Source of the DNA: Faecalibacterium prausnitzii | GTDB lineage: Bacteria; Bacillota; Clostridia; Oscillospirales; Ruminococcaceae | Length of the DNA: 64,000 nt | Direction of reading: 5' to 3' | Assembly: GCF_003287405.1 (NCBI RefSeq) | Contig: NZ_PRLD01000008.1 | Location: 62,001 to 126,000, forward strand | Program-made: the position numbers and the translations under genes | In this document: positions 1 to 64,000 of the stretch, piece by piece | How positions within the stretch are numbered: position 1 is the first letter of the stretch | How the letters are laid out: each line of letters opens with the position of its first letter | Notes under the pieces: generated by a model | Databases searched by the model: none | What the model was told of the DNA's origin: nothing | What the model saw: only the letters and a program-made list of their open reading frames with translations

Positions 1-779
1 GCTGCAAGCTCCCGGAGTACCGGCGCATCTGCCGCAGCGGGCGGGTTGGTTTCCATCAGCTGGTTAGCGGTATCAAAGAATTCCTTTGCGTCCATAGCAA
101 GAACGTGCTTTACCGGCACAAAGTCATTGGCAGGGTCATAGCTGCCTGCGGGGGCGGTCCATCCACCCGCCTGATAGGCGGAAAGCGGCATCAGCTGCAT
201 CTTATCCTGAATAGCCCGGACGTTGGGCAGGTCCTCCTGTCCGGAAAGCACGATGCGGGCAATGGTCCAGACCATCGTGGTAGGCACATCAATGCGCTGC
301 ACCCCTTCCGGCAGTTCGCCCTGCCAGTCTGCACGGGTAATGGCATAAAGCCCCGGCGTTTCCAGCACAGCGGCGGTGTTTGTCCACGCATCCAGCACCT
401 GTACATTAAAAAAGCGGTCGGTCTGCGGCACGCCGTAGATCATTGGTTCTGCGCCGACATCCAGAAACGCCTGCGTATAGATGGTATCCACATTCGGCGT
501 AACCACCGCACGGGTCGTTGCATCTGCCAGCTTTTCCGCATGGATGAACTGGTTGATGGGGGCCTTGTTGCTTGTAGCTGTGCGGGTGTTTGTGGAAGCC
601 GTCCGCGTAGCATCCATGATCACCAGCGGAAAGGCGTACAGATACGCCTGCTCCAGAAGGTTCTGTGCAGCCAGCGTCTGCTGTGCGGCTGCGGCTTTCT
701 CTACGGGCAAAAGTGTAGCTGCGCAAACCACCGCAGCCGCAGTAGAAACGTTCAAAAAATCACGGCGGGTCATTTTCAT
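1..779 (-). CDS. DUF1254 family protein with Tat-type signal (C-terminus beyond window)
   Basis: The gene runs off the left edge, leaving the first 259 codons. The start is the ATG preceded by AGGAGGT eight bases upstream. The N-terminus MKMTRRDFLNVS followed by an Ala/Val-rich hydrophobic stretch is a twin-arginine type signal, so export in folded form is likely. Residues 45-140 carry the DUF1254 pattern: AFPLVIMDATR (49-59), APINQF (73-78), TPNVDTIY (94-101) and LDAWTN (129-134). Members usually continue into a DUF1214 domain, which would lie outside the window. The biochemical role of the family is not established. The gene is divergent from a LytTR-PAS regulator, a plausible but unproven controller. 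Confidence 0.85.
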   Translation of the reverse strand, partial: MKMTRRDFLNVSTAAAVVCAATLLPVEKAAAAQQTLAAQNLLEQAYLYAFPLVIMDATRTASTNTRTATSNKAPINQFIHAEKLADATTRAVVTPNVDTIYTQAFLDVGAEPMIYGVPQTDRFFNVQVLDAWTNTAAVLETPGLYAITRADWQGELPEGVQRIDVPTTMVWTIARIVLSGQEDLPNVRAIQDKMQLMPLSAYQAGGWTAPAGSYDPANDFVPVKHVLAMDAKEFFDTANQLMETNPPAAADAPVLRELA

Positions 780-851
780 AACATGAGACCTCCTGTTATG
801 TCTTTTGCTTTATGCGCCTTATGGGAAAAAACCATTTGGCTTTCTGTGTTC

Positions 852-880
852 AAGATACACGGACAATGATTAAAAGTCAA
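852..880 (-). promoter_or_regulatory. Sigma-A type promoter of the DUF1254 gene
   Basis: On the minus strand TTGACT (875-880) and TATCTT (852-857) are separated by 17 bases, about 75 bases before the start codon. Confidence 0.55.
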
Positions 881-961
881 TGATTTTTGCATTTTCCGTA
901 ACAAAAACGTAAGTTTCAACAAAAAAGCCCGATAAAATTTGACGCAAACACCATTAAAATC

Positions 962-990
962 TTGTACTCTGCACGATAATGTGCTATACT
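962..990 (+). promoter_or_regulatory. Sigma-A type promoter of the LytTR-PAS gene
   Basis: TTGTAC (962-967), a 17-base spacer and TATACT (985-990) lie about 30 bases before the start codon at 1021, giving a short leader with GGAG seven bases before the ATG. Confidence 0.7.
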
Positions 991-1020
991 AAGCACATCA
1001 ATTGACAACGGAGCACGGCG

Positions 1021-1719
1021 ATGAACGATCTGCATGAATGGTTTCAAAAAAATGACCTTTGTCCGGAAAACATTTTGTATCTTTACCGCAGCGACCGTAA
1101 AACAGTCGTTCACCGCATGGACGGCGAGGAAGCTGCGCTGTATGCGCCGCTGCACAGCGTTTTGTCTGTGCTGCCGGAAAATCTGTTCCTGAACATCAGC
1201 AAGGGAATTGCGGTGTGCCGCAGCCAGATCGTAAACATCAGCAACGATGGGATCTACACCATGTCTGACGGCCGCACCTTTCAGGGACGCAAGCGCGGCC
1301 TGAGCGACCACCGCCGCCTGCGTGCAGAGATCGGGCTGGCGGACACACAGCCCCGCCCCATGAGCATGAGTCTGCTGGAAAAGTGCAGCCTGCTGGACGA
1401 TATGCCGCTGGCGTTCTGCGTCATCGAGCTGGTATTCAATGAATCCGGGCATGGCGTGGATTTTATCTTCCGCTACTGCAATGCGGAGATGGCAACGATC
1501 GAAGGGGTGCCGGTAGAAGAAATGCTGAACCGCTCTTTTTACGAGGTGTTCCCCAATGGTGATAAAAAGTGGCTTGTATCGTATGCAGATGTGGCGTTGA
1601 ACGGCACAAGGCACACCCTCCACGATTACAGCCCGGAGGTGGACAAATACCTGACCATCCATTGTTACCAGCCTGAACCGGGGTATTGTGCCTGCGTGCT
1701 GCAGGCCATAGACTCCTGA
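1021..1719 (+). CDS. LytTR DNA-binding / PAS domain protein
   Basis: This 232-residue protein has a LytTR-like DNA-binding region at residues 10-95: it opens with ENILYLYRSD, continues with the FLNISKGIAVCRSQI segment and ends at the GRTFQGRKRG turn. A PAS-like sensor follows at about 115-225 (FIFRYCNAEMATIEG, ...MLNRSFYEVFP). There is no receiver domain and no membrane segment, so it is not a normal response regulator; it looks like a one-component cytoplasmic sensor-regulator. LytTR proteins usually control exported or surface functions. The divergent Tat-type DUF1254 gene is the obvious candidate target. The ligand of the PAS part cannot be read from the sequence. Confidence 0.75.
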   Translation: MNDLHEWFQKNDLCPENILYLYRSDRKTVVHRMDGEEAALYAPLHSVLSVLPENLFLNISKGIAVCRSQIVNISNDGIYTMSDGRTFQGRKRGLSDHRRLRAEIGLADTQPRPMSMSLLEKCSLLDDMPLAFCVIELVFNESGHGVDFIFRYCNAEMATIEGVPVEEMLNRSFYEVFPNGDKKWLVSYADVALNGTRHTLHDYSPEVDKYLTIHCYQPEPGYCACVLQAIDS

Positions 1720-1793
1720 CTTTGCAAAAGCTTTTCCGGCAGCAAAATATCTATAGCGCTTTCAAAACGGAACGGAAGATCGAATATTCCAAA

Positions 1794-1860
1794 AAAAGCA
1801 AGTGCATCACATCTCCCTCAAAAATTTTGGTTTTTGAGAGAACGTGTTGCACTTGCTTTT
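1794..1860 (+). terminator. Nested-hairpin terminator after the LytTR-PAS gene
   Basis: AAAAGCAAGTGCA (1794-1806) pairs with TGCACTTGCTTTT (1848-1860), enclosing a second hairpin CTCAAAAA/TTTTTGAG. The A/T flanks would allow termination on either strand, so it may also serve the GH105 gene coming from the right. Confidence 0.7.
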
Positions 1861-1965
1861 CTTTATGTGAGATTTCAGCGCAAATCGCCGCGCCATATTA
1901 TCAGCGATGAGGGACGCTGTATTTTACAGCAGCCCCTTTATATTTTGGTACGGTTGTGATTCGGT

Positions 1966-3111
1966 TTACTTCCGTGCGATCATCTCGGTATAGGCCAGCA
2001 CCAGCGGACCTACGCCCTTGGCGTCGTTGCAGACTACCGGCTCGCTGAAGTAGTAGGCCAGCGAGCCGTCACGGTGATCCTTGCCGCCCAGACCTGCCAC
2101 AAGGCAGATGCCGTCCAGCTGCAAGCTGCCGTCCGGGTTCTTGGACAGGTACCGGTCGCAGGTGCCGTAGAAGGCCTTCTCTGCCCATGCAGCCATCCGC
2201 TTAGGCAGGTAGCCCAGACGCACGCCCTTGAGCACTGCGTAGGCAAACAGGGCGGTGCCGCTGGTCTCCAGATAGTTGCCCTCGGCTTCCGGGTGGTCGA
2301 TGACCTGCCAGAACATCCCACTCTGCTCGTCTTGGAACTTGTGCATATCCTCCACAGTCTGCTTGAGCATGGCCATAATGCCGCGGTACTCGTTGTACAG
2401 CTGCTCGTCCATGCGCTCCAGCACGTCCACCATCGCCACAAGGAACCAGCCCATGGCGCGCAGCCAGAAGTTGGGGCTGCAGCCGGTCTCGGGGTCTGCC
2501 CAGTACATCTGGCGGCTCTCGTCGTAGCCGTGGTAGTATAGGCCGGTCTTTTCGTCCCGCATATGCTTTTTGATGTTCATGAACTGCTTGTAGCTGTCGA
2601 TACAGCCCTGCATCTTGTTAAAGCGGGTCTCGTACTCCATGTAGAAGGGCTGTGCCATATAGGTGCCGTCCAGCCACACCTGCCACGGGTAGATGTCCTT
2701 GTGCCAGAAGTTGCCCTCCTTGGTGCGGGGCTGGGTGAGCAGCTGGCTGCGGATGGTGTCGATTGCCTTGCGGTACTTCTCGTCCCCGTAGATGTCATAC
2801 AAGATGAACAGGTTCTTGCCCTGATTCACGTTGTCCAGATTGTACTCCTTGGGGTCGTAGGTCTTGATGGAGCCGTCCGGCTGCACAAAGTAGTCGATAA
2901 ACTCCTTGGAAAACTCCAGATACTTCTCGTCGCCGGTGGTCTTGTACAGGCTCAGGCAGGCGGTGATCATGCAGCCGTCGATGTAGTTCCACTTGTTGGG
3001 CTTGCCGCTGCGCACCTTTTCGATGTTCCACATCGGTGCCTCGGCGCTGGAATTGGCGATCAGGTAGTCCACATAGTCGCCCAGCATGGACAGGATCTCT
3101 TCATGGGTCAT
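1966..3111 (-). CDS. Glycoside hydrolase family 105, unsaturated rhamnogalacturonyl hydrolase type
   Basis: The 381-residue protein matches the GH105 (YteR/YesR) alpha/alpha-barrel over nearly its whole length. Key landmarks are NYIDGCM (42-48), WLDGTYMAQPFY with D148 as the likely catalytic acid, and FWLRAMGWFL. GH105 enzymes hydrate and remove the 4,5-unsaturated uronic acid left on pectin or rhamnogalacturonan oligosaccharides by lyases. There is no signal peptide, so it should act in the cytoplasm on imported oligosaccharides. Its ATG lies three bases after the stop of the GH28 gene, and its ribosome binding site (GAGGAGG) is inside that gene's end, so the two are translationally coupled. 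Confidence 0.9.
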   Translation of the reverse strand: MTHEEILSMLGDYVDYLIANSSAEAPMWNIEKVRSGKPNKWNYIDGCMITACLSLYKTTGDEKYLEFSKEFIDYFVQPDGSIKTYDPKEYNLDNVNQGKNLFILYDIYGDEKYRKAIDTIRSQLLTQPRTKEGNFWHKDIYPWQVWLDGTYMAQPFYMEYETRFNKMQGCIDSYKQFMNIKKHMRDEKTGLYYHGYDESRQMYWADPETGCSPNFWLRAMGWFLVAMVDVLERMDEQLYNEYRGIMAMLKQTVEDMHKFQDEQSGMFWQVIDHPEAEGNYLETSGTALFAYAVLKGVRLGYLPKRMAAWAEKAFYGTCDRYLSKNPDGSLQLDGICLVAGLGGKDHRDGSLAYYFSEPVVCNDAKGVGPLVLAYTEMIARK

Positions 3112-3114
3112 GGG

Positions 3115-4671
3115 TCAGTCCTCCTCAAAATGTCCTACGTTGACAAAGTGCAGCCGCTCGCCCTCGTAGCCTTCGATCTTCACGTTGTGCAGGTCGATCT
3201 CCTTGACGTTCTCGGCATAGATGGCCAGCTTTTTCACCAGCGGACGGTTGTCGGCCATGGCGGCCTGTCCCTCCTTGGCGTTGGGGTCGAAGGTGATGCT
3301 CACATCCCGCATGGTCACCCGCTCAATGGGCTGCTCCGGCAGACCGTCGAAGTAGCAGCCCGCGAACTGGGCATCGGTGGCCACGATGTTCTCCATGGTC
3401 AGGCTGCCCAGCTTGGGGGTGTACTCGTCCACCGGCATCGGCTCGCGGCACTGCACATAGGGGCCGTGGCCGTCCGGGTCGCAGAAGTAGAACATATTGA
3501 TGACAAAGGGTGCCTTGACGCCCCGCATCTCCACGTTGCGGAACACCAGCCCGTCGATGACGGCGGTGTTGCCGCGGCCGCGGCGGGTCTTGACACGCAG
3601 ACCGCGGTCGGTGTGGTCCATCAGGCACTGGGTCACCACCATATCCTTGACGCCGCCGCTCATCTCGCTGCCGATGACGATGCCGCCGTGACCCTTGTCC
3701 AGCAGGCAGTTGCGGATGACAGTGTGCTCGCAGCTGCGCTTCAGCTTCATGCCCAAAAAGACCTTGCTGGCCTTCATGGCGATGCAGTCGTCACCCACAT
3801 GGATGTTCATGCCGATGATGCGGATATACTCGCAGCTCTCGGGGTCGATGCCGTCCGTGTTGGGGGCGTTGTAGGGGTTGTTGATGTTGAAGTTGAGCAG
3901 GTCAAGATGCTTGACAAAGATGGGGTGGATGGTCCAGGAGAAGCTGTTCTGCACCGTGATGCCGTGCAGGCAGACGTTCTCGCTGTCCACCGCAGCCACG
4001 GCGCGGGGACGCCATGCGATGCGCTTGACCTTGGGGTTCACCCACCAGTCGCCGTTCTGGGCATCGCAGTCCAGCGTGCCCTCGCCGGTCACCACCACGT
4101 CATGCACCTGCGTGATGTTCAACAGACCGGCAAAGCTGTCCAGCGGGTTGCCCTCCCAGCCGGTCAGGTAGTACTCGTCCACCTCGTTCTCGCTGGGCAG
4201 CACGCCGGGCAGAATGGGGTAATGGGTGCGGTCGTTATCGCCCAGCAACACAGCACCTTTTTCCAGATACAGCGTGGTGTTGCTCTTCATGAACAGGCTG
4301 GCGGTGCGGTAACGGCCGGCGGGCACATACACCGTGCCGCCCTTGGGGCAGGTAGACAGCGCCGCCTGCAGCCGCACAGTGTTGTCGGTCTCGCCATCGG
4401 CCACCAGACCGTAGCGGGCAGCATCCACGAAGAAGGTCTCAGCCTCGGTGGTGAAATCCAGCTTCAGGGTCTCGCCCTCTGCCTGCACCTCCACCGTATA
4501 GGTGGTGCCGGGCAGCAGGGAGAACAGGGAGAACACGTTGGTGTTGCAGGCTTCGTATATCGTCTTGCCGTTCAGGGCAACGGTAAAGGGGTGTGCCGGA
4601 CGGTAGCACAGCTCGTTTTCCAGCTCGAAAACGGCGCTGCGGGTCATGGAACGGATCAGGGTCAGATTCAT
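3115..4671 (-). CDS. Glycoside hydrolase family 28, exo-polygalacturonase type
   Basis: 518 residues from the ATG with AGGAGGT upstream; longer in-frame starts lack a site. Residues 1-75 form an N-terminal beta-sandwich seen in bacterial GH28 enzymes; the right-handed beta-helix follows. Family catalytic motifs are complete: NTDG (271-274, D273), GDD (293-295), GHG (327-329, H328) and RVK (359-361). GH28 hydrolyses alpha-1,4-galacturonosyl links of homogalacturonan or rhamnogalacturonan. With no signal peptide the enzyme is probably intracellular and trims imported oligogalacturonides together with the downstream GH105. The divergent AraC gene is the likely local regulator. Exact specificity (poly- versus rhamnogalacturonan) cannot be told from sequence. 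Confidence 0.9.
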   Translation of the reverse strand: MNLTLIRSMTRSAVFELENELCYRPAHPFTVALNGKTIYEACNTNVFSLFSLLPGTTYTVEVQAEGETLKLDFTTEAETFFVDAARYGLVADGETDNTVRLQAALSTCPKGGTVYVPAGRYRTASLFMKSNTTLYLEKGAVLLGDNDRTHYPILPGVLPSENEVDEYYLTGWEGNPLDSFAGLLNITQVHDVVVTGEGTLDCDAQNGDWWVNPKVKRIAWRPRAVAAVDSENVCLHGITVQNSFSWTIHPIFVKHLDLLNFNINNPYNAPNTDGIDPESCEYIRIIGMNIHVGDDCIAMKASKVFLGMKLKRSCEHTVIRNCLLDKGHGGIVIGSEMSGGVKDMVVTQCLMDHTDRGLRVKTRRGRGNTAVIDGLVFRNVEMRGVKAPFVINMFYFCDPDGHGPYVQCREPMPVDEYTPKLGSLTMENIVATDAQFAGCYFDGLPEQPIERVTMRDVSITFDPNAKEGQAAMADNRPLVKKLAIYAENVKEIDLHNVKIEGYEGERLHFVNVGHFEED

Positions 4672-4697
4672 GCGAAATAACCTCCTGTGAGTTTGTC

Positions 4698-4756
4698 TTG
4701 CCCCCACGGGGCAGACGTGGTATCATGAGGAAAAGCGCTCTCCCGGCGACCGGGAG
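4698..4756 (+). promoter_or_regulatory. Promoter and leader hairpin of the pectin-locus AraC gene
   Basis: TTGCCC (4698-4703) and TATCAT (4721-4726) are 17 bases apart. Just after the predicted start point is an inverted repeat CTCCCGG-cga-CCGGGAG (4740-4756), which may be an operator or a leader hairpin. The divergent GH28 gene starts at 4671, so the whole control region is about 110 bases. Confidence 0.5.
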
Positions 4757-4781
4757 GGCTGTTCCGGAAAGGATGCGCAAA

Positions 4782-5600
4782 ATGAAAGCGGAACGGGAAA
4801 AGATCAACGCCAAGGTAAAGGCAGACACCGTGCGGCTGACCGGCGGCAAGCTGGAGCTGACGGCAGACGAGGAGATGTGCACCTTTCTGCTGGTAAGCGA
4901 GGGCAGCTGCACCCTGCAAATGGGGGAAAACAGTCTGCTGCTGAACCCCGGCAGCGCACTGCTGCTGGGTGCGGGGGATGCGGTGCTCACCGCCGCCGGT
5001 GCAGCCGTACCGGAGCTGGTAGGCTGCCGGTTCCCGCTCAGTGCCCTGCACGAGCTGCGCAGCACCGCCCAGCGGGATTTTGTCCGGCTGTTCGTGCCCG
5101 GGGAAGCCACGGTGCTGTACGGCCCGGTGCCGTGGACCCGCCGCCTGCGCACCCTGCTGGAGATGATGCGCACCGCCATGCCGGAGCAGGACTACCCCGG
5201 CGGGCTGTACCTGCTGCTGATCCTGCACTATGTAGAGCAGGAGTGCCTTGCCGAGAGCAGCGCCGTGGCGCGCCCCCGCAACGAGACCGTTGAGCAGGTG
5301 TGTGCCTACCTTGCCGCCAACTACCGGCAAAAGTTCTCTCTTACCGAGGTAGCGGCGCGGTTCTACCTTTCCCCTTACTATCTCAGCCGCCTGTTCCGGC
5401 GGGTGACCGGGCAGTCCATCGTGGACTACCTGAACAACCGCCGCATCGAGTCTGCGCAGAAGCTGCTGGAGACCACCGAGCTTTCCATCAGCGCTATTGC
5501 CGAGCAGACCGGCTTTGCCAGCGCCGCCCACTTCCGCCGCGTGTTCCGCGAGGTGACGGATATCAGCCCCCTGCAATACCGCAAAAAGCAAAAGAAATGA
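4782..5600 (+). CDS. AraC family transcriptional regulator
   Basis: 272 residues from the ATG at 4782, chosen because GGAAAGG lies nine bases upstream and the predicted promoter excludes longer starts. Residues 1-135 form a cupin-like effector-binding part (SEGSCTLQMGENSLLLNPGS). The C-terminal two-helix-turn-helix AraC domain spans about 172-268 (FYLSPYYLSRLFRRVTGQSI, then IAEQTGFASAAHFRRVFREV, ending ISPLQYRKK). It is divergent from the GH28-GH105 operon and convergent with the sugar ABC importer, so it probably activates pectin-derived sugar use. The inducer is unknown. Confidence 0.88.
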   Translation: MKAEREKINAKVKADTVRLTGGKLELTADEEMCTFLLVSEGSCTLQMGENSLLLNPGSALLLGAGDAVLTAAGAAVPELVGCRFPLSALHELRSTAQRDFVRLFVPGEATVLYGPVPWTRRLRTLLEMMRTAMPEQDYPGGLYLLLILHYVEQECLAESSAVARPRNETVEQVCAYLAANYRQKFSLTEVAARFYLSPYYLSRLFRRVTGQSIVDYLNNRRIESAQKLLETTELSISAIAEQTGFASAAHFRRVFREVTDISPLQYRKKQKK

Positions 5601-5612
5601 TGCACCTACCAA

Positions 5613-5655
5613 AACACCCCCTGTGCCATCCGTTGGGAGCAGCACAGGGGGTGTT
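5613..5655. terminator. Bidirectional terminator between AraC and permease genes
   Basis: AACACCCCCTGTGC (5613-5626) pairs with GCACAGGGGGTGTT (5642-5655). It lies between two convergent genes and can serve both. Confidence 0.8.
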
Positions 5656-5683
5656 GGTCTTGGTCAGATGTTCTTATGGCGCA

Positions 5684-6541
5684 TTAGCCCTTGACGGCAC
5701 CTGCGGAGATACCTTCAACGAACTGATCCTGTGCACAGAAGAATACGATCAGCTGCGGCAGGATGGAGATGAGGGACAGTGCAAGGATCTTGTTCCAAGC
5801 AAAGCCGGTATCACCGTCCATGGACAGCTTGACGAACAGGGACATGGGGTACTTGCCGGGGGTGCTGACGTAAAGCAGCGGGCCCATAAAGTCGTTGCAG
5901 CTCCACATGAACTGGAACAGTGCGCAGGACACCAGAGCGGGTCCCAGCATGGGCACGATGACCTTGTACAGGGTCTGGAAGGAGGAGCAGCCGTCAATGG
6001 CGGCAGCCTCGTCCAGATCACGCGGGACGTTGCGCATGAACTGCACCAGCTGGTACACGAAGTAGGTCTCGGTAGCAAATGCGCAGTGCACCCAGATGGC
6101 CAGATAGAAGGGGCTGTCGACCCAGCCGAACTTGTTGTACAGCAGGTACTGCGGCACGTTCAGCACGACCTGCGGCAGGAACAGGGTGGCCAGCATGATG
6201 TTGAACAGCAGCTTGCGGCCGGGGAAGTCGAAACGGCCAAAGCCGTAAGCGGCAATACAGGCAGACACCACAGTGCAGATCACCTTGGGGAGAACGTAGC
6301 TGTAAGTGTTGAGCATGGCCTGCAGGATGTTGATGGAGCCGCCGAAGTTGTTCAGGGCGTTGCGGTAGCCATCCAGCGTAGGCTTTTTGATCCACAGGCT
6401 GATGCCTGCAAAGATCTCGCTGTTATCCTTGAAGGTAGCGCTGATCATCCACAGCAGAGGATAGATCATGATGATGCCAACCAGGATCAGCACGAAGTAC
6501 TTAAAGAAGGTTGCGATCTTATTCGATGCTTTCATTCCCAT
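5684..6541 (-). CDS. Sugar ABC transporter permease (MalG/second-permease type)
   Basis: 285 residues from the ATG at 6541, chosen for AAGGTGA just upstream; an in-frame ATG slightly earlier is possible. Six predicted membrane helices and the cytoplasmic EAA loop (EAAAIDG...VIVPMLGP) identify a carbohydrate-uptake CUT1 inner-membrane permease. It follows the first permease with an 11-base gap, forming one operon with it and the binding protein. No ATPase gene is in this operon; a MalK/UgpC-type ATPase at 46971-48086 could power it. Proximity to GH28/GH105 suggests a pectin-derived oligosaccharide as substrate, which is inference. Confidence 0.92.
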   Translation of the reverse strand: MGMKASNKIATFFKYFVLILVGIIMIYPLLWMISATFKDNSEIFAGISLWIKKPTLDGYRNALNNFGGSINILQAMLNTYSYVLPKVICTVVSACIAAYGFGRFDFPGRKLLFNIMLATLFLPQVVLNVPQYLLYNKFGWVDSPFYLAIWVHCAFATETYFVYQLVQFMRNVPRDLDEAAAIDGCSSFQTLYKVIVPMLGPALVSCALFQFMWSCNDFMGPLLYVSTPGKYPMSLFVKLSMDGDTGFAWNKILALSLISILPQLIVFFCAQDQFVEGISAGAVKG

Positions 6542-6551
6542 ATTGGTCACC

Positions 6552-7481
6552 TTACCTTTCATCCGAGTAGTAGACCCACTTCTTCTGGCTGGTGAACGCA
6601 ATGATCGTCAGGATGCAGACGATGATGAACATGATCCAGGCCAGAGCAGAAGCCATGCCCATGTCGTAGGACTTGAATGCGTAGTTGTAAACCAGCAGGG
6701 AGATCAGGGTAGTGGAACCACGGGGACCACCGTTGGTGATGATGTAGGGGCCGTTGAACTCCTGGAAAGCCTGGCAGATCTGAGTGACCAGGTTGTAGAA
6801 GATGATGGGGGTGATCATCGGAACAGTGATGGAGAAGAACTGACGCCACTTGCCGGCACCATCGATGGTAGCAGCCTCGTACAGGTCTGCGGGCACGCCC
6901 TTCAGTGCAGCAAGGAACAGCACCATGGCAGAGCCGAACTGCCATATACGCAAAAAGCAGATGATCCACAGTGCGTAGTTGGGGTCAGACAGCCACTCGG
7001 GGCCCTGCACCGCACCAAAGGTGACAGCGCGCACCACGGTGTTCAGCAGACCGTCCACGCTGAACACAGCCTTCCACAGCACGGCGATAGCCACAGAGCC
7101 GCCCAGAATGGAGGGGATGTAGTACACGGTGCGGAACAGGTTGACGCAGGCGATCTTGAAGTTCAGGATGTAGGCGATGAACAGCGCGAAGATCAGCTTC
7201 AGGGGCACGGTGATAAAGGCGTACTTGAAGGTGATGATCAGCGCCTTGGTGATCTTTTTGGTGTGGAATGCGGTAATGTAGTTGGCCAGACCAACAAAGC
7301 TGGTGCCGTCCTTGAAGAAGTTCATATCGGTAAAGCTGTAATATAGCGACTGACCGAAGGGGAACGCCTTAAAGACGAGAAAGCCGATGATCCAGGGGAT
7401 CAGATAAAACAGGCCCTGATATTTATCGACCCATTTCTGGAACGGAGTTCGTGCGCCTGCGGGCGCATTACTTTTTTTCAT
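6552..7481 (-). CDS. Sugar ABC transporter permease (MalF/UgpA type)
   Basis: 309 residues from ATG with AGGAGG seven bases upstream; the in-frame extension to 7571 lacks a site. A cytoplasmic N-terminus (KKSNAPAGARTPFQKW) precedes six membrane helices beginning GLFYLIPWIIGFLVF. The EAA loop reads EAATIDGAGKWRQFF followed by ITVPMITP. It pairs with the downstream permease to form the CUT1 transmembrane channel. A hairpin in the 184-base gap from the binding-protein gene probably reduces permease expression relative to binding protein. Confidence 0.92.
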   Translation of the reverse strand: MKKSNAPAGARTPFQKWVDKYQGLFYLIPWIIGFLVFKAFPFGQSLYYSFTDMNFFKDGTSFVGLANYITAFHTKKITKALIITFKYAFITVPLKLIFALFIAYILNFKIACVNLFRTVYYIPSILGGSVAIAVLWKAVFSVDGLLNTVVRAVTFGAVQGPEWLSDPNYALWIICFLRIWQFGSAMVLFLAALKGVPADLYEAATIDGAGKWRQFFSITVPMITPIIFYNLVTQICQAFQEFNGPYIITNGGPRGSTTLISLLVYNYAFKSYDMGMASALAWIMFIIVCILTIIAFTSQKKWVYYSDER

Positions 7482-7581
7482 CCGAAGTCCTCCTTTTACA
7501 GGATTTTGAAGCAGACAGTGCAGCAGGTCACAGACCGGCAACAATTCATTCAAGGTTTGATAACCATTCACCGATAAAACA

Positions 7582-7613
7582 AGGGCATCTGTCGTACGGG
7601 CGGCAGATGCCCC
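7582..7613 (-). terminator. Attenuating hairpin between binding protein and permeases
   Basis: On the minus strand AGGGGCATCTGCC pairs with GACAGATGCCCT and is followed by TGTTTT. Such hairpins after binding-protein genes commonly give partial termination and stabilise the upstream mRNA, yielding excess binding protein over membrane subunits. Confidence 0.65.
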
Positions 7614-7665
7614 TATTTCATTCAGAGTATCGCTGCCGGTTCAGGCTGCTGTCAGTGCAATAAGC

Positions 7666-9057
7666 TTAGCCGACGGTGTAGCCAACAGACTCCATGCCGT
7701 CCAGCAGAGTCTCGACAGCCTCTTCGGGGGTCTGATCGCCGTAGTCGATGTTGTCGAACACTTCCTGATAGATGCCGGTGCCGGAAGCCTTCAGGTCGTT
7801 GTTCTCGAACAGGGGATCCAGCTTGTTGGTGGTGAATGCCATGACCTTGGCATTTGCGTCAGCAACCAGGCTCTTGACAGCGCCGGCGTCCTGAGCAAAC
7901 TTCAGGCCAGCCTTGGAAGCGGGGATGCCGCACTCAGAACCCATGATGGAAGCGCCCTTCTCCTCGTTCAGCAGGAAGTTGATCAGGGTAGCAGCCTCGG
8001 CAACGTTCTTGCAGGTCTTGGTGATAGCCAGACCCATGGACACCTTGGAGAAGCCGCCGTTGTTGTCGCCGAACTTGATCTCCTCGCCGACGGTGAAGCC
8101 GTCCTTGTTGCTGTCGTCCAGAGCGGAAGCGTACTTGGTAGCAGCGGAATCCCACTCGAAGATGCCTGCGATCTTACCGGTGATCCACTCGTTGGACTGG
8201 TGGGTAGCGGTATCGGAGTTTGCAGAGTAGTAGGTCTTCAGGTTCATCATGACGTGGTTGTCCACCAGGCTCTTGATGAAGGCCAGACCATCAGCGATCT
8301 CGTCCTCGGTGTAGTTCAGGGTGGAGGTAACGGGATCTGCCCAGTCCTTGCCGTACTTGGACTCGAGGTAGAACACCATCAGGATCATACGGTCGTATGC
8401 GCCCAGGTGCATGGGGTAGTAATCGTTGCCCAGCTTCTCCTGGAAAGCCTTACCGGCAGCCATCAGATCGTCCAGAGACTTGGGGACCTCGGTGATGCCA
8501 GCCTTATTAAAGGTGGTCATGTTCCAGTAGAAGATACGGCCGGTCATGGAGACGGGCACGCACTGCTGGCTGTTGGCCACATAGCAAGCGTCCATAGCAG
8601 CGGCATCCCACTGGGTCAGGTCGATGAACTTGGAGGTGGTGTTCAGGTCCACGAACTTGCTGCCGTCGGCAGAGTAGTTGTACAGCCAGTTCCAGTTCAC
8701 CTGGCAGACATCCTGTGCGTTGCCTGCGATGAAGGCAGCAGCCATCTTCTCTTCCCAGCCGGACCATGCGGCGAAGGTGGGCTCTACGGTGATGTTGGAG
8801 TGCTCAGCCTGGAAAGCCTCCAGAGCGCTCTGGTAAGCAGCGTGACGGCTGTCGCCGCCCCACCAGCTGATGCTCAGGTTGACGGGGCCGTCAGACAGAG
8901 CCAGACTCTCATCTGCGGAAGCAGCGGGGGCCTGAGAAGCAGCGGAAGAAGCGGTGGAAGAAGCAGCGGGCTTGCTGCCGCAGGCAGCCAGCAGACCTGC
9001 AGCACCGACAGCGCCGGTAGCCATCAGGAAGTTACGACGAGAAATTGCCTTGCTCAT
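7666..9057 (-). CDS. Extracellular sugar-binding lipoprotein of ABC importer
   Basis: 463 residues from the ATG preceded by AGGAGGAG; upstream in-frame sequence has no site. The N-terminus MSKAISRRNFLMATG combines a twin-arginine-like motif with a lipobox LAAC (C26), so it is a lipid-anchored protein that may use the Tat route. A Ser/Ala linker is followed by a family 1 solute-binding fold (PF01547-like; NLSISWWGG, SALEAFQAEHSNITVEP). It captures a carbohydrate for the two downstream permeases. The GH28/GH105 neighbourhood suggests uronate or pectin oligosaccharides. The upstream gap carries several palindromes that could be operators. Confidence 0.92.
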   Translation of the reverse strand: MSKAISRRNFLMATGAVGAAGLLAACGSKPAASSTASSAASQAPAASADESLALSDGPVNLSISWWGGDSRHAAYQSALEAFQAEHSNITVEPTFAAWSGWEEKMAAAFIAGNAQDVCQVNWNWLYNYSADGSKFVDLNTTSKFIDLTQWDAAAMDACYVANSQQCVPVSMTGRIFYWNMTTFNKAGITEVPKSLDDLMAAGKAFQEKLGNDYYPMHLGAYDRMILMVFYLESKYGKDWADPVTSTLNYTEDEIADGLAFIKSLVDNHVMMNLKTYYSANSDTATHQSNEWITGKIAGIFEWDSAATKYASALDDSNKDGFTVGEEIKFGDNNGGFSKVSMGLAITKTCKNVAEAATLINFLLNEEKGASIMGSECGIPASKAGLKFAQDAGAVKSLVADANAKVMAFTTNKLDPLFENNDLKASGTGIYQEVFDNIDYGDQTPEEAVETLLDGMESVGYTVG

Positions 9058-9114
9058 TTTTGTTCTCCTCCTAATAGAAAACATCTTCATGTAGGGGGTC
9101 TGCACATATCCCCC

Positions 9115-9124
9115 TTGTATACAA
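9115..9124. promoter_or_regulatory. TTGTATACAA palindrome upstream of the binding-protein gene
   Basis: A perfect 10-bp palindrome 58 bases upstream of the start codon. Close copies occur at 9268 (TTGTATAC) and 10114 (TTGTATACAA). It could be an operator or simply an overlap with -10-like sequence; no binding protein can be named. Confidence 0.3.
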
Positions 9125-9448
9125 TTATGATAACAAAAGCCACCGAAAAAAGAAAGATGCAATTTACAGTGATACGGGATAAAAACGTACAAATATTGCT
9201 CTTGTTTTTGAAAGAGATTCGACGTCCTTGCCGAAATGAATAAACTTGCGCTGAAAAACTGTGCAACTTGTATACTTCAATGACTTGCATAAAAATCTGG
9301 GATGCAACATGGGAAGAACGGCAAAAATTTCAATAATTCCTGTTACATTTACCGTTCTGCCTGTAATTTTTTATGCTCTGCCGCCCCCCGCTGCTCTCTT
9401 CTTTTCCCACTCCCTCCCCCCTCCGTCGAGTAATTGCCCAGCCCGAAC

Positions 9449-9533
9449 TGATATATCAATAGCGCAAAAAACGTGCGTATTTCGCCCAGTTGATATATCA
9501 GTGGCCGCGAAACACAGCAAATTAATATATCAA
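9449..9533. promoter_or_regulatory. Three phased TGATATATCA-type boxes
   Basis: TGATATATCA occurs at 9449-9458 and 9491-9500, and TAATATATCA at 9523-9532. Centres are 42 and 32 bases apart, close to four and three helical turns, so all three would face the same side of DNA. A related palindrome overlaps the promoter of the esterase-MBL gene at 39915-39934. A GntR-like or similar regulator is possible but not identifiable. Confidence 0.4.
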
Positions 9534-9605
9534 TCTGTATACAGCCTGTTGGGGATACCCCTTCCGTCTGCTCACTGTGTTCGCAGCCACCTTCCCCAAG
9601 GGCAG

Positions 9606-9800
9606 CGTCCTCGCCCTCTCAGTCACCTGCGGTGACAGACTCCCCCTTTTGTCGCTGCGCGACATCTTCCCCCGGAACGGGGGAAGTCTTTCCTCAAAGG
9701 GAGAGCCCTTGGCATAGCGGCAAAGTTCTCGGTTAAACCGTAAAGTTTGCGGGCGTGCCAGCTCCCCCTTGGGGGAGCTGTCGCGCAGCGACTGAGGGGC
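9606..9800. repeat. Family A variant repeat (copy A6), composite
   Basis: It starts with CCTCGCCCTCTCAGTC as in family A but then contains two extra hairpins (CACCTGCGGTG; CTTCCCCCGGAACGGGGGAAG) before the shared core GGGAGAGCCCTTGGCATAGCGG and the ending GTCGCGCAGCGACTGAGGGGC. It looks like an element with another inserted or fused copy. Confidence 0.6.
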
Positions 9801-9810
9801 TATGGATGGA

Positions 9811-9872
9811 GAAGCGAAAAAAGCGTTAAAGCGATAGCGCCGACTGGCGCAGCGCTAGCTTTTTTGTGCTTC
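9811..9872. repeat. Long hairpin repeat D1 following family A variant
   Basis: GAAGC-AAAAAAGC pairs with GCTTTTTT-GCTTC, enclosing an inner stem GCGCC-gact-GGCGC. The copy D2 at 59203-59263 has the same layout in the same position after a family A variant, with different arm sequences. Confidence 0.5.
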
Positions 9873-10082
9873 GACTTCTTCTTTAGGATTGTCAAGGGCG
9901 AGCAGCCCTTGGCCCGTTGCGGGGTGGGTGGAGTCCAGAGGTAGGGAGGGGGGAGTCGGAACACCCCTCCCTACCTTTGGCCCAGCGGAGCGTCCCTGCA
10001 CGCTTGCGGCAAGCAGAATCTTCCCCCGTGAAGCGGAGCGTAGCGAGACTGAGGGGGTAACTCTTCCGCAATCCACGCAAAA

Positions 10083-10114
10083 AAGCCGCTGCACCCAACG
10101 CGGCGCAGCGGCTT
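10083..10114 (-). terminator. Terminator of the rex-tdk operon
   Basis: On the minus strand AAGCCGCTGC pairs with GCAGCGGCTT followed by a T run, 20 bases after the tdk stop. Confidence 0.85.
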
Positions 10115-10134
10115 GTATACAACATAAAAGTATC

Positions 10135-10740
10135 TCAGTTTTTCTTTGCAGCGTAGAACGCCCGCCGCGCTTTGAAGTAACACTGGGGGCACATACTGAC
10201 ATACTGCACATCGTTTTCAAGGTCGATGGCTACCTGCTCGCCCTCAAAGACGAACTGTCCGTTCACCTTGCGGCAGTTGCAGATGGCCTTGCGCCCGCAG
10301 GTGCAGATGGTTTTCATCTCTTCGATGGTGTGCGCCAGCTCCAGCAGACGGGTAGAGCCCGGGAAGCCCTTGAGGGAAAAATCTGCCCGCAGACCGTAGC
10401 AGATCACCGGGATGTTCAGATCTACCGTGACCATGAACAGCTGCTCAGCCTGCTCCGGGGTAAAGAACTGGCTCTCGTCGCACAGCACACAGGCCAGCGG
10501 GCCAGAAGCATCGTTTGCCGCCTTCACGGCTTCGAACACGTTCAGCTCCGGCGGGATCAGCAGGTCTGCCTTGCGGCGCACGCCCAGACGGCTCACCAGC
10601 TCCCCGCCGCCCTTGGTATCCACCTGCGGCTTTAAAATGAGCACCTTCATGCCCTGCTCTTCGTAGTTGTGTGCCACCTGCATCAGCGCCGTGCTCTTGC
10701 CGCTGTTCATGGCACCGTAGCGGAAATACAATTTTGCCAT
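10135..10740 (-). CDS. tdk: Thymidine kinase
   Basis: The 201-residue protein is a full-length type II (bacterial) thymidine kinase, which phosphorylates thymidine with ATP in the salvage pathway. Visible landmarks are the P-loop GAMNSGKST (9-17), the catalytic CDESQFF (D88, E89), and the structural zinc site supplied by CTCGRKAIC in the lasso region and CPQC near the C-terminus. It begins four bases after the rex stop with GGAGTG as ribosome binding site, so it is cotranscribed with rex. A clear terminator follows. Confidence 0.97.
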   Translation of the reverse strand: MAKLYFRYGAMNSGKSTALMQVAHNYEEQGMKVLILKPQVDTKGGGELVSRLGVRRKADLLIPPELNVFEAVKAANDASGPLACVLCDESQFFTPEQAEQLFMVTVDLNIPVICYGLRADFSLKGFPGSTRLLELAHTIEEMKTICTCGRKAICNCRKVNGQFVFEGEQVAIDLENDVQYVSMCPQCYFKARRAFYAAKKN

Positions 10741-10744
10741 GCCG

Positions 10745-11386
10745 TCACTCCTGATTGCGCAGACGGTAGCCCAAGCTCATCAGGCTGTCGCCCAGATGGA
10801 CGTTTTCCACCACCACATTGGGGTAAGACACCGACAGGTCATAGTGGGAGAAGTTCCAGAAGCCCTCGATGCCCAGATCCACCAGCCGTCCGCTGACCTG
10901 CTGTGCACCATCGCGGGGGACGCAGAGCACCGCCACCTTGGGCTTGTTTTCCTCACAGAAGGCTTCCAGCTCGTCAATGTGCCGGATGCGGATACCGCTG
11001 ATCTCCTTGCCCACCTCGCTCTCGGCCACGTCAAAGGCCGCGATCAGCTTGTAGCCGTTGGTATCGGTGGTGATAAAGCGGCTCACCGCCTTGCCCAGAC
11101 GGCCGCAGCCGATCAGAATGGTGGGCAGACGGTCGCCGTTGCCGAACAGCAGGCTTTCCAGAATGGAAAGCAGGTTCTCCACCGAGTAGCCGATGCCCTG
11201 TCGGCCGTTCACGTCACCGATGCAGTTGAAGTCCTGCCGCACCTGTGAGGCGGTGGTGCCCATCTGAGAGGCCAGCTCCCGGGAGGAGATGCTGGTAATG
11301 CCGTCGGCCTGCAAGGAGCGCAGATACCGGTAATATTTGGGGAGACGCTTGATCACAGGGATCGATGCTTTTTGGGGGGTGTTCAT
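10745..11386 (-). CDS. rex: Redox-sensing transcriptional repressor Rex
   Basis: 213 residues from the ATG with AAGGAG upstream. Residues 1-85 form the winged helix (PVIKRLPKYYRYL, SSRELASQMGTTASQVRQDF), followed by an NAD(H)-binding Rossmann fold with GCGRLG (93-98) and the C-terminal swap helix. Rex senses the NADH/NAD+ ratio and releases DNA when NADH is high, derepressing fermentative genes. The last gene of the window, an iron alcohol dehydrogenase, has a close match to the clostridial Rex operator over its -10. rex leads an operon with tdk and has its own strong promoter. Confidence 0.97.
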   Translation of the reverse strand: MNTPQKASIPVIKRLPKYYRYLRSLQADGITSISSRELASQMGTTASQVRQDFNCIGDVNGRQGIGYSVENLLSILESLLFGNGDRLPTILIGCGRLGKAVSRFITTDTNGYKLIAAFDVAESEVGKEISGIRIRHIDELEAFCEENKPKVAVLCVPRDGAQQVSGRLVDLGIEGFWNFSHYDLSVSYPNVVVENVHLGDSLMSLGYRLRNQE

Positions 11387-11491
11387 AGCAAAATTCTCCT
11401 TTCTGCCCAACGCGCTGCAGCTTCTGCCGCCATGCAAGGGGCTTCTTTGCGCGCAGAGAGATGTTCCATTTTATCCTATTATATTATTTAA

Positions 11492-11519
11492 AGTATACAG
11501 CATGAAAGGCGAATGTCAA
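11492..11519 (-). promoter_or_regulatory. Sigma-A type promoter of rex-tdk
   Basis: On the minus strand a perfect TTGACA (11514-11519) and TATACT (11492-11497) are 16 bases apart. A possible Rex half-site TTTGTGAA lies just upstream, but no full palindrome is visible. Confidence 0.7.
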
Positions 11520-11640
11520 ATACCTATTTATAAAAAAGCAAAAAATTCACAAAGTTTTTTGTTTCTTTTCTCCTGTATACTTCCCCGGTTGCCGGGGGAT
11601 ACTGACCCCACAAAGACCCCGCTACGGAAGGAGAACGCGC

Positions 11641-12324
11641 ATGGATACGGCAAAAGACACCCCCGCAGAGCAGCACCGGATGGAAAAAGAGGATATCGAG
11701 GATCTGGGCACGGTCACCCTGAGCCGGGGCGGTCATGTCATCCACTGCCTGACCGTCATCGGCCAGATCGAAGGACACACCGAAGCGCCGCAGGGGCAAA
11801 AAACCACCAAGTACGAACACGTCATCCCACAGCTGGTGGCGGTGCAGGAGGACCCCCGCATCGAAGGGCTGCTGGTGCTGCTGAACACGGTGGGCGGCGA
11901 TGTGGAGACCGGTCTTGCACTGGCAGAGCTGATTGCCAGCATCTCCAAGCCCAGCGCCACGCTGGTGCTGGGCGGCGGGCACTCCATCGGCATCCCGCTG
12001 GCGGTCAGCGCGCGGCACAGCTTTATTGTGCCCACCGCCACCATGACGGTGCATCCGGTGCGACACTCCGGGCTGATCTTGGGCGTACCGCAGACCATGC
12101 ACTGCTTTGAGCAGATGCAGCAGCGCATCACCGGCTTTGTAGCCGCCCACAGCGGTATGCCCGAAAAGCGCTACACCCAGCTGATGCTCCACACCGGGGA
12201 GCTGGTCATGGACATGGGCACGGTGCTGGACGGGTGCCGCGCCGTAAAGGAAAAGCTGATCGATGAACTGGGCGGTCTTTCGGACGCGCTGGCGTGGCTG
12301 TATAAGGAAATTGAGCAGGGGTGA
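11641..12324 (+). CDS. tepA: ClpP-like serine protease, TepA/translocation-enhancing type
   Basis: This 227-residue protein belongs to the TepA branch of the ClpP/crotonase fold. GGGHSIGIPLA holds the likely nucleophile S115, MTVHPVRHSG supplies the histidine (H138 or H142), and NTVGGDVETG is the oxyanion loop. ATP-independent TepA-type proteins have been linked to protein secretion in Bacillus; the substrate is not known here. The gene sits directly upstream of ftsK/spoIIIE, the usual clostridial arrangement. A palindromic family B element separates the two and ftsK has its own promoter. Confidence 0.85.
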   Translation: MDTAKDTPAEQHRMEKEDIEDLGTVTLSRGGHVIHCLTVIGQIEGHTEAPQGQKTTKYEHVIPQLVAVQEDPRIEGLLVLLNTVGGDVETGLALAELIASISKPSATLVLGGGHSIGIPLAVSARHSFIVPTATMTVHPVRHSGLILGVPQTMHCFEQMQQRITGFVAAHSGMPEKRYTQLMLHTGELVMDMGTVLDGCRAVKEKLIDELGGLSDALAWLYKEIEQG

Positions 12325-12349
12325 AGCTTTGCAGCTTTCCCTCAGCCAG

Positions 12350-12463
12350 ACGATTTGAACTGCGCTCCGCGTTGCTCTGCGCAGAAACAGCGGAAAAATT
12401 ATTTTTTATTTCGCGTTTGTCGCGCTCTGCGGAGCGCTCCAAACGCCTTTTCACGAGAGGGGC
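12350..12463 (-). repeat. Family B two-hairpin intergenic element (copy B1)
   Basis: Read on the minus strand: CCCCTCTCGTGAAAA, a hairpin GCGTTTG..GCGCTC-cgca-GAGCGC..CAAACGC (12413-12446), an A/T spacer ending TTTTTCCGCTG, a second stem CTGCGC/GCGCAG, and the tail TTCAAATCGTC. It lies between tepA and ftsK. Confidence 0.7.
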
Positions 12464-12504
12464 TGGGCTCGTTCCATTTTCCTCAAGAAAAACAACATTA
12501 TGGT

Positions 12505-12533
12505 TTGCCATTTTTGCCCTTGCGTGGTACAAT
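12505..12533 (+). promoter_or_regulatory. Sigma-A type promoter of ftsK
   Basis: TTGCCA (12505-12510), 17 bases, TACAAT (12528-12533), 48 bases before the start codon. Confidence 0.6.
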
Positions 12534-12580
12534 AGTAGAATCAATTATTGTGTCTATGGGAAGTTGGGGAACAGAGTAGA

Positions 12581-15445
12581 ATGGCAACGAAAAAACGAAA
12601 ATCAACGAAACGGCGTACTGCTGCCCGCCGTAAAAAGGCAGAACAGCGGCTCCCGGCAGGGCTTGGCACACTGTTTGGCGGCCTGCTGCTGATGGTGCTG
12701 GCCTTTGTGCAGGGCGATTCCGTATGGCGGGTGCTCCATGATGTGCTGTTCGGGCTGTTCGGCTGCGGCAGCTTTGTGCTGGGTGCGGCCGTGTGCTGTC
12801 TGGCCGTTTTGTACACCCGGGGCGAGGAGCTGCTGTCCCGCATCCTCAAGCTGGTGCTAGGGCTTGTCTTTGTCTGCGGCACGGTCATCGTGTTTTCCGA
12901 TATCCAGCCGCAGGGGCTGTCGGCGCTGCAAATGCTTTCTGCCTGCTACGCCAACGGCGTCAACGCATGGCTGTCCGGCGGCGCAATAGGCTTTGTGCTG
13001 GGCGGCGTGCTGCTTTTGCTGTGCGGTCGCCCGGCGGCAAACCTCATCATGATCGTGCTCTTGCTGTGCGGCAGCCTGTACATTTTCGATATCACCCCCG
13101 CCGAGGTCTGGGTCTGGCTGTGCGCCGTCACCGGCGGCATCCACGCCCGCGGCTCTGCCTTTGCAGAGCAAAGCGCCGCCCGCCGCGCCGAGCGTGCCGC
13201 CATCCGGCAGGCAGAGCGGGAGATCGACGAGGAATACGACGAAACCGAGGACGAGCCGCTGGACGAGGAGGACGAGCCTGCCGTGCTGCATCTGGGGGTG
13301 CCGGACTGGATGTCCGGCGTGCTGCGCTGGGGGCATAAGGTAACGCAGGAGATGGAAGCAGACGCGGCGGACACCGAAGCTGCGCCCGCCGCCCCTGCCC
13401 AGCCGGAACCTGCCACACCGCCCATCACCCCGGTGCGGGTCAGCATTGCGCATCCCCGCGCCGCCTTTGACGTAGACCTTGGCCCCGACCACACTGCTCT
13501 CTCCGAGGGTGGCAGCGAGCCCATTGAGCCGCTGATCGTTGGGCCGGGCGGCACCTTCGGGCAGGATCCGCTGCACCCTGCACCCAAACCCACGCCGCCG
13601 CCCATCGTGGCAGACCCGGTAGTCACCGCTGCGGCAGATTTCTTTGCCAAAGATGCCCCCCAGCCGGAAGAGCCTGCCCCTGCCCCCGCTTTTGATACTT
13701 CCATCGTCCAGCCGACAGCGCCGGTAGTGCAGCCGCAGATGCCGCCGCAGCCGGAAGCTGCGCCCATCCAGCCCGCCGTGCCCCGGGTGAGCGCCGAGAA
13801 CGCCGTGGCGTTCCGCTCTGCGCCGGACGAGGACGGCTGGATCAGCATCACCGCCGAACCGGTGGAGGAAAAGGACATCAACTCGCTGGTGGCAGCGGCC
13901 ATGGAAAAACCCGCCGTCTCCGAGCAGGCAGCCGCTACTGCCCCCACCGAGGAAGCCGAGCCGGTGGACAGCTACGAGTACCAGTACCCGCCCATCGAGC
14001 TGTTTGAAAAAACGCAGGAGGAAAGCGACCCCGGCGCACAGGAGGAGCTGAAAGCCAACGCCCAGAAGCTGGTGGACACGCTGGAAAGCTTCGGCGTGCG
14101 CACCCGGGTGCTGGATATCTCCCGCGGACCTTCTGTCACCCGGTACGAGCTGCAGCCCATGGCAGGCGTGAAGATCAGCCGCATCACCTCGCTGGCAGAC
14201 GATATCGCCCTGAACCTTGCGGTGGCTGACGTGCGTATGGAAGCCCCCATCCCCGGCAAGCCCGCCGTGGGCATCGAGGTGCCCAACCACAAAAAGACCG
14301 CCGTTTCCATCCGCAGCATCTTTGAGAGCCAGAGCTTTCTGCGCATGACCTCGCCGCTGGGCATCGCCCTTGGCAAGGACATTGCCGGTGTGGCGCAGGT
14401 GACCGACCTGTGCAAGATGCCCCACCTGCTCATCGCGGGCAGCACCGGCAGCGGTAAATCCGTGTGCGTGAACAGCATCATCATGAGCCTGCTGTTCCGC
14501 TCCAGCCCGGAGGACGTGAAGCTGCTGCTCATCGACCCCAAGGTGGTGGAGCTGGCCGAGTATAACGGCATCCCCCACCTGCTGATGCCCGTTGTCACCG
14601 AGCCCCGCAAGGCCGCCGGTGCACTGGGCAGCGCGGTGCAGGAGATGGAGCGCCGCTACCGCCTGTTTGCAGAGAACAACGTGCGCGACATCAAGTCCTT
14701 CAACAAGCTGGCTGCCGAGCAGCCGGAGCTGGAAAAGATGCCCTACATCGCCATTATCATCGATGAGCTGGCCGATTTGATGATGGTGGTGGGCAAGGAT
14801 GTGGAAGATTCCATCTGCCGCATCGCTCAGAAAGCCCGTGCCGCCGGTATGCACCTGATCGTTGCCACCCAGCGCCCCAGCGTGGACGTGATCACCGGCC
14901 TGATCAAGGCCAACATCCCCAGCCGCATCGCCTTTGCGGTGTCCAGTCAGGTGGACAGCCGCACCATTCTGGACGGTGCCGGTGCAGAAAAGCTGCTGGG
15001 TCAGGGCGATATGCTCTTTATGCCCGTGGGCGCACCCAAGCCCACCCGTATCCAGGGCACCTTTGTGCGGGATGAAGAGATCAGCCGTGTGCTGGACTTC
15101 ATCAAGTCCAGCGCCACCGTGCAGTACGACGAAGCCATGATCGAGGCCATGGAAAAGCACGCCATTCAGGACGGCAAAAAGGGCGGCGGCGGTGCCGACG
15201 CCGAGGAGGACGCAGGCTCCGACCCCATGTTCAAGCAGGCCGTGGATGTGGTCATCGACGCCGGTCAGGCGTCCACCAGCCTTTTGCAGCGCCGCTGCAA
15301 GCTGGGCTACGCCCGCGCCGCCCGCATCATGGACGAGATGGAGCAAAAGAGCATCATTGGCCCCTACGAGGGCGCAAAGCCCCGCGCCGTGCTCATCAGC
15401 CGCCAGCAGTGGCTGGAAATGCAGATGAACCAACCGGAGGAATAA
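12581..15445 (+). CDS. ftsK: FtsK/SpoIIIE DNA translocase
   Basis: 954 residues from the ATG of [12 protein letters not shown]; the ribosome binding site is weak. After a basic start, about four membrane helices fill residues 25-180, then an acidic and Pro/Ala-rich linker (about 200-480). The motor follows with Walker A GSTGSGKS near residue 620 and Walker [11 protein letters not shown] near 725. The C-terminal 75 residues form the gamma winged helix that reads KOPS-type sequences ([22 protein letters not shown]). It pumps chromosomal DNA through the closing septum at the membrane. Whether it serves division, sporulation or both cannot be told. Confidence 0.95.
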
Positions 15446-15457
15446 AACAAAAGCGCG

Positions 15458-15593
15458 CTCGCCCTCTCCGTCAATGCTTACGCATTGCCACCTCTCCCAA
15501 AGGGAGAGGCCTTGGCAGTCCGGCAAAGTTTCCGGTTTCGCCAGAGGCTCTCCCTTTGGGAGAGCTGGACGCGAAGCGGACTGAGAGGGCGAG
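15458..15593. repeat. Family A intergenic palindromic element (copy A1)
   Basis: Outer arms CTCGCCCTCTC and GAGAGGGCGAG close the element. Inside are mini-hairpin AATGC-tta-cGCATT, palindrome CTCTCCCAAAGGGAGAG, a central CCTTGGCA...GCCAGAGG part, then CTCTCCCTTTGGGAGAG and a second mini-hairpin. It fills the ftsK-ygiQ gap. Confidence 0.8.
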
Positions 15594-15633
15594 GACGCTG
15601 CCCGTGTTCAACCAAGAATGAGGATATCAGTAA

Positions 15634-17691
15634 ATGGACAACACTTCTCCCCAGATCTACACCGAATTTCTTCCCATCAGCCGGGCGGACATGGAAGCCC
15701 GGGGCTGGGAGCAGCTGGACTTTGTGGTGGTGGGCGGTGACGCCTATGTGGACCACCCCAGCTTTGGCACTGCCATCATCAGCCGCCTGCTGGAAGCCGA
15801 GGGCTACAAGGTGGGCGTGCTGGCGCAGCCCCGCTACACCGACTGCGAGGACTTCAAGCGGTTCGGCAAGCCCAAGTACGGCTTTTTCATCGGCGGCGGC
15901 AACGTGGACAGCATGGTCAGCCACTATTCCGTGGCAAAAATTCCCCGCGCCGAGGACGAATACTCCCCCGGCGGCAAGTCCGGTGCCCGCCCGGACCGCA
16001 GCGCCACCGTGTACACAAAGCTTGCCAAGCAGGCTTACCCCGACCTGCCGGTGATCTTAGGTGGTCTGGAAGCCAGCCTGCGCCGGTTTGCCCACTACGA
16101 TTACTGGCTGGACACCGTGCTGCCCAGCATCGCGGAGGACTCCGGCGCGGATATCATCAGCTTTGGCATGGGCGAGCACCAGACCGTGGAGATCGCCCGC
16201 CGTCTGGCCGCCGGGGAGCCGGTGGAGAGCATCACGGACGTGAACGGCACCTGCTACCTGACCGATTTCGACCACCTGCCTCAGCGGTATGTGGAGTGCG
16301 CCGGTTTTAAAAAGGTTGCCGCCGACAAGACAGCCTACGCCAAGGCCTGCCGCATCCAGATGGACAATCAGGACGTGGTCAGCGGCCAGATCATTGTACA
16401 GAAGCAGAGCGAAAAGTATCTGGTGCAGAACATCCCCGCAAAGCCGCTGGTGCGCGGAGAGCTGGACAAGGTGTACGCCCTGCCCTACACCCGCCGCTAC
16501 CACCCCATCTACGAGAGCATGGGCGGTGTGCCCGCCATCCGCGAGGTGCAGTTCTCCATCATCCAGAACCGCGGCTGCTTCGGCGGCTGCAACTTCTGCG
16601 CCATCCAGCTGCATCAGGGGCGGCGGGTCACCAGCCGCAGCGCCGACAGCATCGTGGAGGAAGCCGAGCGCATGACCCACGAGCCGGATTTCAAGGGCTA
16701 CATCCACGATGTGGGCGGCCCCACCGCAAACTTCCGCTTTCCCTCCTGCCGCGAGCAGATGCTGCGCGGGATGTGCACCGGCGGCAAGCACTGCCTTGCC
16801 CCCACTACCTGCTCCCACATGATCGTGGATCACAGCGACTACCTTAAAATTCTGCGCCGGGTGCGGGAGCTGCCGGGCGTGAAAAAGGTGTTCATCCGCA
16901 GCGGTATCCGGTTCGACTACCTGATGGCTGATCCGGACGATACCTTTTTTAAGGAACTGGTGGAGTACCATGTGTCCGGCCAGCTGAAGGTCGCCCCGGA
17001 GCACTGCGCCCCCAACACCCTTGCCTACATGGGCAAGCCGCCCATCGAGACCTTCAACAAGTTCAAGGATAAGTTCTACGAGCTGAGCAAGAAGGCGGGC
17101 AAAAAGCAGTATCTGGTGCCCTACCTCATGTCCAGCCACCCGGGCAGCACCCTGAAGGACGCGGTCTATCTGGCCGAGTACCTCTATAAGAACCATATGC
17201 GCCCGGAGCAGGTGCAGGACTTCTACCCCACCCCCGGCACGGTGAGCACCTGTATGTTCTATACCGGCCTTGACCCCTACACCCTCAAGCCGGTGTTTGT
17301 GGAAAAGACCCCCGAGGGCAAGGCTTTGCAGCGTGCACTGCTGCAATACTACGAGCCCCGCAACGCCGAAAAGGTGGTCAAGGCCTTGCAGCTGACCCAC
17401 CGGGAGGACCTCATCCCCCTGCTGGTGCCCGCCGCAGGCCGCCGCGCCGTGCAGCGCACCGCACGCCGGGCAGAAAGCGCCGAGGTGACCATCCACAATG
17501 ACGGCACTTATACCGTACATTCCAGTCAGAAGGGGCGCAGCACCGGCAAAAATGCCCGCACCGCCGCCCCGGCAGGCCGTCAGCCCAGCCCGGGCGCACG
17601 CTTTGCGCCCAACTCTGCGCCCGGCCATAAACCTAAGAATAATCAACAGAAAGAGAACGCAACGTGGAAAACTGGAAAGAAGAAAAAGTAA
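15634..17691 (+). CDS. YgiQ family radical SAM protein
   Basis: The 685-residue protein matches YgiQ along its length: an N-terminal cobalamin-binding-like region (VVVGGDAYVDHPSFG), the radical SAM cluster motif C315-x3-C319-x2-C322 in RGCFGGCNFCAIQ, and the conserved C-terminal part (YLMSSHPGSTLKDAVYLAEYL, DFYPTPGTVSTCMFYTG). The last about 75 residues are basic, low-complexity and variable in the family. YgiQ proteins are presumed 4Fe-4S radical enzymes of unsettled reaction. The 3' end overlaps the next gene by 28 bases. Upstream space is occupied by a family A element and no clear promoter is visible. Confidence 0.92.
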   Translation: MDNTSPQIYTEFLPISRADMEARGWEQLDFVVVGGDAYVDHPSFGTAIISRLLEAEGYKVGVLAQPRYTDCEDFKRFGKPKYGFFIGGGNVDSMVSHYSVAKIPRAEDEYSPGGKSGARPDRSATVYTKLAKQAYPDLPVILGGLEASLRRFAHYDYWLDTVLPSIAEDSGADIISFGMGEHQTVEIARRLAAGEPVESITDVNGTCYLTDFDHLPQRYVECAGFKKVAADKTAYAKACRIQMDNQDVVSGQIIVQKQSEKYLVQNIPAKPLVRGELDKVYALPYTRRYHPIYESMGGVPAIREVQFSIIQNRGCFGGCNFCAIQLHQGRRVTSRSADSIVEEAERMTHEPDFKGYIHDVGGPTANFRFPSCREQMLRGMCTGGKHCLAPTTCSHMIVDHSDYLKILRRVRELPGVKKVFIRSGIRFDYLMADPDDTFFKELVEYHVSGQLKVAPEHCAPNTLAYMGKPPIETFNKFKDKFYELSKKAGKKQYLVPYLMSSHPGSTLKDAVYLAEYLYKNHMRPEQVQDFYPTPGTVSTCMFYTGLDPYTLKPVFVEKTPEGKALQRALLQYYEPRNAEKVVKALQLTHREDLIPLLVPAAGRRAVQRTARRAESAEVTIHNDGTYTVHSSQKGRSTGKNARTAAPAGRQPSPGARFAPNSAPGHKPKNNQQKENATWKTGKKKK

Positions 17692-18779
17692 CCCTGTTCC
17701 CCCGCCGCCTGTTCCTGCGGCTGGCTGCGCTGGCGCTGGCCGCTGTGCTGGCGCTGGGACTTACCGCCTGTGACAGCCTGCCCGGCGACGGCGGCCATAT
17801 CGTCAAGCCATCCACCGGGTCAAGCCAGCCCTTTGAGATGCACTTCATTGACGTAGGGCAGGCACTGAGCGTGCTGGTAGAGTGTGACGGACAGTTCATG
17901 CTCTACGACGGCGGCAACGTGGACGACGGCAGTCTGGTAGTCTCCTACCTGCAAAAGCAGGGGGTGCAGCAGCTGCAATATGTGTTCTGCTCCCATGCTC
18001 ACGAGGACCATGTTGGCGGGCTTGCCGCCGTGATGGCAAAGTTCCCGGCACAGCACGCTTACAGCCCGGTGACCGAGAGCAGCACCAAATGCTTCAACGA
18101 TTTTGTCAAGTATACGCAGCAGCAGGGTCTGCAATTGGAAGTGCCCTCCGTGGGCACGGTCTGGCCGCTGGGCAGCGCCACCGTCACCATGCTTGGCCCG
18201 GTAACGCAGTACAGCGACACCAACAATACCTCGCTGGTGCTGCGCATCGACTACGGCAACACCAGCTTTCTGCTGACCGGCGACATGGAAAAGACCGCCG
18301 AGACCGACCTTGTGAACAGCGGTGCCAACCTGAAAGCCGATGTTTTGCAGGTGGGGCACCACGGCTCCAGCACCAGCACCGGCTACCTGTTTCTGAACGC
18401 CGTTCTGCCGGAAATGGGCGTCATCTCCTGCGGCACGGGCAACAAGTACGGTCACCCGCACGAGGAGACGTTGAGCATCCTGCGGGACGCAAAGGTGGAC
18501 GTCTACCGCACTGACCTGCAAGGCACCATCACCATTGGCAGCGATGGTCAGAACTTCACCGTGGGCACCGAGCACTTTGTACCGGACAGCCAGCTGAACC
18601 CCACCGACCCGTCGTCCTCCAGCACCGCGCAGCAGGCTTACATCGGCAACGTGAACAGCAAAAAGTTCCACCTGCCCACCTGCGCCAACCTGCCTGCGGA
18701 AAAGAACCAGATCCGCTTTTCCAGCTATGACGAAGCCATTGCCGCAGGCTATACTCCCTGCGCAAGCTGCATCAAATAA
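17664..18779 (+). CDS. ComEC/Rec2-like MBL-fold lipoprotein with C-terminal Cys-pair domain
   Basis: 371 residues from a GTG start that overlaps ygiQ. The signal LGLTACDS gives a lipoprotein Cys at 36. Residues 57-290 form a metallo-beta-lactamase fold of the ComEC C-terminal type: FIDVGQ, SHAHEDH (H111, H113, D115, H116), LLTGDME, VGHHGS. The last 45 residues (YIGNVNSKKFHLPTCANLP ... PCASCIK) resemble the small Ada-type metal-binding domain often appended to secreted nucleases. It may hydrolyse a phosphodiester outside the membrane; a full ComEC channel is not present here, so a competence role is not shown. A terminator follows. Confidence 0.85.
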   Translation: MENWKEEKVTLFPRRLFLRLAALALAAVLALGLTACDSLPGDGGHIVKPSTGSSQPFEMHFIDVGQALSVLVECDGQFMLYDGGNVDDGSLVVSYLQKQGVQQLQYVFCSHAHEDHVGGLAAVMAKFPAQHAYSPVTESSTKCFNDFVKYTQQQGLQLEVPSVGTVWPLGSATVTMLGPVTQYSDTNNTSLVLRIDYGNTSFLLTGDMEKTAETDLVNSGANLKADVLQVGHHGSSTSTGYLFLNAVLPEMGVISCGTGNKYGHPHEETLSILRDAKVDVYRTDLQGTITIGSDGQNFTVGTEHFVPDSQLNPTDPSSSSTAQQAYIGNVNSKKFHLPTCANLPAEKNQIRFSSYDEAIAAGYTPCASCIK

Positions 18780-18786
18780 AAAGCGC

Positions 18787-18812
18787 ACTCCCCCGGTCAT
18801 GACCGAGGGAGT
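18787..18812 (+). terminator. Terminator after the MBL lipoprotein gene
   Basis: ACTCCCCCGGTCATGACCGAGGGAGT forms a hairpin followed by TTTTATTT. Confidence 0.85.
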
Positions 18813-18836
18813 TTTTATTTCTCCCTTTTTGCGGGA

Positions 18837-18865
18837 TTGATAAAAGCCCACAAGTGCGGTATACT
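18837..18865 (+). promoter_or_regulatory. Sigma-A type promoter of the metH operon
   Basis: TTGATA (18837-18842), 17 bases, TATACT (18860-18865). No riboswitch fits in the short leader. Confidence 0.75.
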
Positions 18866-18905
18866 GAATAGTACTTTATTTAAGAGAAGTAAGGAGGTGC
18901 GGCTC

Positions 18906-19595
18906 ATGGCGATCGGTGTGCCCCGCCCGCTGGCGTTGGAAAAGCCGCAGGCAGTAGATCTGGCGCAGGCGGCGCGGTATTTCGGCGCGCACGGCGAGCC
19001 GGACGCTGCCACGCTGGCACTGCTGCAAAAGTGCGCGGTGCCGCTGCTGGCGGCAGCGACGCCCCGGGCGGTGTGGCTGCTGGCAGATACCCCCGCCCTG
19101 ACCGATGCCGGACTTCTGCCCGGCGAGGACGTGCACAAGCACCTGAAAGGCTGCGGGCAGGCCATTCTGCTGGCGGTAACGCTGGGCCCCGGGGTGGATG
19201 CCCAGATCCGCCGGGCGGGCGTGGGCGACATCGCCGCCGGGGTGGCCTCCGATGCCTTGGGCAGCGCACTGGCCGAGCAGACCGCCGATGCCGCCGAGAC
19301 ACAGCTGCGCCAGTGGGCGGCCACTGAGGGAAAGTATCTGACCGGGCGCTTTTCGCCCGGCTACGGCGATTGGGACATCGCGGTGCAGCCGCTGGTGGCA
19401 GCAGCACTGGACACGGTGCGCAAGGCGGGGCTGTGCGTCACCGACACCAACCTGATGACCCCGCGCAAGAGCGTGACCGCCCTGCTGGGGGTCAGCGACC
19501 ACCCGGTAAAAGGACAACTGGCCGGGTGCGGCCATTGTGTGCTGCGCACCCGCTGCGAATACAGAAAGAGGGGAAAGACCTGTGCAAGTGAATGA
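18906..19595 (+). CDS. Methionine synthase activation-domain protein
   Basis: 229 residues from the ATG with AAGGAGGTG upstream. The protein corresponds to the C-terminal S-adenosylmethionine-dependent reactivation domain of MetH made as a separate chain (LAVTLGPGVDAQIRR, SPGYGDWDIAVQP, ALLGVSDHPVKGQLAGCGHC). In the pathway it would reductively methylate cob(II)alamin that forms when MetH is oxidised. It overlaps metH by 14 bases, so the two are coupled. Cys residues at the end (AGCGHCVLRTRCEYR) are typical of the stand-alone clostridial form. Confidence 0.9.
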   Translation: MAIGVPRPLALEKPQAVDLAQAARYFGAHGEPDAATLALLQKCAVPLLAAATPRAVWLLADTPALTDAGLLPGEDVHKHLKGCGQAILLAVTLGPGVDAQIRRAGVGDIAAGVASDALGSALAEQTADAAETQLRQWAATEGKYLTGRFSPGYGDWDIAVQPLVAAALDTVRKAGLCVTDTNLMTPRKSVTALLGVSDHPVKGQLAGCGHCVLRTRCEYRKRGKTCASE

Positions 19596-22005
19596 ACTTT
19601 TCAAGCAGAGCAATACTATCCTGCTGGACGGCGGCATGGGCACCATGCTGCAAGCCGCCGGGCTCAAGCTGGGTGCACGCCCGGAAGAGCTGAACATCAC
19701 CGACCCTGCGCTCATTGAGGGCATCCATACGCAGTACGCTGCGGCGGGCAGCCGCATCGTCAACGCCAACACCTTCGGCGCTTCTGCCCACAAGCTGGCG
19801 GGCAGCGCCTACACGCTGGAGCAGATCATCACAGCAGGTATCGAAAACTGCAAGCGCGCCTGTGCGCCCTACGGTGCGCTGACCGCGCTGGACGTAGGCC
19901 CGCTGGGCGAGCTGCTGGAGCCCAGCGGAACGCTGGCCTTTGAGGATGCTGTGGCCGAGTATGCCCGCATCGTAAAGGCGGGCGAAGCCGCCGGGGCAGA
20001 CCTGATCTTTTTTGAGACCTACACCGACCTGTACGAACTGAAAGCCGCCCTGCTGGCTGCCAAAGAGAATACCCGCCTGCCCATTCTGGCAAGCATGAGC
20101 TTTGAAGCGGGCGGGCGCACCTTTACCGGCTGCACGGTGGAAAGCTTTGCCGCCACCGCCCGGGGCTTGGGCGCAGACGCCGTGGGCATCAACTGCTCAC
20201 TGGGTCCCAAGGAGATCTTCCCCATGGCAAAGCGGCTGGCAGAAGCCGTGCCCGGCAACTTCCCGGTGTTCGTCAAGCCCAACGCCGGTCTGCCCCGGGC
20301 AGACGGCAGCGGCTACGACATCACCCCGCAGCTGTTCGCCTTGCAAATGAAGCCCTACCGGGAGCTGCACCTGTTTGCCGCCGGCGGCTGCTGCGGCACC
20401 ACCCCGGAGTTCATCAAGCTGCTCAACGGCACCTTTGCAGGCTGCACCCCGGGGCGTCCCGCGCACCGGATGCCCTCAGTGCTGTGCACCCCGGTGGACA
20501 CCGTTACGGTGGACGGCATCACGGTGGTGGGCGAGCGCATCAACCCCACCGGCAAAAAGCGCTTCCAGCAGGCACTGCGGGAGGGCGACATGAACTATGT
20601 GCTGGAACAGGCCGTCAGTCAGGCAGAAGCCGGGGCGCAGATCCTGGACGTGAATGTGGGCGCACCCGGCGTGGATGAGCCGGTGCTGATGGAGCAGGTG
20701 GTCAAGGCACTGCAAAGCGTGACCAGCCTGCCCCTGCAGCTGGATTCCTCCAACGTGGAAGCGCTGGCGCGGGGTCTGCGGGTGTACAACGGCAAGCCCA
20801 TCGTCAACTCCACCAACGGCGAGCCGGAAAAACTTGCCGCCATCCTGCCGCTGTGCAAAAAGTACGGAGCCGCCATCGTGGGGCTTGCCATCGACGAAAA
20901 AGGCATCCAGCCCAAGGCCGCAGACCGCGTGGCCATTGCCCGCCGCATCACCGAAGCGGCACTGGCAGCGGGCATCCCCCGGGAGGATATCTACATCGAC
21001 TGCCTTACCCTGACCGCCAGTGCCCAGCAGGAGGATGTGCTTGCCACGGTGCAGGCGCTGGAAGCCTGCAAAAAGGAGCTGGGAGTGCGCACCGTGCTGG
21101 GCGTGTCCAACATCAGCTTTGGTCTGCCCTGCCGCACCTACCTGAACACCACCTTCCTGACCATGGCCATGTACGCCGGGCTGGACCTTGCCATCATGAA
21201 CCCCTCCAGCGAGGAGATGATGGCGGCGGTGTACGCCTACAACGTGCTGACCAACCGGGACAAGCAGAGCACAAAGTACATTGCACGCTTTGCCGACCGT
21301 GTGCCCGCCAGCACCGCGCTGGCACAGGCTGCAAAGGCCGCGCCTGCCGCCAGTGCCGCCGAAGCAGAACATACCGGCCCCTACGCTGCCCTGATGAAAG
21401 CGGTGGAAAAGGGCTTGAAGGGTGACGCCGCCGCCCATACCCGCGCCCTGCTGGCGGAAAAGCAGCCGCTGGAGGTGGTGGACGAAGCCTTGATTCCCGC
21501 CTTGGACATCGTAGGTGCTAAGTACGAAAAAGGCACCCTGTTCCTGCCGCAGCTGCTGCAGGCCGCCAGCGCCGCCCAGAGCGCCTTTGAGGAGATCAAG
21601 ACCGCCATTGCCCAAAAGGGCGAAGGAAGCGCCAGCAAGGGACGCATCGTCCTTGCCACCGTCAAGGGCGATGTGCACGACATCGGCAAGAACATCGTCC
21701 GGGTCATTCTGGAAAACTACGGCTTTGAGGTGCTGGACCTTGGCCGGGATGTGCCGGTGGAGACGGTGGTGGACACGGTGCGGGAAAAGGACGTGCATCT
21801 GGTAGGGCTTTCCGCCCTGATGACCACCACCCTGAAAAGCATGGAGGAGACCATCGCCGCCCTGCACGCGGCGCAGTTGGACTGCAAGATCATGGTGGGC
21901 GGTGCCGTGCTGACCCCGGAATACGCCGAGAAGATCGGCGCGGACTGGTACGCCAAGGACGCCAAGCGCAGCGCCGACATCGCCAAAGAGTTCTTTGGGG
22001 TGTAA
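19582..22005 (+). CDS. metH: Cobalamin-dependent methionine synthase (without activation domain)
   Basis: 807 residues from a GTG start (VQVNELFKQSN) with GAGGGGAAAG upstream. Domains in order: homocysteine S-methyltransferase (1-285, zinc Cys in GINCSLG and GGCCGTTPEF), pterin/methyltetrahydrofolate-binding barrel (about 305-575, VVGERINPTGKKRF), helical cap (about 590-680) and cobalamin-binding domain (685-807) with DVHDIGKN, where H699 is the lower cobalt ligand. It transfers the methyl group of methyl-THF to homocysteine. The missing fourth domain is supplied by the upstream gene. A strong terminator follows. Confidence 0.96.
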   Translation: MQVNELFKQSNTILLDGGMGTMLQAAGLKLGARPEELNITDPALIEGIHTQYAAAGSRIVNANTFGASAHKLAGSAYTLEQIITAGIENCKRACAPYGALTALDVGPLGELLEPSGTLAFEDAVAEYARIVKAGEAAGADLIFFETYTDLYELKAALLAAKENTRLPILASMSFEAGGRTFTGCTVESFAATARGLGADAVGINCSLGPKEIFPMAKRLAEAVPGNFPVFVKPNAGLPRADGSGYDITPQLFALQMKPYRELHLFAAGGCCGTTPEFIKLLNGTFAGCTPGRPAHRMPSVLCTPVDTVTVDGITVVGERINPTGKKRFQQALREGDMNYVLEQAVSQAEAGAQILDVNVGAPGVDEPVLMEQVVKALQSVTSLPLQLDSSNVEALARGLRVYNGKPIVNSTNGEPEKLAAILPLCKKYGAAIVGLAIDEKGIQPKAADRVAIARRITEAALAAGIPREDIYIDCLTLTASAQQEDVLATVQALEACKKELGVRTVLGVSNISFGLPCRTYLNTTFLTMAMYAGLDLAIMNPSSEEMMAAVYAYNVLTNRDKQSTKYIARFADRVPASTALAQAAKAAPAASAAEAEHTGPYAALMKAVEKGLKGDAAAHTRALLAEKQPLEVVDEALIPALDIVGAKYEKGTLFLPQLLQAASAAQSAFEEIKTAIAQKGEGSASKGRIVLATVKGDVHDIGKNIVRVILENYGFEVLDLGRDVPVETVVDTVREKDVHLVGLSALMTTTLKSMEETIAALHAAQLDCKIMVGGAVLTPEYAEKIGADWYAKDAKRSADIAKEFFGV

Positions 22006-22028
22006 CGCGGAATAGTAGGAGCACAAAA

Positions 22029-22064
22029 ATCCCCCTGCAGGCACTTAAAGGCTTGCAGGGGGAT
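22029..22064. terminator. Terminator between metH and serA (convergent)
   Basis: ATCCCCCTGCAGGC pairs with GCTTGCAGGGGGAT with A and T runs on both sides, suitable for both directions. Confidence 0.85.
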
Positions 22065-22104
22065 CTTTATTCTATGGTTCGCAGCCTGTCCGCTGCTTTC
22101 CCGC

Positions 22105-23265
22105 TTACAGGATGCGTACCCGGATCACGGCGGGGATGCTGCTCAGTTTCTCGCTCAGGCGGGCATCCACGGCACCGGTGGCGTCCAGCATGGTGTAGGC
22201 CATGTTCTTTTTGCTCTTGTTCACCATGTTTTCGATGTTCAGGCCGGCTTCGGTGGTCAGGGCGGTGATCTGGCTGATCATGCCCGGCTCGTTTTTGTGG
22301 ATGATGCAGATGCGCTTGCCGCCGGCGCGGGGCTGGTGCACCTCCGGCAGGTTGACCGAGTGGGCAATGTTGCCGTTGCGCAGGTAGTCGCTCAGCTCCT
22401 GCGCCGCCATAACGGCGCAGTTGTCCTCGGCTTCCGGGGTGGAAGCGCCAAGATGCGGGGTGCACACGATGCCGGGACGGCCGAGAATGGCTTCGGAGGG
22501 GAAGTCGGTCATGTAGCCGGACACCTTGCCGCTGTCCATGGCTTCCAGCAGGGCGGCGGTGTTCACCAGCTCGCCGCGGGCGTAGTTCAGGATCTTGACG
22601 CCGTCCTTGCACAGGGCAAGGGTCTGGGCGTTGATGGTGTCCTTGGTGGTGGGCAGGTAGGGCACATGGATGGTGATGTAGTCGCACAGGGGCAGCATAT
22701 CGTTCAGGTTTACGCAGTGGTGCACCTGACTGCTCAGGTTCCATGCGGCTTCAATGGAGATGTAGGGGTCGTAGCCGTAGACCTCCATGCCCAGCTCGAT
22801 GGCGCAGTTTGCCACCCGGGAGCCGATGGCACCCAGACCGATGACGCCAAGGGTCTTGCCCTTGATCTCGTTGCCCACAAACTGCTTTTTGCCCTTTTCC
22901 ACGCTCTTGGCCATGGCGGGGTCACCAGCCAATCCCTGACACCACTGGGCGGCGGCTGCCACGTTGCGGCTGCCCGCAATGAGCATCCCGACGACCAGCT
23001 CTGCCACGGCGTTGGCGTTGGCACCCGGGGTGTTGAACACCACGATGCCCTGCTCGCTGCAGCGCTCCAGCGGGATGTTATTCACACCCGCACCGGCGCG
23101 GGCGATAGCCAGCAGATTATCGTTGAAGGTGGTGTTCAAAAGGTCGGCGCTGCGCACCAGAATACCGTCCGGAGCATCGGCATCCACCGAGACATCGAAC
23201 TGGTTCTTGGGCAGCTTTGCCAGCCCTACCGGGCTGATGGCGTTGAGCGTTTTGATGGTGTACAT
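22105..23265 (-). CDS. serA: D-3-phosphoglycerate dehydrogenase
   Basis: 386 residues from the ATG of MYTIKTLNAIS; the upstream in-frame extension would translate a palindromic repeat. It has the NAD-binding motif GVIGLGAIGSRVAN, the catalytic region (NYARGELVN, CTPHLGAST) and a C-terminal ACT domain (CIIHKNEPGMISQITALT). It lacks the extra intervening domain of long SerA forms. It catalyses the first step of serine synthesis and the ACT domain suggests serine feedback. serC lies upstream on the same strand, separated by a family A element, so the pair forms a serine operon. Confidence 0.95.
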   Translation of the reverse strand: MYTIKTLNAISPVGLAKLPKNQFDVSVDADAPDGILVRSADLLNTTFNDNLLAIARAGAGVNNIPLERCSEQGIVVFNTPGANANAVAELVVGMLIAGSRNVAAAAQWCQGLAGDPAMAKSVEKGKKQFVGNEIKGKTLGVIGLGAIGSRVANCAIELGMEVYGYDPYISIEAAWNLSSQVHHCVNLNDMLPLCDYITIHVPYLPTTKDTINAQTLALCKDGVKILNYARGELVNTAALLEAMDSGKVSGYMTDFPSEAILGRPGIVCTPHLGASTPEAEDNCAVMAAQELSDYLRNGNIAHSVNLPEVHQPRAGGKRICIIHKNEPGMISQITALTTEAGLNIENMVNKSKKNMAYTMLDATGAVDARLSEKLSSIPAVIRVRIL

Positions 23266-23303
23266 ATAAAAAAACCTCGTTCCAGCTGTAAATTGTAAGC
23301 GTG

Positions 23304-23440
23304 CTCGCCCTCTCAGGCCGCTTCGCGTCCAGCTCTCCCAAAGGGAGAGCCCTTGGCATAAAGATGAAGTTTGCATGGACTGCCAAAGCCTCTCCCTTTG
23401 GGAGAGGTGGCATCACGAAAGTGATGACGGAGAGGGCGAG
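23304..23440. repeat. Family A intergenic palindromic element (copy A2)
   Basis: Same plan as copy A1: arms CTCGCCCTCTC/GAGAGGGCGAG, both CTCTCCCAAAGGGAGAG-type palindromes, and tip hairpins GGCCGC-ttc-GCGTCC and ATCAC-gaa-aGTGAT. It lies inside the serC-serA transcription unit. Confidence 0.8.
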
Positions 23441-23451
23441 GATGCTGATCT

Positions 23452-24534
23452 TTATGCATTCTCTTTGCGGAACTTCTCCATGAAGTCCACCAGCTTGTCC
23501 ACGCCCTCGGCAGGCATGGCGTTATAGATGGAAGCGCGCATACCGCCTACCAGACGGTGGCCCTTCAGGTTCACAAAGCCCGCCTCGGCAGCCTCGGCGC
23601 AGAACTTTTTGTCCATGTCCGGGTTAGGGCTGGTGAAGGTGACGTTCATGGTGCTGCGGTAGCGGTGCTCCACAGGATTCGTGAAGAACTCCTGCCCGTC
23701 CAGATAGTCGTACAGTACCTTGGCCTTGGCTTCGTTGATCTTCTGCATATTGGCAAGACCGCCGATGTCGTTTTCCAGATACTTCAGCACCAGACCGGTC
23801 ATGTAGATGCACCAGCACGGCGGGGTGTTGTACATACTGTCCTTCGCCAGCAGGGTGGTGTAGTTCATCATGGTGGGTACGTTGTCTGCGGCATGACCCA
23901 GCAGGTCGTCCCGGATGATGGCAATGGCCATGCCGGCGGGGGCTACGTTCTTCTGCACGCCAAAGTAGATGCAGCCGTACTTGCTGACATCCACGGGCTT
24001 GGAAAGGATCATGGAGCTCATATCTGCCACCAGCGGCACGCCTTCCACCTGCGGCAGCTCTACAAACTGGGTGCCGAAAATGGTGTTGTTCTGGCAGATG
24101 TGGATGTAGCTGGCGTCCTTGTCGTAGTCAATGGCGTTTACATCCGGGATATAAGTGAAGTTTTTATCTTTGCTGGACGCTACGATCTTGGCTTCACCGA
24201 ACTTGGCGGCTTCCTTGGCAGCCAGACCCGAGAAGTTGCCGGACACGATATAGTCCGCCTTGCCGGTGGTCATAAAGTTCAGCGGCACCATGGCAAACTG
24301 CTGGGTAGCGCCGCCCTGAAAAAAGCCCACCTTGTAGTTATCGGGGATGTTCATTACCCGGCGCAGCGTGGCTTCAGTGTCCTTGATGATGGCGTCGAAC
24401 CACTTGCTGCGGTGGCTCATCTCCATGACGCTCTGGCCGCTGTCGCCGTATTCCAGCAGCTCGGCCTGTGCCTGCCGCAGCACCTTTTCGGGCAGCATAC
24501 TGGGACCTGCGCTGAAGTTATATACTCGTGCCAT
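23452..24534 (-). CDS. serC: Phosphoserine aminotransferase
   Basis: 360 residues from the ATG of MARVYNFSAGPSMLP with AGGAGAGG upstream. It is a class V aminotransferase with the SerC signature; K195 in YFGVQKNVAPAG binds pyridoxal phosphate, and GGATQQFAMVPLN and HRLVGGMRASIYNAM are family landmarks. It converts 3-phosphohydroxypyruvate made by SerA to phosphoserine. It is the first gene of a serC-serA unit with a promoter 85 bases upstream; no serB homologue is in the window. Confidence 0.96.
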   Translation of the reverse strand: MARVYNFSAGPSMLPEKVLRQAQAELLEYGDSGQSVMEMSHRSKWFDAIIKDTEATLRRVMNIPDNYKVGFFQGGATQQFAMVPLNFMTTGKADYIVSGNFSGLAAKEAAKFGEAKIVASSKDKNFTYIPDVNAIDYDKDASYIHICQNNTIFGTQFVELPQVEGVPLVADMSSMILSKPVDVSKYGCIYFGVQKNVAPAGMAIAIIRDDLLGHAADNVPTMMNYTTLLAKDSMYNTPPCWCIYMTGLVLKYLENDIGGLANMQKINEAKAKVLYDYLDGQEFFTNPVEHRYRSTMNVTFTSPNPDMDKKFCAEAAEAGFVNLKGHRLVGGMRASIYNAMPAEGVDKLVDFMEKFRKENA

Positions 24535-24616
24535 AATCAACCTCTCCTTTTCCTGTGATACACCTATCACGCAGCACCGCCGTTTTTGCGGTGTGTCTGT
24601 TACTTTCCGTAGCCGT

Positions 24617-24646
24617 AGTATACCGGTTTTTCCATGCCGAAAACAA
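24617..24646 (-). promoter_or_regulatory. Promoter and hairpin leader of serC
   Basis: On the minus strand TTGTTT (24641-24646), 18 bases, TATACT (24617-24622). The leader can form CACCGC-aaaaac-GGCGGTG and GTGATAggtGTATCAC hairpins; I do not recognise a T-box or known riboswitch. Confidence 0.55.
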
Positions 24647-24786
24647 GAGCATCTTTGCACAAAGATATTGCCCCTGCACCCCGCCTGATGGCACAAAGCA
24701 CACAAATGTACGCCGTGCGGGGACAAAATATGAGACAATTGTAAAAGATATGCACTATCCCTTGGTTTCATGCGGATTTTCCCCCC

Positions 24787-24815
24787 TTGCACCTTTAGCG
24801 AAAATGCGGTATACT
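24787..24815 (+). promoter_or_regulatory. Sigma-A type promoter of the BlaI-type gene
   Basis: TTGCAC (24787-24792), 17 bases, TATACT (24810-24815). It is 210 bases before the start codon; the leader contains a family A variant. Confidence 0.7.
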
Positions 24816-24846
24816 GGGAATACTAAGACAAATGTAAAAGAAGATT

Positions 24847-24997
24847 TCCTCGGTCAAAACCTGACGGTTTTGCCAGCTCCCTCGGAGAGGGAGCCTCTGG
24901 CGCAACCGGATACTTTGCGCTTCAGCTGGAAACTTTACCGCTATGCCAAAGGCCCCATCTCCGAGGGGGCTGTCACGGCGTAGCCGTGACTGGGGGA
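24847..24997. repeat. Family A variant element (copy A7)
   Basis: Contains tip hairpin AAAACCtgacGGTTTT, CTCCCTCGGAGAGGGAG palindrome, the core GGCGCAACCGGATAC...GCTATGCCAAAGG and a second tip hairpin TCACGGC-gta-GCCGTGA ending in CTGGGGGAG. It lies in the 5' leader of the BlaI-type gene. Confidence 0.65.
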
Positions 24998-25025
24998 GTT
25001 CGTAAAATTTACGGAGGTACAACAG

Positions 25026-25448
25026 ATGTACGGTTTACCGGATACCCTGCGGCCGCTTTCGGCGGCGGAAGAACAGGTGATGTTGGCGGTGTGGGCGTGC
25101 CCGGGCGCGGCGGCGCGGCGGGACATCAGCCAGAAACTCAAGGCTACCGGCTGGGCAGCAGCTACGGTGCTGAATTTTCTCTACCGGTTGGAGGAAAAAG
25201 GCTGGGTCAGGTCGGCAAAGCAGGGCAACTGCAATGTGTATGTGCCGCTGGTCACCCGGCGGGCGTACGGCGTGTACTGTATGCGGCAGCGGCTGGACAC
25301 CCTGTTTGATGGCGACCTTGCCGCCGCCGTCCATGCGCTGGTAAGCGAGAGCGGCTGCTCTCAGAGCGCCTTGGAACAGGCCATCCGGGTGCTGGAAGAA
25401 AAGCATCAGGAGACCGAGGAGTACGATCTGTACGACCCCTACGGCTGA
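25026..25448 (+). CDS. BlaI/MecI/CopY family repressor
   Basis: 140 residues with the winged helix of the penicillinase repressor family over residues 9-80 (LSAAEEQVMLAVWACPG, GWAAATVLNFLYRLEEKGWV) and a C-terminal dimer helix. Members repress beta-lactamase, mecA or copper export genes and are inactivated by a BlaR1-type membrane protease. No blaR, lactamase or copper gene is near, so it is an orphan whose target may be elsewhere or itself. The long leader holds a family A variant, and citrate synthase downstream has its own strong promoter. Confidence 0.88.
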   Translation: MYGLPDTLRPLSAAEEQVMLAVWACPGAAARRDISQKLKATGWAAATVLNFLYRLEEKGWVRSAKQGNCNVYVPLVTRRAYGVYCMRQRLDTLFDGDLAAAVHALVSESGCSQSALEQAIRVLEEKHQETEEYDLYDPYG

Positions 25449-25478
25449 ATTGTTTTATTTTTGTTTACAAATGGTTGG

Positions 25479-25507
25479 TTGACACTGAAATATCCGTTCT
25501 GTAATAT
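25479..25507 (+). promoter_or_regulatory. Consensus sigma-A promoter of citrate synthase
   Basis: A perfect TTGACA (25479-25484), 17 bases, TAATAT (25502-25507), giving a leader of about 55 bases. Confidence 0.85.
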
Positions 25508-25566
25508 AAAAGTTATTATAAAACGAGAAACTGATACGAACGAACAGGAAAGGAGCAGCCAGACAC

Positions 25567-26925
25567 ATGGATCATTTGCAGAATATATTAAGCTACTTCG
25601 ACCAGCAGCAGCCCCTTTGTGCAGAGCACGACCGCATCCCCAAGGACCTCTACCGGGAGTTCGGGGTCAAGGCAGGCTTGCGCGATGAGACCGGCAAGGG
25701 CGTGCTGGCAGGTCTGACCAACATCTCGGATATCCGGGCGTTCCAGTATGTGGATGGGGTCAAGCACCCGGCAGACGGTCAGCTGCTGTACCGCGGCTAT
25801 GACGTAAAAGACCTGATCAACGGCAGCCGCGGCAGCCGCTTTGCCTTTGAGGAGGCGGGATATCTGCTGCTGTTTGGCCAGCTGCCCACCCCGGAGCAGC
25901 TGGAACAGTTCTGCGCGGTGCTGGGCGAGTGCCGCACCATGCCCACCAACTTTACCCGCGATGTCATTATGAAAGCGCCCAGCCATGATATCATGAACAG
26001 CATGGCGCGCAGCGTGCTGACGCTGGCGTCCTACGACCCCAAGGCGGCGGACTTGGACACCTCCAACGTGCTGCGCCAGAGCATCCAGCTGGCGGGCATC
26101 TTCCCCATGCTGGCGGTGTACAGCTACCACGCCTATAACCACTACGAAAAAGACGCCAGTATGTATATCCACCGCCCGGACCCCAGCCTTTCCACTGCAG
26201 AGAACTTTTTGCGGATGCTGCGCCCGGATATGCAGTACACCCCGCTGGAGGCCCGCGTGCTGGACGTGGCGCTGCTGCTGCACGCCGAGCACGGCGGCGG
26301 CAACAACTCCACCTTTACCACCCGCGTGGTCACCTCCTCCGGCACCGACACCTACTCGGCCATGGCGGCGGCGCTGTGCTCCCTCAAGGGTCCGCGCCAC
26401 GGCGGTGCCAACCTGATGGTCATGCATATGATGCAGAACATCCGGGACAACCTCCACGACATCGAGGACGACGAGGAGCTGGAAGCCTACCTGAAAAAGC
26501 TGCTCCATGGCGAAGCCTTTGACCGCAAGGGGCTGATCTACGGCATGGGTCACGCCGTCTACTCCCTCAGCGACCCGCGCGAGGTGGTGTTCAAGGGCTA
26601 TGTGGAGCAGCTGGCCCACGAAAAGGGCCGGGACAAGGAGCTTTCCCTCTACACCCGCATCGAGCGCATGGCACCCCAGCTTATCGCGCAGGAGCGCAAG
26701 ATCTTCAAGGGCGTCAGCCCCAACGTGGACTTTTACAGCGGTTTTGTATACGAGATGCTGGGCATCCCCATGGAACTGTACACTCCGCTGTTTGCCGTCG
26801 CGCGCGTCATGGGCTGGAGCGCCCACCGCATCGAGGAGCTGCTCAGCGCCAACAAGATCATCCGCCCGGCCTACAAGAGCCTTGGCGGCACCCACGATTA
26901 TATCCCGCGCAGCCAGCGGGCATAA
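25567..26925 (+). CDS. gltA: Citrate synthase
   Basis: The 452-residue protein is a full citrate/2-methylcitrate synthase-like enzyme. Catalytic residues are visible as H242 (AEHGGGNNS), H329 (GMGHAVY) and D388 (VDFYSGF). It condenses acetyl-CoA and oxaloacetate, in an anaerobe most likely to supply 2-oxoglutarate for glutamate. The N-terminal about 60 residues (LSYFDQQQPLCAEHDRIPKDLYREFG) are the extension seen in clostridial forms. A MarR-type gene follows 15 bases downstream in the same operon. Methylcitrate activity cannot be excluded. Confidence 0.93.
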   Translation: MDHLQNILSYFDQQQPLCAEHDRIPKDLYREFGVKAGLRDETGKGVLAGLTNISDIRAFQYVDGVKHPADGQLLYRGYDVKDLINGSRGSRFAFEEAGYLLLFGQLPTPEQLEQFCAVLGECRTMPTNFTRDVIMKAPSHDIMNSMARSVLTLASYDPKAADLDTSNVLRQSIQLAGIFPMLAVYSYHAYNHYEKDASMYIHRPDPSLSTAENFLRMLRPDMQYTPLEARVLDVALLLHAEHGGGNNSTFTTRVVTSSGTDTYSAMAAALCSLKGPRHGGANLMVMHMMQNIRDNLHDIEDDEELEAYLKKLLHGEAFDRKGLIYGMGHAVYSLSDPREVVFKGYVEQLAHEKGRDKELSLYTRIERMAPQLIAQERKIFKGVSPNVDFYSGFVYEMLGIPMELYTPLFAVARVMGWSAHRIEELLSANKIIRPAYKSLGGTHDYIPRSQRA

Positions 26926-26940
26926 AGGGAGGGCATCGGC

Positions 26941-27393
26941 ATGGAAAAAATGCAGCAGCATCAGGGGGAGTGGTTCTTCCTCCACGAGCTCAACGTGGAT
27001 AAGGTGTTCAGCACCATCCAGCGGGCAGATTATCTCATCCTGTATTATATCAAGGTAGAGCAGGAGGAACACCCCGGCGAAAAGCTCTATCTTGCGGACC
27101 TTGCCGCCGCTATGGGAGTGCGGATGACCGAGCTTTCCAAGGGCATTGAGAAGCTGCAGGACAGCGGCTTTGTGACATGGAAGACCGACCGTGAGGCCGG
27201 GCGCACCTATGTGGAACTTTCCAGCAAGGCGGTGGAGCTGATGGCAGAGGAGCAGGCGCTTTTGCAGCGCTGCTACCGCCGGATGCGCGCCGAGCTTGGG
27301 GATGAAGAACTGCGCCGCGCCGCTGCCACCATGCAGCGCGCCACCGCCATCCTGAAAGAAGAGCGGGAGAAGGAACTCCCCGCCGGGCAGTAA
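26941..27393 (+). CDS. MarR-like winged-helix regulator
   Basis: A 150-residue protein with a winged-helix core at about 25-110 (ADYLILYYIKVEQ, LYLADLAAAMGVRMTELSKGIEKLQDSGFVTWKTD, AGRTYVELSSKAVELM) flanked by helices, typical of MarR dimers. No sensory Cys or obvious ligand pocket can be assigned. It starts 15 bases after gltA with GGGAGGG as ribosome site, so it is made with citrate synthase and may autoregulate that operon. A perfect-palindrome terminator follows. Confidence 0.75.
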   Translation: MEKMQQHQGEWFFLHELNVDKVFSTIQRADYLILYYIKVEQEEHPGEKLYLADLAAAMGVRMTELSKGIEKLQDSGFVTWKTDREAGRTYVELSSKAVELMAEEQALLQRCYRRMRAELGDEELRRAAATMQRATAILKEEREKELPAGQ

Positions 27394-27419
27394 CAGATCA
27401 AAACGACCAAGCAATATAA

Positions 27420-27451
27420 AATACCGGAGCATCTGCAGATGCTCCGGTATT
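27420..27451 (+). terminator. Terminator of the gltA operon
   Basis: AATACCGGAGCATC pairs with GATGCTCCGGTATT around a short TGCA centre, followed by TTCGTTTTG. Confidence 0.85.
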
Positions 27452-27483
27452 TTCGTTTTGTCGATATAAATATACAAACAAAA

Positions 27484-27750
27484 AGCAGGCAGTGTCGTGG
27501 AAAGGAGGAGGAAAGCGACACTGCCTGCTGTATTAGGAACCCCTGAACATTGCGGCTTGATCAGGAGGGATTTGGTAGTCTGTCCGCCGTTCTGGCTATT
27601 GCCTCGCATAGAAACGGGAGACAGTTTTTATGGGCCTGCTGTGCACCGCTGCTGCGGCTGCACCCGCAGGGAAATGTGCCTGCATGGGCATTTGCAGGGA
27701 GAACCTTTCGGAGGTTATGGGGGATGTCCGTTCCGTTCTCCCTGAGTGCA
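27484..27750 (-). ncRNA. Candidate structured small RNA, unidentified
   Basis: No gene is seen here, but the minus strand shows a compact transcription unit. An extended -10 TGGCATAAT (27756-27764) would start RNA near 27749. The RNA folds into CAGGGAGAAC/GTTCTCCCTG (27744-27735 with 27704-27695), TGCAGCCGC/GCGGTGCA, CTGTC..CCGTT/AACGG..GACAG (27624-27580), CCTGA/TCAGG, and a 13-bp terminator stem GCAGGCAGTGTCG/CGACACTGCCTGC (27528-27485) followed by a T run. The terminator loop contains CCUCCUCCUUUC. It lies between the gltA operon terminator and the ppdK terminator. 6S RNA or another Rfam family is possible; I could not recognise one. Confidence 0.5.
27485..27528 (-). terminator. Terminator of the candidate small RNA
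   Basis: Perfect 13-bp stem with an 18-base pyrimidine-rich loop, followed on the minus strand by TTTTTGTTTG. No protein gene on this strand ends nearby apart from ppdK, which has its own terminator, supporting a separate transcript. Confidence 0.8.
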
Positions 27751-27844
27751 CCCTTATTATGCCAGATAATCGTGGCAATTCTTTGTGGTAATTTTGAACA
27801 GTTTGCAAATAAACGCCCGCACGGGTGGATGCCGCAATGCAAAA

Positions 27845-27880
27845 ACCGCCCCGGCTTCCTGCTGTGGAAACCGGGGCGGT
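27845..27880 (-). terminator. Terminator of ppdK
   Basis: ACCGCCCCGG pairs with CCGGGGCGGT, followed on the minus strand by TTTTTGC, 40 bases after the ppdK stop. Confidence 0.85.
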
Positions 27881-27919
27881 TCGTTTGCTTTATTTGTGCT
27901 TTTTCAAGCGCTCACGCAA

Positions 27920-30586
27920 TTACTTGCGGGGGTTCTTGATAGCAGCCTGAGCAGCAGCCAGACGTGCGATAGGCACACGGAAGGGAGAGCAGCTGACATA
28001 GTCCAGACCGACGTTGTGGCAGAACTCCACGCTCGTGGGGTCGCCGCCGTGCTCGCCGCAGATGCCCAGACCCAGATCGGGGCGGGTCTCGCGGCCGTCG
28101 TGAGCAGCCATCTTGACCAGCTTGCCGACGCCGATCTGATCCAGATGCTGGAACGGATCGCTCTCGTAGATCTTGTTCTCGTAGTATGCGCCCAGGAACT
28201 TGGCAGCGTCATCACGGCTGAAGCCGAAGGTCATCTGGGTCAGGTCGTTAGTGCCGAAGCTGAAGAACTCAGCTTCCTTAGCGATCTCGCCGGCAGTCAG
28301 AGCTGCACGGGGGATCTCGATCATGGTACCGACCTGATACTTCATGTCAACACCAGCAGCAGCGATCAGCTCGTCAGCAACCTTGACAACAACGTCCTTG
28401 ACGAACTTCAGCTCCTTGACCTCGCCGACCAGCGGGATCATGATGTGCGGGGTGATCACATGGCCGGTCTCAGCAGAGACGTTCAGAGCAGCCTTGATCA
28501 CGGCGCGGGTCTGCATAGCAGCGATCTCAGGGTAGGTAACAGCCAGACGGCAGCCACGGTGACCCATCATGGGGTTGAACTCGTGCAGAGAAGCAACCAC
28601 GTTCTTCAGGTCTTCGTAGGTCATGCCCATATCGGCAGCCAGCTCCTTGATGTCCTCGTCCTTGGTGGGCAGGAACTCGTGCAGGGGCGGGTCCAGATAA
28701 CGGATGGTCATCGGGCGCTCACCCATGATGCGGTACATGGCCTCGAAGTCACCCTGCTGGAACGGCTCGACCTTGGCCAGAGCAGCCTCGCGCTCTTCCA
28801 CGGTGCGTGCGCAGATCATTTCGCGGACAGCCTTGATGCGGTCCTCAGCGAAGAACATGTGCTCGGTACGGCACAGGCCGATGCCCTCAGCACCCAGATC
28901 CACTGCCTGCTGTGCGTCACGCGGGTTATCAGCGTTGGTCATGACCAGCAGCTGACGAGCTGCGTCTGCCCAGCCCATGAAGCGGTTGAAGTTCTTGTTG
29001 CCGGTAGCGGCCACGGTTGCGACCTGCTCGCCGTAGATGTTGCCGGTGGAGCCGTCGATGGAGATCCAGTCGCCCTCGACGAACTTGTGGCCGTTGATCT
29101 CGAAGGTCTTTGCCTCCTCATCGATCTTGACCTCGTTGTCGTTGCCGCAGCCGGAAACACAGCAGGTGCCCATACCACGGGCAACAACGGCTGCGTGGCT
29201 GGTCATGCCGCCGCGGACGGTCAGGATGCCCTGAGAGACCTGCATACCCACGATATCCTCGGGGCTGGTCTCCAGACGCACCAGAACGACCTTCTTCATC
29301 TTGCCGGACTTGACCATCTCCTCTGCCTCTTCAGCAGTAAAGACGATCTGGCCGCAGGCAGAACCGGGAGAAGCTGCCAGGCCCTTGCCGACGACCTCTG
29401 CAGCCTTCAGGGCAGCAGCGTCGAACTGGGGATGCAGCAGGGTATCCAGCTGCTTGGGCTCCACGCGCAGAACAGCCTCCTGCTCGGTGATCATGCCCTC
29501 GTCCACCAGATCGCAGGCGATCTGCAGAGCAGCCTGTGCGGTACGCTTGCCGTTACGGGTCTGCAGCATATACAGGTGGCCGTCCTCAATGGTGAACTCC
29601 ATATCCTGCATATCGCGGAAGTAGTTTTCCAGACGGGTAGCGATCTCGACAAACTGATCGTACACCTCAGGCATCTGATCCTTCAGGTGGCTGATGGGAG
29701 AAGGAGTGCGCACGCCGGCAACAACGTCCTCGCCCTGTGCATTGATCAGGTACTCGCCCATCAGCTTCTTAGCGCCGGTGGCGGGGTCACGGGTGAATGC
29801 AACGCCGGTGCCGGAACGGTCGCCGGAGTTACCAAAGGCCATCTGCTGCACGTTGACAGCGGTACCCCACTCGTAGGGGATCTCGTTCATCTTACGGTAG
29901 ACGTTTGCACGGGGGTTATCCCAGCTGCGGAACACGGCCTTGACAGCCTCGATCAGCTGATCACGGGGATCCTGCGGGAAGGGACGGCCTTCATTCTCCT
30001 CGTAGATCTTCTTGAAGGTGCCGACCAGTTCCTTCAGGTCGTCAGCAGTCAGGTCAACGTCGTTCTTGACGCCCTTGGCTTCCTTCATCTTGTCGATCTC
30101 GACCTCGAACAGGCTCTTCGGAACCATCATAACGACGTCAGCGAACATCTGCACAAAGCGGCGGTAGCAGTCGTATGCAAAACGGGCGTTGCCGGTCTTC
30201 TTTGCCAGACCCTCAACAGCCTCATCGTTCAGGCCCAGGTTCAGGATGGTGTCCATCATGCCGGGCATGGACTGACGTGCGCCGGAACGGACGGAGACCA
30301 GCAGGGGGTTGGTGTTGTCGCCGAACTTCTTGCCGGTGATCTCTTCCAGACCCTTGAGGTGCTCAAAAATGTCAGCAGTGATGTCGGCATTGATCTGACG
30401 GCCGTCTGCATAGTACTGGGTGCAGGCGTCGGTGGTGATGGTGAAGCCCTGCGGCACCGGCATACCGGCTGCGGTCATCTCGGCCAGACCGGCACCCTTG
30501 CCGCCCAGCGTGTTCTTCATGGTGACCTTGTCACCGCCGAAAGCGTCATTGCCTTCGCTGAAGTAGTACAGATACTTTTTGCTCAT
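27920..30586 (-). CDS. ppdK: Pyruvate, phosphate dikinase
   Basis: 888 residues from the ATG of MSKKYLYYFSEGND with GGAGGT upstream. N-terminal ATP-grasp domain (GGKGAGLAEMTAAGMPVPQGF, SVRSGARQSMPGMMDT), central swivelling domain with phospho-histidine H464 in GMTSHAAVVARGMG, and C-terminal PEP/pyruvate barrel (GLCRTEHMFF, GDPTSVEFCHNVGLDYVSCSPFR). It interconverts pyruvate, ATP and Pi with PEP, AMP and PPi, replacing or reversing pyruvate kinase in anaerobes that economise on PPi. Length is normal. No regulatory protein (PDRP) gene is adjacent. A TATAAT at 30690-30695 marks its promoter. Confidence 0.97.
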   Translation of the reverse strand: MSKKYLYYFSEGNDAFGGDKVTMKNTLGGKGAGLAEMTAAGMPVPQGFTITTDACTQYYADGRQINADITADIFEHLKGLEEITGKKFGDNTNPLLVSVRSGARQSMPGMMDTILNLGLNDEAVEGLAKKTGNARFAYDCYRRFVQMFADVVMMVPKSLFEVEIDKMKEAKGVKNDVDLTADDLKELVGTFKKIYEENEGRPFPQDPRDQLIEAVKAVFRSWDNPRANVYRKMNEIPYEWGTAVNVQQMAFGNSGDRSGTGVAFTRDPATGAKKLMGEYLINAQGEDVVAGVRTPSPISHLKDQMPEVYDQFVEIATRLENYFRDMQDMEFTIEDGHLYMLQTRNGKRTAQAALQIACDLVDEGMITEQEAVLRVEPKQLDTLLHPQFDAAALKAAEVVGKGLAASPGSACGQIVFTAEEAEEMVKSGKMKKVVLVRLETSPEDIVGMQVSQGILTVRGGMTSHAAVVARGMGTCCVSGCGNDNEVKIDEEAKTFEINGHKFVEGDWISIDGSTGNIYGEQVATVAATGNKNFNRFMGWADAARQLLVMTNADNPRDAQQAVDLGAEGIGLCRTEHMFFAEDRIKAVREMICARTVEEREAALAKVEPFQQGDFEAMYRIMGERPMTIRYLDPPLHEFLPTKDEDIKELAADMGMTYEDLKNVVASLHEFNPMMGHRGCRLAVTYPEIAAMQTRAVIKAALNVSAETGHVITPHIMIPLVGEVKELKFVKDVVVKVADELIAAAGVDMKYQVGTMIEIPRAALTAGEIAKEAEFFSFGTNDLTQMTFGFSRDDAAKFLGAYYENKIYESDPFQHLDQIGVGKLVKMAAHDGRETRPDLGLGICGEHGGDPTSVEFCHNVGLDYVSCSPFRVPIARLAAAQAAIKNPRK

Positions 30587-31003
30587 GCGTTGTTTACCTC
30601 CCATTCGTGACCGGCGGCATGGCAGCCGTGGTCTCATCGTTTGCCTTGTCTTTTACGTACGATGAACATTGTTTTGTGAATGCTAAACTATTATACCAGA
30701 AAATCCATTCCTTTCCACCATGCAAAATCCCGAATTTGTCTGTTATTTTTTATGCAAATCCCTTGAAATTTGCCAAGTTTTAAGGTAGTATAGAATGGGA
30801 GAAAGTTCGAGAGTTTTTTTGTTTATACACGCGATTTCTCGTCCTGTTGGATACAACTTTCTATCCTTGTAACTTTTCAAATTCTATTTTGTCGGAACAA
30901 AGCTTTCCGCAGCGGGTATGCTGGGGCGGACAGGCAACAATTTTCCGGTCGCCTTTTCTGTCTCTCTTCCGCCGCGCGCTTTGGTGGGAAGGGAGATTTT
31001 TTC
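30587..31003. promoter_or_regulatory. Divergent control region of ppdK and the GlmU-like gene
   Basis: No gene is visible. For ppdK an extended -10 TGGTATAAT ends at 30690 on the minus strand. For the GlmU-like gene TTGAAA (30763-30768), 17 bases, TAGTAT (30786-30791) lie 210 bases before the start, leaving a long leader with no element I recognise. Confidence 0.55.
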
Positions 31004-31762
31004 ATGCCGAATCCTATTTCTGAACAGGCTCGCGCCGCTGCTTTGGCACAGCTGGACACCGCCGAAGCTGCCCGTGAGGACATCCTTGTGCAGCACATTG
31101 CAAACGGCGTGGTCATTGACAGCCGCACCGTGCAGATCGACCCGGAGGTGGTCATTGCCCCGGGTGCTGTGATCCTTGCAGGCACCATCCTGCGGGGCAA
31201 GACGGTCATCGGCGCGGGCTGCGTCATCGGCCCCAACACCCTCATCGAGGACAGCACCGTGGACGAGGGCACTGCCGTGAATGCCAGCCAGATCTACGGC
31301 AGCCACATCGGCCCCCACAACAACATCGGCCCCTTCACCCATGTGCGGGTGAACACCGTCACCGACTACGGCGTGCATCTGGGCGCCTATGTGGAGACCA
31401 AAAACTCCAACTTTGCCCGCGGCAACACCGTGAGCCACCTGACCTACATCGGCGACAGCGATGTGGGCAAGTACTGCAACTTCGGCTGCGGCACCGTCAC
31501 CTGCAACTACGACGGCAAGGATAAGTTCCGCACCCAGATCGGCGATTACTGCTTCATCGGCTGCAACACCAACCTTGTGGCTCCGGTCAAGGTGGGCGAT
31601 GGTGCCTACACCGCCGCCGGCAGCACCATCACCAAGGACGTGCCCGCACAGGCGCTGGGCATCGCCCGGGAGCGCCAGACCAATCTGGACGGCTGGGCAG
31701 AGCCCAAGATGGAAGCCTACATCGCCAAAAAGCAGAAGCTGGAAAACGAGCAGAGCAAGTAA
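31004..31762 (+). CDS. Stand-alone GlmU acetyltransferase-type hexapeptide protein
   Basis: 252 residues, nearly all left-handed beta-helix, matching the C-terminal glucosamine-1-phosphate N-acetyltransferase half of GlmU. The GlmU active-site segment is kept: LGAYVETKNS, TVSHLTYIGD (catalytic His), GTVTCNYDGKDKFRTQIG, LVAPVKVGDGAYTAAGSTITKDVP, GIARERQ. The N-terminal uridylyltransferase half is absent and not encoded nearby, so UDP-GlcNAc synthesis would need a separate pyrophosphorylase. Start has AAGGGAGA upstream. It probably forms an operon with the next small gene. A different sugar-acetyltransferase role is the alternative. Confidence 0.8.
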   Translation: MPNPISEQARAAALAQLDTAEAAREDILVQHIANGVVIDSRTVQIDPEVVIAPGAVILAGTILRGKTVIGAGCVIGPNTLIEDSTVDEGTAVNASQIYGSHIGPHNNIGPFTHVRVNTVTDYGVHLGAYVETKNSNFARGNTVSHLTYIGDSDVGKYCNFGCGTVTCNYDGKDKFRTQIGDYCFIGCNTNLVAPVKVGDGAYTAAGSTITKDVPAQALGIARERQTNLDGWAEPKMEAYIAKKQKLENEQSK

Positions 31763-31786
31763 CCCTCTGCCGGAAAGGAGCCACGT

Positions 31787-32308
31787 ATGAAATCTGAAAG
31801 TTTTCGCAAGCAGGCGCTGAGCCTTGTCCTTTTCTTCGCGGCTGTTGCCGCCGTGTTCGCCCTGACCCGTCTGCGCAGCGACCCCGCCAAAAAGCAGGCG
31901 GAGTTCGTGGTGCAGCAGCTGCTCTCCTGCTCCTCTGCCGTGGAGCAGGCCGTGGATGCCGCCGCGCCCGCCGGCAGTGAACCGGGGCTTGTTGCGGTAG
32001 ATACTGATGGGCTGTACGCCTTTCTTCAGGCGCAGCTGGGCGATGCCATGACAGCCGACTGCCTTGACAAGGTCATGGCGAACCGCCTGCCCACCCGCAT
32101 CACTGCGCTGGCCGGGCAGTCCGGCGGCAAGCTGACACCTGCTGACCTCACCCTGAAAAAGCGCGCTGGGGCAGAAAACTGCTACGACTTTTCCGCCGCC
32201 CTGCTGACCGCCACGGACAGCACTGCCGCCGCGCAGGTGTCCGGCACCATCACCATGGTGAAGGAGGACGGCCGCTGGAAGGCTGCTGCCATCACGCTGA
32301 ACCTGTAA
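31787..32308 (+). CDS. Membrane-anchored hypothetical protein
   Basis: I do not recognise this 173-residue protein. It has a short basic start, one hydrophobic helix (about 11-27, SLVLFFAAVAAVFAL) and a soluble Ala/Thr-rich remainder outside the membrane; no lipobox. The C-terminal VSGTITMVKEDGRWKAAAITLNL resembles the last strands of NTF2-like or 'DUF4878-like' lumazine-type folds, a weak impression only. It follows the GlmU-like gene by 24 bases with AAAGGAG upstream and ends in a strong terminator. Confidence 0.7.
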   Translation: MKSESFRKQALSLVLFFAAVAAVFALTRLRSDPAKKQAEFVVQQLLSCSSAVEQAVDAAAPAGSEPGLVAVDTDGLYAFLQAQLGDAMTADCLDKVMANRLPTRITALAGQSGGKLTPADLTLKKRAGAENCYDFSAALLTATDSTAAAQVSGTITMVKEDGRWKAAAITLNL

Positions 32309-32318
32309 CAAGCCCTTT

Positions 32319-32346
32319 TGCCCCTGTGCCCTGCGGCACGGGGGCA
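32319..32346 (+). terminator. Terminator after the GlmU-like operon
   Basis: TGCCCCTGTGCC-ctgc-GGCACGGGGGCA followed by TTTTTTGC. Confidence 0.9.
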
Positions 32347-32438
32347 TTTTTTGCTTATAATGTATATCTTTTTGCGCGCGCGTATGTTATACTTAGATGT
32401 TGTATCACACTATTATCAGGAAAAGGTATTATCATATC

Positions 32439-33017
32439 ATGAATGAAAACGATATCTGGCTCATTGCAGGGCTGGGCAACCCCGAAGCAAAGTACGATGG
32501 CACCCGCCACAACGCCGGTTTTGCCGCGCTGGACGCGCTGGCTGATAAGTGGAACATCTCTGTGGGCAAGACCAAGTTCCAAGGTCTGTGGGGACAGGGC
32601 GAGGTGGACGGCCACAAGGTGGTGTTGCTGAAGCCCCTGACCTACATGAACCTCTCCGGCGATTCCATCGCCCCCATGGCAGGCTTTTTCAAGATTCCCG
32701 CCGACCATGTGCTGGTGCTGTGCGATGACATTACGCAGGCACCCGGCAAGCTGCGCATCCGTCCCTCCGGCTCTGCGGGCGGGCATAACGGCCTGAAAAG
32801 CATCATTGCCCGGCTGGGCGGGGAGAACTTCCCCCGCATCCGCATCGGCATCGGCGCAAAGCCCCACCCGGACTACGACCTTGCCGCATGGGTTCTGGGC
32901 AAGTTCCCGCCGGAGGACGCCAAGGCCATCACCGACCGCTACCCCGACCTTGAAGCCGCCGCAAAGCTTATCATGGACGGTAAGCTCAGTCTGGCACAGA
33001 GCAAGTATAACGGGTAA
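32439..33017 (+). CDS. pth: Peptidyl-tRNA hydrolase
   Basis: 192 residues from the ATG of MNENDIWLIAGLGNP; an upstream in-frame TTG is less likely though the ribosome site is weak (AAAAGG about 11 bases away). The catalytic H24 in GTRHNAGF, KPLTYMNLSG, and the D-containing VLVLCDDIT plus GSAGGHNGLKS are diagnostic. It frees tRNA from peptides released by stalled ribosomes. It precedes mfd, the classical Firmicute pth-mfd order, but family A and B elements are wedged between them. Confidence 0.96.
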   Translation: MNENDIWLIAGLGNPEAKYDGTRHNAGFAALDALADKWNISVGKTKFQGLWGQGEVDGHKVVLLKPLTYMNLSGDSIAPMAGFFKIPADHVLVLCDDITQAPGKLRIRPSGSAGGHNGLKSIIARLGGENFPRIRIGIGAKPHPDYDLAAWVLGKFPPEDAKAITDRYPDLEAAAKLIMDGKLSLAQSKYNG

Positions 33018-33054
33018 AATCTCTCCTTGAGATGGTTTGCTTCCCGCAAGCGTC

Positions 33055-33216
33055 CTCGCCCTCTCCGTCAAAGCCTGACGACTTTGCCAGCTCTCCCAAA
33101 GGGAGAGCCTCTGGCGAAACCGTATACTTTGCTCTTGAACCAGGAACTATACCGGCCTGCCAAGGCCTCTCCCTTTGGGAGAGGTGGCATGGCGTAAGCC
33201 GTGACGGAGAGGGCGA
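33055..33216. repeat. Family A intergenic palindromic element (copy A3)
   Basis: Arms CTCGCCCTCTC/GAGAGGGCGAG, both CTCTCCCAAAGGGAGAG-type palindromes, tip hairpins CAAAG-cctgacga-CTTTG and GGC-gta-aGCC. A family B copy follows within 70 bases. Confidence 0.8.
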
Positions 33217-33284
33217 GCCCGCTAATCGCCGCGCGACTGTTTCCGCAGGAAACCAGCGCGGCAGCTGCCGTTTGCCTTTACGAC

Positions 33285-33400
33285 CCCACCCGTGAAAAAG
33301 CAATTCAGGAAAATCCGCAGATTTTCCTGAATTGCAAAATATAAATCATTTTTCCGCTGATTATGCGCAGAGAAACGCGGAGCGCATTTTTAATGGTCAT
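33285..33400 (+). repeat. Family B two-hairpin intergenic element (copy B2)
   Basis: CCCCACCCGTGAAAA, hairpin GCAATTCAGGAAAATC-cgca-GATTTTCCTGAATTGC (33300-33335), AAATATAAATCATTTTTCCG, second stem ATGCGC/GCGCAT, then mfd's leader. The first hairpin with following A/T run could also terminate pth transcripts. Confidence 0.75.
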
Positions 33401-33424
33401 CCTAGCAGGAAAGGAGGTTTTTCC

Positions 33425-36400
33425 ATGTACGAAGCCTTACTCAAAGCCACACCGGAATATCAGAAGGTCGCCGCAAGCTTTGGCTCGGCAGGGCCGGCGG
33501 CGCTGTTCGGTCTGCCGCCCGCAGGCCGGGCGCTGCTGTATGCCGCCCTGCAAAAGGACCTTGGGCGCACGCTCTGCATCGTGACCCCCGGCGAGGCCGA
33601 AGCCACCCACTTTGCGGACGACCTCAAGGCGCTGGGGCTTACTGCTGCGGTGTTCCCGCCCCGGGACTTTATGCTGCGCCCGGTGGAGGGTGCAGGCCGC
33701 GAATACGAGTACCGCCGCCTTTCGGTGCTGGGTGCACTGGCAGGCGGGCGGCTGCAGGCCGTCTGCGTGCCCGCCGAAGCCCTTTTGCAGTACACCGTGC
33801 CCCGGGCAGAATTCATCCAGAACACCCTCACCTTAAAGCCCGGCATGGTGTATAACCGCGAAGCGCTGGTGGCGCGGCTGTTTGCCGCCGGGTATGTGCG
33901 GCGCAGTCAGGTGGACGGCCCGGGGCAGTTCAGCGTGCGCGGCGATATCGTGGATATCTACGCGCCGGATATGCGTCAGCCCGCCCGCGTGGAGTACTGG
34001 GACGACGAGATCGACTCCATGTCCTCCTTTGACCTGCTGACCCAGCGGCGGGACGGCGCACTGGAAAAAATATACCTCTCCCCTGCCCGCGAGGTGCTGT
34101 TCGGCAGCACTGCCGAGACCGCCGAGGCGCTGCGCAATGCCATCAAAAAGGCGCGCGGCAAGCGCCGCACCGCGCTGGAAAAGGCCACCGAAGCCGACCT
34201 TTCCCAGCTGGATTCCGGCATGATGCCGGAATCCATGGATAAATATTACGGCATCCGCTACCCTGCCCCGGCCACGCTGCTGGATCATCTGGACGCACCG
34301 CTGTTCATTCTGGACGAAGTGGGCGGCATCCGGGATGCCCAGAAAGCCACCGAGTTCCGCCGCAGCGAGGAGCTGACCGGGCTGCTGGAGGAGGGCGTGC
34401 TCTGCCCCGGGCTGGATGTGCTGTACCAGACCATGGATGATCTTGTCATTGCCGCCCAGAACCACAGCACCCTGCTGTGCGAGAATTTCCTGCGCGGGAT
34501 GAACGAGTTCAAGCTGAAGGATCTCATCAACGCCGAAGCCTTTGCCGCCCCCAACTGGAACGGCGACCTTGCCTCCCTGCGGGAGGATCTCGACCCGCTC
34601 ATCGCCCAAGGCTACGCCGTTACCCTGTTTGCCGGTACGCCCAAGGGCGCAGCTGCCCTGACCCGCGACCTTGCCGACAAGGGCTATTCCGTGAGCATGA
34701 GCCGGGATGTGCGCCCCGCCAAGGGCATTTTGCAGGTGCTGCCCGGACACCTGACCGCCGGGTGTACCTTCCCCTTTGCCCACGCAGCGGTGCTTTCCAG
34801 CCGCCGCCACGGGCTGGACGAGGAAGCCGCCGCCGAAGCCAAAAAGCGCAAGAAGAATAAAAACGCCCTGTCCAGCCTTTCGGATATCAAGCCCGGGGAC
34901 TATGTGGTGCACCAGAGCCACGGCATCGGGATGTACGCCGGTATCCAGCGGTTAGAGGTACAGGGCGCTACCAAGGACTACCTCAAGGTGCAGTATTCCG
35001 GCTCGGACGTGCTGTATGTGCCGGTGACCCAGCTGGACCTGCTCAGCCGCTACACCGCCCCCGGCGACGAGGAAAAGGTAAAGCTTGCAAAGCTGGGCGG
35101 CACCGAGTGGCAGCGCACCCGCGCCAAGGTGAAAAAGGCCACCGAGGAGATGGCGCAGGAGCTGATCGAGCTTTACGCCCGCCGCCGTCAGGCCACGGGC
35201 TACGCCTTCCCGCCGGACGGCGACTGGCAGCGGGACTTTGAGACCCGCTTTGACTACGACGAGACCGACGACCAGCTGCACGCCACCGCCGAGATCAAGC
35301 AGGACATGGAAAAAGGCTACCCCATGGATCGGCTGCTCTGCGGCGATGTGGGCGTGGGCAAGACCGAGGTGGCGCTGCGCGCCGCCTTCAAGTGCATCAT
35401 GGGCGGCAAGCAGTGCGCCCTGCTGGCACCCACCACCCTGCTGGCGTGGCAGCACTACAACACCCTGCTCTCCCGCATGGAGGCTTTTCCGGTGAAGATC
35501 GGGATGCTGTCCCGCTTCCGCACCGCAAAGCAGCAAAAGGAGACGTTGCGCGGCTTACAGGCCGGCAGCGTGGATATCGTGGTGGGCACCCACCGGCTGC
35601 TCTCTAAAGACGTAAAGTTCCACGACCTCGGCCTTGTCATCATTGATGAGGAACAGCGCTTTGGGGTGAAGCACAAGGAAAAGCTGAAGGAGAACTTCAT
35701 CGGGGTGGATATGCTCACCCTGTCGGCCACCCCCATCCCCCGCACCCTGAACATGGCCATGAGCGGCATCCGGGATCTTTCCACCATCGAGCAGCCGCCC
35801 ATCGAGCGGCAGCCGGTGGAGACTTTTGTGCTGGAATATAACGACGTTATCCTTGCCGAAGCCATGAAGAAAGAGCTTGCCCGGGGCGGGCAGGTGTACT
35901 ACCTGCACAACCGGGTGGACAACATTGAATCCTGCGCCGCCCATGTCAGCCAGATGGTGCCGGGTGCGCGGGTAGGCATTGCCCACGGCAAGATGACCGA
36001 AGAAGAGCTGAACCCCGTGTGGCAGCACCTGCTGAACGGCGAGATCGACATTCTGGTCTGCACCACCCTCATCGAGACCGGCATTGATGTGCGCAACTGC
36101 AACACCCTCATCATTGAGGATGCCGACCGCATGGGTCTGGCGCAGCTGTACCAGATCCGCGGGCGGGTAGGACGCTCCGGCCGCAAGGCCTACGCCTACT
36201 TCACCTTCCGCCGGGACAAGACCCTGACCGATATCGCCCAGAAGCGGCTTTCCGCCATCCGGGAGTTTACCGCTTTCGGCTCCGGCTTCCGCATCGCCAT
36301 GCGGGATCTGCAGATCCGCGGCGCGGGCAGTCTGCTGGGGCACAGCCAGCACGGCCACATGGAAGCCGTGGGCTACGACCTCTACGTCAAAATGCTGGGA

Positions 36401-36901
36401 CAGGCCATCTCCCGGGCACGGGGCGAGCCTGTCCAGCGGGACAAGAGCGATTGTCTTGTGGACCTGCGGGTGGACGCCTTCATCCCGGAAAAGTATATCC
36501 CGGACGGCGCGGGGCGCATCGAAGCTTACAAGCGCATTGCCGCCATCCAGACCCCGGAGGACGCCGCCGATGTGCTGGACGAGCTCATTGACCGCTACGG
36601 TGACCCGCCGCCCTCAGTGAGCGATCTGGTCAACGTCTCCCTCGTCCGCGTGCAGGCCGCCGCCGTGGGCGTGTATGAGGTGACTCAGAAGAAGGACACC
36701 CTCGTGCTGAATCTGGAAACGCTGGAACTTGCCATGATCCGCGGCCTGCTGCAGGCTTTCAATGGCCGTGTCACCGCCGGAGCGGGCACAAAGCCCTATC
36801 TCTCGGTGGTATTGCAGCCGGACGAAAAGCCGCTGGAACTGCTGCAAAGCATCCTGAAAGCCATGGATGCCATTTTGAACAACAAGGAGCCAAACCAATG
36901 A
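33425..36901 (+). CDS. mfd: Transcription-repair coupling factor Mfd
   Basis: 1158 residues from the ATG preceded by AAGGAGGTTTTTCC. Domain order: UvrB-like N-terminal part (FPPRDFMLRPVEGAGREYEYRR), RNA polymerase-interaction domain near 485-550 (KPGDYVVHQSHGIGMYAGI), RecG-like translocase with Walker A GDVGVGKTE (about 641) and DEEQRFG (about 741), RGRVGRSGRKAYAYF, and the C-terminal TRCF domain. It removes stalled RNA polymerase and recruits UvrA to damage. The stop overlaps the start of the next gene by four bases (ATGA). Confidence 0.97.
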   Translation: MYEALLKATPEYQKVAASFGSAGPAALFGLPPAGRALLYAALQKDLGRTLCIVTPGEAEATHFADDLKALGLTAAVFPPRDFMLRPVEGAGREYEYRRLSVLGALAGGRLQAVCVPAEALLQYTVPRAEFIQNTLTLKPGMVYNREALVARLFAAGYVRRSQVDGPGQFSVRGDIVDIYAPDMRQPARVEYWDDEIDSMSSFDLLTQRRDGALEKIYLSPAREVLFGSTAETAEALRNAIKKARGKRRTALEKATEADLSQLDSGMMPESMDKYYGIRYPAPATLLDHLDAPLFILDEVGGIRDAQKATEFRRSEELTGLLEEGVLCPGLDVLYQTMDDLVIAAQNHSTLLCENFLRGMNEFKLKDLINAEAFAAPNWNGDLASLREDLDPLIAQGYAVTLFAGTPKGAAALTRDLADKGYSVSMSRDVRPAKGILQVLPGHLTAGCTFPFAHAAVLSSRRHGLDEEAAAEAKKRKKNKNALSSLSDIKPGDYVVHQSHGIGMYAGIQRLEVQGATKDYLKVQYSGSDVLYVPVTQLDLLSRYTAPGDEEKVKLAKLGGTEWQRTRAKVKKATEEMAQELIELYARRRQATGYAFPPDGDWQRDFETRFDYDETDDQLHATAEIKQDMEKGYPMDRLLCGDVGVGKTEVALRAAFKCIMGGKQCALLAPTTLLAWQHYNTLLSRMEAFPVKIGMLSRFRTAKQQKETLRGLQAGSVDIVVGTHRLLSKDVKFHDLGLVIIDEEQRFGVKHKEKLKENFIGVDMLTLSATPIPRTLNMAMSGIRDLSTIEQPPIERQPVETFVLEYNDVILAEAMKKELARGGQVYYLHNRVDNIESCAAHVSQMVPGARVGIAHGKMTEEELNPVWQHLLNGEIDILVCTTLIETGIDVRNCNTLIIEDADRMGLAQLYQIRGRVGRSGRKAYAYFTFRRDKTLTDIAQKRLSAIREFTAFGSGFRIAMRDLQIRGAGSLLGHSQHGHMEAVGYDLYVKMLGQAISRARGEPVQRDKSDCLVDLRVDAFIPEKYIPDGAGRIEAYKRIAAIQTPEDAADVLDELIDRYGDPPPSVSDLVNVSLVRVQAAAVGVYEVTQKKDTLVLNLETLELAMIRGLLQAFNGRVTAGAGTKPYLSVVLQPDEKPLELLQSILKAMDAILNNKEPNQ

Positions 36902-38016
36902 AAAAGAAACTGCTTGCGCTGGTATGCGCACTTGCACTGACCGTCAGCCTTGTAGGCTGTGTATTCTCCACCCCGGACACCGTGGGCAAGATCGGCGATT
37001 TTGAGGTGACCAGCGGCTTATATCTGCTGGCGCAGTACGATGCCTATCAGCAGGCTGCACAGCTGGCAGGCTCTGAGCAGGACGCCAGCAAGGTAAAGTC
37101 CTTCCTTAAGGCCACCATCACCACCGATGCCGACACCGGCGAGACCGCCGTGGTAAAGGACTATGTGGCGCAAAAGACCCTTGAGACCCTGCAGACCCTT
37201 GCCGCTGTGGATGCCCGCTTTACCGAGCTGGGCGGCGAGCTGACCGAGGAGCAGAAGTCCGCCGCCGACAGCTACGCCCAGCAGCTGATGGATAACTACG
37301 GCGACACCTACACCGCCAACGGCATCGGGCTGGAGACTTTGAAGCTGTTCCAGCAGCTGCAGTACAAGCACACCCTGCTGCTGGATCTTGTCTACGGTAA
37401 AAACGGCGAGACCCCTGTGGAGGACGGCGAGCTGACCGAGCATCTGGACAGCACCATGTACGAGATCGGCTTTATCACCGTACCGCTGTACAACACCAGC
37501 ACCTTCGCCTTTGCCAGCGATGACCAGAAGGCCGAGATGCTCTCCCTTGCCCAGAAAGCTGCGGACAGCTACAACGCCAGCGCCCCGGAGGACACTTCCA
37601 GCCAGCTGACCGCCTTTAACAGCATCGCAAGCCGCGCACTGACCGGGATCTGTGCTGTGCTGGATGCAGAGGTTCCCTCCACCAGCACCCTGCAGACCGA
37701 CCTGCTGAGCGAAAGCGACCTGACCGACGCCTTTACACAGGAGGGTGCCGCCGATACCCTGCGCGGCCTTGCCTATGGGCAGGCAGCCGCCATCCAGTAC
37801 TCCGGCTATGCCCTGATGCTGGCCGTCCGTCTGGACCCGCTGGGCGTTTCCACGCTGGATGCTCTGCGCAGCCAGATCCTGAGCGACCTGAAGGGCGAGG
37901 AGCTGGACGACGCCCTTGCCGCCTACGGTGCCCAGCTGGCGAGCACCCTGAGCAGCTCTGCCATGAGCAAACTGCCCGCCGCCAAGATCGTGAACGCCAC
38001 CAGCGCCAACAGCTGA
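36898..38016 (+). CDS. Lipoprotein, SurA/PrsA N-terminal type without PPIase domain
   Basis: 372 residues; signal MKKKLLALVCALALTVSLVG ends at lipobox Cys 21. The rest is predicted helical, starting TVGKIGDFEVTSGLYLLAQYDAY, which is the opening of SurA/PrsA-type chaperones, but I see no parvulin domain. In Firmicutes a PrsA-like foldase often follows mfd, and here coupling is by an ATGA overlap. Likely role is periplasm-face folding assistance or scaffolding, as inference. Two hairpins follow the gene. Confidence 0.7.
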   Translation: MKKKLLALVCALALTVSLVGCVFSTPDTVGKIGDFEVTSGLYLLAQYDAYQQAAQLAGSEQDASKVKSFLKATITTDADTGETAVVKDYVAQKTLETLQTLAAVDARFTELGGELTEEQKSAADSYAQQLMDNYGDTYTANGIGLETLKLFQQLQYKHTLLLDLVYGKNGETPVEDGELTEHLDSTMYEIGFITVPLYNTSTFAFASDDQKAEMLSLAQKAADSYNASAPEDTSSQLTAFNSIASRALTGICAVLDAEVPSTSTLQTDLLSESDLTDAFTQEGAADTLRGLAYGQAAAIQYSGYALMLAVRLDPLGVSTLDALRSQILSDLKGEELDDALAAYGAQLASTLSSSAMSKLPAAKIVNATSANS

Positions 38017-38036
38017 TAACAGTATAAAAATCGCAA

Positions 38037-38066
38037 AATGGGGTCGGGAAAAATCCCGACCCCATT
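38037..38066 (+). terminator. Terminator of the mfd operon
   Basis: AATGGGGTCGGGA pairs with TCCCGACCCCATT, followed by TTTTATTATAG. Confidence 0.9.
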
Positions 38067-38087
38067 TTTTATTATAGAACTACAAAG

Positions 38088-38127
38088 CAGACCCGGCAGG
38101 CTCTTTCGGAGCCGGTGCCGGGTCTGC
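38088..38127 (-). terminator. Terminator after the esterase-MBL gene
   Basis: GCAGACCCGGC pairs with GCCGGGTCTGC around a GGCTC/GAGCC inner stem; on the minus strand it is about 55 bases after the stop. Confidence 0.7.
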
Positions 38128-38182
38128 TTTATATGTTAGAAAGTCAGGGAATGCCGCCAAGGAAACAGAGTCTTAGCGTACA

Positions 38183-39826
38183 TCACTTCTCGTTCTCGTA
38201 GCTGAGGACAGCGTAGGGGTAGAAGATGTTGGCATCCAAGTAGCCTGCCCAGCGGCCGGGCTTGCGGGTGTAGTAGCCGATGGGAATATCGCCCCGGATG
38301 ACGCCCTTAACCAGAATGAGCATATGGCGGAGGTACTCCACGCTGAAGGGGTTCAGGTTCTCCCAGTGGCCCGTCAGCAGCTCGTAGTCCACATCCTCGT
38401 TCCGCAGCAGCACCTCTGCCATGAAGTGCTCCAGACTCGGCAGATAGGTGTCGGTGGCAGCTTCCATCATGAACAGGTCGCCAGAACCAACGGCGTCACC
38501 GGTAAAGATGTAGTCCTTGTAGAAGAACACCACAGAGCCCTTGGTGTGGCCCGGCACGTCCACCACTTCCAGCTCCTCAGAGCCGATGCGGACCGTGTCA
38601 CCATCTACGATGTTCACCAGCTTCAGGTCCTCGGCGGTGAGACCGAAGAATTTCTGCATGCTGGAGATCAGGTCCTCCCGGTCATCGGGGTGGATATAGG
38701 TGCGGCGGACCTTGCCGGACTTCAGCAGGGAGGGAATGCCCAGAATGTGGTCGCCGTGCTTATGGGTCAGCAGGATATCCAGCTCTGCGTCAGGGTTGGT
38801 CAGCACGTTCTCCCGCAGGTAGGCGTAGAGGTCTGCTGCGCCGGAGCCGCCCATGGCGGTGTCAATGACCAGGGCTTCCTTGCCCAGATCCAGCACCCAC
38901 AGGGTGTCCATGCCAAAGTCCATAACACGGGTGATGTTGTACTTTACCGGGTAGTGACTGAACATCATGTTGGGGTTTAGCTTGCCGTGCTGGGTCCGGG
39001 TGAGGGACTGGGTGAACATCCAGTTATAGGGGGTGCCGATGCTGTACACCCGCTCCCAGACCTTGTGGGGCTCCGGCATGGAACCGGCGGTAAAGCCCTC
39101 GTACTTCACGCAGGAGCAGCCGGCATCCTTCAGGGCCTGCACAGCCTTGGCGGTCTCAGCCTCGGGCATCTCGGGGTCATCCTTGCAGTGGTAGGCCCAG
39201 ACAGGGGTGTTCTTGATGGCCTCAAAGGCGCCGGGGACGTTGTACCACTGGGCAGGCACCATGCCGCACATGGGGATGGCAGCGGCAAAGTAGTAGGGGT
39301 AGGCCAGGATCATGTTCCAGACACCGGTACCGCCCATGGACATACCCTCGATGTAGATACGGTCCGGGTCGATGCGGTGGGCAGCCACATAGCTGTCGAT
39401 AGCAGACTTCAAGGCCGTAACGGTGTCCGGGTCGGTCCAGTTCTTGCCGGGGCACTGGGGTGCAAACAGGTAGGTGGGGTTCTTCTGGATCATTTCGTCA
39501 GAAATGTAGAAGGTGGCACCGTCGTTGGCGGTAAGCTGGGTGCCGTTGGGGCCCACACCGTCCTCACCGTGGAGGAAAACGATCAGGGGCAGCTTCCCCT
39601 TCAGGGCAGGGGCGTAACGGCGAGGGTTGTAGGCATAGTACTCCACCCCGGCAGCACTGCCGGCCTTGAAACGCTTGGCCAGCGCATTGCGGTCGGGGCT
39701 GTCCACCTTGACCAGACAGTTCTGGTCGGCGTCCTGGGCAAAGGCGATGCCACTGGTGCCCAGCACACTGGCAACAGCTGTAAAGGCGGCGGTGCTACGC
39801 ATAAAGTCACGTCTGCTCAGTTCCAT
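38183..39826 (-). CDS. Tat-exported fusion of alpha/beta-hydrolase and metallo-beta-lactamase-fold hydrolase
   Basis: 547 residues. MELSRRDFMRST plus a hydrophobic stretch ending AFAQD is a Tat signal with likely cleavage near residue 30. Residues 55-265 form an esterase/PHB-depolymerase-like alpha/beta-hydrolase: LIVFLHGEDG, nucleophile S163 in GMSMGG, acid in HCKDDPE and H254 in EPHKVWE. Residues 285-545 form an MBL fold: THKHGDH (H355, H357, D359, H360), H427 in PGHTKG, D444 in FTGD, H487 in LTGHW. Both active sites look complete. Combination suggests sequential hydrolysis of one exported substrate, such as an ester then a lactone or thioester; this is inference. Confidence 0.85.
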   Translation of the reverse strand: MELSRRDFMRSTAAFTAVASVLGTSGIAFAQDADQNCLVKVDSPDRNALAKRFKAGSAAGVEYYAYNPRRYAPALKGKLPLIVFLHGEDGVGPNGTQLTANDGATFYISDEMIQKNPTYLFAPQCPGKNWTDPDTVTALKSAIDSYVAAHRIDPDRIYIEGMSMGGTGVWNMILAYPYYFAAAIPMCGMVPAQWYNVPGAFEAIKNTPVWAYHCKDDPEMPEAETAKAVQALKDAGCSCVKYEGFTAGSMPEPHKVWERVYSIGTPYNWMFTQSLTRTQHGKLNPNMMFSHYPVKYNITRVMDFGMDTLWVLDLGKEALVIDTAMGGSGAADLYAYLRENVLTNPDAELDILLTHKHGDHILGIPSLLKSGKVRRTYIHPDDREDLISSMQKFFGLTAEDLKLVNIVDGDTVRIGSEELEVVDVPGHTKGSVVFFYKDYIFTGDAVGSGDLFMMEAATDTYLPSLEHFMAEVLLRNEDVDYELLTGHWENLNPFSVEYLRHMLILVKGVIRGDIPIGYYTRKPGRWAGYLDANIFYPYAVLSYENEK

Positions 39827-39914
39827 GGTCTTTTCTCCTTTTCTTAGTCGAAAAAATGAATACAGTTTGTGAATGCCGTACGGAAATCCCTCACCATATC
39901 AGATGAGAGTTGTC

Positions 39915-39949
39915 GTTAATATATTAATATATCAGAAAAGCACTGTCAA
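39915..39949 (-). promoter_or_regulatory. Promoter of the esterase-MBL gene with overlapping AT palindrome
   Basis: On the minus strand TTGACA (39944-39949), 17 bases, TAATAT (39921-39926). The -10 lies within TGATATATTAATATATTA, a near-perfect palindrome sharing half-sites with the three boxes at 9449-9533. A repressor bound there would block RNA polymerase. Confidence 0.55.
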
Positions 39950-40073
39950 GAATGCGCCAAAAACTTTGGAGAAGGCTCTAAGCCGGGCTGTCGGGGTTTG
40001 TCAAAAATGACGAAGTCCATCCTGCCAAAAAGGGGCCGTTGTAAAATAGCTCTCTGAAAAAATATGCACAAAA

Positions 40074-40120
40074 CCCGGAACCTTTTCAGGGCCAAAATGG
40101 CTCAAAAAGGGTTCCGGGTC
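40074..40120. terminator. Hairpin, possible terminator
   Basis: ACCCGGAACC pairs with GGTTCCGGGT around a loop with GGCC-aaaat-GGCT; T runs exist on the plus side (TCTCTGTTTTTG). It is 250 bases past the GH2 gene, so its assignment is uncertain. Confidence 0.5.
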
Positions 40121-40192
40121 TCTGTTTTTGCACTATTTCTTTGTGCTAGTTGCTATCGCATTTTTATTTTGCAACAGCCCCAAACATAAGAA

Positions 40193-40368
40193 TATATTTT
40201 CCGCTGAAGATTGCCAGAGTGCAACGACAACGACCGCCGCCAGTGGCGGAAACAGGGAGGAGTTGTTGGGGCAGCGGCCAGCAAGACGCAAGTGCCACCC
40301 AAGGCACGAAGCGGATGCTGGGTGCCGCAACCCGATAGCTGAGGCCATTTCCAATCGTCCCGCGCCAA
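40193..40368 (+). repeat. Split family B-like element (copy B5)
   Basis: TTTTCCGCTGAAGATTGCCA at 40197 matches the start of the family B second stem, and GGCCATTTCCAATCGTCCC at 40343-40361 matches its tail. In other copies these are about 25 bases apart; here about 125 bases lie between, including hairpin CCGCCgccagtGGCGG. Confidence 0.45.
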
Positions 40369-40374
40369 AGGCTT

Positions 40375-42144
40375 TTATTTTACTACCCTTGCAAACTCTG
40401 CGGCAAGGGCGGCGTTCACCGAGCGGACGGCGTTAGCGTCCGGCTTGATGGCGGTGCGGTCGTAGGTGAACAGCCCGTTCACCTCGTCCTCCACGTCGGT
40501 CAGCTGGGTGTATACCAGCGCCGAAAGCCCCTTTTGCAGCTGCGGCAGCACCGTGCCCAGCTGCATTTTTTTGTACCGGGCGGTCAGCTCCTCCCGGCTT
40601 TTGGCTGTGCCGTAGCCGTAGGTCCTGCGGGGCGGCTCGTGCCCGGGCATAGGCCACGCAATGCCGCCGTACTCGCTCAGCGCCACGGTGCGTGTCTGCG
40701 GGCGCACCCGCAAAGGGTAGAAGTAGTTGTGCAGGGAGTATACATCCCCGCCGCCCTGATCGTACCAGCCGCTGGCTTCGTCTACAAGGCGGGTGTCGTC
40801 CAGCGTACGGATTGCCTGCACTGCCCCGGCGGCATCGTACTGTCCCCAGCCCTCATTGAAGGGCACCCAGCAGCCCACGCAGGGGTGGCAGCGCAGCGCC
40901 TGCACCGTATCTGCCAGCTCCCGGCGGTATTCTTCCCGGCTGCTTTCGCTGCCCCGGCTCAGTAGTCCCCACAGCGCCGCCTTGTCCGGCAGGCGGCGCA
41001 TAAGCGGCTGCAAAACATTGGTCAGGTAGGTGACGAACCACAGGTTATACTTGCTGCCGCCGTTGACCATATCCTGCCATACCACAAGACCCAGCTTGTC
41101 GCAGTGGTAGTACCAGCGCTGCGGCTCAAGCTTTGCGTGCTTGCGCAGCAGGTTGTAGCCCAGCGCCTTTACCTCGCTCAGCTCCCGCTCCACCGCCGCA
41201 TCCGAAGGCGGGGTGTACAGCCCCTCCGGCCAGTAGCCCTGATCCAGCAGGCCGTTGAGCAGGATGGGCTTATCGTTCAGGCAAAAGCGCAGCACGCCCC
41301 TTGCGTCCGGTGCGCAGCTCCACTTGCGCAGGGCAAAGTAGCTGTGCACAGTGTCGAACTGCTCTTCCTCTCCCTGCGTGGTGCCCACGGTCAAATCGTA
41401 CAAAAAGGGTGTGTCCGGGCTCCATGGGAAGAAATACTCGTCCGCAATATGCAGCGTCACCGTGCCGTCTTGGTCGGCCTCGTCGCTGCCCCAGTCCTCG
41501 GCAATGGTCACACCCCCGGCGCGCACCACCGCCCACAGGTTCACCGCGCCGCCGGGCGCAGAGGTATGGGCTTTCACGGTCACGGTGCGGGCATCGTAGT
41601 CCGGCGTAACGGTGAGAGACTGGATGTAATTTTCCGGCACACGCTCCAGCCAGACCGTCTGCCAGATGCCGCTCTGCGCAGGGTAGAACATCCCGCCGGG
41701 CTGCAAGGTCTGCTTGCCCCGCGCCTGTGTGCCGTGGCCGGTGGGGTCCTGCACCGCCACCCACAGGCTGTTGCGGCCTGTGCCGTTGAGCTGCGCGGTG
41801 ATATCCAGCGTAAAGGGCCAGTAGCCGCCCCGGTGACCGCCCACCAGATGGCCGTTCACCTGCACGGCACAGGCGTAGTCCACTGCACCGAAATGCAGCA
41901 GCACCCGTCCGCCCGTCCCGGCGGGCGGCGCAAAGTACCGGTGATAGTGCAGCCACTGCCCAGGCTGCAATATGCGCCCCACCCCGGAGGCGCGGCACTC
42001 CGGCGCGTAGGGCACTAAGATCTCACCGTCCCAGCCCGCCGGGCGCTGTGCCGAAGCGGTGATGGCGTACTGCCACGGGCCGTTCAGGTTCTCGTAGCTG
42101 TCCCGGCGCATGGCCGGGCGGGGATATTCCGTCAGAGGGTGCAT
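40375..42144 (-). CDS. Glycoside hydrolase family 2 enzyme
   Basis: 589 residues from the ATG of MHPLTEYPRPAMRRD with GGTGAG upstream; the longer frame would translate a palindromic repeat. It has the GH2 order: N-terminal sugar-binding jelly roll (YENLNGPWQYAI, VLLHFGAVDYACAVQVNG), Ig-like domain, and TIM barrel with acid/base E431 (PFNEGWGQYD) and nucleophile E491 (LSEYGG). There is no signal peptide, so it is cytoplasmic. Sequence features fit beta-galactosidase, glucuronidase or related activities; the substrate cannot be fixed. The gene stands alone, with no transporter adjacent. Confidence 0.88.
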   Translation of the reverse strand: MHPLTEYPRPAMRRDSYENLNGPWQYAITASAQRPAGWDGEILVPYAPECRASGVGRILQPGQWLHYHRYFAPPAGTGGRVLLHFGAVDYACAVQVNGHLVGGHRGGYWPFTLDITAQLNGTGRNSLWVAVQDPTGHGTQARGKQTLQPGGMFYPAQSGIWQTVWLERVPENYIQSLTVTPDYDARTVTVKAHTSAPGGAVNLWAVVRAGGVTIAEDWGSDEADQDGTVTLHIADEYFFPWSPDTPFLYDLTVGTTQGEEEQFDTVHSYFALRKWSCAPDARGVLRFCLNDKPILLNGLLDQGYWPEGLYTPPSDAAVERELSEVKALGYNLLRKHAKLEPQRWYYHCDKLGLVVWQDMVNGGSKYNLWFVTYLTNVLQPLMRRLPDKAALWGLLSRGSESSREEYRRELADTVQALRCHPCVGCWVPFNEGWGQYDAAGAVQAIRTLDDTRLVDEASGWYDQGGGDVYSLHNYFYPLRVRPQTRTVALSEYGGIAWPMPGHEPPRRTYGYGTAKSREELTARYKKMQLGTVLPQLQKGLSALVYTQLTDVEDEVNGLFTYDRTAIKPDANAVRSVNAALAAEFARVVK

Positions 42145-42250
42145 ACACTCACCAGCCTTTTCTACTCGTTTGCTCCATTCTAGCACAGCCCGGGGCGTTT
42201 GTATACCGGGGAGCGGACGATTTTGAATGGCCGCCGCGGTGTGAAGCATC

Positions 42251-42384
42251 CTCGCCCTCTCAGGCGCTACGCGCCAGCTCTCCCAAAGGGAGAGCCTTTG
42301 GCAGTCCTCGCAAACTTCATCTCTTTGCCAAGGTCTCTCCCTTTGGGAGAGGTGGCATCGCATAGCGATGACGGAGAGGGCGAG
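42251..42384. repeat. Family A intergenic palindromic element (copy A4)
   Basis: Arms CTCGCCCTCTC/GAGAGGGCGAG, both core palindromes, and tip hairpins GGCGC-ta-cGCGCC and ATCGC-ata-GCGAT. It lies between the ABC exporter terminator and the GH2 promoter region. Confidence 0.8.
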
Positions 42385-42420
42385 CACGCTAAAAAAAACA
42401 TTTTCACGGGAGATAAAAAG

Positions 42421-42454
42421 AGCCGCCACACGGCGGCATAGCTGTGCGGCGGCT
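42421..42454 (-). terminator. Terminator of the ABC exporter operon
   Basis: AGCCGCC pairs with GGCGGCT with an inner CAC/GTG extension; the minus strand continues CTTTTTATC. Confidence 0.75.
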
Positions 42455-42476
42455 TTGTGAGAAGGTTGGAAATTGC

Positions 42477-44396
42477 TTAGTTTTCGGCCAGATTACCGGT
42501 ATAAAGCTGGTAATACTTGCCCTTTTTGGCGATCAATTCATCGTGGCTGCCGCGCTCGATGATGCGGCCCTGCTCCAGCACCACGATGCAGTCTGCATTG
42601 CGGACGGTGGACAGGCGGTGCGCGATGACAAAGCTGGTGCGGCCGTACATCAGGCCGTCCATACCGCGCTGCACCAGCGCTTCGGTGCGGGTATCAATGG
42701 AGGAGGTCGCCTCGTCCAAAATCAGCACCGGCGGGTCTGCCACGGCTGCGCGGGCAATGGCAAGCAGCTGGCGCTGTCCCTGTGAGAGGTTGGCGCCATC
42801 GCCGGTCAGCATGGTGTTATAGCCCTCCGGCAGACGCTTGATAAAGCCGTCGGCGTTGGCAAGACGGGCGGCGGCGATGCACTCCTCATCGGTGGCCTCC
42901 AGCCGTCCGTAGCGGATGTTCTCCATCACCGTGCCGGTAAACAGGTGGGTGTCCTGCAGCACGATGCCCAGTGAGCGGCGCAGGTCGGCTTTTTTGATCT
43001 TATGGATGTTGATGCCGTCATAGCGGATCTTGCCCTCCTGAATATCGTAGAAACGGTTGATCAGGTTGGTGATGGTAGTCTTGCCCGCACCGGTAGAGCC
43101 GACAAAGGCGATCTTCTGCCCCGGACGGCCGTACAGGTTGATGTCGTGCAGCACCGTCTTTTCCGGCACATAGCCAAAGTCCACGTCCGTAAAGGTGATA
43201 TCGCCCGCCAGCTTGTGGTAGGTGGTAGTGCCATCGTGGTGGGGGTGCTTCCACGCCCAGATGCCGGTGCGCTCGTTCGTCTCCACCAGCTGGTCGTTGC
43301 GGTCGTACTTGGCGTTCACCAGCGTCACATAGCCCTCGTCGGTCTCGCTGGGCTCGTCCATCATCTTGAAGATGCGCTCGGCACCGGCCAGTGCCATGAT
43401 GACGCTGTTGGCCTGCATGGACACCTGACTGATGGGCATATTGAAGCCCTTGTTCAGGCTGAGGAAAGCCACCACGGTGCCAAGGGTCATGCCGCTAACG
43501 CCGCCCACAGCCATGGCTGCACCAGTCAGTGCGCAGATGGCATAGCTGATGTTGCCCAGCTGGGCGTTGACCGGCATCATAATGTTGGAGAAGGCGTTGG
43601 CCTGCTTGGCGCTTTCCTTCAGCTGGTCGTTCAACTCACGGAAGCCGGCAAGGGTCTGCTGCTCGTGGGTGAACACCTTGACCACCTTCTGGCCTTCCAT
43701 CATCTCCTCGATGTAGCCGTTCACCTTGCCCAGATCCCGCTGCTGCTGGATGAAGTACTTGGAAGAGCTTTTTGCGATCTGCTTGGAGCAGAACAGCATC
43801 AGCGCCACCATGAGCATGGTAACGATGGTCAGCTGCCAGCTGAGCATACACATACTGAAGAACACCGACACGATGGTGATGACGCTGGACACCAGCTGCG
43901 GGATGCTCTGGCTGAGCATCTGGCGCAGGGTATCCACATCGTTGGTGTACACGGACATGATATCGCCGTGGGGATGGGTGTCAAAATACCGGATGGGCAG
44001 GCTTTCCATGTGGGTGAACAGCTTGGTGCGCAGATTGCGCAGCGTGCCCTGCGTTACGTTGACCATGATGCGGGCGTTGGCCCATGCGGCCAGAATGCCC
44101 ACAAGGTAGATGCAGCACATCCGCACCAGTGCACCGGCCAGCGGTGCAAAGCTGGGGTCCTGCTGGCGGGTCATGGGCACGATGTAATCGTCCATCAAAG
44201 TCTGCAAGAACAGGCTGGCCTGCACATTGGCCAGCGCGCTGACCACAATGCAGATCAGCACAAGGATGCAGTGGGGCAGATAGTTGCGGAACACCTCATC
44301 CATAATGCGCTTCAGCAGCTTGCCCGGGTTTTCCACCTTGGGGCGCGGCCCCCGTGCGCCCCGCGGGCCGGGGCCATGTACTTCTTTTACTGCCAT
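42477..44396 (-). CDS. ABC exporter half-transporter (canonical nucleotide-binding domain)
   Basis: 639 residues: an N-terminal tail, six membrane helices (about 35-330), an insert of about 25 residues (AKYDRNDQLVETNERTGIWAW) before the ATPase, then Walker A GSTGAGKT, signature LSQGQRQLL, Walker B LILDEATSSID with the catalytic Glu, and H-loop VIAHRLST. It is the last gene of a marR-ABC-ABC unit, and its ATG overlaps the stop of the partner by one base (TAATG). Together they form a heterodimeric multidrug- or lipid-type exporter. Substrate unknown. Confidence 0.92.
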   Translation of the reverse strand: MAVKEVHGPGPRGARGPRPKVENPGKLLKRIMDEVFRNYLPHCILVLICIVVSALANVQASLFLQTLMDDYIVPMTRQQDPSFAPLAGALVRMCCIYLVGILAAWANARIMVNVTQGTLRNLRTKLFTHMESLPIRYFDTHPHGDIMSVYTNDVDTLRQMLSQSIPQLVSSVITIVSVFFSMCMLSWQLTIVTMLMVALMLFCSKQIAKSSSKYFIQQQRDLGKVNGYIEEMMEGQKVVKVFTHEQQTLAGFRELNDQLKESAKQANAFSNIMMPVNAQLGNISYAICALTGAAMAVGGVSGMTLGTVVAFLSLNKGFNMPISQVSMQANSVIMALAGAERIFKMMDEPSETDEGYVTLVNAKYDRNDQLVETNERTGIWAWKHPHHDGTTTYHKLAGDITFTDVDFGYVPEKTVLHDINLYGRPGQKIAFVGSTGAGKTTITNLINRFYDIQEGKIRYDGINIHKIKKADLRRSLGIVLQDTHLFTGTVMENIRYGRLEATDEECIAAARLANADGFIKRLPEGYNTMLTGDGANLSQGQRQLLAIARAAVADPPVLILDEATSSIDTRTEALVQRGMDGLMYGRTSFVIAHRLSTVRNADCIVVLEQGRIIERGSHDELIAKKGKYYQLYTGNLAEN

Positions 44397-46147
44397 TACT
44401 GCGCACCTCCCTGCTTGTCAAAATCGCCGCCGCCCTGCGTCTGGCTGTTGTAGACCTCCTGATAGATGGCGTTGGTCGCCAGCAGCTCCGCATGGGTGCC
44501 CAGACCGTTGATCTGGCCGTTATCCAGCACCAGAATGCGGTCTGCATCCTGCACCGAGGAGATACGCTGTGCAATGATGATTTTGGTCGTGCCGGGGATC
44601 TCTTCCCGGAAGGCCTTGCGGATCTTGGCATCGGTCGCGGTGTCCACGGCGCTGGTGGAGTCATCAAGGATCAGCACTTTGGGCTTGCGCAGCAGGGCGC
44701 GGGCGATGGTCAGGCGCTGCTTCTGGCCGCCGGACACGTTGGAGCCGCCCTGCTCGATCCATGTATTGTACTTATCCGGGAAGCGCTGGATGAATTCATC
44801 CGCGCAGGCCAGCTTTGCCATGCGGATGCACTCTTCCTCGGTGGCGTTGGCATCGCCCCAGCGGAGGTTGTCCAGAATGGTGCCGCTGAACAGCACGTTC
44901 TTCTGCAGCACCATGGAGACCTCGCGGCGCAGCACGTCAAGGTTATAATCCCGCACGTCCACGCCGCCCACCCGCACGGTGCCGCTCTCGGCATCGTACA
45001 GACGGGGGATCAGCTGCACCAGACTGGATTTTGCACTGCCGGTGCCGCCGATGATGCCCAGCGTCTCGCCGGGTTGGATGGTAAAGCTGATATCGTTCAG
45101 CACCGGCTGGCCGCTGCCGTGCTTATACTTGAAGGTAACATGGTCAAACTGGATGCTGCCGTCTGCTACCTGCTGCACCGGCTGCTTTGCCGGGGGCAGG
45201 TCGGTGTGCTCGTCCAGCACCTCCACGATACGCTTGGCAGAGGCGGCGGACATGGCGATCATGACAAAGGCCATGCTCAGCATCATCAGTGCCATGAGGA
45301 TGTTCATGATATAGCCGAACAGGGCATTCAGCTGGCCGGTGGTAATGGCACCGTGCAGCACATACTTTGCGCCGAACCAGCTCAGCGCGATGTTGCAGCC
45401 GTACACTGCCACCAGCATGGCGGGGTTATTGAAGCTCAGGCGGCTTTCCGCGTTGACGAACTGCTTATACAGGCTCTCGCAGGCGGCAGTGTATTTTTCG
45501 TTTTCAAAGCCCTCGCGCACAAAGCTCTTGACCACGCGGATGGCAGAAACGTTCTCCTGCACCGAGGCGTTGAGGTTATCATAGTTCTTGAACACCCGGT
45601 CAAAGATGTGGAAGGTGGGGATCATAATGGCAGCCAGCACCGCCACCAGAAAAACCACCGCCACCACGAACACCAGCGACAGCGGGCCGCCGATGACCAC
45701 GGCCATGAACATGGCAAACACCAGATGCACCGGAGCGCGCACGCACATCCGCAAAATCATCTGGAAGGCGTTCTGCACGTTGGTCACGTCGGTGGTCATG
45801 CGGGTGACAAGACCTGCCGTGGAGAATTTGTCGATGTTGGAAAAAGAATAATGCTGGATATTTTCATACATGGCATCGCGCAGATTTCCGGCAAAGCCGG
45901 TGGATGCCTCGGCGGCGTATTTGCCCGCCAGCACGCCCAGCACCAGCGCAATGGCTGCCACCAGAAAGGTAAGCAGGCCATAGCGGATGATGGCGTTCAT
46001 ATCGCCCTTTTCAATGCCCTGGTCGATGATAAAGGCCATGATGGTGGGCAGCAGCACATCCATAATGGCTTCCAGAGCCGCAAAGAGCGGTGTCTTGATC
46101 GAGGCGGCTTTATACTCGCCCAGATGCGACACAAGCTTTTTGATCAT
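44396..46147 (-). CDS. ABC exporter half-transporter (degenerate nucleotide-binding domain)
   Basis: 583 residues from the ATG with CAGGAGGG upstream: six membrane helices (about 15-310) and an ATPase domain. Walker A is GGTGSAKSS, with Ala where Gly is usual, and Walker B is LILDDSTSAVD, with Asp replacing the catalytic Glu. Such degenerate sites are known from one half of heterodimeric exporters (LmrCD, BmrCD, TM287/288 types), in which only one ATP site is hydrolytically competent. The partner with the normal Glu is the next gene. Confidence 0.92.
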   Translation of the reverse strand: MIKKLVSHLGEYKAASIKTPLFAALEAIMDVLLPTIMAFIIDQGIEKGDMNAIIRYGLLTFLVAAIALVLGVLAGKYAAEASTGFAGNLRDAMYENIQHYSFSNIDKFSTAGLVTRMTTDVTNVQNAFQMILRMCVRAPVHLVFAMFMAVVIGGPLSLVFVVAVVFLVAVLAAIMIPTFHIFDRVFKNYDNLNASVQENVSAIRVVKSFVREGFENEKYTAACESLYKQFVNAESRLSFNNPAMLVAVYGCNIALSWFGAKYVLHGAITTGQLNALFGYIMNILMALMMLSMAFVMIAMSAASAKRIVEVLDEHTDLPPAKQPVQQVADGSIQFDHVTFKYKHGSGQPVLNDISFTIQPGETLGIIGGTGSAKSSLVQLIPRLYDAESGTVRVGGVDVRDYNLDVLRREVSMVLQKNVLFSGTILDNLRWGDANATEEECIRMAKLACADEFIQRFPDKYNTWIEQGGSNVSGGQKQRLTIARALLRKPKVLILDDSTSAVDTATDAKIRKAFREEIPGTTKIIIAQRISSVQDADRILVLDNGQINGLGTHAELLATNAIYQEVYNSQTQGGGDFDKQGGAQ

Positions 46148-46181
46148 CTGAGTTCCCTCCTGTTTGAATTTATTTGTTTGT

Positions 46182-46218
46182 TACAAAACAATTTTATACA
46201 AAACAATTTAAATGTCAA
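46182..46218 (-). promoter_or_regulatory. Internal promoter region of the ABC exporter genes with direct repeats
   Basis: On the minus strand a perfect TTGACA (46213-46218) is followed by A/T-rich sequence holding a -10 candidate. TACAAAACAATTT occurs twice on the plus strand (46182-46194 and 46197-46209), 15 bases apart, covering the promoter. This may be a regulator site. Confidence 0.5.
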
Positions 46219-46288
46219 GACGTTTCGTAAAATGTTCATAATTACTAATCTAACAAGCCTTTTTTCGGCGCTTTGACGGAAAAGGTCG

Positions 46289-46771
46289 TTATTTTAACGC
46301 CTCCCGCAGCTTGTTCAGCAGCCGCAGCAGCTCTGCGTTCTCCTCCTCGGTCAGCAGTCCGGCCACATAATCGTCGGTCTGGTGGAAGGAAAGCAGGGTC
46401 TTTTCGTGCCGTTGGATGCCCTCCTCGGTCAAAACCAGCTGCTTGAGCCGGGCATCCTGCGGCACGTTCAGCCGCTGGATGTAGCCCTTGCGCTCCATCA
46501 GCTGCAAAATGTTGGTCACGGTGGAGCGGGTGATGGAAAACTCCCGCTCGATGTCCCGCTGGAACACCGGCTCGTCCCGGTGGCGGTAGAGATACTCGAT
46601 GATCCACCCGTGCATGGGGGTGGTCTGCTCTACCCCGTTGGCGCGGGAAAACTGGTTCAGCCTGCGGAAGATCAGGTTATCCACCCGGCGCAGCTGGGCG
46701 GGAATGACCTGCGGCCCATCCCACGGCGGGTCCAGCTTGCAGTGCTCTTCAATAGGGTGCTGTGTACACAT
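46289..46771 (-). CDS. MarR family regulator of the ABC exporter
   Basis: 160 residues from the ATG with GAGGAAAA upstream. Winged-helix core at about 40-125: HGWIIEYLYRHRDEPVFQRDIEREF, SITRSTVTNILQLMERKGYIQR, and the wing DARLKQLVLTEEG. MarR proteins repress exporter genes until a ligand is bound. The exporter genes follow 141 bases downstream on the same strand, the standard arrangement. A palindrome ACTGTTTGATACAGT sits exactly at the predicted start point of its own promoter, consistent with autorepression. Confidence 0.88.
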   Translation of the reverse strand: MCTQHPIEEHCKLDPPWDGPQVIPAQLRRVDNLIFRRLNQFSRANGVEQTTPMHGWIIEYLYRHRDEPVFQRDIEREFSITRSTVTNILQLMERKGYIQRLNVPQDARLKQLVLTEEGIQRHEKTLLSFHQTDDYVAGLLTEEENAELLRLLNKLREALK

Positions 46772-46806
46772 AATGTTTTTCCTCTGTTCAAGTTGTTCGA
46801 TGTGAA

Positions 46807-46854
46807 ACTGTTTGATACAGTACATATTTTAACCGTGCCCGCACCGATTGTCAA
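46807..46854 (-). promoter_or_regulatory. marR promoter with operator-like palindrome
   Basis: On the minus strand TTGACA (46849-46854), 17 bases, TAAAAT (46826-46831), followed by ACTGT-atcaa-ACAGT (plus strand 46807-46821) at the transcription start. Confidence 0.7.
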
Positions 46855-46900
46855 GAGGACAGCGCAAGGTTTTGGGGCAGGCAGGCTGCACCGAAACAAA

Positions 46901-46930
46901 AGACCGCCGACGGTTTCCCTTCGGCGGTCT
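46901..46930 (-). terminator. Terminator of the UgpC/MsmX-type ATPase gene
   Basis: AGACCGCCGA pairs with TCGGCGGTCT; the minus strand continues TTTTGTTTC, 40 bases after the stop. Confidence 0.85.
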
Positions 46931-46970
46931 TTCGTATGATAGGAGGATCAAAAATGATCTTTGCTAAGTC

Positions 46971-48086
46971 TTAGTTCAGGATGGTCAGCTCGGTCTCGAT
47001 GTCGAACAGGTGGATCTTGTGGGGATCGAAAGCGACGCGGACGGTGTCTCCGTTGCGAGCCTTGGAGGTGGGAGCAACGCGGGCGGTCATCTTGTTGCCC
47101 TTGTACTCCAGATACAGGTAGATCTCAGCGCCCATCATTTCGGAAACATCGACCTGAGCATCCAGCTGGCAGTCGGTGTGCTTTGCCATAAACTCGGGCT
47201 CGTCGTCGATATCCTCGGGACGGACGCCCATCTTGATCTTCTTGCCAACGTAGGAATCCAGCTTGCCGTCGGCGGTCTTTTCCTTGGGCAGGGGGATCAC
47301 GTCGCCGCCCAGATCAACACCGTACAGATCGCCCTTCTTGATCAGGGTGCCGTCCAGGAAGTTCATCTGGGGGCTGCCGATGAAGCCTGCAACGAACATA
47401 TTGCAGGGCATATCGTACAGGTTCTGCGGGGTATCGACCTGCTGGATGATGCCGTCCTTCATGACAACGATACGGTCGCCCATGGTCATAGCCTCGGTCT
47501 GGTCGTGGGTAACGTAGATGAAGGTGGTAGCCAGCTTCTTGTGCAGCTTGATGATCTCGGTACGCATGGAGGTACGCAGCTTAGCATCCAGGTTGGACAG
47601 GGGCTCGTCCAGCAGGAAGACTGCCGGGTTACGAACCATTGCACGACCCAGAGCAACACGCTGACGCTGACCACCGGACAGAGCCTTGGGCTTGCGGTCC
47701 AGCAGGTGCTCGATCTCCAGGATCTTAGCAGCCTCGTGCACGCGCTTGTCGATCTCGTCCTTCGGGGTCTTGCGCAGTTCCAGACCGAAAGCGATGTTCT
47801 TGTAAACGGTCATGTGGGGGTACAGAGCGTAGCTCTGGAACACCATGGCGATATCACGATCCTTCGGGGGAACGTCGTTGATCAGACGGCCGCCGATGTA
47901 CATCTCGCCCTTGGAGATCTCCTCCAGACCGGCGATCATACGCAGGGTGGTGGACTTGCCGCAGCCAGAAGGGCCGACGAAGATGATGAATTCCTTATCC
48001 TGGATCTCCAAGTTGAAGTCGGTAACAGACGGGGCAGTTGCGCCCGGATAGATCTTGTAGATGTGCTGGCAGCTAATGGAAGCCAT
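46971..48086 (-). CDS. Sugar ABC importer ATPase, MalK/UgpC/MsmX type
   Basis: 371 residues from the ATG with GGAGGATAA upstream. Walker [10 protein letters not shown] (38-46), Q-loop, signature LSGGQRQR (about 138), Walker [14 protein letters not shown]-loop THD, and a C-terminal TOBE/OB regulatory part from about 240 (GVRPEDI). These ATPases energise CUT1 sugar importers, and one copy often serves several. It is monocistronic, with no permease beside it, while the importer at 5684-9057 lacks an ATPase, so a shared MsmX-like role is likely. It is divergent from an AraC gene. Confidence 0.93.
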
Positions 48087-48210
48087 AATCGTTATCCTCC
48101 GTAAATATTTGGTGTTTCACGCCCTTGACGGCGTGTTGTTTCGTTGGTACTATAATAACAGATAATTTTGTGATATAAAATAGCATTTTATTGATTAGAG
48201 GTGTCAGATA

Positions 48211-49056
48211 TTGCTGTTTGACTGGAACACCATCGCCGCACCGGCTGCGCTGCTGGATGTGCAGCTTTCCGCGCCCCGCACCCTGACCGGCGAGGGGCTG
48301 TGGGTCTGCCTTGTTTCCAGCGGCAGATGCACGGCTTCCCTGCCCGGGGCGTCTGCCGCGCCCGCCGGCTCTGTGCTGGTGCTGCCGCCGCAGTCCGCTG
48401 CGGCGGGGCATCTGATCTTGAGCCGTGCCCCGCTCACCCTGACCCCGGAGGACAACTGCCACCTGTTGTGCGTCCAGCTGACCGGACAGGCCAGCACGCA
48501 GTTTTTAAACGGCCTGCGGGAGCTGCCCTACCTTGCCAAAGGCGAGACCTGCCCTGCCGCCGCTGAGCTGATGGGGCGGCTTGCCGAGGAAAAGCCCACC
48601 CACAGCCGTGCCCGCAGCCAGCTGGCCTTTGCCCTGCTGTGTGAGTTGGCGGATGCCGACAGCGCCGCGCCAGCCCTGCCGCCGCTGGTGCAGGCCGCCA
48701 TTGAGGATATCCGCGCCAACTATGCCGGGCTGTACGGCGTGGAGGAGCTCAGCGAGCGGCTGGGCGTCTCCAAAAGCCATCTGGTGCGCACCTTTACCGC
48801 CGCCGTAGGCGTGCCGCCGGGCAAGTACCTGACCACCGTGCGCATCGAAGCCGCACAGCGGCTGCTGCTGCACCGGGAGTACACGCTGGACGTGGTGGCA
48901 AGCCTGTGCGGCTTTTCCGGGGCCAACTACCTGTGCCGGGTATTCAAAAAAGAAACCGGCCAGTCCCCTGCACAATGGCGGGCACTGACCGGTCGCGCCG
49001 CACAGGCCGGGCTTACACCCGAGGAGACCATGCGGGAACAGGAGATGTATATTTAA
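48211..49056 (+). CDS. AraC family transcriptional regulator
   Basis: 281 residues from a TTG start with AGAGGTG seven bases upstream; no ATG fits. Residues 1-140 are a degenerate cupin-like part (GLWVCLVSSGRCTASLPG, AGSVLVLPPQSAAAGH). The AraC DNA-binding domain lies at about 160-262 (YGVEELSERLGVSKSHLVRTF, VVASLCGFSGANYLCRVFKKETGQSPAQWR). It is divergent from the shared sugar-ABC ATPase gene, with only 124 bases between, so it may control it. Its stop overlaps the convergent MATE gene by four bases. Confidence 0.85.
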   Translation: MLFDWNTIAAPAALLDVQLSAPRTLTGEGLWVCLVSSGRCTASLPGASAAPAGSVLVLPPQSAAAGHLILSRAPLTLTPEDNCHLLCVQLTGQASTQFLNGLRELPYLAKGETCPAAAELMGRLAEEKPTHSRARSQLAFALLCELADADSAAPALPPLVQAAIEDIRANYAGLYGVEELSERLGVSKSHLVRTFTAAVGVPPGKYLTTVRIEAAQRLLLHREYTLDVVASLCGFSGANYLCRVFKKETGQSPAQWRALTGRAAQAGLTPEETMREQEMYI

Positions 49057-50354
49057 GCTTTTCCGCTCTCTTTTCTGCGCAGCAGAAACAGGGTCAGCAG
49101 CGCGGTGAGCAGTTCCGAAGCCGGGAATGCCGCCCATACGCCCGGCATCCCAAACACCGCGCTGAGCACCAGCGAACAGGCCACGATGGCCACCATGCCC
49201 CGGCAGATGGAGGTGATGGAAGCCTCCGCCGGGCGGTTCATGGCGCTCAGATAGCCCGCCGCCATGATGTTGAAGCCCGCAAAGAAGTAGCCCACAAAGT
49301 ACATCCGCATCCCGGTGTGGGCGTACTGCGCCATCTGCGCCGAGTTCTCGCTGTTGAACCAGCTTACAAAGGTATCGGTCAGGCCGAACACCGCAGCGTA
49401 CAGCACCGCCGCCAGCACCAGCACAGTGCCGCTGCCCAGCAGCAGCAGCTTCCGCGCCCCGGCGTGGTCGTTCTGACCGTAGCAGCGGCTCACCAGCGGC
49501 TGTGCGCCCTGCGCCACGCCGTTGAAGATGGCGGTAGCCACCAGCGCAAAGTTTGCCACCACGCCGTAGGCTGCTACGCCCACGTTACCCGCCAGCCCCA
49601 GCAGCAGAAAGTTGAACACCGTGGTGGTCACGCCGGAGGAAAGCTCGCCCACAAAGCCGGAGATGCCCAGCTGACAGCTCTGCCCCAGCAGCCTTGCCGA
49701 GGGCAGCTGCCGCACGAATTGCAGGGTGTTCTCCTTTTTAAAGAAGTGACGACTGCAAATGGTGATGCTGATGATAGGCGACACCGCCGTTGCCAGCGCC
49801 GCACCGGCCAGCCCCAGCCCTAGGGGGAACATGAAGATATAGTCGAACACCACGTTGAACAGACTGCCGCTCAACGTCGCCACCATGGCAAGGGAGGGGT
49901 CGCCGTCGTTGCGGACAAAGGCCGACACGATGTAGTTGCACATAAAAAACGGGGTGAACAGCAGAAAAATGCGGGCGTAGGGGATGCCCAGTGCCACGAT
50001 GCCCGCATCGCCGCCCATAAGCCGCAGCAGCGTCCCGGGCGCAAAGACACCCGCCAGCATCCACGGGATGGACGCCAGTACAGCGCACAGGATGGCGTTG
50101 GAAAAATACCGCTGTCCCCGGGCATCGTTCTGTGCCTTGGCAATGGCGTAGCGGGTCGCCGAGCCCAGCGCGATCATGGAGCCAATGGCAAAAATAAAGT
50201 TGTAGATGGGCAGGCAGAGGTTGAGCAGGGTAACGCCGTCTGTGCCGGCAGCCTGCGCAATAAAATAGGTATCGGCCAGAATATAGCACGAAGTGCCCAG
50301 CAGGCCGAAAATATTCTGCGAGACATATTTAAAGAACTGTTTTGTCAGATCCAT
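49053..50354 (-). CDS. MATE family efflux transporter
   Basis: 433 residues from the ATG of MDLTKQFFKYVSQNIFG with AAGGAAAA upstream. Twelve predicted membrane helices in two homologous halves, with MATE features such as the first-helix ADTYFIAQ region, GSATRYAIAKAQND, and GVAQGAQPLVSRCYGQND in the second half. It would exchange cations for drugs or metabolites. It is a lone gene converging on the AraC gene, with a four-base tail overlap and no terminator between them. Confidence 0.9.
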   Translation of the reverse strand: MDLTKQFFKYVSQNIFGLLGTSCYILADTYFIAQAAGTDGVTLLNLCLPIYNFIFAIGSMIALGSATRYAIAKAQNDARGQRYFSNAILCAVLASIPWMLAGVFAPGTLLRLMGGDAGIVALGIPYARIFLLFTPFFMCNYIVSAFVRNDGDPSLAMVATLSGSLFNVVFDYIFMFPLGLGLAGAALATAVSPIISITICSRHFFKKENTLQFVRQLPSARLLGQSCQLGISGFVGELSSGVTTTVFNFLLLGLAGNVGVAAYGVVANFALVATAIFNGVAQGAQPLVSRCYGQNDHAGARKLLLLGSGTVLVLAAVLYAAVFGLTDTFVSWFNSENSAQMAQYAHTGMRMYFVGYFFAGFNIMAAGYLSAMNRPAEASITSICRGMVAIVACSLVLSAVFGMPGVWAAFPASELLTALLTLFLLRRKESGKA

Positions 50355-50457
50355 ACACTTTTTCCTTTTCCTGTTGTTGCATACGTCTGGAAATTGTAGC
50401 ATATCTGCCGCTGCAAGTCAACCGCAAAACCCGCCCATTACCGTATAAAAGAAGCAG

Positions 50458-50486
50458 TTGCGCACAGCGCCCTGCGGGTGTATACT
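50458..50486 (+). promoter_or_regulatory. Sigma-A type promoter of the PfkB kinase gene
   Basis: TTGCGC (50458-50463), 17 bases, TATACT (50481-50486), 50 bases before the start. Confidence 0.65.
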
Positions 50487-50537
50487 GTACACTGCCGCAC
50501 CTTGCGGCACACCTGTATGCAGAAAGGAAGAAGCCCT

Positions 50538-51524
50538 ATGTCCGACAGGATCTTATTTTCCATCGGCGAAGCGCTGATCGATATGATCCCCTCCCGGGTG
50601 GGGTGCAGCTTTGACGAAGTACCCGCCTTCAGCCCCCGGGTGGGCGGCGCTCCGGCCAATGTCTGTGCCGCCGCTGCCCGGCTGGGCGGGCGCAGTGCGC
50701 TGCTGAGCCAGCTGGGCGACGACCCCTTTGGCCACAAGATTGCCCGGGCGCTGGCTGGATGCGGCGTGGAGCTTTCCCATCTGGAATTTACCAGCAAAGC
50801 CAGCACCGCGCTGGCCTTCGTCAGCTTAGCAGAAAACGGCGAGCGCACCTTCAGCTTCTGCCGCAAGCCCTCCGCAGACCTGCTGTACGCCCCGGAGCAG
50901 ATCGATCCGGGCTGGTTCTCGCAGGCCTTTGCCCTGCATTTTTGCAGCGTCTCGCTGGTGGACAGTCCCATGCGCTACGCCCATCTGGCTGCCATTACTG
51001 CCGCGCGGGAGGCGGGAGCCATCCTCAGCTTTGACCCCAATCTCCGCTTCCCTCTCTGGCCGGACCGGGAGCAGCTGCGCCAGACCGTGTGGCAGTTTCT
51101 CCCCCTGACCCATATCCTGAAGCTTTCGGACGAGGAGCTGCCCTTCCTCACCGGCACGGAGGATATTGAAGCCGCGCTGCCCGCGCTCTTTACCGGAGAT
51201 GTGCAGCTGGTACTGTACACCTGCGGCAGCAAGGGTGCCCGCGCCTATACCCGCACCGCCAGCGCCCATGCCCGCAGCCCCAAGGTGGCGGCGGTGGACA
51301 CCGCTGGCGCGGGAGACGGCTTTATCGGCTCGTTTTTGTGGCAGCTGCAGCGGGACGGCGTGACCGCCGCCGAGCTGCCAAAGCTTTCCCGCAAGCGCCT
51401 GACCGAGTATCTGATTTTTTCCAACCGCTTCTGCGCTATCAGCGTGCAGCACCACGGCGCCATCGACAGCTACCCCACCTTGGAGCAGATGGAGCAGCCG
51501 GAGGCCGATTTTTCCCTGCCATAA
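50538..51524 (+). CDS. PfkB family carbohydrate kinase, fructokinase-like
   Basis: 328 residues from the ATG with AAAGGAAG upstream. The PfkB signatures are clear: GGAPANVCAAAARLGG near residue 36 and DTAGAGDGFIGSF near 255 with the catalytic Asp. The start SIGEALIDMIPSR is typical of fructokinases/2-keto-3-deoxygluconate-type kinases. It phosphorylates a sugar or sugar acid in the cytoplasm; KDG kinase would suit the pectin pathway but fructokinase is equally possible. It stands alone with its own promoter. Confidence 0.9.
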   Translation: MSDRILFSIGEALIDMIPSRVGCSFDEVPAFSPRVGGAPANVCAAAARLGGRSALLSQLGDDPFGHKIARALAGCGVELSHLEFTSKASTALAFVSLAENGERTFSFCRKPSADLLYAPEQIDPGWFSQAFALHFCSVSLVDSPMRYAHLAAITAAREAGAILSFDPNLRFPLWPDREQLRQTVWQFLPLTHILKLSDEELPFLTGTEDIEAALPALFTGDVQLVLYTCGSKGARAYTRTASAHARSPKVAAVDTAGAGDGFIGSFLWQLQRDGVTAAELPKLSRKRLTEYLIFSNRFCAISVQHHGAIDSYPTLEQMEQPEADFSLP

Positions 51525-51616
51525 AGGCAAATTTACAGCGCATTCTGTATTTTTTAATATTTATATGCTATATTGTATAAAAAATCCGCTCTTTCACCGC
51601 CCAAAAGGAGGAACCC

Positions 51617-52153
51617 ATGCCCTTTGAGTTTGCTTTTCTGGACTGGCTGTACCAGTTCCGCAACCCGGTAATGAACGCAGTTTCCATCTTTTTTGATTAC
51701 GCCGGTGCTCACGGCGAGATCTGGATCGCGTTCACCCTGCTGCTTCTGCTCTTCCGGCGCACCCGCAAAGCGGGCTTTGCCATGGCGGTGGCGCTGGTGC
51801 TGTACATGGCGGCGGGGCACTTCTTCCTCAAGCCGCTGTTCGCCCGCCCCCGCCCCTGTGATCTCAACACCTCCATCACCATGCTGGTGGCGCGTCCGCA
51901 CGGGCACTCCTTCCCCTCCGGGCACACTGCCTCCGGGGTGGCGGCAGCCTACGCGCTCTGGCTGCAAAACCGGAAGCTGGGCGCACCCGCGCTGGTGCTG
52001 GCAGCCTTTATCGCCTTTACCCGGTTGTACCTCTATGTGCACTTCCCCACCGATATCCTCGGCGGCGCAGTGCTGGGCATCGTTTTGGGCGCTGCGGCTT
52101 CCGCAATCGCAAACTATGTGGCGAATCACAAAGAGAAACAACGAATCGTATAA
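51617..52153 (+). CDS. PAP2 family membrane phosphatase
   Basis: 178 residues with five predicted membrane helices. The three phosphatase motifs are complete: KPLFARPRP (C1), FPSGHTAS (C2, about residues 99-106) and TRLYLYVHFPTDILGG (C3, with the nucleophilic His). The family includes undecaprenyl pyrophosphate phosphatase (BcrC type) and phosphatidate phosphatases; the small size and HSFPSGHTAS context fit undecaprenyl pyrophosphate recycling, not proven. AAAAGGAGG precedes the start. A family B element follows and may act as terminator. Confidence 0.9.
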   Translation: MPFEFAFLDWLYQFRNPVMNAVSIFFDYAGAHGEIWIAFTLLLLLFRRTRKAGFAMAVALVLYMAAGHFFLKPLFARPRPCDLNTSITMLVARPHGHSFPSGHTASGVAAAYALWLQNRKLGAPALVLAAFIAFTRLYLYVHFPTDILGGAVLGIVLGAAASAIANYVANHKEKQRIV

Positions 52154-52193
52154 AAATTCGTATGTCTTTTATTGCAACTGCCGTTTCCCTCTG

Positions 52194-52318
52194 CGACCCC
52201 TCCTGTGAAAATGCAAGCCCGGAAAGTCCGCAGACTTTCCGGGCTTGTTCTATTTTATAATAATTTTTCCGCTGAAAATATCCAGAGCACAAGCGGCGGA
52301 TATTCCAAATCGTCCCAC
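52194..52318 (+). repeat. Family B two-hairpin intergenic element (copy B3)
   Basis: GACCCCTCCTGTGAAAA, hairpin GCAAGCCCGGAAAGTC-cgca-GACTTTCCGGGCTTGT (52213-52248), A/T spacer, TTTTTCCGCTG, second stem AATATCC/GGATATT, tail CCAAATCGTCCC. Both stems differ from other copies yet still pair. Confidence 0.75.
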
Positions 52319-52324
52319 TTAAAA

Positions 52325-52843
52325 TTATTCCTCCGCCGGGAGCTGCGCTTTCCGGTTCTGTGCCGGGTCCCAGCACACCAGTTCCAGCCGACTGCCCGCA
52401 GGCAGGGCGGTGTCCGGCTTTGCCGTCTGCCAGCAGCGCTTGAGCACCGCAGCGGCTCCGGCGTCCTCTGCGCCGGGCAGCTCGGTGCACAGCACCGTGC
52501 CCTGCCAGCCGTTCTCCGTGTACAGACTCAGCGCGCCCGCTTTGCCGTCCAGAATGGCGGTGATGTCCTGCTGCAGCTGCGCGTAGCCCTCGGCGGTGGC
52601 GGCGTACTCGCCATGCCACTTTTCAAAAAACACCGAGAACTCCCCGCACAGCTCAATGAGCAGATCCTCTGTGCCGGAGGGGCTTTGCACCACCAGCGCC
52701 AGATCCTGCTCTTCCATATAGTCAAAGTCCGGGTCGTCCCATGTGTGCACGGTGACCTGCTGTCGGCTGAGCAGCATCAGCAGTTCCCCCTGCTTTTCAG
52801 CAGTATCAAAATCGCCCTGCGGGCTGTTCCAGTCTGTGTTCAT
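52325..52843 (-). CDS. Hypothetical cytoplasmic protein
   Basis: I do not recognise this acidic 172-residue protein (MNTDWNSPQGDFDTAEKQGEL). It has no membrane segment or signal, and shows no catalytic motif; many Glu/Asp/Gln residues and conserved-looking Trp/Phe positions (HTWDDPDFDYMEEQDLALVV) suggest a small globular alpha/beta fold. The start has GGAGGAACACCG upstream. It lies 37 bases behind the GGDEF gene on the same strand and is probably cotranscribed with it. Confidence 0.75.
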   Translation of the reverse strand: MNTDWNSPQGDFDTAEKQGELLMLLSRQQVTVHTWDDPDFDYMEEQDLALVVQSPSGTEDLLIELCGEFSVFFEKWHGEYAATAEGYAQLQQDITAILDGKAGALSLYTENGWQGTVLCTELPGAEDAGAAAVLKRCWQTAKPDTALPAGSRLELVCWDPAQNRKAQLPAEE

Positions 52844-52880
52844 CGGTGTTCCTCCGTTTATCCGTTGTTCGGGCAGAATT

Positions 52881-53999
52881 TCAAGCTGTCTGCTCGCTGT
52901 CGTCTGCGGGCTTTGCCGCTGCGGCGCGGGCCTTCTGTTCCTTTTTAGCACAGTAGAGCGCGCGGTCGGCACGGTCCTTCACTGCGACCACGTCCTCCCC
53001 GGAAAAGACGGCAGAGCCAAGGGAGACCGTTGGCAAAATGGCAAGCGTCTTGCGCCGTTCTGCCAGCAGAGCTTGCAGCGTTGCTGCGCAGCAGGCTTCG
53101 CTTGCTTCGTCCTTCAGCAGCACGCAGAATTCATCGCCGCCAATGCGGTAGCAGTAGCCGCAGCGGGCATAGGCTTTTTTGATGCAGTCTGCGATCTCGG
53201 CAAGGCAGACGTCCCCCTGTAAATGGCCGTAGCGGTCGTTGATCTGCTTGAAGTCATCCACATCGAACACCACCAGCACCCCGCCGCTGCGGCGCATCTC
53301 GGCGGTGCGGTTCAGGTAGCTGTTCTGGTTCAAAAGTCCGGTCAGCGCGTCCAGCTGGTTCCACATCTCGCTGCAATAGATATAATACAGCACCGACAGC
53401 AACGTGACGCACAGCCATGTGACGTGCAGCGCCGGCAGCGCGATCTGGATCACAGTCTCCGCGCCCAGAAAAAGGATCAGCGGGTAGATCAGCGTGCGGC
53501 TGCGGTTCTGAAAGACCGCCGCCGTACGCACCGTAGCCACCATAAGGTACAGCATGGAGACGTAATACATAACGACATAAATATAGAAGTACTCACCCCG
53601 GGCGTAGAGGTTCTCCCTGCTCACCGAGAACACCGGCCCATAGGGCAGCGTTGCCGCCAGAAAAAGCAGATACACACCCTCGCAGCAGACCGCTGCCTTG
53701 AACCCGCGCCGGATGACGGATTTTTTGTCCAGCACATATACAAGGCACAGCGCCACCGCCGGTGTCAGCCCGAAGCCCAGATAGTTGGACAAAATATTCA
53801 GCCAGCGGTAGCCCGGCGGTGTGCCGTCTACCACAATGGTGATGACCTCCAGCACCGAGATCGCCGCGATCAGCGCAAAGGCCAGAAAGAACCCGCGCTT
53901 CTGCTTTTTATTCAAAGATTCGCTCAGCTTTGTAAGAAGGCACATAAAGCCAAGCACAAAAAGATCAATGGTCGTTAAAATAAAGAAATAGCCATCCAT
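52881..53999 (-). CDS. Membrane GGDEF protein (diguanylate cyclase)
   Basis: 372 residues. About seven membrane helices occupy 5-210 in an MHYT/7TM-like sensor arrangement of unknown ligand, then a GGDEF domain at 215-350: LDALTGLLNQNSYLNR, FDVDDFKQINDRYGHLQGD, RIGGDEFCVLL (GGDEF at 287-291) and ADRALYCAKKE. Metal and substrate residues are present, so it should make cyclic di-GMP. The RxxD inhibitory site expected five residues before GGDEF is missing (RCGY there), so feedback inhibition is unlikely. No PilZ or EAL gene is in the window. Confidence 0.9.
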   Translation of the reverse strand: MDGYFFILTTIDLFVLGFMCLLTKLSESLNKKQKRGFFLAFALIAAISVLEVITIVVDGTPPGYRWLNILSNYLGFGLTPAVALCLVYVLDKKSVIRRGFKAAVCCEGVYLLFLAATLPYGPVFSVSRENLYARGEYFYIYVVMYYVSMLYLMVATVRTAAVFQNRSRTLIYPLILFLGAETVIQIALPALHVTWLCVTLLSVLYYIYCSEMWNQLDALTGLLNQNSYLNRTAEMRRSGGVLVVFDVDDFKQINDRYGHLQGDVCLAEIADCIKKAYARCGYCYRIGGDEFCVLLKDEASEACCAATLQALLAERRKTLAILPTVSLGSAVFSGEDVVAVKDRADRALYCAKKEQKARAAAAKPADDSEQTA

Positions 54000-54053
54000 T
54001 ACAAATTATCTCGCTCTGTGAACTGACACCCCTGTCCGGGTACATACAATATT

Positions 54054-54082
54054 AGTATATCACTCCGCAAAACTTTTCTCAA
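54054..54082 (-). promoter_or_regulatory. Sigma-A type promoter of the GGDEF gene
   Basis: On the minus strand TTGAGA (54077-54082), 17 bases, TATACT (54054-54059). Confidence 0.65.
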
Positions 54083-54205
54083 CCGGGAACCGCTTATTTT
54101 CATTCAACTAGCAATTCAACTTTTTAATGCAACAGCGTTGCATTGCATATCGCAAATATGCTGTTTGAATGTCACACCATTTTTTTGACTCGCGATAAAA
54201 AAGCT

Positions 54206-55390
54206 TCAACGTCTCCCGGACGGCTTTTTGCCGTGGATATCCAGTTTGGACAATGCGCATACCGTCTCGATATGCTCCGTATGCGGGAACATATCCACCG
54301 GGGTAAAGCCCTCGGCCTTATAGCCCAGCTTTGTCAGAGTGACAAGGTCGCGGGCAAGGGTGACGGGGTTGCAGCTGACATAAACCACACGCTTGGGTGC
54401 CATACGCGCCACGCTGGCAAGGAATTCCGGAGTAGAGCCCTCGCGCGGGGGGTCCATAAAGATCACGTCTGCCTTCTCCCCTGCTGCGGCGGCTTCACTG
54501 ATCCAGCGGGTGGCGTCGGCAGCAAAGAAGCGGGCGTTCTTTACGCCGTTGTGCTTTGCGTTGCCAATGGCATCCTGCACAGCGTCCCGGTTCAGTTCCA
54601 CGCCCACCACCTGCTTTGCATGGTCGGCGGCGGTCAGTCCGATGGTGCCGATGCCGCAGTAGGCGTCCAGCACCACCTCTTTGCCGGTCAGTTTTGCGGC
54701 TTCCACAGCAAGGCCGTACAATACGGCGGTCTGCGCCGGGTTCACCTGATAAAAGCTGCGCGGGCTGATGGCGTAGGTCTTGCCGCAAAGGGTGTCCAGA
54801 ATGAACCCCTTGCCGTACAGCACCTTTTCCGCTTCGCCCAGCACCACGCTGGTCTTGCGGCTGTTCACGTTCTGCACCACGGTGGTCACGGTCACGCCGC
54901 GCTGCGCTGCTTCGGCCAGCAGCGCCTTGACAAAGTTCTTTGCGCCCGGCAGCACCGGCTGCGCCGTCACCAGCACCACCATCACCTGCCCGGTGGCTAC
55001 GCCCCGCCGCAGCAGGCAGTGGCGCACAAGTCCGGTGCCCTTGTCCTCATCGTAGGGCTGGTAGCGGCAGACGTTAGCGGCAGCCCGCACCGCCTGCATG
55101 GTCTTGTCCAGCACTTCGTCCTGCAGCAGGCAGCTTTCCACCGGCAGCACCTTATGGCTGTTTGCCGCGTAGATGCCGGAGGTCAGCTTTCCACCCCAGC
55201 CGGGGGCAAAGGTGGAGATCACCTTATTGCGGTAGTGGTAGGGCTGCTCCATGCCCCGGATGGGGTGCACCGGGCCGTATTTGCCCAAAAGAGCCCGCAC
55301 TTTTTCTTCCTTCTGTTTCAGCTGCGCGGCATAGTCCAGCCCCAGCAGGGGGCAGCCGCCGCAGTTTTTGGCACGCAGTTTGCAATCCAT
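54206..55390 (-). CDS. RlmD/RumA-type RNA uracil-C5 methyltransferase
   Basis: 394 residues with no TRAM domain. The N-terminus has the Fe-S type cysteines (CKLRAKNCGGC, then ESCLLQ). The catalytic half carries SAM-binding DAYCGIGTIGLTAA, VVGVELN, FMDPPREG, and the nucleophile Cys in YVSCNPVTLARDL, ending FPHTEHIETV. It methylates a uridine at C5 in 23S rRNA (U1939 and/or U747 by family) or, less likely, tRNA. In Firmicutes one such enzyme (RlmCD) can do both 23S sites. It is monocistronic. Confidence 0.9.
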   Translation of the reverse strand: MDCKLRAKNCGGCPLLGLDYAAQLKQKEEKVRALLGKYGPVHPIRGMEQPYHYRNKVISTFAPGWGGKLTSGIYAANSHKVLPVESCLLQDEVLDKTMQAVRAAANVCRYQPYDEDKGTGLVRHCLLRRGVATGQVMVVLVTAQPVLPGAKNFVKALLAEAAQRGVTVTTVVQNVNSRKTSVVLGEAEKVLYGKGFILDTLCGKTYAISPRSFYQVNPAQTAVLYGLAVEAAKLTGKEVVLDAYCGIGTIGLTAADHAKQVVGVELNRDAVQDAIGNAKHNGVKNARFFAADATRWISEAAAAGEKADVIFMDPPREGSTPEFLASVARMAPKRVVYVSCNPVTLARDLVTLTKLGYKAEGFTPVDMFPHTEHIETVCALSKLDIHGKKPSGRR

Positions 55391-55504
55391 GGCAGTTTCT
55401 TCCTTTATATAATAGATACTCTCCTTTCAGGATATCACAGGGCAGGGTGGATTGCAACTGCAAGGCGGGGCGATTTTTACAGTTTTCATTTTTACTGCCG
55501 GGTC

Positions 55505-55533
55505 TTTACTTTCCCGCGCTGATTTGCCATAAT
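55505..55533 (+). promoter_or_regulatory. Promoter of the ROK gene
   Basis: TTTACT (55505-55510), 17 bases, CATAAT (55528-55533). Confidence 0.5.
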
Positions 55534-55570
55534 AGGGACAGAAAACGACCGTTTACGGGAGGGTTACAAG

Positions 55571-56491
55571 ATGAAGATCATGGTTTTTGATGTAGGCGGA
55601 ACCGAGATCAAATACTCGGTCATGGATGAGCAGATGCACCGCACGGACAGCGGCGCGGTGCCCACGCCGCAGGATACGCAGGCGCAGTTTCTGGATGCAG
55701 TCTACCGGCTGTATGCGCCCCATAAGGACGAGGTGAGCGGCATTGCCATGGCGTTGCCGGGCTTTGTGGATAACCGCACCGGCTATGTGTCCAACGGCGG
55801 GGCGCTGCTGTACAATACCGCCACCCCGGTGGGGCAGCTGCTGGCAGAAAAATGCGGCTGCCCTGTTATCCTGGAAAACGACGGCAAGGCCGCCGCCATG
55901 GCAGAGCTGGCAAACGGCGCGCTGAAGGACTGCTGCAACGCGGCGGTGTTCATCATCGGCACCGGCGTGGGCGGCGGCATCATTGCCAACGGGCAGCTGG
56001 TGCGCGGGGTGCACTTTACCGCCGGGGAGTACAGCTTTGTCAACACCAACGCCGAAGCGTGGGACGCCCCGGACCAGAACATGGCCTGCCAGTGCAGCAC
56101 CAGCAATCTGCTTAAATGGTACCGCGCCCGCAAGGCGCTGCCGGAGGACGCCCCGCTGGACGGACGCAGCTTTTTTGCTGCCGCCAACGCCGGGGAGCCG
56201 GAAGCGCTGGAGGTGCTGCAACGGTTCTGTCATGCGGTGGCGGTGCAGATCTACAACCTGACCGTTCTGCTGGATGTGGAAAAGGTGGCCATCGGCGGCG
56301 GCATCAGCAAGCAGCCCCTGCTGCTGGAAAGCCTGCGCAGCGCCTACAATGGACTGTACGCCTCCCGGGCGGGACAAGCTTACATGGAGGGCTTGCCCCG
56401 CTGCCAGATCGTGCCCTGCGCCTTTTCCAGTGAGGCCAATCAGGTAGGCGTCGCCGCCGCATATTTTGAAGCTATGCAGAAAAAACGTTGA
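55571..56491 (+). CDS. ROK family sugar kinase
   Basis: 306 residues with GGGAGGG before the start. The phosphate-1 motif FDVGGTEIKYSV (6-17) and GTGVGGGIIANGQLVRG identify a ROK kinase without the DNA-binding extension of ROK repressors. The usual zinc motif CxCGxxGCxE is not intact: the equivalent region reads NMACQCSTSNLL, leaving only two cysteines, so zinc binding may be altered. It probably phosphorylates glucose, ManNAc or another hexose. A promoter for the next gene overlaps its end. Confidence 0.88.
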   Translation: MKIMVFDVGGTEIKYSVMDEQMHRTDSGAVPTPQDTQAQFLDAVYRLYAPHKDEVSGIAMALPGFVDNRTGYVSNGGALLYNTATPVGQLLAEKCGCPVILENDGKAAAMAELANGALKDCCNAAVFIIGTGVGGGIIANGQLVRGVHFTAGEYSFVNTNAEAWDAPDQNMACQCSTSNLLKWYRARKALPEDAPLDGRSFFAAANAGEPEALEVLQRFCHAVAVQIYNLTVLLDVEKVAIGGGISKQPLLLESLRSAYNGLYASRAGQAYMEGLPRCQIVPCAFSSEANQVGVAAAYFEAMQKKR

Positions 56492-56516
56492 TTTTCAGCC
56501 GGTTTCATGGTACTAT
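56488..56516 (+). promoter_or_regulatory. Promoter of the DUF4430 gene
   Basis: TTGATT (56488-56493), 17 bases, TACTAT (56511-56516); it overlaps the ROK stop codon. Confidence 0.55.
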
Positions 56517-56566
56517 ATCTGCCGTGCGCTCTGCACACAAAACACGAAACAAGGAGATCTTGAACC

Positions 56567-57028
56567 ATGAACACTCTGCATAAATTTGCTGCCCTGGCCC
56601 TCAGTGCTGTGCTGTCCGTCTGCCTGCTGGCAGGCTGCGGCGCTTCTGCGTCCTCTACCGCTTCCAGCGCAGCTTCCTCCGTGGCTTCTTCTGTGGCCGC
56701 TTCTGAGGTTGCTTCTTCCGCTGCCGCCGAGACACAGGCCACGGTGGAGTTCACCGTTACCGCTGCGGACGGCAGCGTATCCAGCGTTCTGCTGAACGTG
56801 ACCGACGGCGAAAAGCTGAGCACCGCACTGGCCAAGGCCGGTATCATCAGTCAGGAAGAAGCCGATGCCGGCTTTGTGACCACCGTGAACGGCGAGACCG
56901 CCGACTATAATAAAGATCAGGCTTGGTGGTGCCTGACCGATGCTGCCGGTGAGATGACCACGGTGGGCGTGGCAGACATCGAACTCCACGACGGTGACAG
57001 CTATGCCTTTACCTACACCAAGGGCTAA
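56567..57028 (+). CDS. DUF4430 lipoprotein
   Basis: 153 residues. Signal with lipobox LAGC (C24), then a Ser/Ala-rich tether (25-57) and a DUF4430 domain (about 60-153): VLLNVTDGEKLSTALAKAG, VNGETADYNKDQAWWCLTDAAGE, DIELHDGDSYAFTYTKG. This ubiquitin-like fold also occurs in transcobalamin-type proteins and is often encoded beside an ECF S-component, as here. A surface ligand-capture role for a vitamin is inferred. The next gene overlaps its last 26 bases. Confidence 0.85.
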   Translation: MNTLHKFAALALSAVLSVCLLAGCGASASSTASSAASSVASSVAASEVASSAAAETQATVEFTVTAADGSVSSVLLNVTDGEKLSTALAKAGIISQEEADAGFVTTVNGETADYNKDQAWWCLTDAAGEMTTVGVADIELHDGDSYAFTYTKG

Positions 57029-57542
57029 AAAGCCGGTGGCGCTGCACACTCGGGTGTTGCGGCTGGTGCTCAGCGGCCTGATGGGTGCGCTGCTGGTGGT
57101 GAGCAAGCAAGCCATGAGCGGTCTGCCCAATCTGGAGCCGGTAAGCCTGCTCATCATCCTGTTTGCGCTGGAACTGCCCCGGGAGACGCCCGGCGCTATC
57201 ACGGTATTTATCCTGCTGCAGGGCGTGCTGTACGGCTTTGGCCTGTGGTGGGTGATGTACCTGTATGTGTGGTATCTGCTGGCGCTGCTGGCATGGCTGC
57301 TGCGCCGCATGGACTACGCCTTTTTCTGGGCGGTGCTCAGCGGGCTGTACGGCCTGTGCTTCGGCGGGCTGTGCGCGGCGGTGTATCTGTTTGCCAAAAC
57401 GCCCGCCTTTGCCCTGAGCTGGTGGCTCAGCGGCCTGAGCTACGATGCGCTGCACGGCGTTGGCAACTTTGTGCTGATGCTGCTGCTCTACCGCCCGCTG
57501 CGCCGTGCGCTGCAAATGGCAAAAAAGCAGCTGCGGATCTAA
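57003..57542 (+). CDS. Integral membrane protein, ECF transporter S-component-like
   Basis: 179 residues from ATG 57003 (GTG at 56994 is an alternative start); it overlaps the DUF4430 gene, so translation is coupled. Five to six hydrophobic helices, starting VLRLVLSGLMGALLVVSKQAM, and a size of about 180 residues fit an ECF S-component. The pair with DUF4430 is a recurrent one. The ECF module (EcfA/A'/T) is not in the window, so it must be shared, as in group II systems. Ligand unknown. Confidence 0.75.
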   Translation: MPLPTPRAKKPVALHTRVLRLVLSGLMGALLVVSKQAMSGLPNLEPVSLLIILFALELPRETPGAITVFILLQGVLYGFGLWWVMYLYVWYLLALLAWLLRRMDYAFFWAVLSGLYGLCFGGLCAAVYLFAKTPAFALSWWLSGLSYDALHGVGNFVLMLLLYRPLRRALQMAKKQLRI

Positions 57543-57560
57543 TATTTTCTTTATAAAAAT

Positions 57561-57596
57561 GCAGAGCCGGACAGCCCGCGGGCTGTCCGGCTCTGC
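57561..57596. terminator. Bidirectional terminator between S-component gene and folC
   Basis: GCAGAGCCGGACAGCCCG pairs with its perfect complement CGGGCTGTCCGGCTCTGC; it lies between convergent genes. Confidence 0.85.
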
Positions 57597-57625
57597 TTGT
57601 ATTCAAAAATATTTTTTCTGCATCG

Positions 57626-58897
57626 TTACACATTCAGGCGGGCAAACGCCTGCCGGACATCACCGGAGAAATACAGCGTACCCAGTGCGCATACCGGGCC
57701 TTCGCCGCCCAGTTCTTCCGCACGCGCCACACCGGCTTCGATGCTGTCCGCAGCCTCGGCGGTGCAGCCGTAGGCGCGGATATGCTCCGCCAGCGTCTGC
57801 GCCGGCATGGCGCGGGGGTTGTGCGCCGTCACGGTCACGAACCGCTCAGCCAGCGGTGCCAACAGCGCCAACATCTCGTCCACGTCTTTATCTGCCATGA
57901 TGCTGACCAGAAAGACGAATTTCTGCCCGGGGAAGCGGTCTTTCAGGCTCTGCACCGTGGCGCGCATCCCGTGGGCGTTGTGGCTGCCGTCCAGCACAAA
58001 GGTCGGGCTGTGGCGCAGCAGCTCAAAGCGCCCGGGCCAGCTCACCTGCTCCAACCCGGTGCGGATGGCGCTTTCCGGGATGTTCCAGCCGTGCTGCCGC
58101 AGCACCCGCAGGGCGGTAATAGCCAGCGCGGCGTTGCGGGGCTGATAGCTGCCGATAAGCGGCAGGCGCACCCCGTCCAGCCCGTCAAAGCTGAAGGTGA
58201 CTGCGTCCAGATCCCCGCCGGTGATCTGCAGCTTGGCAAAATCCACCTCGGTAAGGGGCGCATTCTGCTGCGCCGCCACCCGGCGCAGCACGGCGTCTGC
58301 TTCCGGTGCGCCGCCGTAGCTCACCACCGGGCAGCCCGGCTTGATGATGCCGGCCTTGGCAGCGGCGATATCCGCCAGCGTAGGGCCAAGCTCCTTGACG
58401 TGATCCATGCCCAGTGCGGTGATCACCGCGCAGGCGGGCGTTTCGATGACATTGGTAGAATCCAGCGTGCCGCCAAGTCCCACCTCCAGCACTACGATAT
58501 CGCACTGCTGCTGCGCAAAATAGAGCATTCCCAGTGCGGTGATGATCTCGAACTCGGTGGGCACGTCCTCCATGGCATCGGCGGCAGGCTTTACCTGCTC
58601 CACCAGCTCCACCAGCGCCTCGTCCGGGATCTGCTGCCCGTTGATCTGGATGCGCTCGTTGAACCGGTTGATGAAGGGCGAGGTATACAGTCCCACCCGG
58701 TAACCGGCGGCTTGCAGGCAGGAAGCCAGCATTGCCGCCGTACTGCCCTTGCCGTTGGTGCCCGCCACATGGACGAATTGCAGCTTTTTGTGCGGGTCGC
58801 CCAGTGCAGCCAGCAGGGTGCGGGTGCGGGTAAGCCCGGGCTTATGCCCCGCCCACTGCACCGCGTGGATGTATTCCATTGCCTGTTCGTAGTTCAT
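57626..58897 (-). CDS. folC: Folylpolyglutamate synthase / dihydrofolate synthase
   Basis: 423 residues with the Mur-ligase fold: P-loop GTNGKGSTA (45-53), FNERIQINGQQI, EVGLGGTLDSTNVI, ITALGMDHVKELGPTL, and the C-terminal DGSHNAHGM. It adds glutamates to folates, retaining them in the cell, and may also make dihydrofolate. It is on the same strand as folT and downstream of it, but about 500 bases of palindromic repeats lie between, so joint transcription is uncertain. GAGG lies upstream of the start. Confidence 0.95.
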   Translation of the reverse strand: MNYEQAMEYIHAVQWAGHKPGLTRTRTLLAALGDPHKKLQFVHVAGTNGKGSTAAMLASCLQAAGYRVGLYTSPFINRFNERIQINGQQIPDEALVELVEQVKPAADAMEDVPTEFEIITALGMLYFAQQQCDIVVLEVGLGGTLDSTNVIETPACAVITALGMDHVKELGPTLADIAAAKAGIIKPGCPVVSYGGAPEADAVLRRVAAQQNAPLTEVDFAKLQITGGDLDAVTFSFDGLDGVRLPLIGSYQPRNAALAITALRVLRQHGWNIPESAIRTGLEQVSWPGRFELLRHSPTFVLDGSHNAHGMRATVQSLKDRFPGQKFVFLVSIMADKDVDEMLALLAPLAERFVTVTAHNPRAMPAQTLAEHIRAYGCTAEAADSIEAGVARAEELGGEGPVCALGTLYFSGDVRQAFARLNV

Positions 58898-58920
58898 AGA
58901 TACTGCCTCGATTCAAGATC

Positions 58921-59034
58921 ACGATTTGGAATGCGCTCCGCTTCGCTCTGCGCATAAATAGCGGAATCACTATTTATATTTCGCGTTTGGAGCGCTCTGC
59001 GGAGCGCTCCAAACGCATTTTCACGGTAGGGGTT
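58921..59034 (-). repeat. Family B two-hairpin intergenic element (copy B4)
   Basis: On the minus strand CCCCTACCGTGAAAA, a 15-bp perfect hairpin GCGTTTGGAGCGCTC-cgca-GAGCGCTCCAAACGC (plus 58983-59016), A/T spacer, ATTCCGCT, second stem ATGCGC/GCGCAT, tail TTCCAAATCGTG. Confidence 0.75.
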
Positions 59035-59044
59035 TGGGAACGAG

Positions 59045-59186
59045 CTCCCTCAGTCAAAACCTGACGGTTTTGACAGCTCCCTCTGAGAGGGAGCCTTTGG
59101 CATAGCGGGAAAGTTTCTGGCTTAACCGGAAAGTTTGCGGGCGCGCTTGCTCCCCCGGGGGGAGCTGTCGCGCAGCGACTGAGGGG
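59045..59186. repeat. Family A variant element (copy A8)
   Basis: CCTCAGTC, tip hairpin AAAACCtgacGGTTTT, CTCCCTCTGAGAGGGAG, core GGCATAGCGGGAAAG, CTCCCCCGGGGGGAG and GTCGCGCAGCGACTGAGGGG. Closely similar to copies A6 and A7. Copy D2 follows at 59203-59263. Confidence 0.65.
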
Positions 59187-59202
59187 CTTTGAATCGGCGG
59201 AG

Positions 59203-59263
59203 CCGGAAAAAACGGTTAAAAGATCTTCACGCCGAACAGGCGTGAATCTTCAGTTTTTTCCGG
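59203..59263. repeat. Long hairpin repeat D2 following family A variant
   Basis: CCGGAAAAAAC (59203-59213) pairs with GTTTTTTCCGG (59253-59263), enclosing TTCACGCC-gaaca-GGCGTGAA. Same layout and context as D1 at 9811-9872. Confidence 0.5.
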
Positions 59264-59347
59264 TGTAGCCCACCCCTTTGGGGTTAAAAGGGGCGAGCAG
59301 CCCCTTTTTCGTGGCTCCAGCGCGTCGAAATCGCTGGCACTTTTCTG

Positions 59348-59373
59348 GTTCTCTTTTGGTGTCAAAAGAGAAC
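59348..59373 (-). terminator. Terminator after folT
   Basis: GTTCTCTTTT pairs with AAAAGAGAAC, 33 bases beyond the folT stop on the minus strand. Confidence 0.6.
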
Positions 59374-59405
59374 ATCCCCCGCCTGAGAGGGTTTTCTCAG
59401 TTTTC

Positions 59406-59918
59406 TTACTTCTTTGCCAGCTTCATCAGGCTGCGGTTTTCCAGCAGGATGCGCAGCAGCACAACGTTCACAGCGCTCAGGATGAGGGCGTTGGGGATGC
59501 GCACTGCCAGCGTTGCCCACGGATAGCCGTAAAACAGGCGCAGCGCCAGCGAGGTGATGACCATGGAGCCTACAAAGTGCCCCAGCAGCACGCTGGCTGC
59601 AAGCCGCAAATTTGTGGAAAGGCTGCTCAGCTTCTGCCACGCAAAGCCCGCCACCAAGCCGATGGCACCCGCGCCCAAGGTGATCAGCGGGTTGATGGCG
59701 TAGCCCGCCAGCACACCGCCGATGATATCGGCCACTGCGCCCACCGCAAAGCCTGCGCCGGGGCCAAACACCACCGCCGCCAGCAGCACCGGCAGACTGC
59801 CCAGATTGAACCGGACGAAGCCGGTGGAGATGCTCAGCACCCGGCTGAACACGATGCTCATAGCCACCAGCAAAGCCAGCATGGTCAGGGTACGCGCAGA
59901 AGTTTTTTTGTCGTTCAT
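59406..59918 (-). CDS. folT: Folate ECF transporter S-component FolT
   Basis: 170 residues from the ATG of MNDKKTSARTLTML with AAGGAGGAC upstream. Six hydrophobic helices and family motifs SRVLSISTGFVRFNLGSLPVLLAAVVFGP, GAVADIIGGVLAGYAINPL and RIPNALILSAVNVVLL match FolT. It binds folates at the membrane surface and works with a shared ECF energy module not present here. Identity is strongly supported by a THF riboswitch and intrinsic terminator in its leader, and by folC downstream. Confidence 0.93.
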   Translation of the reverse strand: MNDKKTSARTLTMLALLVAMSIVFSRVLSISTGFVRFNLGSLPVLLAAVVFGPGAGFAVGAVADIIGGVLAGYAINPLITLGAGAIGLVAGFAWQKLSSLSTNLRLAASVLLGHFVGSMVITSLALRLFYGYPWATLAVRIPNALILSAVNVVLLRILLENRSLMKLAKK

Positions 59919-59964
59919 CGTAGTTGTCCTCCTTAAAAAGGAACAGCAGGCAGGACGCAAAAAA

Positions 59965-60000
59965 CGCCCTCCCCTGTGACAGACCGCACAAAGGAGGGCG
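59965..60000 (-). terminator. Riboswitch-controlled terminator in the folT leader
   Basis: On the minus strand CGCCCTCC pairs with GGAGGGCG followed by TTTTTTGCG, between the THF aptamer and folT. It is the probable expression platform. Confidence 0.85.
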
Positions 60001-60067
60001 TGAATTCCAACAACATTCACTTCCGGGCAAAAACCGCAGACGGCTCTCGCCTGCACCCAAGTCCATG

Positions 60068-60165
60068 CAGCAGCGGGATGCAGACCCTGCACCGCGGTCA
60101 ATACCTTCGTCCGCAGCACAACTCCCCGTTGATGCGGCACTTAACGCGCAGGGTCTTACTCTGTT
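60068..60165 (-). ncRNA. Tetrahydrofolate (THF) riboswitch
   Basis: The minus-strand leader contains the conserved THF aptamer elements in order: AGAGTAAGA, GCGCGTTAAGTG, GACGAAGG, CCGCGGTGC and TCTGCATCCCGC. The P1 ends and core match the folT motif described in Firmicutes. Folate binding should favour the downstream terminator and switch off folT. Confidence 0.9.
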
Positions 60166-60174
60166 GATGATGCC

Positions 60175-60203
60175 ATTATAATCCTTTTTTTACCGCACTG
60201 CAA
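60175..60203 (-). promoter_or_regulatory. Sigma-A type promoter of folT
   Basis: On the minus strand TTGCAG (60198-60203), 17 bases, a perfect TATAAT (60175-60180); the start point coincides with the 5' end of the THF aptamer. Confidence 0.85.
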
Positions 60204-60367
60204 GCGCTCAAACAGACATCTTTGCCAAAGGAGCGTTTTTATTTTTGGCAGTGTTGTATAAACATAGGACTTTTGCCCGCCTGTCTTCCTCTTTTCTTTT
60301 GGCTCAGAACGTGGTAAGATGAACACAAGATACCAAAGGGGGAACTGCCCCGGAAAGGAAATTTTCC

Positions 60368-62062
60368 ATGAAATTCAGCGAAATGACCTATACCCGCCCG
60401 GACATCGATGCCCTGCTGGCACGGTGCAAACAGCTGGCTGCCAAGGCCGCCGATGCGCAGGACGGCGATGCCCTCATTCAGGTGTACTACGAGCAGAGCC
60501 GCGCCTTTGCAGACTACACCACCGCCTCCCAGCTGGCGAACATCCACTACACCTGCGACACCCGCGATGCCTACTGGAAGGCCGAGCAGGACTTTTTTGA
60601 TGCCAACGGCCCTGCCGTGACCAACGCCAGTGTGGAGATCAGCCGGGCGTTTCTGGCAAACCCCTATGTGGAAGCGCTCACCGAACACTTCGGCACCACC
60701 TGTGTAGCCGGTATGAAGAACGCTGTGCTGGGCATGGACGACCGCACCGTTGAATTGCAGCAGCAGTTCAACGCGCTGGTCAGCCAGTACCAGCAGATCT
60801 ACGGCGGTGCGCTGGTGGAACTGGACGGCAAGCAGCTGACCATCCCCCAGCTGGGCCCCTACAAGGAGGATCTGGACCCCGCCGTGCGCCGCGCCGCCTA
60901 CGAAGCCGAGGCCGGTTACTTTGACGCCCACCGGGACGAGCTGGACGCATTGTACACCAAGATCGTCAAGAACCTGAACCAGCAGGCGCAGGTGCTGGGC
61001 TATAAGGACTACAGTGAGCTTTCCTATGTGCGCATGAACCGCATCGGCTACGGTCAGGCTGAAATTCAGGCCTTCCGGGATCAGGTGGCAAGGGACGTTG
61101 TGCCCGAGCTGCAAAAGGTGATGGCCATGCGCGCCAAGCGCACCGGCATCACTCACCCCACCTTCACCGACCTGCCCATCATCTTCAAGGACGGCAACCC
61201 CAAGCCCATCCCGGGCTATCAGGCACGCATGGACGCCGCCCGCACCATGTACCACGAGCTGAGCCCCGAGACCGCCGAGTTCATCGACTTTATGCAGGAC
61301 AACGAGCTGTTCGATGTGGAAAGCCGTCCCGGCAAGATGTCCGGCGGTTACATGACCAGCCTGCCCAGCTACAAAGCGCCCTTCATCTTTGCCAACTGGA
61401 ACGATACCTCCGGCGATGTGGACGTGCTGACCCACGAGTGCGGCCATGCCTTTGAGGGCTATGTGGCCGAGCGCGACCCCAACGTGCCCGCCGATCTGGA
61501 ATGCCCTGCCATGGAAAGCGCCGAGATCCACTCCATGGCCATGGAGTTCCTCACCGCGCCGTGGCACCACCTGCTGTTCGGCAAGGACACCGAGAAATAT
61601 TCCCTGCTCCACGCCGAGGACAGCTTTGTGTTCCTTGCCTACGGCTGCGCCGTGGACGAGTTCCAGCACATCATGTACCAGAATCCCGACCTGACCCCCG
61701 ACCAGCGCAACGCCGAGTGGCTCAAGCTGGAAAAGAAGTACCGCCCGTGGATCGACTTTGACAACCTGCCCTTCTACGGCCGCGGCGCCGGGTGGCAGCG
61801 CCAGCTGCACATCTATGAGTGCCCCTTCTACTATATCGACTACTGCCTGTCCACCATGGCAGCGCTGCAGTTCTTCCTGCTGAGCCTTGACGACCACAAG
61901 GACGCATGGCAGCGCTACCTCAAGCTGGTGCGCCGCGCCGGGCTTGCCAGCTACACCGAGCTGCTGCAGACCGCCGGGCTGAAGGTACCCTTTGCGGAGG
62001 GCAGCGTCAAGGGCATCGCCCAGCAGATGACCCGCTGGCTGGAGGAGCATCAGGTGGGCTAA
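60368..62062 (+). CDS. M3 family oligoendopeptidase
   Basis: 564 residues with GGAAAGG upstream. A thimet-oligopeptidase fold with the zinc motif HECGH (H356, E357, H360) in LTHECGHAFEGY and the third ligand Glu in MESAEIHSMAMEFL. No signal peptide, so it is cytoplasmic and cleaves short peptides of roughly 5-20 residues for amino acid recovery. The family name PepF is often used but the type here is the shorter clostridial M3 form. It stands alone. Confidence 0.95.
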   Translation: MKFSEMTYTRPDIDALLARCKQLAAKAADAQDGDALIQVYYEQSRAFADYTTASQLANIHYTCDTRDAYWKAEQDFFDANGPAVTNASVEISRAFLANPYVEALTEHFGTTCVAGMKNAVLGMDDRTVELQQQFNALVSQYQQIYGGALVELDGKQLTIPQLGPYKEDLDPAVRRAAYEAEAGYFDAHRDELDALYTKIVKNLNQQAQVLGYKDYSELSYVRMNRIGYGQAEIQAFRDQVARDVVPELQKVMAMRAKRTGITHPTFTDLPIIFKDGNPKPIPGYQARMDAARTMYHELSPETAEFIDFMQDNELFDVESRPGKMSGGYMTSLPSYKAPFIFANWNDTSGDVDVLTHECGHAFEGYVAERDPNVPADLECPAMESAEIHSMAMEFLTAPWHHLLFGKDTEKYSLLHAEDSFVFLAYGCAVDEFQHIMYQNPDLTPDQRNAEWLKLEKKYRPWIDFDNLPFYGRGAGWQRQLHIYECPFYYIDYCLSTMAALQFFLLSLDDHKDAWQRYLKLVRRAGLASYTELLQTAGLKVPFAEGSVKGIAQQMTRWLEEHQVG

Positions 62063-62115
62063 AGGCAAGCGAAAGTCGTTTCGTTACAGCGTCAGGGCGT
62101 TTCGTGTCAGTTTTC

Positions 62116-62143
62116 TTGCTTTTCCGCCGGGCTGCGATATACT
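62116..62143 (+). promoter_or_regulatory. Promoter of the secreted hypothetical gene
   Basis: TTGCTT (62116-62121), 16 bases, TATACT (62138-62143). Confidence 0.6.
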
Positions 62144-62187
62144 GAAACCAGAAATCCCCCTTCGAAAATGGAAAGGAGAACTGACTT

Positions 62188-62853
62188 ATGAGATCTTCCC
62201 GTTTGTTCCGGCGTATTGCGGCCGGTTTATGCGCTGCGACCATGCTGTGCGGCGGCATGGCTGCAGCGGCGGCTGCGCCCGCGCTGCCCGCTGCTCCCGC
62301 TGCGGCAGAGACCACCAACGCCTCCCCCAGTGATGCCGAGCTCAAGGCTGCTTTTTCCAAGTTCACCGTCACCTACGACGAGGAGACCGGCGGCTGGGAT
62401 CTTTCCTCTCCGCAGGAGCAGGCCAGCATGGCAAAAAAATCCTGCGGGCTGTACCCCTATATGTTCGTACAGGACGACGGCATTGCCTTTAACATGATCC
62501 TGACCTATGCAGGCAGCAAGAAGCTGGACATCAAGACGGTCAATGTGACTGCCGATGATAATATGTATACCTTCACCTGTGATGAAGAGTACGGCGGCTA
62601 TGATCAGGATCTGGGCTGCTGGTTCGATCTGGAGCTGTTCCAGCTGAGCGACGACGAGATCAGCTGGCTGAGCGAGTGGCTGAACGCCAAGAGCGTCACC
62701 GCCGTGTTCGTTGGGCGGAACGGCACCACCCAGAGCTACGCCCTGACCAAGGAGAACCGCACCGCCATTCAGGAGATGGTCACCGCCTACAACCTGATGC
62801 TCTCCTCCACCGTGGAGCAGTGCGACTCCATCCTGACCAGTCTGGCAAAGTAA
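62188..62853 (+). CDS. Secreted hypothetical protein
   Basis: I do not recognise this 221-residue protein. A Sec signal (MRSSRLFRRIAAGLCAATMLCGGM) is followed by an Ala/Pro-rich segment and probable cleavage near AAAET (about 40). The mature acidic part (AFSKFTVTYDEETGGWDLSS, MFVQDDGIAFNMILTYAGSKKLDI, DDNMYTFTCDEEYGGYD) looks like an all-beta core followed by helices. No lipobox, anchoring motif or catalytic signature is visible. GAAAGGAG precedes the start; it has its own promoter and terminator. Confidence 0.75.
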   Translation: MRSSRLFRRIAAGLCAATMLCGGMAAAAAAPALPAAPAAAETTNASPSDAELKAAFSKFTVTYDEETGGWDLSSPQEQASMAKKSCGLYPYMFVQDDGIAFNMILTYAGSKKLDIKTVNVTADDNMYTFTCDEEYGGYDQDLGCWFDLELFQLSDDEISWLSEWLNAKSVTAVFVGRNGTTQSYALTKENRTAIQEMVTAYNLMLSSTVEQCDSILTSLAK

Positions 62854-62868
62854 CCGCAATTTACACAA

Positions 62869-62900
62869 GTCCCCGGAGCGTCTGCGGATGCTCCGGGGCT
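62869..62900 (+). terminator. Terminator after the secreted hypothetical gene
   Basis: CCCCGGAGC pairs with GCTCCGGGG, followed by CTTTTTTG. Confidence 0.9.
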
Positions 62901-62957
62901 TTTTTGCGCAAAATATGAACAGCAAATATCTACTGTCGATGCTTTCTTGCCAGCGAG

Positions 62958-63100
62958 CTCGCCCTCTTCGTCTTTGCTTCGCAAATCCACCTCTCCCAAA
63001 GGGAGAGGCCTTGGCAAAGAGATGAAGTTTGCGTGGACTGCCAAGGGCTCCCACTTTGGGGGAGCTGGCAAGGCCGATAGGCATTGACTGAGAGGGCGAG
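62958..63100. repeat. Family A intergenic palindromic element (copy A5)
   Basis: Arms CTCGCCCTCTT and GAGAGGGCGAG, palindrome CTCTCCCAAAGGGAGAG, tip hairpin TTTGC-ttc-GCAAA. Its right half (CTCCCACTTTGGGGGAG) is degenerate, giving one of the less perfect copies. Confidence 0.75.
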
Positions 63101-63156
63101 GATGCTGCCCGCATACAGCCATTTTTTCAAAAATTTTATTTTTTGCAAAAAAACGC

Positions 63157-63185
63157 TTGCAAAGCAGGTCAACCTGTGCTATACT
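63157..63185 (+). promoter_or_regulatory. Promoter of tRNA-Thr
   Basis: TTGCAA (63157-63162), 17 bases, TATACT (63180-63185), 17 bases before the tRNA. Confidence 0.8.
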
Positions 63186-63201
63186 AATCGAGCTGTGATG
63201 T

Positions 63202-63277
<76 letters not shown>

Positions 63278-63283
63278 GCTCAG

Positions 63284-63313
63284 ACACCCTGAAGTCTTAG
63301 GATTTCGGGGTGT
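63284..63313 (+). terminator. Terminator of tRNA-Thr
   Basis: ACACCCTGAA pairs with TTCGGGGTGT, then a run of seven T. Confidence 0.88.
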
Positions 63314-63405
63314 TTTTTTGTGTTTTTCCAGTGCTGCCGGCTGTTGCATCCTTCTGTTTGTGGATTCCGCCCAAAATAGAACGACTTTTTCTCCCGGTAC
63401 GTCAA

Positions 63406-63440
63406 TTGCAGCCATCTCCAAATTGTTATACAATTAACAT
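63406..63440 (+). promoter_or_regulatory. Promoter of the alcohol dehydrogenase with Rex-type operator
   Basis: TTGCAG (63406-63411), 17 bases, TACAAT (63429-63434). TTGTTAT-ACAA-TTAACAT (63423-63440) overlaps the -10 and differs from the clostridial Rex consensus TTGTTAANNNNTTAACAA only at the two symmetric inner/outer A positions. rex is in this window. Confidence 0.7.
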
Positions 63441-63497
63441 AATAACAAACTACGGTACAGCGCTGCGTGTGCCGTGATATTTTTGGAGGTTTACATT

Positions 63498-64000
63498 ATG
63501 GCTCGTTTTACTTTGCCCCGTGATCTGTACCATGGCAAGGGCGCTTTGGAAGCGCTGAAGTCCTTCACCGGCAAAAAGGCAATGATCTGTGTCGGCGGCG
63601 GCTCCATGAAGCGCTTCGGCTTCCTGGATCGTGCGGTGGAATACCTGAAGGAAGCCGGCATGGAGGTGGAGCTGTTCGAGGGCATCGAACCCGATCCCTC
63701 TGTGGAAACCGTCATGCGCGGTGCCGAAGCCATGCTGAAGTTTGAGCCCGACTGGATCATCGCTATGGGCGGCGGCTCTCCCATCGATGCAGCCAAGGCC
63801 ATGTGGATCAAGTACGAGTACCCCGAGATCACCTTTGAGGAGATGTGCAAGGTGTTCGGCATCCCGCCGCTGCGCCGCAAGGCACACTTCTGCGCCATTT
63901 CCTCCACCTCCGGCACTGCCACCGAGGTGACCGCCTTCTCCATCATCACCGACTACCAGAAGGGCATCAAGTACCCCATCGCAGACTTCGAGATCACCCC
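63498..64000 (+). CDS. Iron-containing alcohol dehydrogenase (C-terminus beyond window)
   Basis: The first 167 codons are present, starting at the ATG with TTGGAGGT upstream. MARFTLPRDLYHGKGALEALKSF, the nucleotide-binding MICVGGGSMKRFGF, AMGGGSPIDAAKAMWIKYE and ISSTSGTATEVTAFSIIT are typical of group III (iron-dependent) dehydrogenases of the butanol/ethanol or lactaldehyde type. It would oxidise NAD(P)H while reducing an aldehyde in fermentation. The Rex-type operator over its promoter suggests induction when NADH accumulates. The iron-binding His/Asp residues lie outside the window. Confidence 0.92.
   Translation, partial: MARFTLPRDLYHGKGALEALKSFTGKKAMICVGGGSMKRFGFLDRAVEYLKEAGMEVELFEGIEPDPSVETVMRGAEAMLKFEPDWIIAMGGGSPIDAAKAMWIKYEYPEITFEEMCKVFGIPPLRRKAHFCAISSTSGTATEVTAFSIITDYQKGIKYPIADFEIT

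Follow-up and report, generated by a model that had tools for sequence, protein, structure and literature searches.

A dispersed hairpin repeat of Faecalibacterium whose stem covariation probably reflects largely the replacement of whole hairpins

Background

The described systems closest to the element considered here are the REP, BIME and REPIN repeats, MITE-like bacterial elements, mitochondrial hairpin elements and intrinsic (Rho-independent) terminators. The double-hairpin elements of Allomyces mitochondria are said to be dispersed and thought to be mobile, and bcr1 is reportedly one of a class of intergenic, taxon-restricted repeats of 100-200 bp. REPs are palindromes of 20-40 bp that carry a GTAG or CGTC tag. 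That template switching can give rise to perfect stems is in print (PMC8794818).

A sequence-only reading of the window (the whole stretch of 64,000 nucleotides of Faecalibacterium DNA analyzed here) had picked out four copies of a two-hairpin element, and had taken their covarying stems as a signature of selection on RNA, or single-stranded DNA, structure. Our preferred interpretation, to which we assign a probability of roughly 0.6, is that this is a DNA-level dispersed intergenic repeat lying mostly at gene 3' ends, with turnover of whole hairpins as the main source of the covariation.

Organization of the element in the window

All four copies were recovered where they had been placed, with covariance model scores of 117-130 bits: at 33281..33400 (+; 130.1 bits), which sets the orientation used below, 12347..12465 (-; 118.0 bits), 52194..52316 (+; 118.0 bits), which is flanked by two predicted genes both ending towards it, and 58918..59035 (-; 117.0 bits), upstream of folC. 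In this orientation the element comprises an optional hairpin 0, the segment CGACCCCTCCCGTGAAAA, hairpin 1 with a CGCA loop, an A/T spacer, TTCCGCTG, hairpin 2 and ATTNNNAATCGTC. On the opposite strand one reads a stop codon, then GACGATTT and hairpin 2, next the A/T spacer and hairpin 1, whose loop is c(UGCG)g, and last UUUU(U)CACGGG. The core is about 120 bp long, and about 190 bp with hairpin 0.

In the first copy, direct reading places the GC-rich hairpin 0, with a GCA loop, at 33228..33262 (+), an upstream part common to many, though not all, own-genome copies, and a U-run at 33295..33299 (-), immediately 3' of hairpin 1 on the minus strand. Reading together with the alignment places the terminator-like hairpin 1 at 33300..33335 (-), with a 16-bp stem and a loop that is CGCA on the plus strand and UGCG on the minus strand; the A/T-rich spacer at 33336..33362 (+), whose end is the conserved TTCCGCT segment; and hairpin 2, with the 6-bp stem ATGCGC/GCGCAT and a conserved loop, at 33363..33387 (+). 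The conserved tail on the side of the neighboring gene (33388..33400, +) has the consensus TTNNNAATCGTC in the alignment and here reads ATGGTC. CCGC at 33354..33357 (+) has a potential GCGG partner at 33377-33380, a putative pseudoknot helix in which the own-genome copies show no double changes. Hairpin 0, the T-run adjoining hairpin 1 (on the opposite strand only) and the existence of back-to-back copy pairs had been absent from the sequence-only reading. Its description of the stems as exact complements needs two minor corrections: the copy at 12350 has a tandem G-A mismatch inside the stem (GCGTTTG-GA-GCGCTC / GAGCGC-GA-CAAACGC), and in that at 52194 the outermost pair is G-T.

Several other repeats lie in or beside the element. 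A partial composite copy at 40170..40222 (+; E 4e-05) has its hairpin 2 interrupted by another repeat, and at 42213..42419 (-) site comparison finds only the edges of the element, around another repeat, at a position where G005 and G022 have intact copies. A longer common repeat (CCTCTCCGTC... / GACGGAGAGGG), seen in the window at about 33040-33225 and 42230-42400, often abuts the element or replaces its interior. Repeat 'C' (about 90-100 nt, with AAAGCCCCAGTGGGGCTTT) sits inside the hairpin-1 loop in L025, L039, L041 and the mfd locus of G022 (L075), and repeat 'D' (ACGACGACGACCGCCGCC...) inside the hairpin-2 loop at window 40170-40222 and in L013, L014, L019, L021 and L075; both loops thus receive insertions of other repeats. 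Perfect 16-bp palindromes whose loops (CGCG, TGCA) are related also stand alone beyond the element, at window 57561-57596 and 27418-27453, in a classing that counts weak element copies as 'outside'. The window further contains a THF riboswitch aptamer at 60069-60165 (-; RF01831, 87.7 bits), which is some 1.2 kb away from folC (57629-58897, -).

Copy number and distribution

A structure-free search (nhmmer) of 33 stretches and the window found 51 copies at E < 1e-15, of which 43 near full-length ones form alignment A2. A covariance model then showed the repeat family to be far larger than the four copies initially noted, with at least 147 matches at E <= 0.01 and at least 82 above 90 bits in the window's 3.03-Mb genome; this search scored the best 150 of 1611 first-look candidates, so that weak copies may be missing from these counts. 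The model search of own-genome stretches left out L031, which L189 overlaps. A survey under stricter filters (E <= 0.001) covered 41 genomes, 25 of the same genus, including that of the window, and 16 of other genera. Eight of the 41 have matches: at least 88 each in G000, G005 and G022, 76 in G009, 4 in G006, 3 in G020 and 1 each in G001 and G015. The other 17 same-genus genomes and all 16 of other genera gave no match at this threshold. Copies are hence numerous in only 4 of the 25 same-genus genomes and were found in none outside the genus, which points to a clade-limited expansion.

One exact pattern of the element is present, among named genomes, in Faecalibacterium sp. I4-1-79, F. prausnitzii ATCC 27768 and CNCM I 4541. 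That no Rfam family matches the element, as had been suggested, was borne out at gathering level, all matches at the element falling below the gathering score. We found no description of it in the open-access literature, which is weak evidence of absence, and the accessible part of PMC2267715 makes no mention of Faecalibacterium. Carriage by phages or plasmids was considered and rejected: a scan of viral contigs for one element pattern gave no exact match, and blastn found no element on plasmids. Fifteen unverified 'Bacteriophage sp.' fecal records do match the element, and in two of these, MT836242.1 (L207) and MT839320.1 (L208), seven of eight tested ORFs belong to Pfam transporter or BacA families and the eighth to none, for which reason these two look like scaffolds of bacterial DNA.

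Pairing and covariation of the stems

The covariation claimed from the four copies stands up against both shuffled and slid controls. Among the 43 own-genome copies, which were found without a structure model, 97.2% of the pair cells are standard pairs against 73.6 +- 0.8 in the shuffles, cells changed on both sides number 254 against 66.5 +- 6.8, and the covariation score is 0.626 against 0.164 +- 0.011; when the structure is slid, the paired cells fall to 33-48%. The 116 distinct rows from relatives, in an alignment that had been fitted to the model and is biased in its favor, are 98.0% paired, with a score of 0.724 against 0.190. In both sets four of the five measures lie far above the controls, the exception being further pair types, which in the own copies are not above the shuffles (46 against 44.5).

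Across 197 copies the 3129 stem-1 cells comprise 3039 Watson-Crick, 12 G-U, 8 A-C and 70 other combinations, the last mostly at the outermost pair and in the tandem G-A mismatch of one stem type. The left arms take 99 distinct forms among these copies, and the common ones recur with the same neighboring bases, the arm GCAATGCCGGAGCGTC for example being followed by TCTA in 7 of 7 cases. Stem-1 and stem-2 types are weakly linked (0.666 observed against a mean of 0.528 in 1000 shuffles, 5 of which reach that value, with orthologs included). Within the structure-blind set, fewer than 5 of the 15 arm positions are non-Watson-Crick in 47 of the 51 own-genome copies; the loop region is not intact in the remaining four, three of which have another repeat in the loop. 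As the copies with mismatched arms are all interrupted or loopless, no chimeric hairpin is seen.

Replacement of whole hairpins at orthologous sites

Copies were matched between G000, G005 and G022 by their gene-side flank, with a minimum of 250 aligned bp and of 88% identity. This gave 62 ortholog pairs, 60 of them, from 40 sites, being usable after two with interrupted hairpins were dropped. Hairpins were called 'same' from 90% identity upwards for hairpin 1 and from 85% for hairpin 2. On this scale neither hairpin has changed in 28 pairs, hairpin 1 only has changed in 16, hairpin 2 only in 10 and both in 6. Hairpin 1 is accordingly replaced in 22 of the 60 pairs and hairpin 2 in 16, the latter count being approximate, as 'replaced' includes L019/L154 (two truncated, repeat-interrupted copies) and some 'same' pairs differ in stem type. 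Mostly one hairpin is replaced without the other, and the flanks of the changed pairs are 90-99% identical. Counted by site, hairpin 1 only has changed at 10, hairpin 2 only at 8, both at 5 and neither at 17, so that 23 of the 40 sites have changed. Whole hairpins are therefore replaced at fixed sites.

At the site of window 58918-59035 the three genomes have three hairpin-1 sequences, two of them in the G005 and G022 counterparts, next to nearly the same hairpin 2 and tail; since G000 and G005 here share an unusual 5' segment, AAACCCCTACCGTGAAAA, the change of hairpin 1 is limited to about 55 nt. L117 and L114 have a nearly identical spacer and two different hairpins, and in the back-to-back pair L019/L154, compared with L176, two nearly identical hairpin sets have swapped places, as an inversion would leave them. 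By a strict criterion, the sides are retained in only 2 of 22 hairpin-1 and 5 of 16 hairpin-2 replacements, though in no more than 0.3% of non-orthologs with differing hairpins; on this test we rejected an exchange confined exactly to the hairpin. Most hairpin-1 replacements reach further upstream, and the unit of exchange is thus not sharply defined. As hairpin 1 at orthologous sites has mostly either stayed as it was or been replaced in one block, the covariation probably stems largely from whole-hairpin replacement, probably by exchange among copies.

We compared stem 1 with ordinary terminator-like hairpins of the same genomes, in 135 ortholog comparisons from overlapping genome pairs that are not all independent. 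These controls have 220 G-U in 1764 pairs (12.5%, against 0.4% in stem 1), with 97 single-arm and 2 double changes at a flank divergence of 3.7%; 10 further hairpins with a CGCA-type loop, counted separately, show 5 G-U, 5 single-arm and 0 double changes in 142 pairs. In stem 1, orthologs with the same hairpin show 2 single changes and 1 double in 605 pairs, a scarcity that is partly a matter of definition, the class having been set at 90% identity or more, and replaced orthologs show 175 double and 8 single changes in 345 pairs.

These figures bear on the possibility of a structured RNA, acting in cis or in trans, in whose stems selection on the RNA fold would favor ordinary compensatory mutations. 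Such an RNA would fit the very strong covariation, its position at gene ends would allow transcription, and two ortholog comparisons (L012/L167 and L172/L156) differ by a single paired step, indicating that stepwise paired change also occurs. However, in place of paired changes with tolerated G-U intermediates we find G-U at the low level given above, A-C (which is G-U on the other strand) about as rare, and replacement in blocks, with the doubly changed pairs of the replaced orthologs lying beside flanks of high identity; the presence and position of the element moreover turn over between species, as detailed below. This compensatory reading is already disfavored, and we hold it to be distinctly improbable. 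Of the original interpretation, it stands that structure is kept while sequence changes; ordinary RNA compensation fits poorly with so few G-U, A-C and single-arm changes and with about half of the stem pairs replaced at once. Selection on RNA is not the best reading of the covariation, while the alternative it was offered with, a structure in single-stranded DNA, may apply.

New paired stems could also be made without any exchange between copies, by template switching within a hairpin, one arm being copied by fold-back. This mechanism, which the available portion of PMC8794818 proposes for RNA genes, would explain the strict Watson-Crick pairing, and 32 of 49 one-step arm pairs do join perfectly paired stems. 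On the other hand, the hairpin-1 loop is CGCA in 185 of the 197 copies and TGCG in 0 of 197; a loop that is never inverted makes fold-back copying less likely. Template switching alone, further, cannot explain the recurrence of identical hairpins with the same neighboring bases at several sites. Exact 36-nt twins elsewhere in the same genome, in incomplete samples, exist for half of the hairpins of replaced pairs (22 of 44), which would speak against it, though at about the same frequency as in unchanged pairs (32 of 76). We regard it as an unlikely main source.

The same comparisons could in principle reflect independent insertions of different copies at one hot-spot, or assembly errors between near-identical repeats. 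The sites are indeed hot-spots for several repeats, repeats are prone to mis-assembly, and most hairpin-1 replacements also alter the upstream sequence. Yet many pairs keep site-specific variants of hairpin 2 and the tail, and some pairs also of the spacer or 5' segment, while one hairpin differs, and replacements are also found between the single-contig genomes G005 and G022 (the window's genome being a 70-contig draft), which leaves this explanation very unlikely.

Under the preferred interpretation, the intergenic repeat would have multiplied in one group of Faecalibacterium species, mostly at gene 3' ends; hairpin 1 would be a putative terminator or 3' end read on the strand opposite to that of our orientation; and the hairpins replaced at fixed sites would have other copies as their source. 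Replacement of this kind lets stems vary and yet stay perfectly paired. A more active version, possible but on the doubtful side, is that hairpin exchange, perhaps with a recombinase of its own or a single-stranded DNA intermediate, swaps terminator-like hairpins among about 100 sites faster than point mutation changes the flanks, and so renews the paired stems. A hairpin excising as an independent unit was rejected: a scan of 1,178,666 bases with narrow patterns found no copy lacking hairpin 2, and its one match lacking hairpin 1 (L041) is without the element tail and looks like chance.

Entire elements also come and go. None of 12 relatives examined has an intact element at the mfd site, that of the copy at 33281..33400; in G005 (95% identical) the tail alone remains, and in G022 the copy is interrupted in both hairpin loops by other repeats. 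At S1 and S6 an element pair is present in G005 (or G005 and G022) where a relative has an ordinary terminator, and at S5 a single G022 copy where G005 has an ordinary terminator. No clean empty site with a target duplication was seen among the filled and empty sites compared.

Gene context and a putative terminator role

Gene context was obtained with a home-made gene caller for 182 of the 197 copies, 15 at stretch edges being dropped, and compared with a background of 183 gaps of at least 120 bp. Divergent gaps account for 4 of 148 copy-bearing regions against 46 of 183 in the background (p 2e-9), convergent gaps for 51 against 33 (p 9e-4) and codirectional gaps for 93 against 104, in stretches that were mostly chosen for holding copies and with orthologous sites counted up to three times. 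The window's genome alone gives 1 divergent, 39 codirectional and 20 convergent of 60. The contiguous stretches alone give 3, 17 and 5, respectively, with no convergent enrichment and a weak shortage of divergent gaps. On the hairpin-2 side the gene ends towards the copy in 118 of 182 cases, at a median of 15 nt from the stop codon and within 30 nt in 75. In the other 64, including mfd and folC (genes confirmed), it starts away from the copy, which then lies upstream of the gene. A 5' leader or promoter element, as the mfd example might suggest, was rejected as a general rule in view of these 118 genes and the rarity of divergent gaps.

Read in the direction of the ending gene, hairpin 1 has the form of an intrinsic terminator, a stable hairpin (median folding energy -28.5 kcal/mol) with a short U-run (4-5) behind it; 118 of the 182 copies are so oriented. 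Loops of the UNCG type confer extra stability. Some copies are located past an ordinary terminator. IS200-like elements of about 760 bp, encoding a Y1 transposase, are found directly after intrinsic-terminator hairpins, in the T-run, in L135, L136, L137 (the window's genome) and L140. In L141 (G009) one lies just after hairpin 1 in the same orientation, and in L143, elsewhere in that genome, a truncated copy of it has at its other end, by reading, the sequence to be expected downstream of hairpin 1. These observations support a role as terminator or 3' end without proving it; judged from its sequence and placement, hairpin 1 probably serves as an intrinsic terminator or as the 3' end of an mRNA.

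The IS200-like elements near copies (L136, L141, L143) were also considered as a mobilizing partner and rejected, being separate elements that follow terminator hairpins. More broadly, the repeat could be a REP/REPIN- or IS200/IS605-like non-autonomous transposon, its hairpins being the single-stranded DNA structures that a Y1 (HUH) transposase recognizes. The hairpins, the back-to-back pairs and the bias towards gene ends all match REPs as described in the accessible part of PMC3733652, compensatory changes are reported for REPINs in that of PMC3116915, and Y1 genes occur in some host genomes. Against this, the copy-rich G005 has no Y1_Tnp match in a search limited to PF01797, while G011, G013 and G019 (the last two partial) have one and no copies; the Y1 element that was identified has ends of its own and inserts after terminators; the narrow pattern scan revealed no excised copies; and a conserved GTAG tag is wanting. 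Many copies can thus be kept without a Y1 transposase, which we rejected as a necessary partner on the PF01797 result for G005, and a transposon of this type seems improbable.

Comparison with known systems

If the above is correct, stems that covary across a repeat family, which textbooks take as a sign of selection on RNA, would here owe their covariation largely to whole hairpins being replaced in DNA, and covariation tests on such families would call for caution. The element would also offer a natural system, with many sites and in cultivable gut bacteria, for palindrome exchange and terminator turnover.

With the REP, BIME and REPIN repeats, as far as the accessible parts of PMC3733652 and PMC3116915 describe them, the element shares a high copy number, intergenic location near gene 3' ends with few divergent gaps (weaker in the contiguous stretches alone), inverted pairs, and stems that vary while remaining paired. 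Unlike the 20-40 bp REP palindromes, it spans 120-190 bp with two to three different hairpins, and its conserved CGTC is found on the opposite side of the hairpin: the tail AATCGTC is at the 3' side, so that the other strand has GACG 5' of the hairpin, with unpaired bases between, where REPs have GTAG or CGTC at the foot of the palindrome. No dedicated Y1 transposase of the REPIN/RAYT kind accompanies it by PF01797, G005 having copies without the gene and G011 the gene without copies. The bacterial MITE-like RU-1/RU-2 and bcr elements are likewise 100-200 bp long, intergenic and taxon-restricted, according to the available parts of PMC2759123 and PMC2229807; the Faecalibacterium element differs in having no target duplication at the compared sites and in the replacement of hairpins within it. 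Overall, it resembles the REP, REPIN and MITE repeats but failed the REP hallmarks that were tested (tag and Y1 transposase).

Mitochondrial double-hairpin and repetitive hairpin elements (RHE) are, in the accessible part of PMC2800124, similarly dispersed and thought to be mobile. In the RHE of sponge mitochondria, as given there, the stems are conserved and the loops change, the opposite of what is seen in Faecalibacterium, and in another genetic system. Finally, like intrinsic terminators, the element presents a stable hairpin and then a U-run after gene ends; in contrast to these, its hairpin 1 is set within a larger repeat, is almost free of G-U pairs, has a short U-run and is replaced as a unit.
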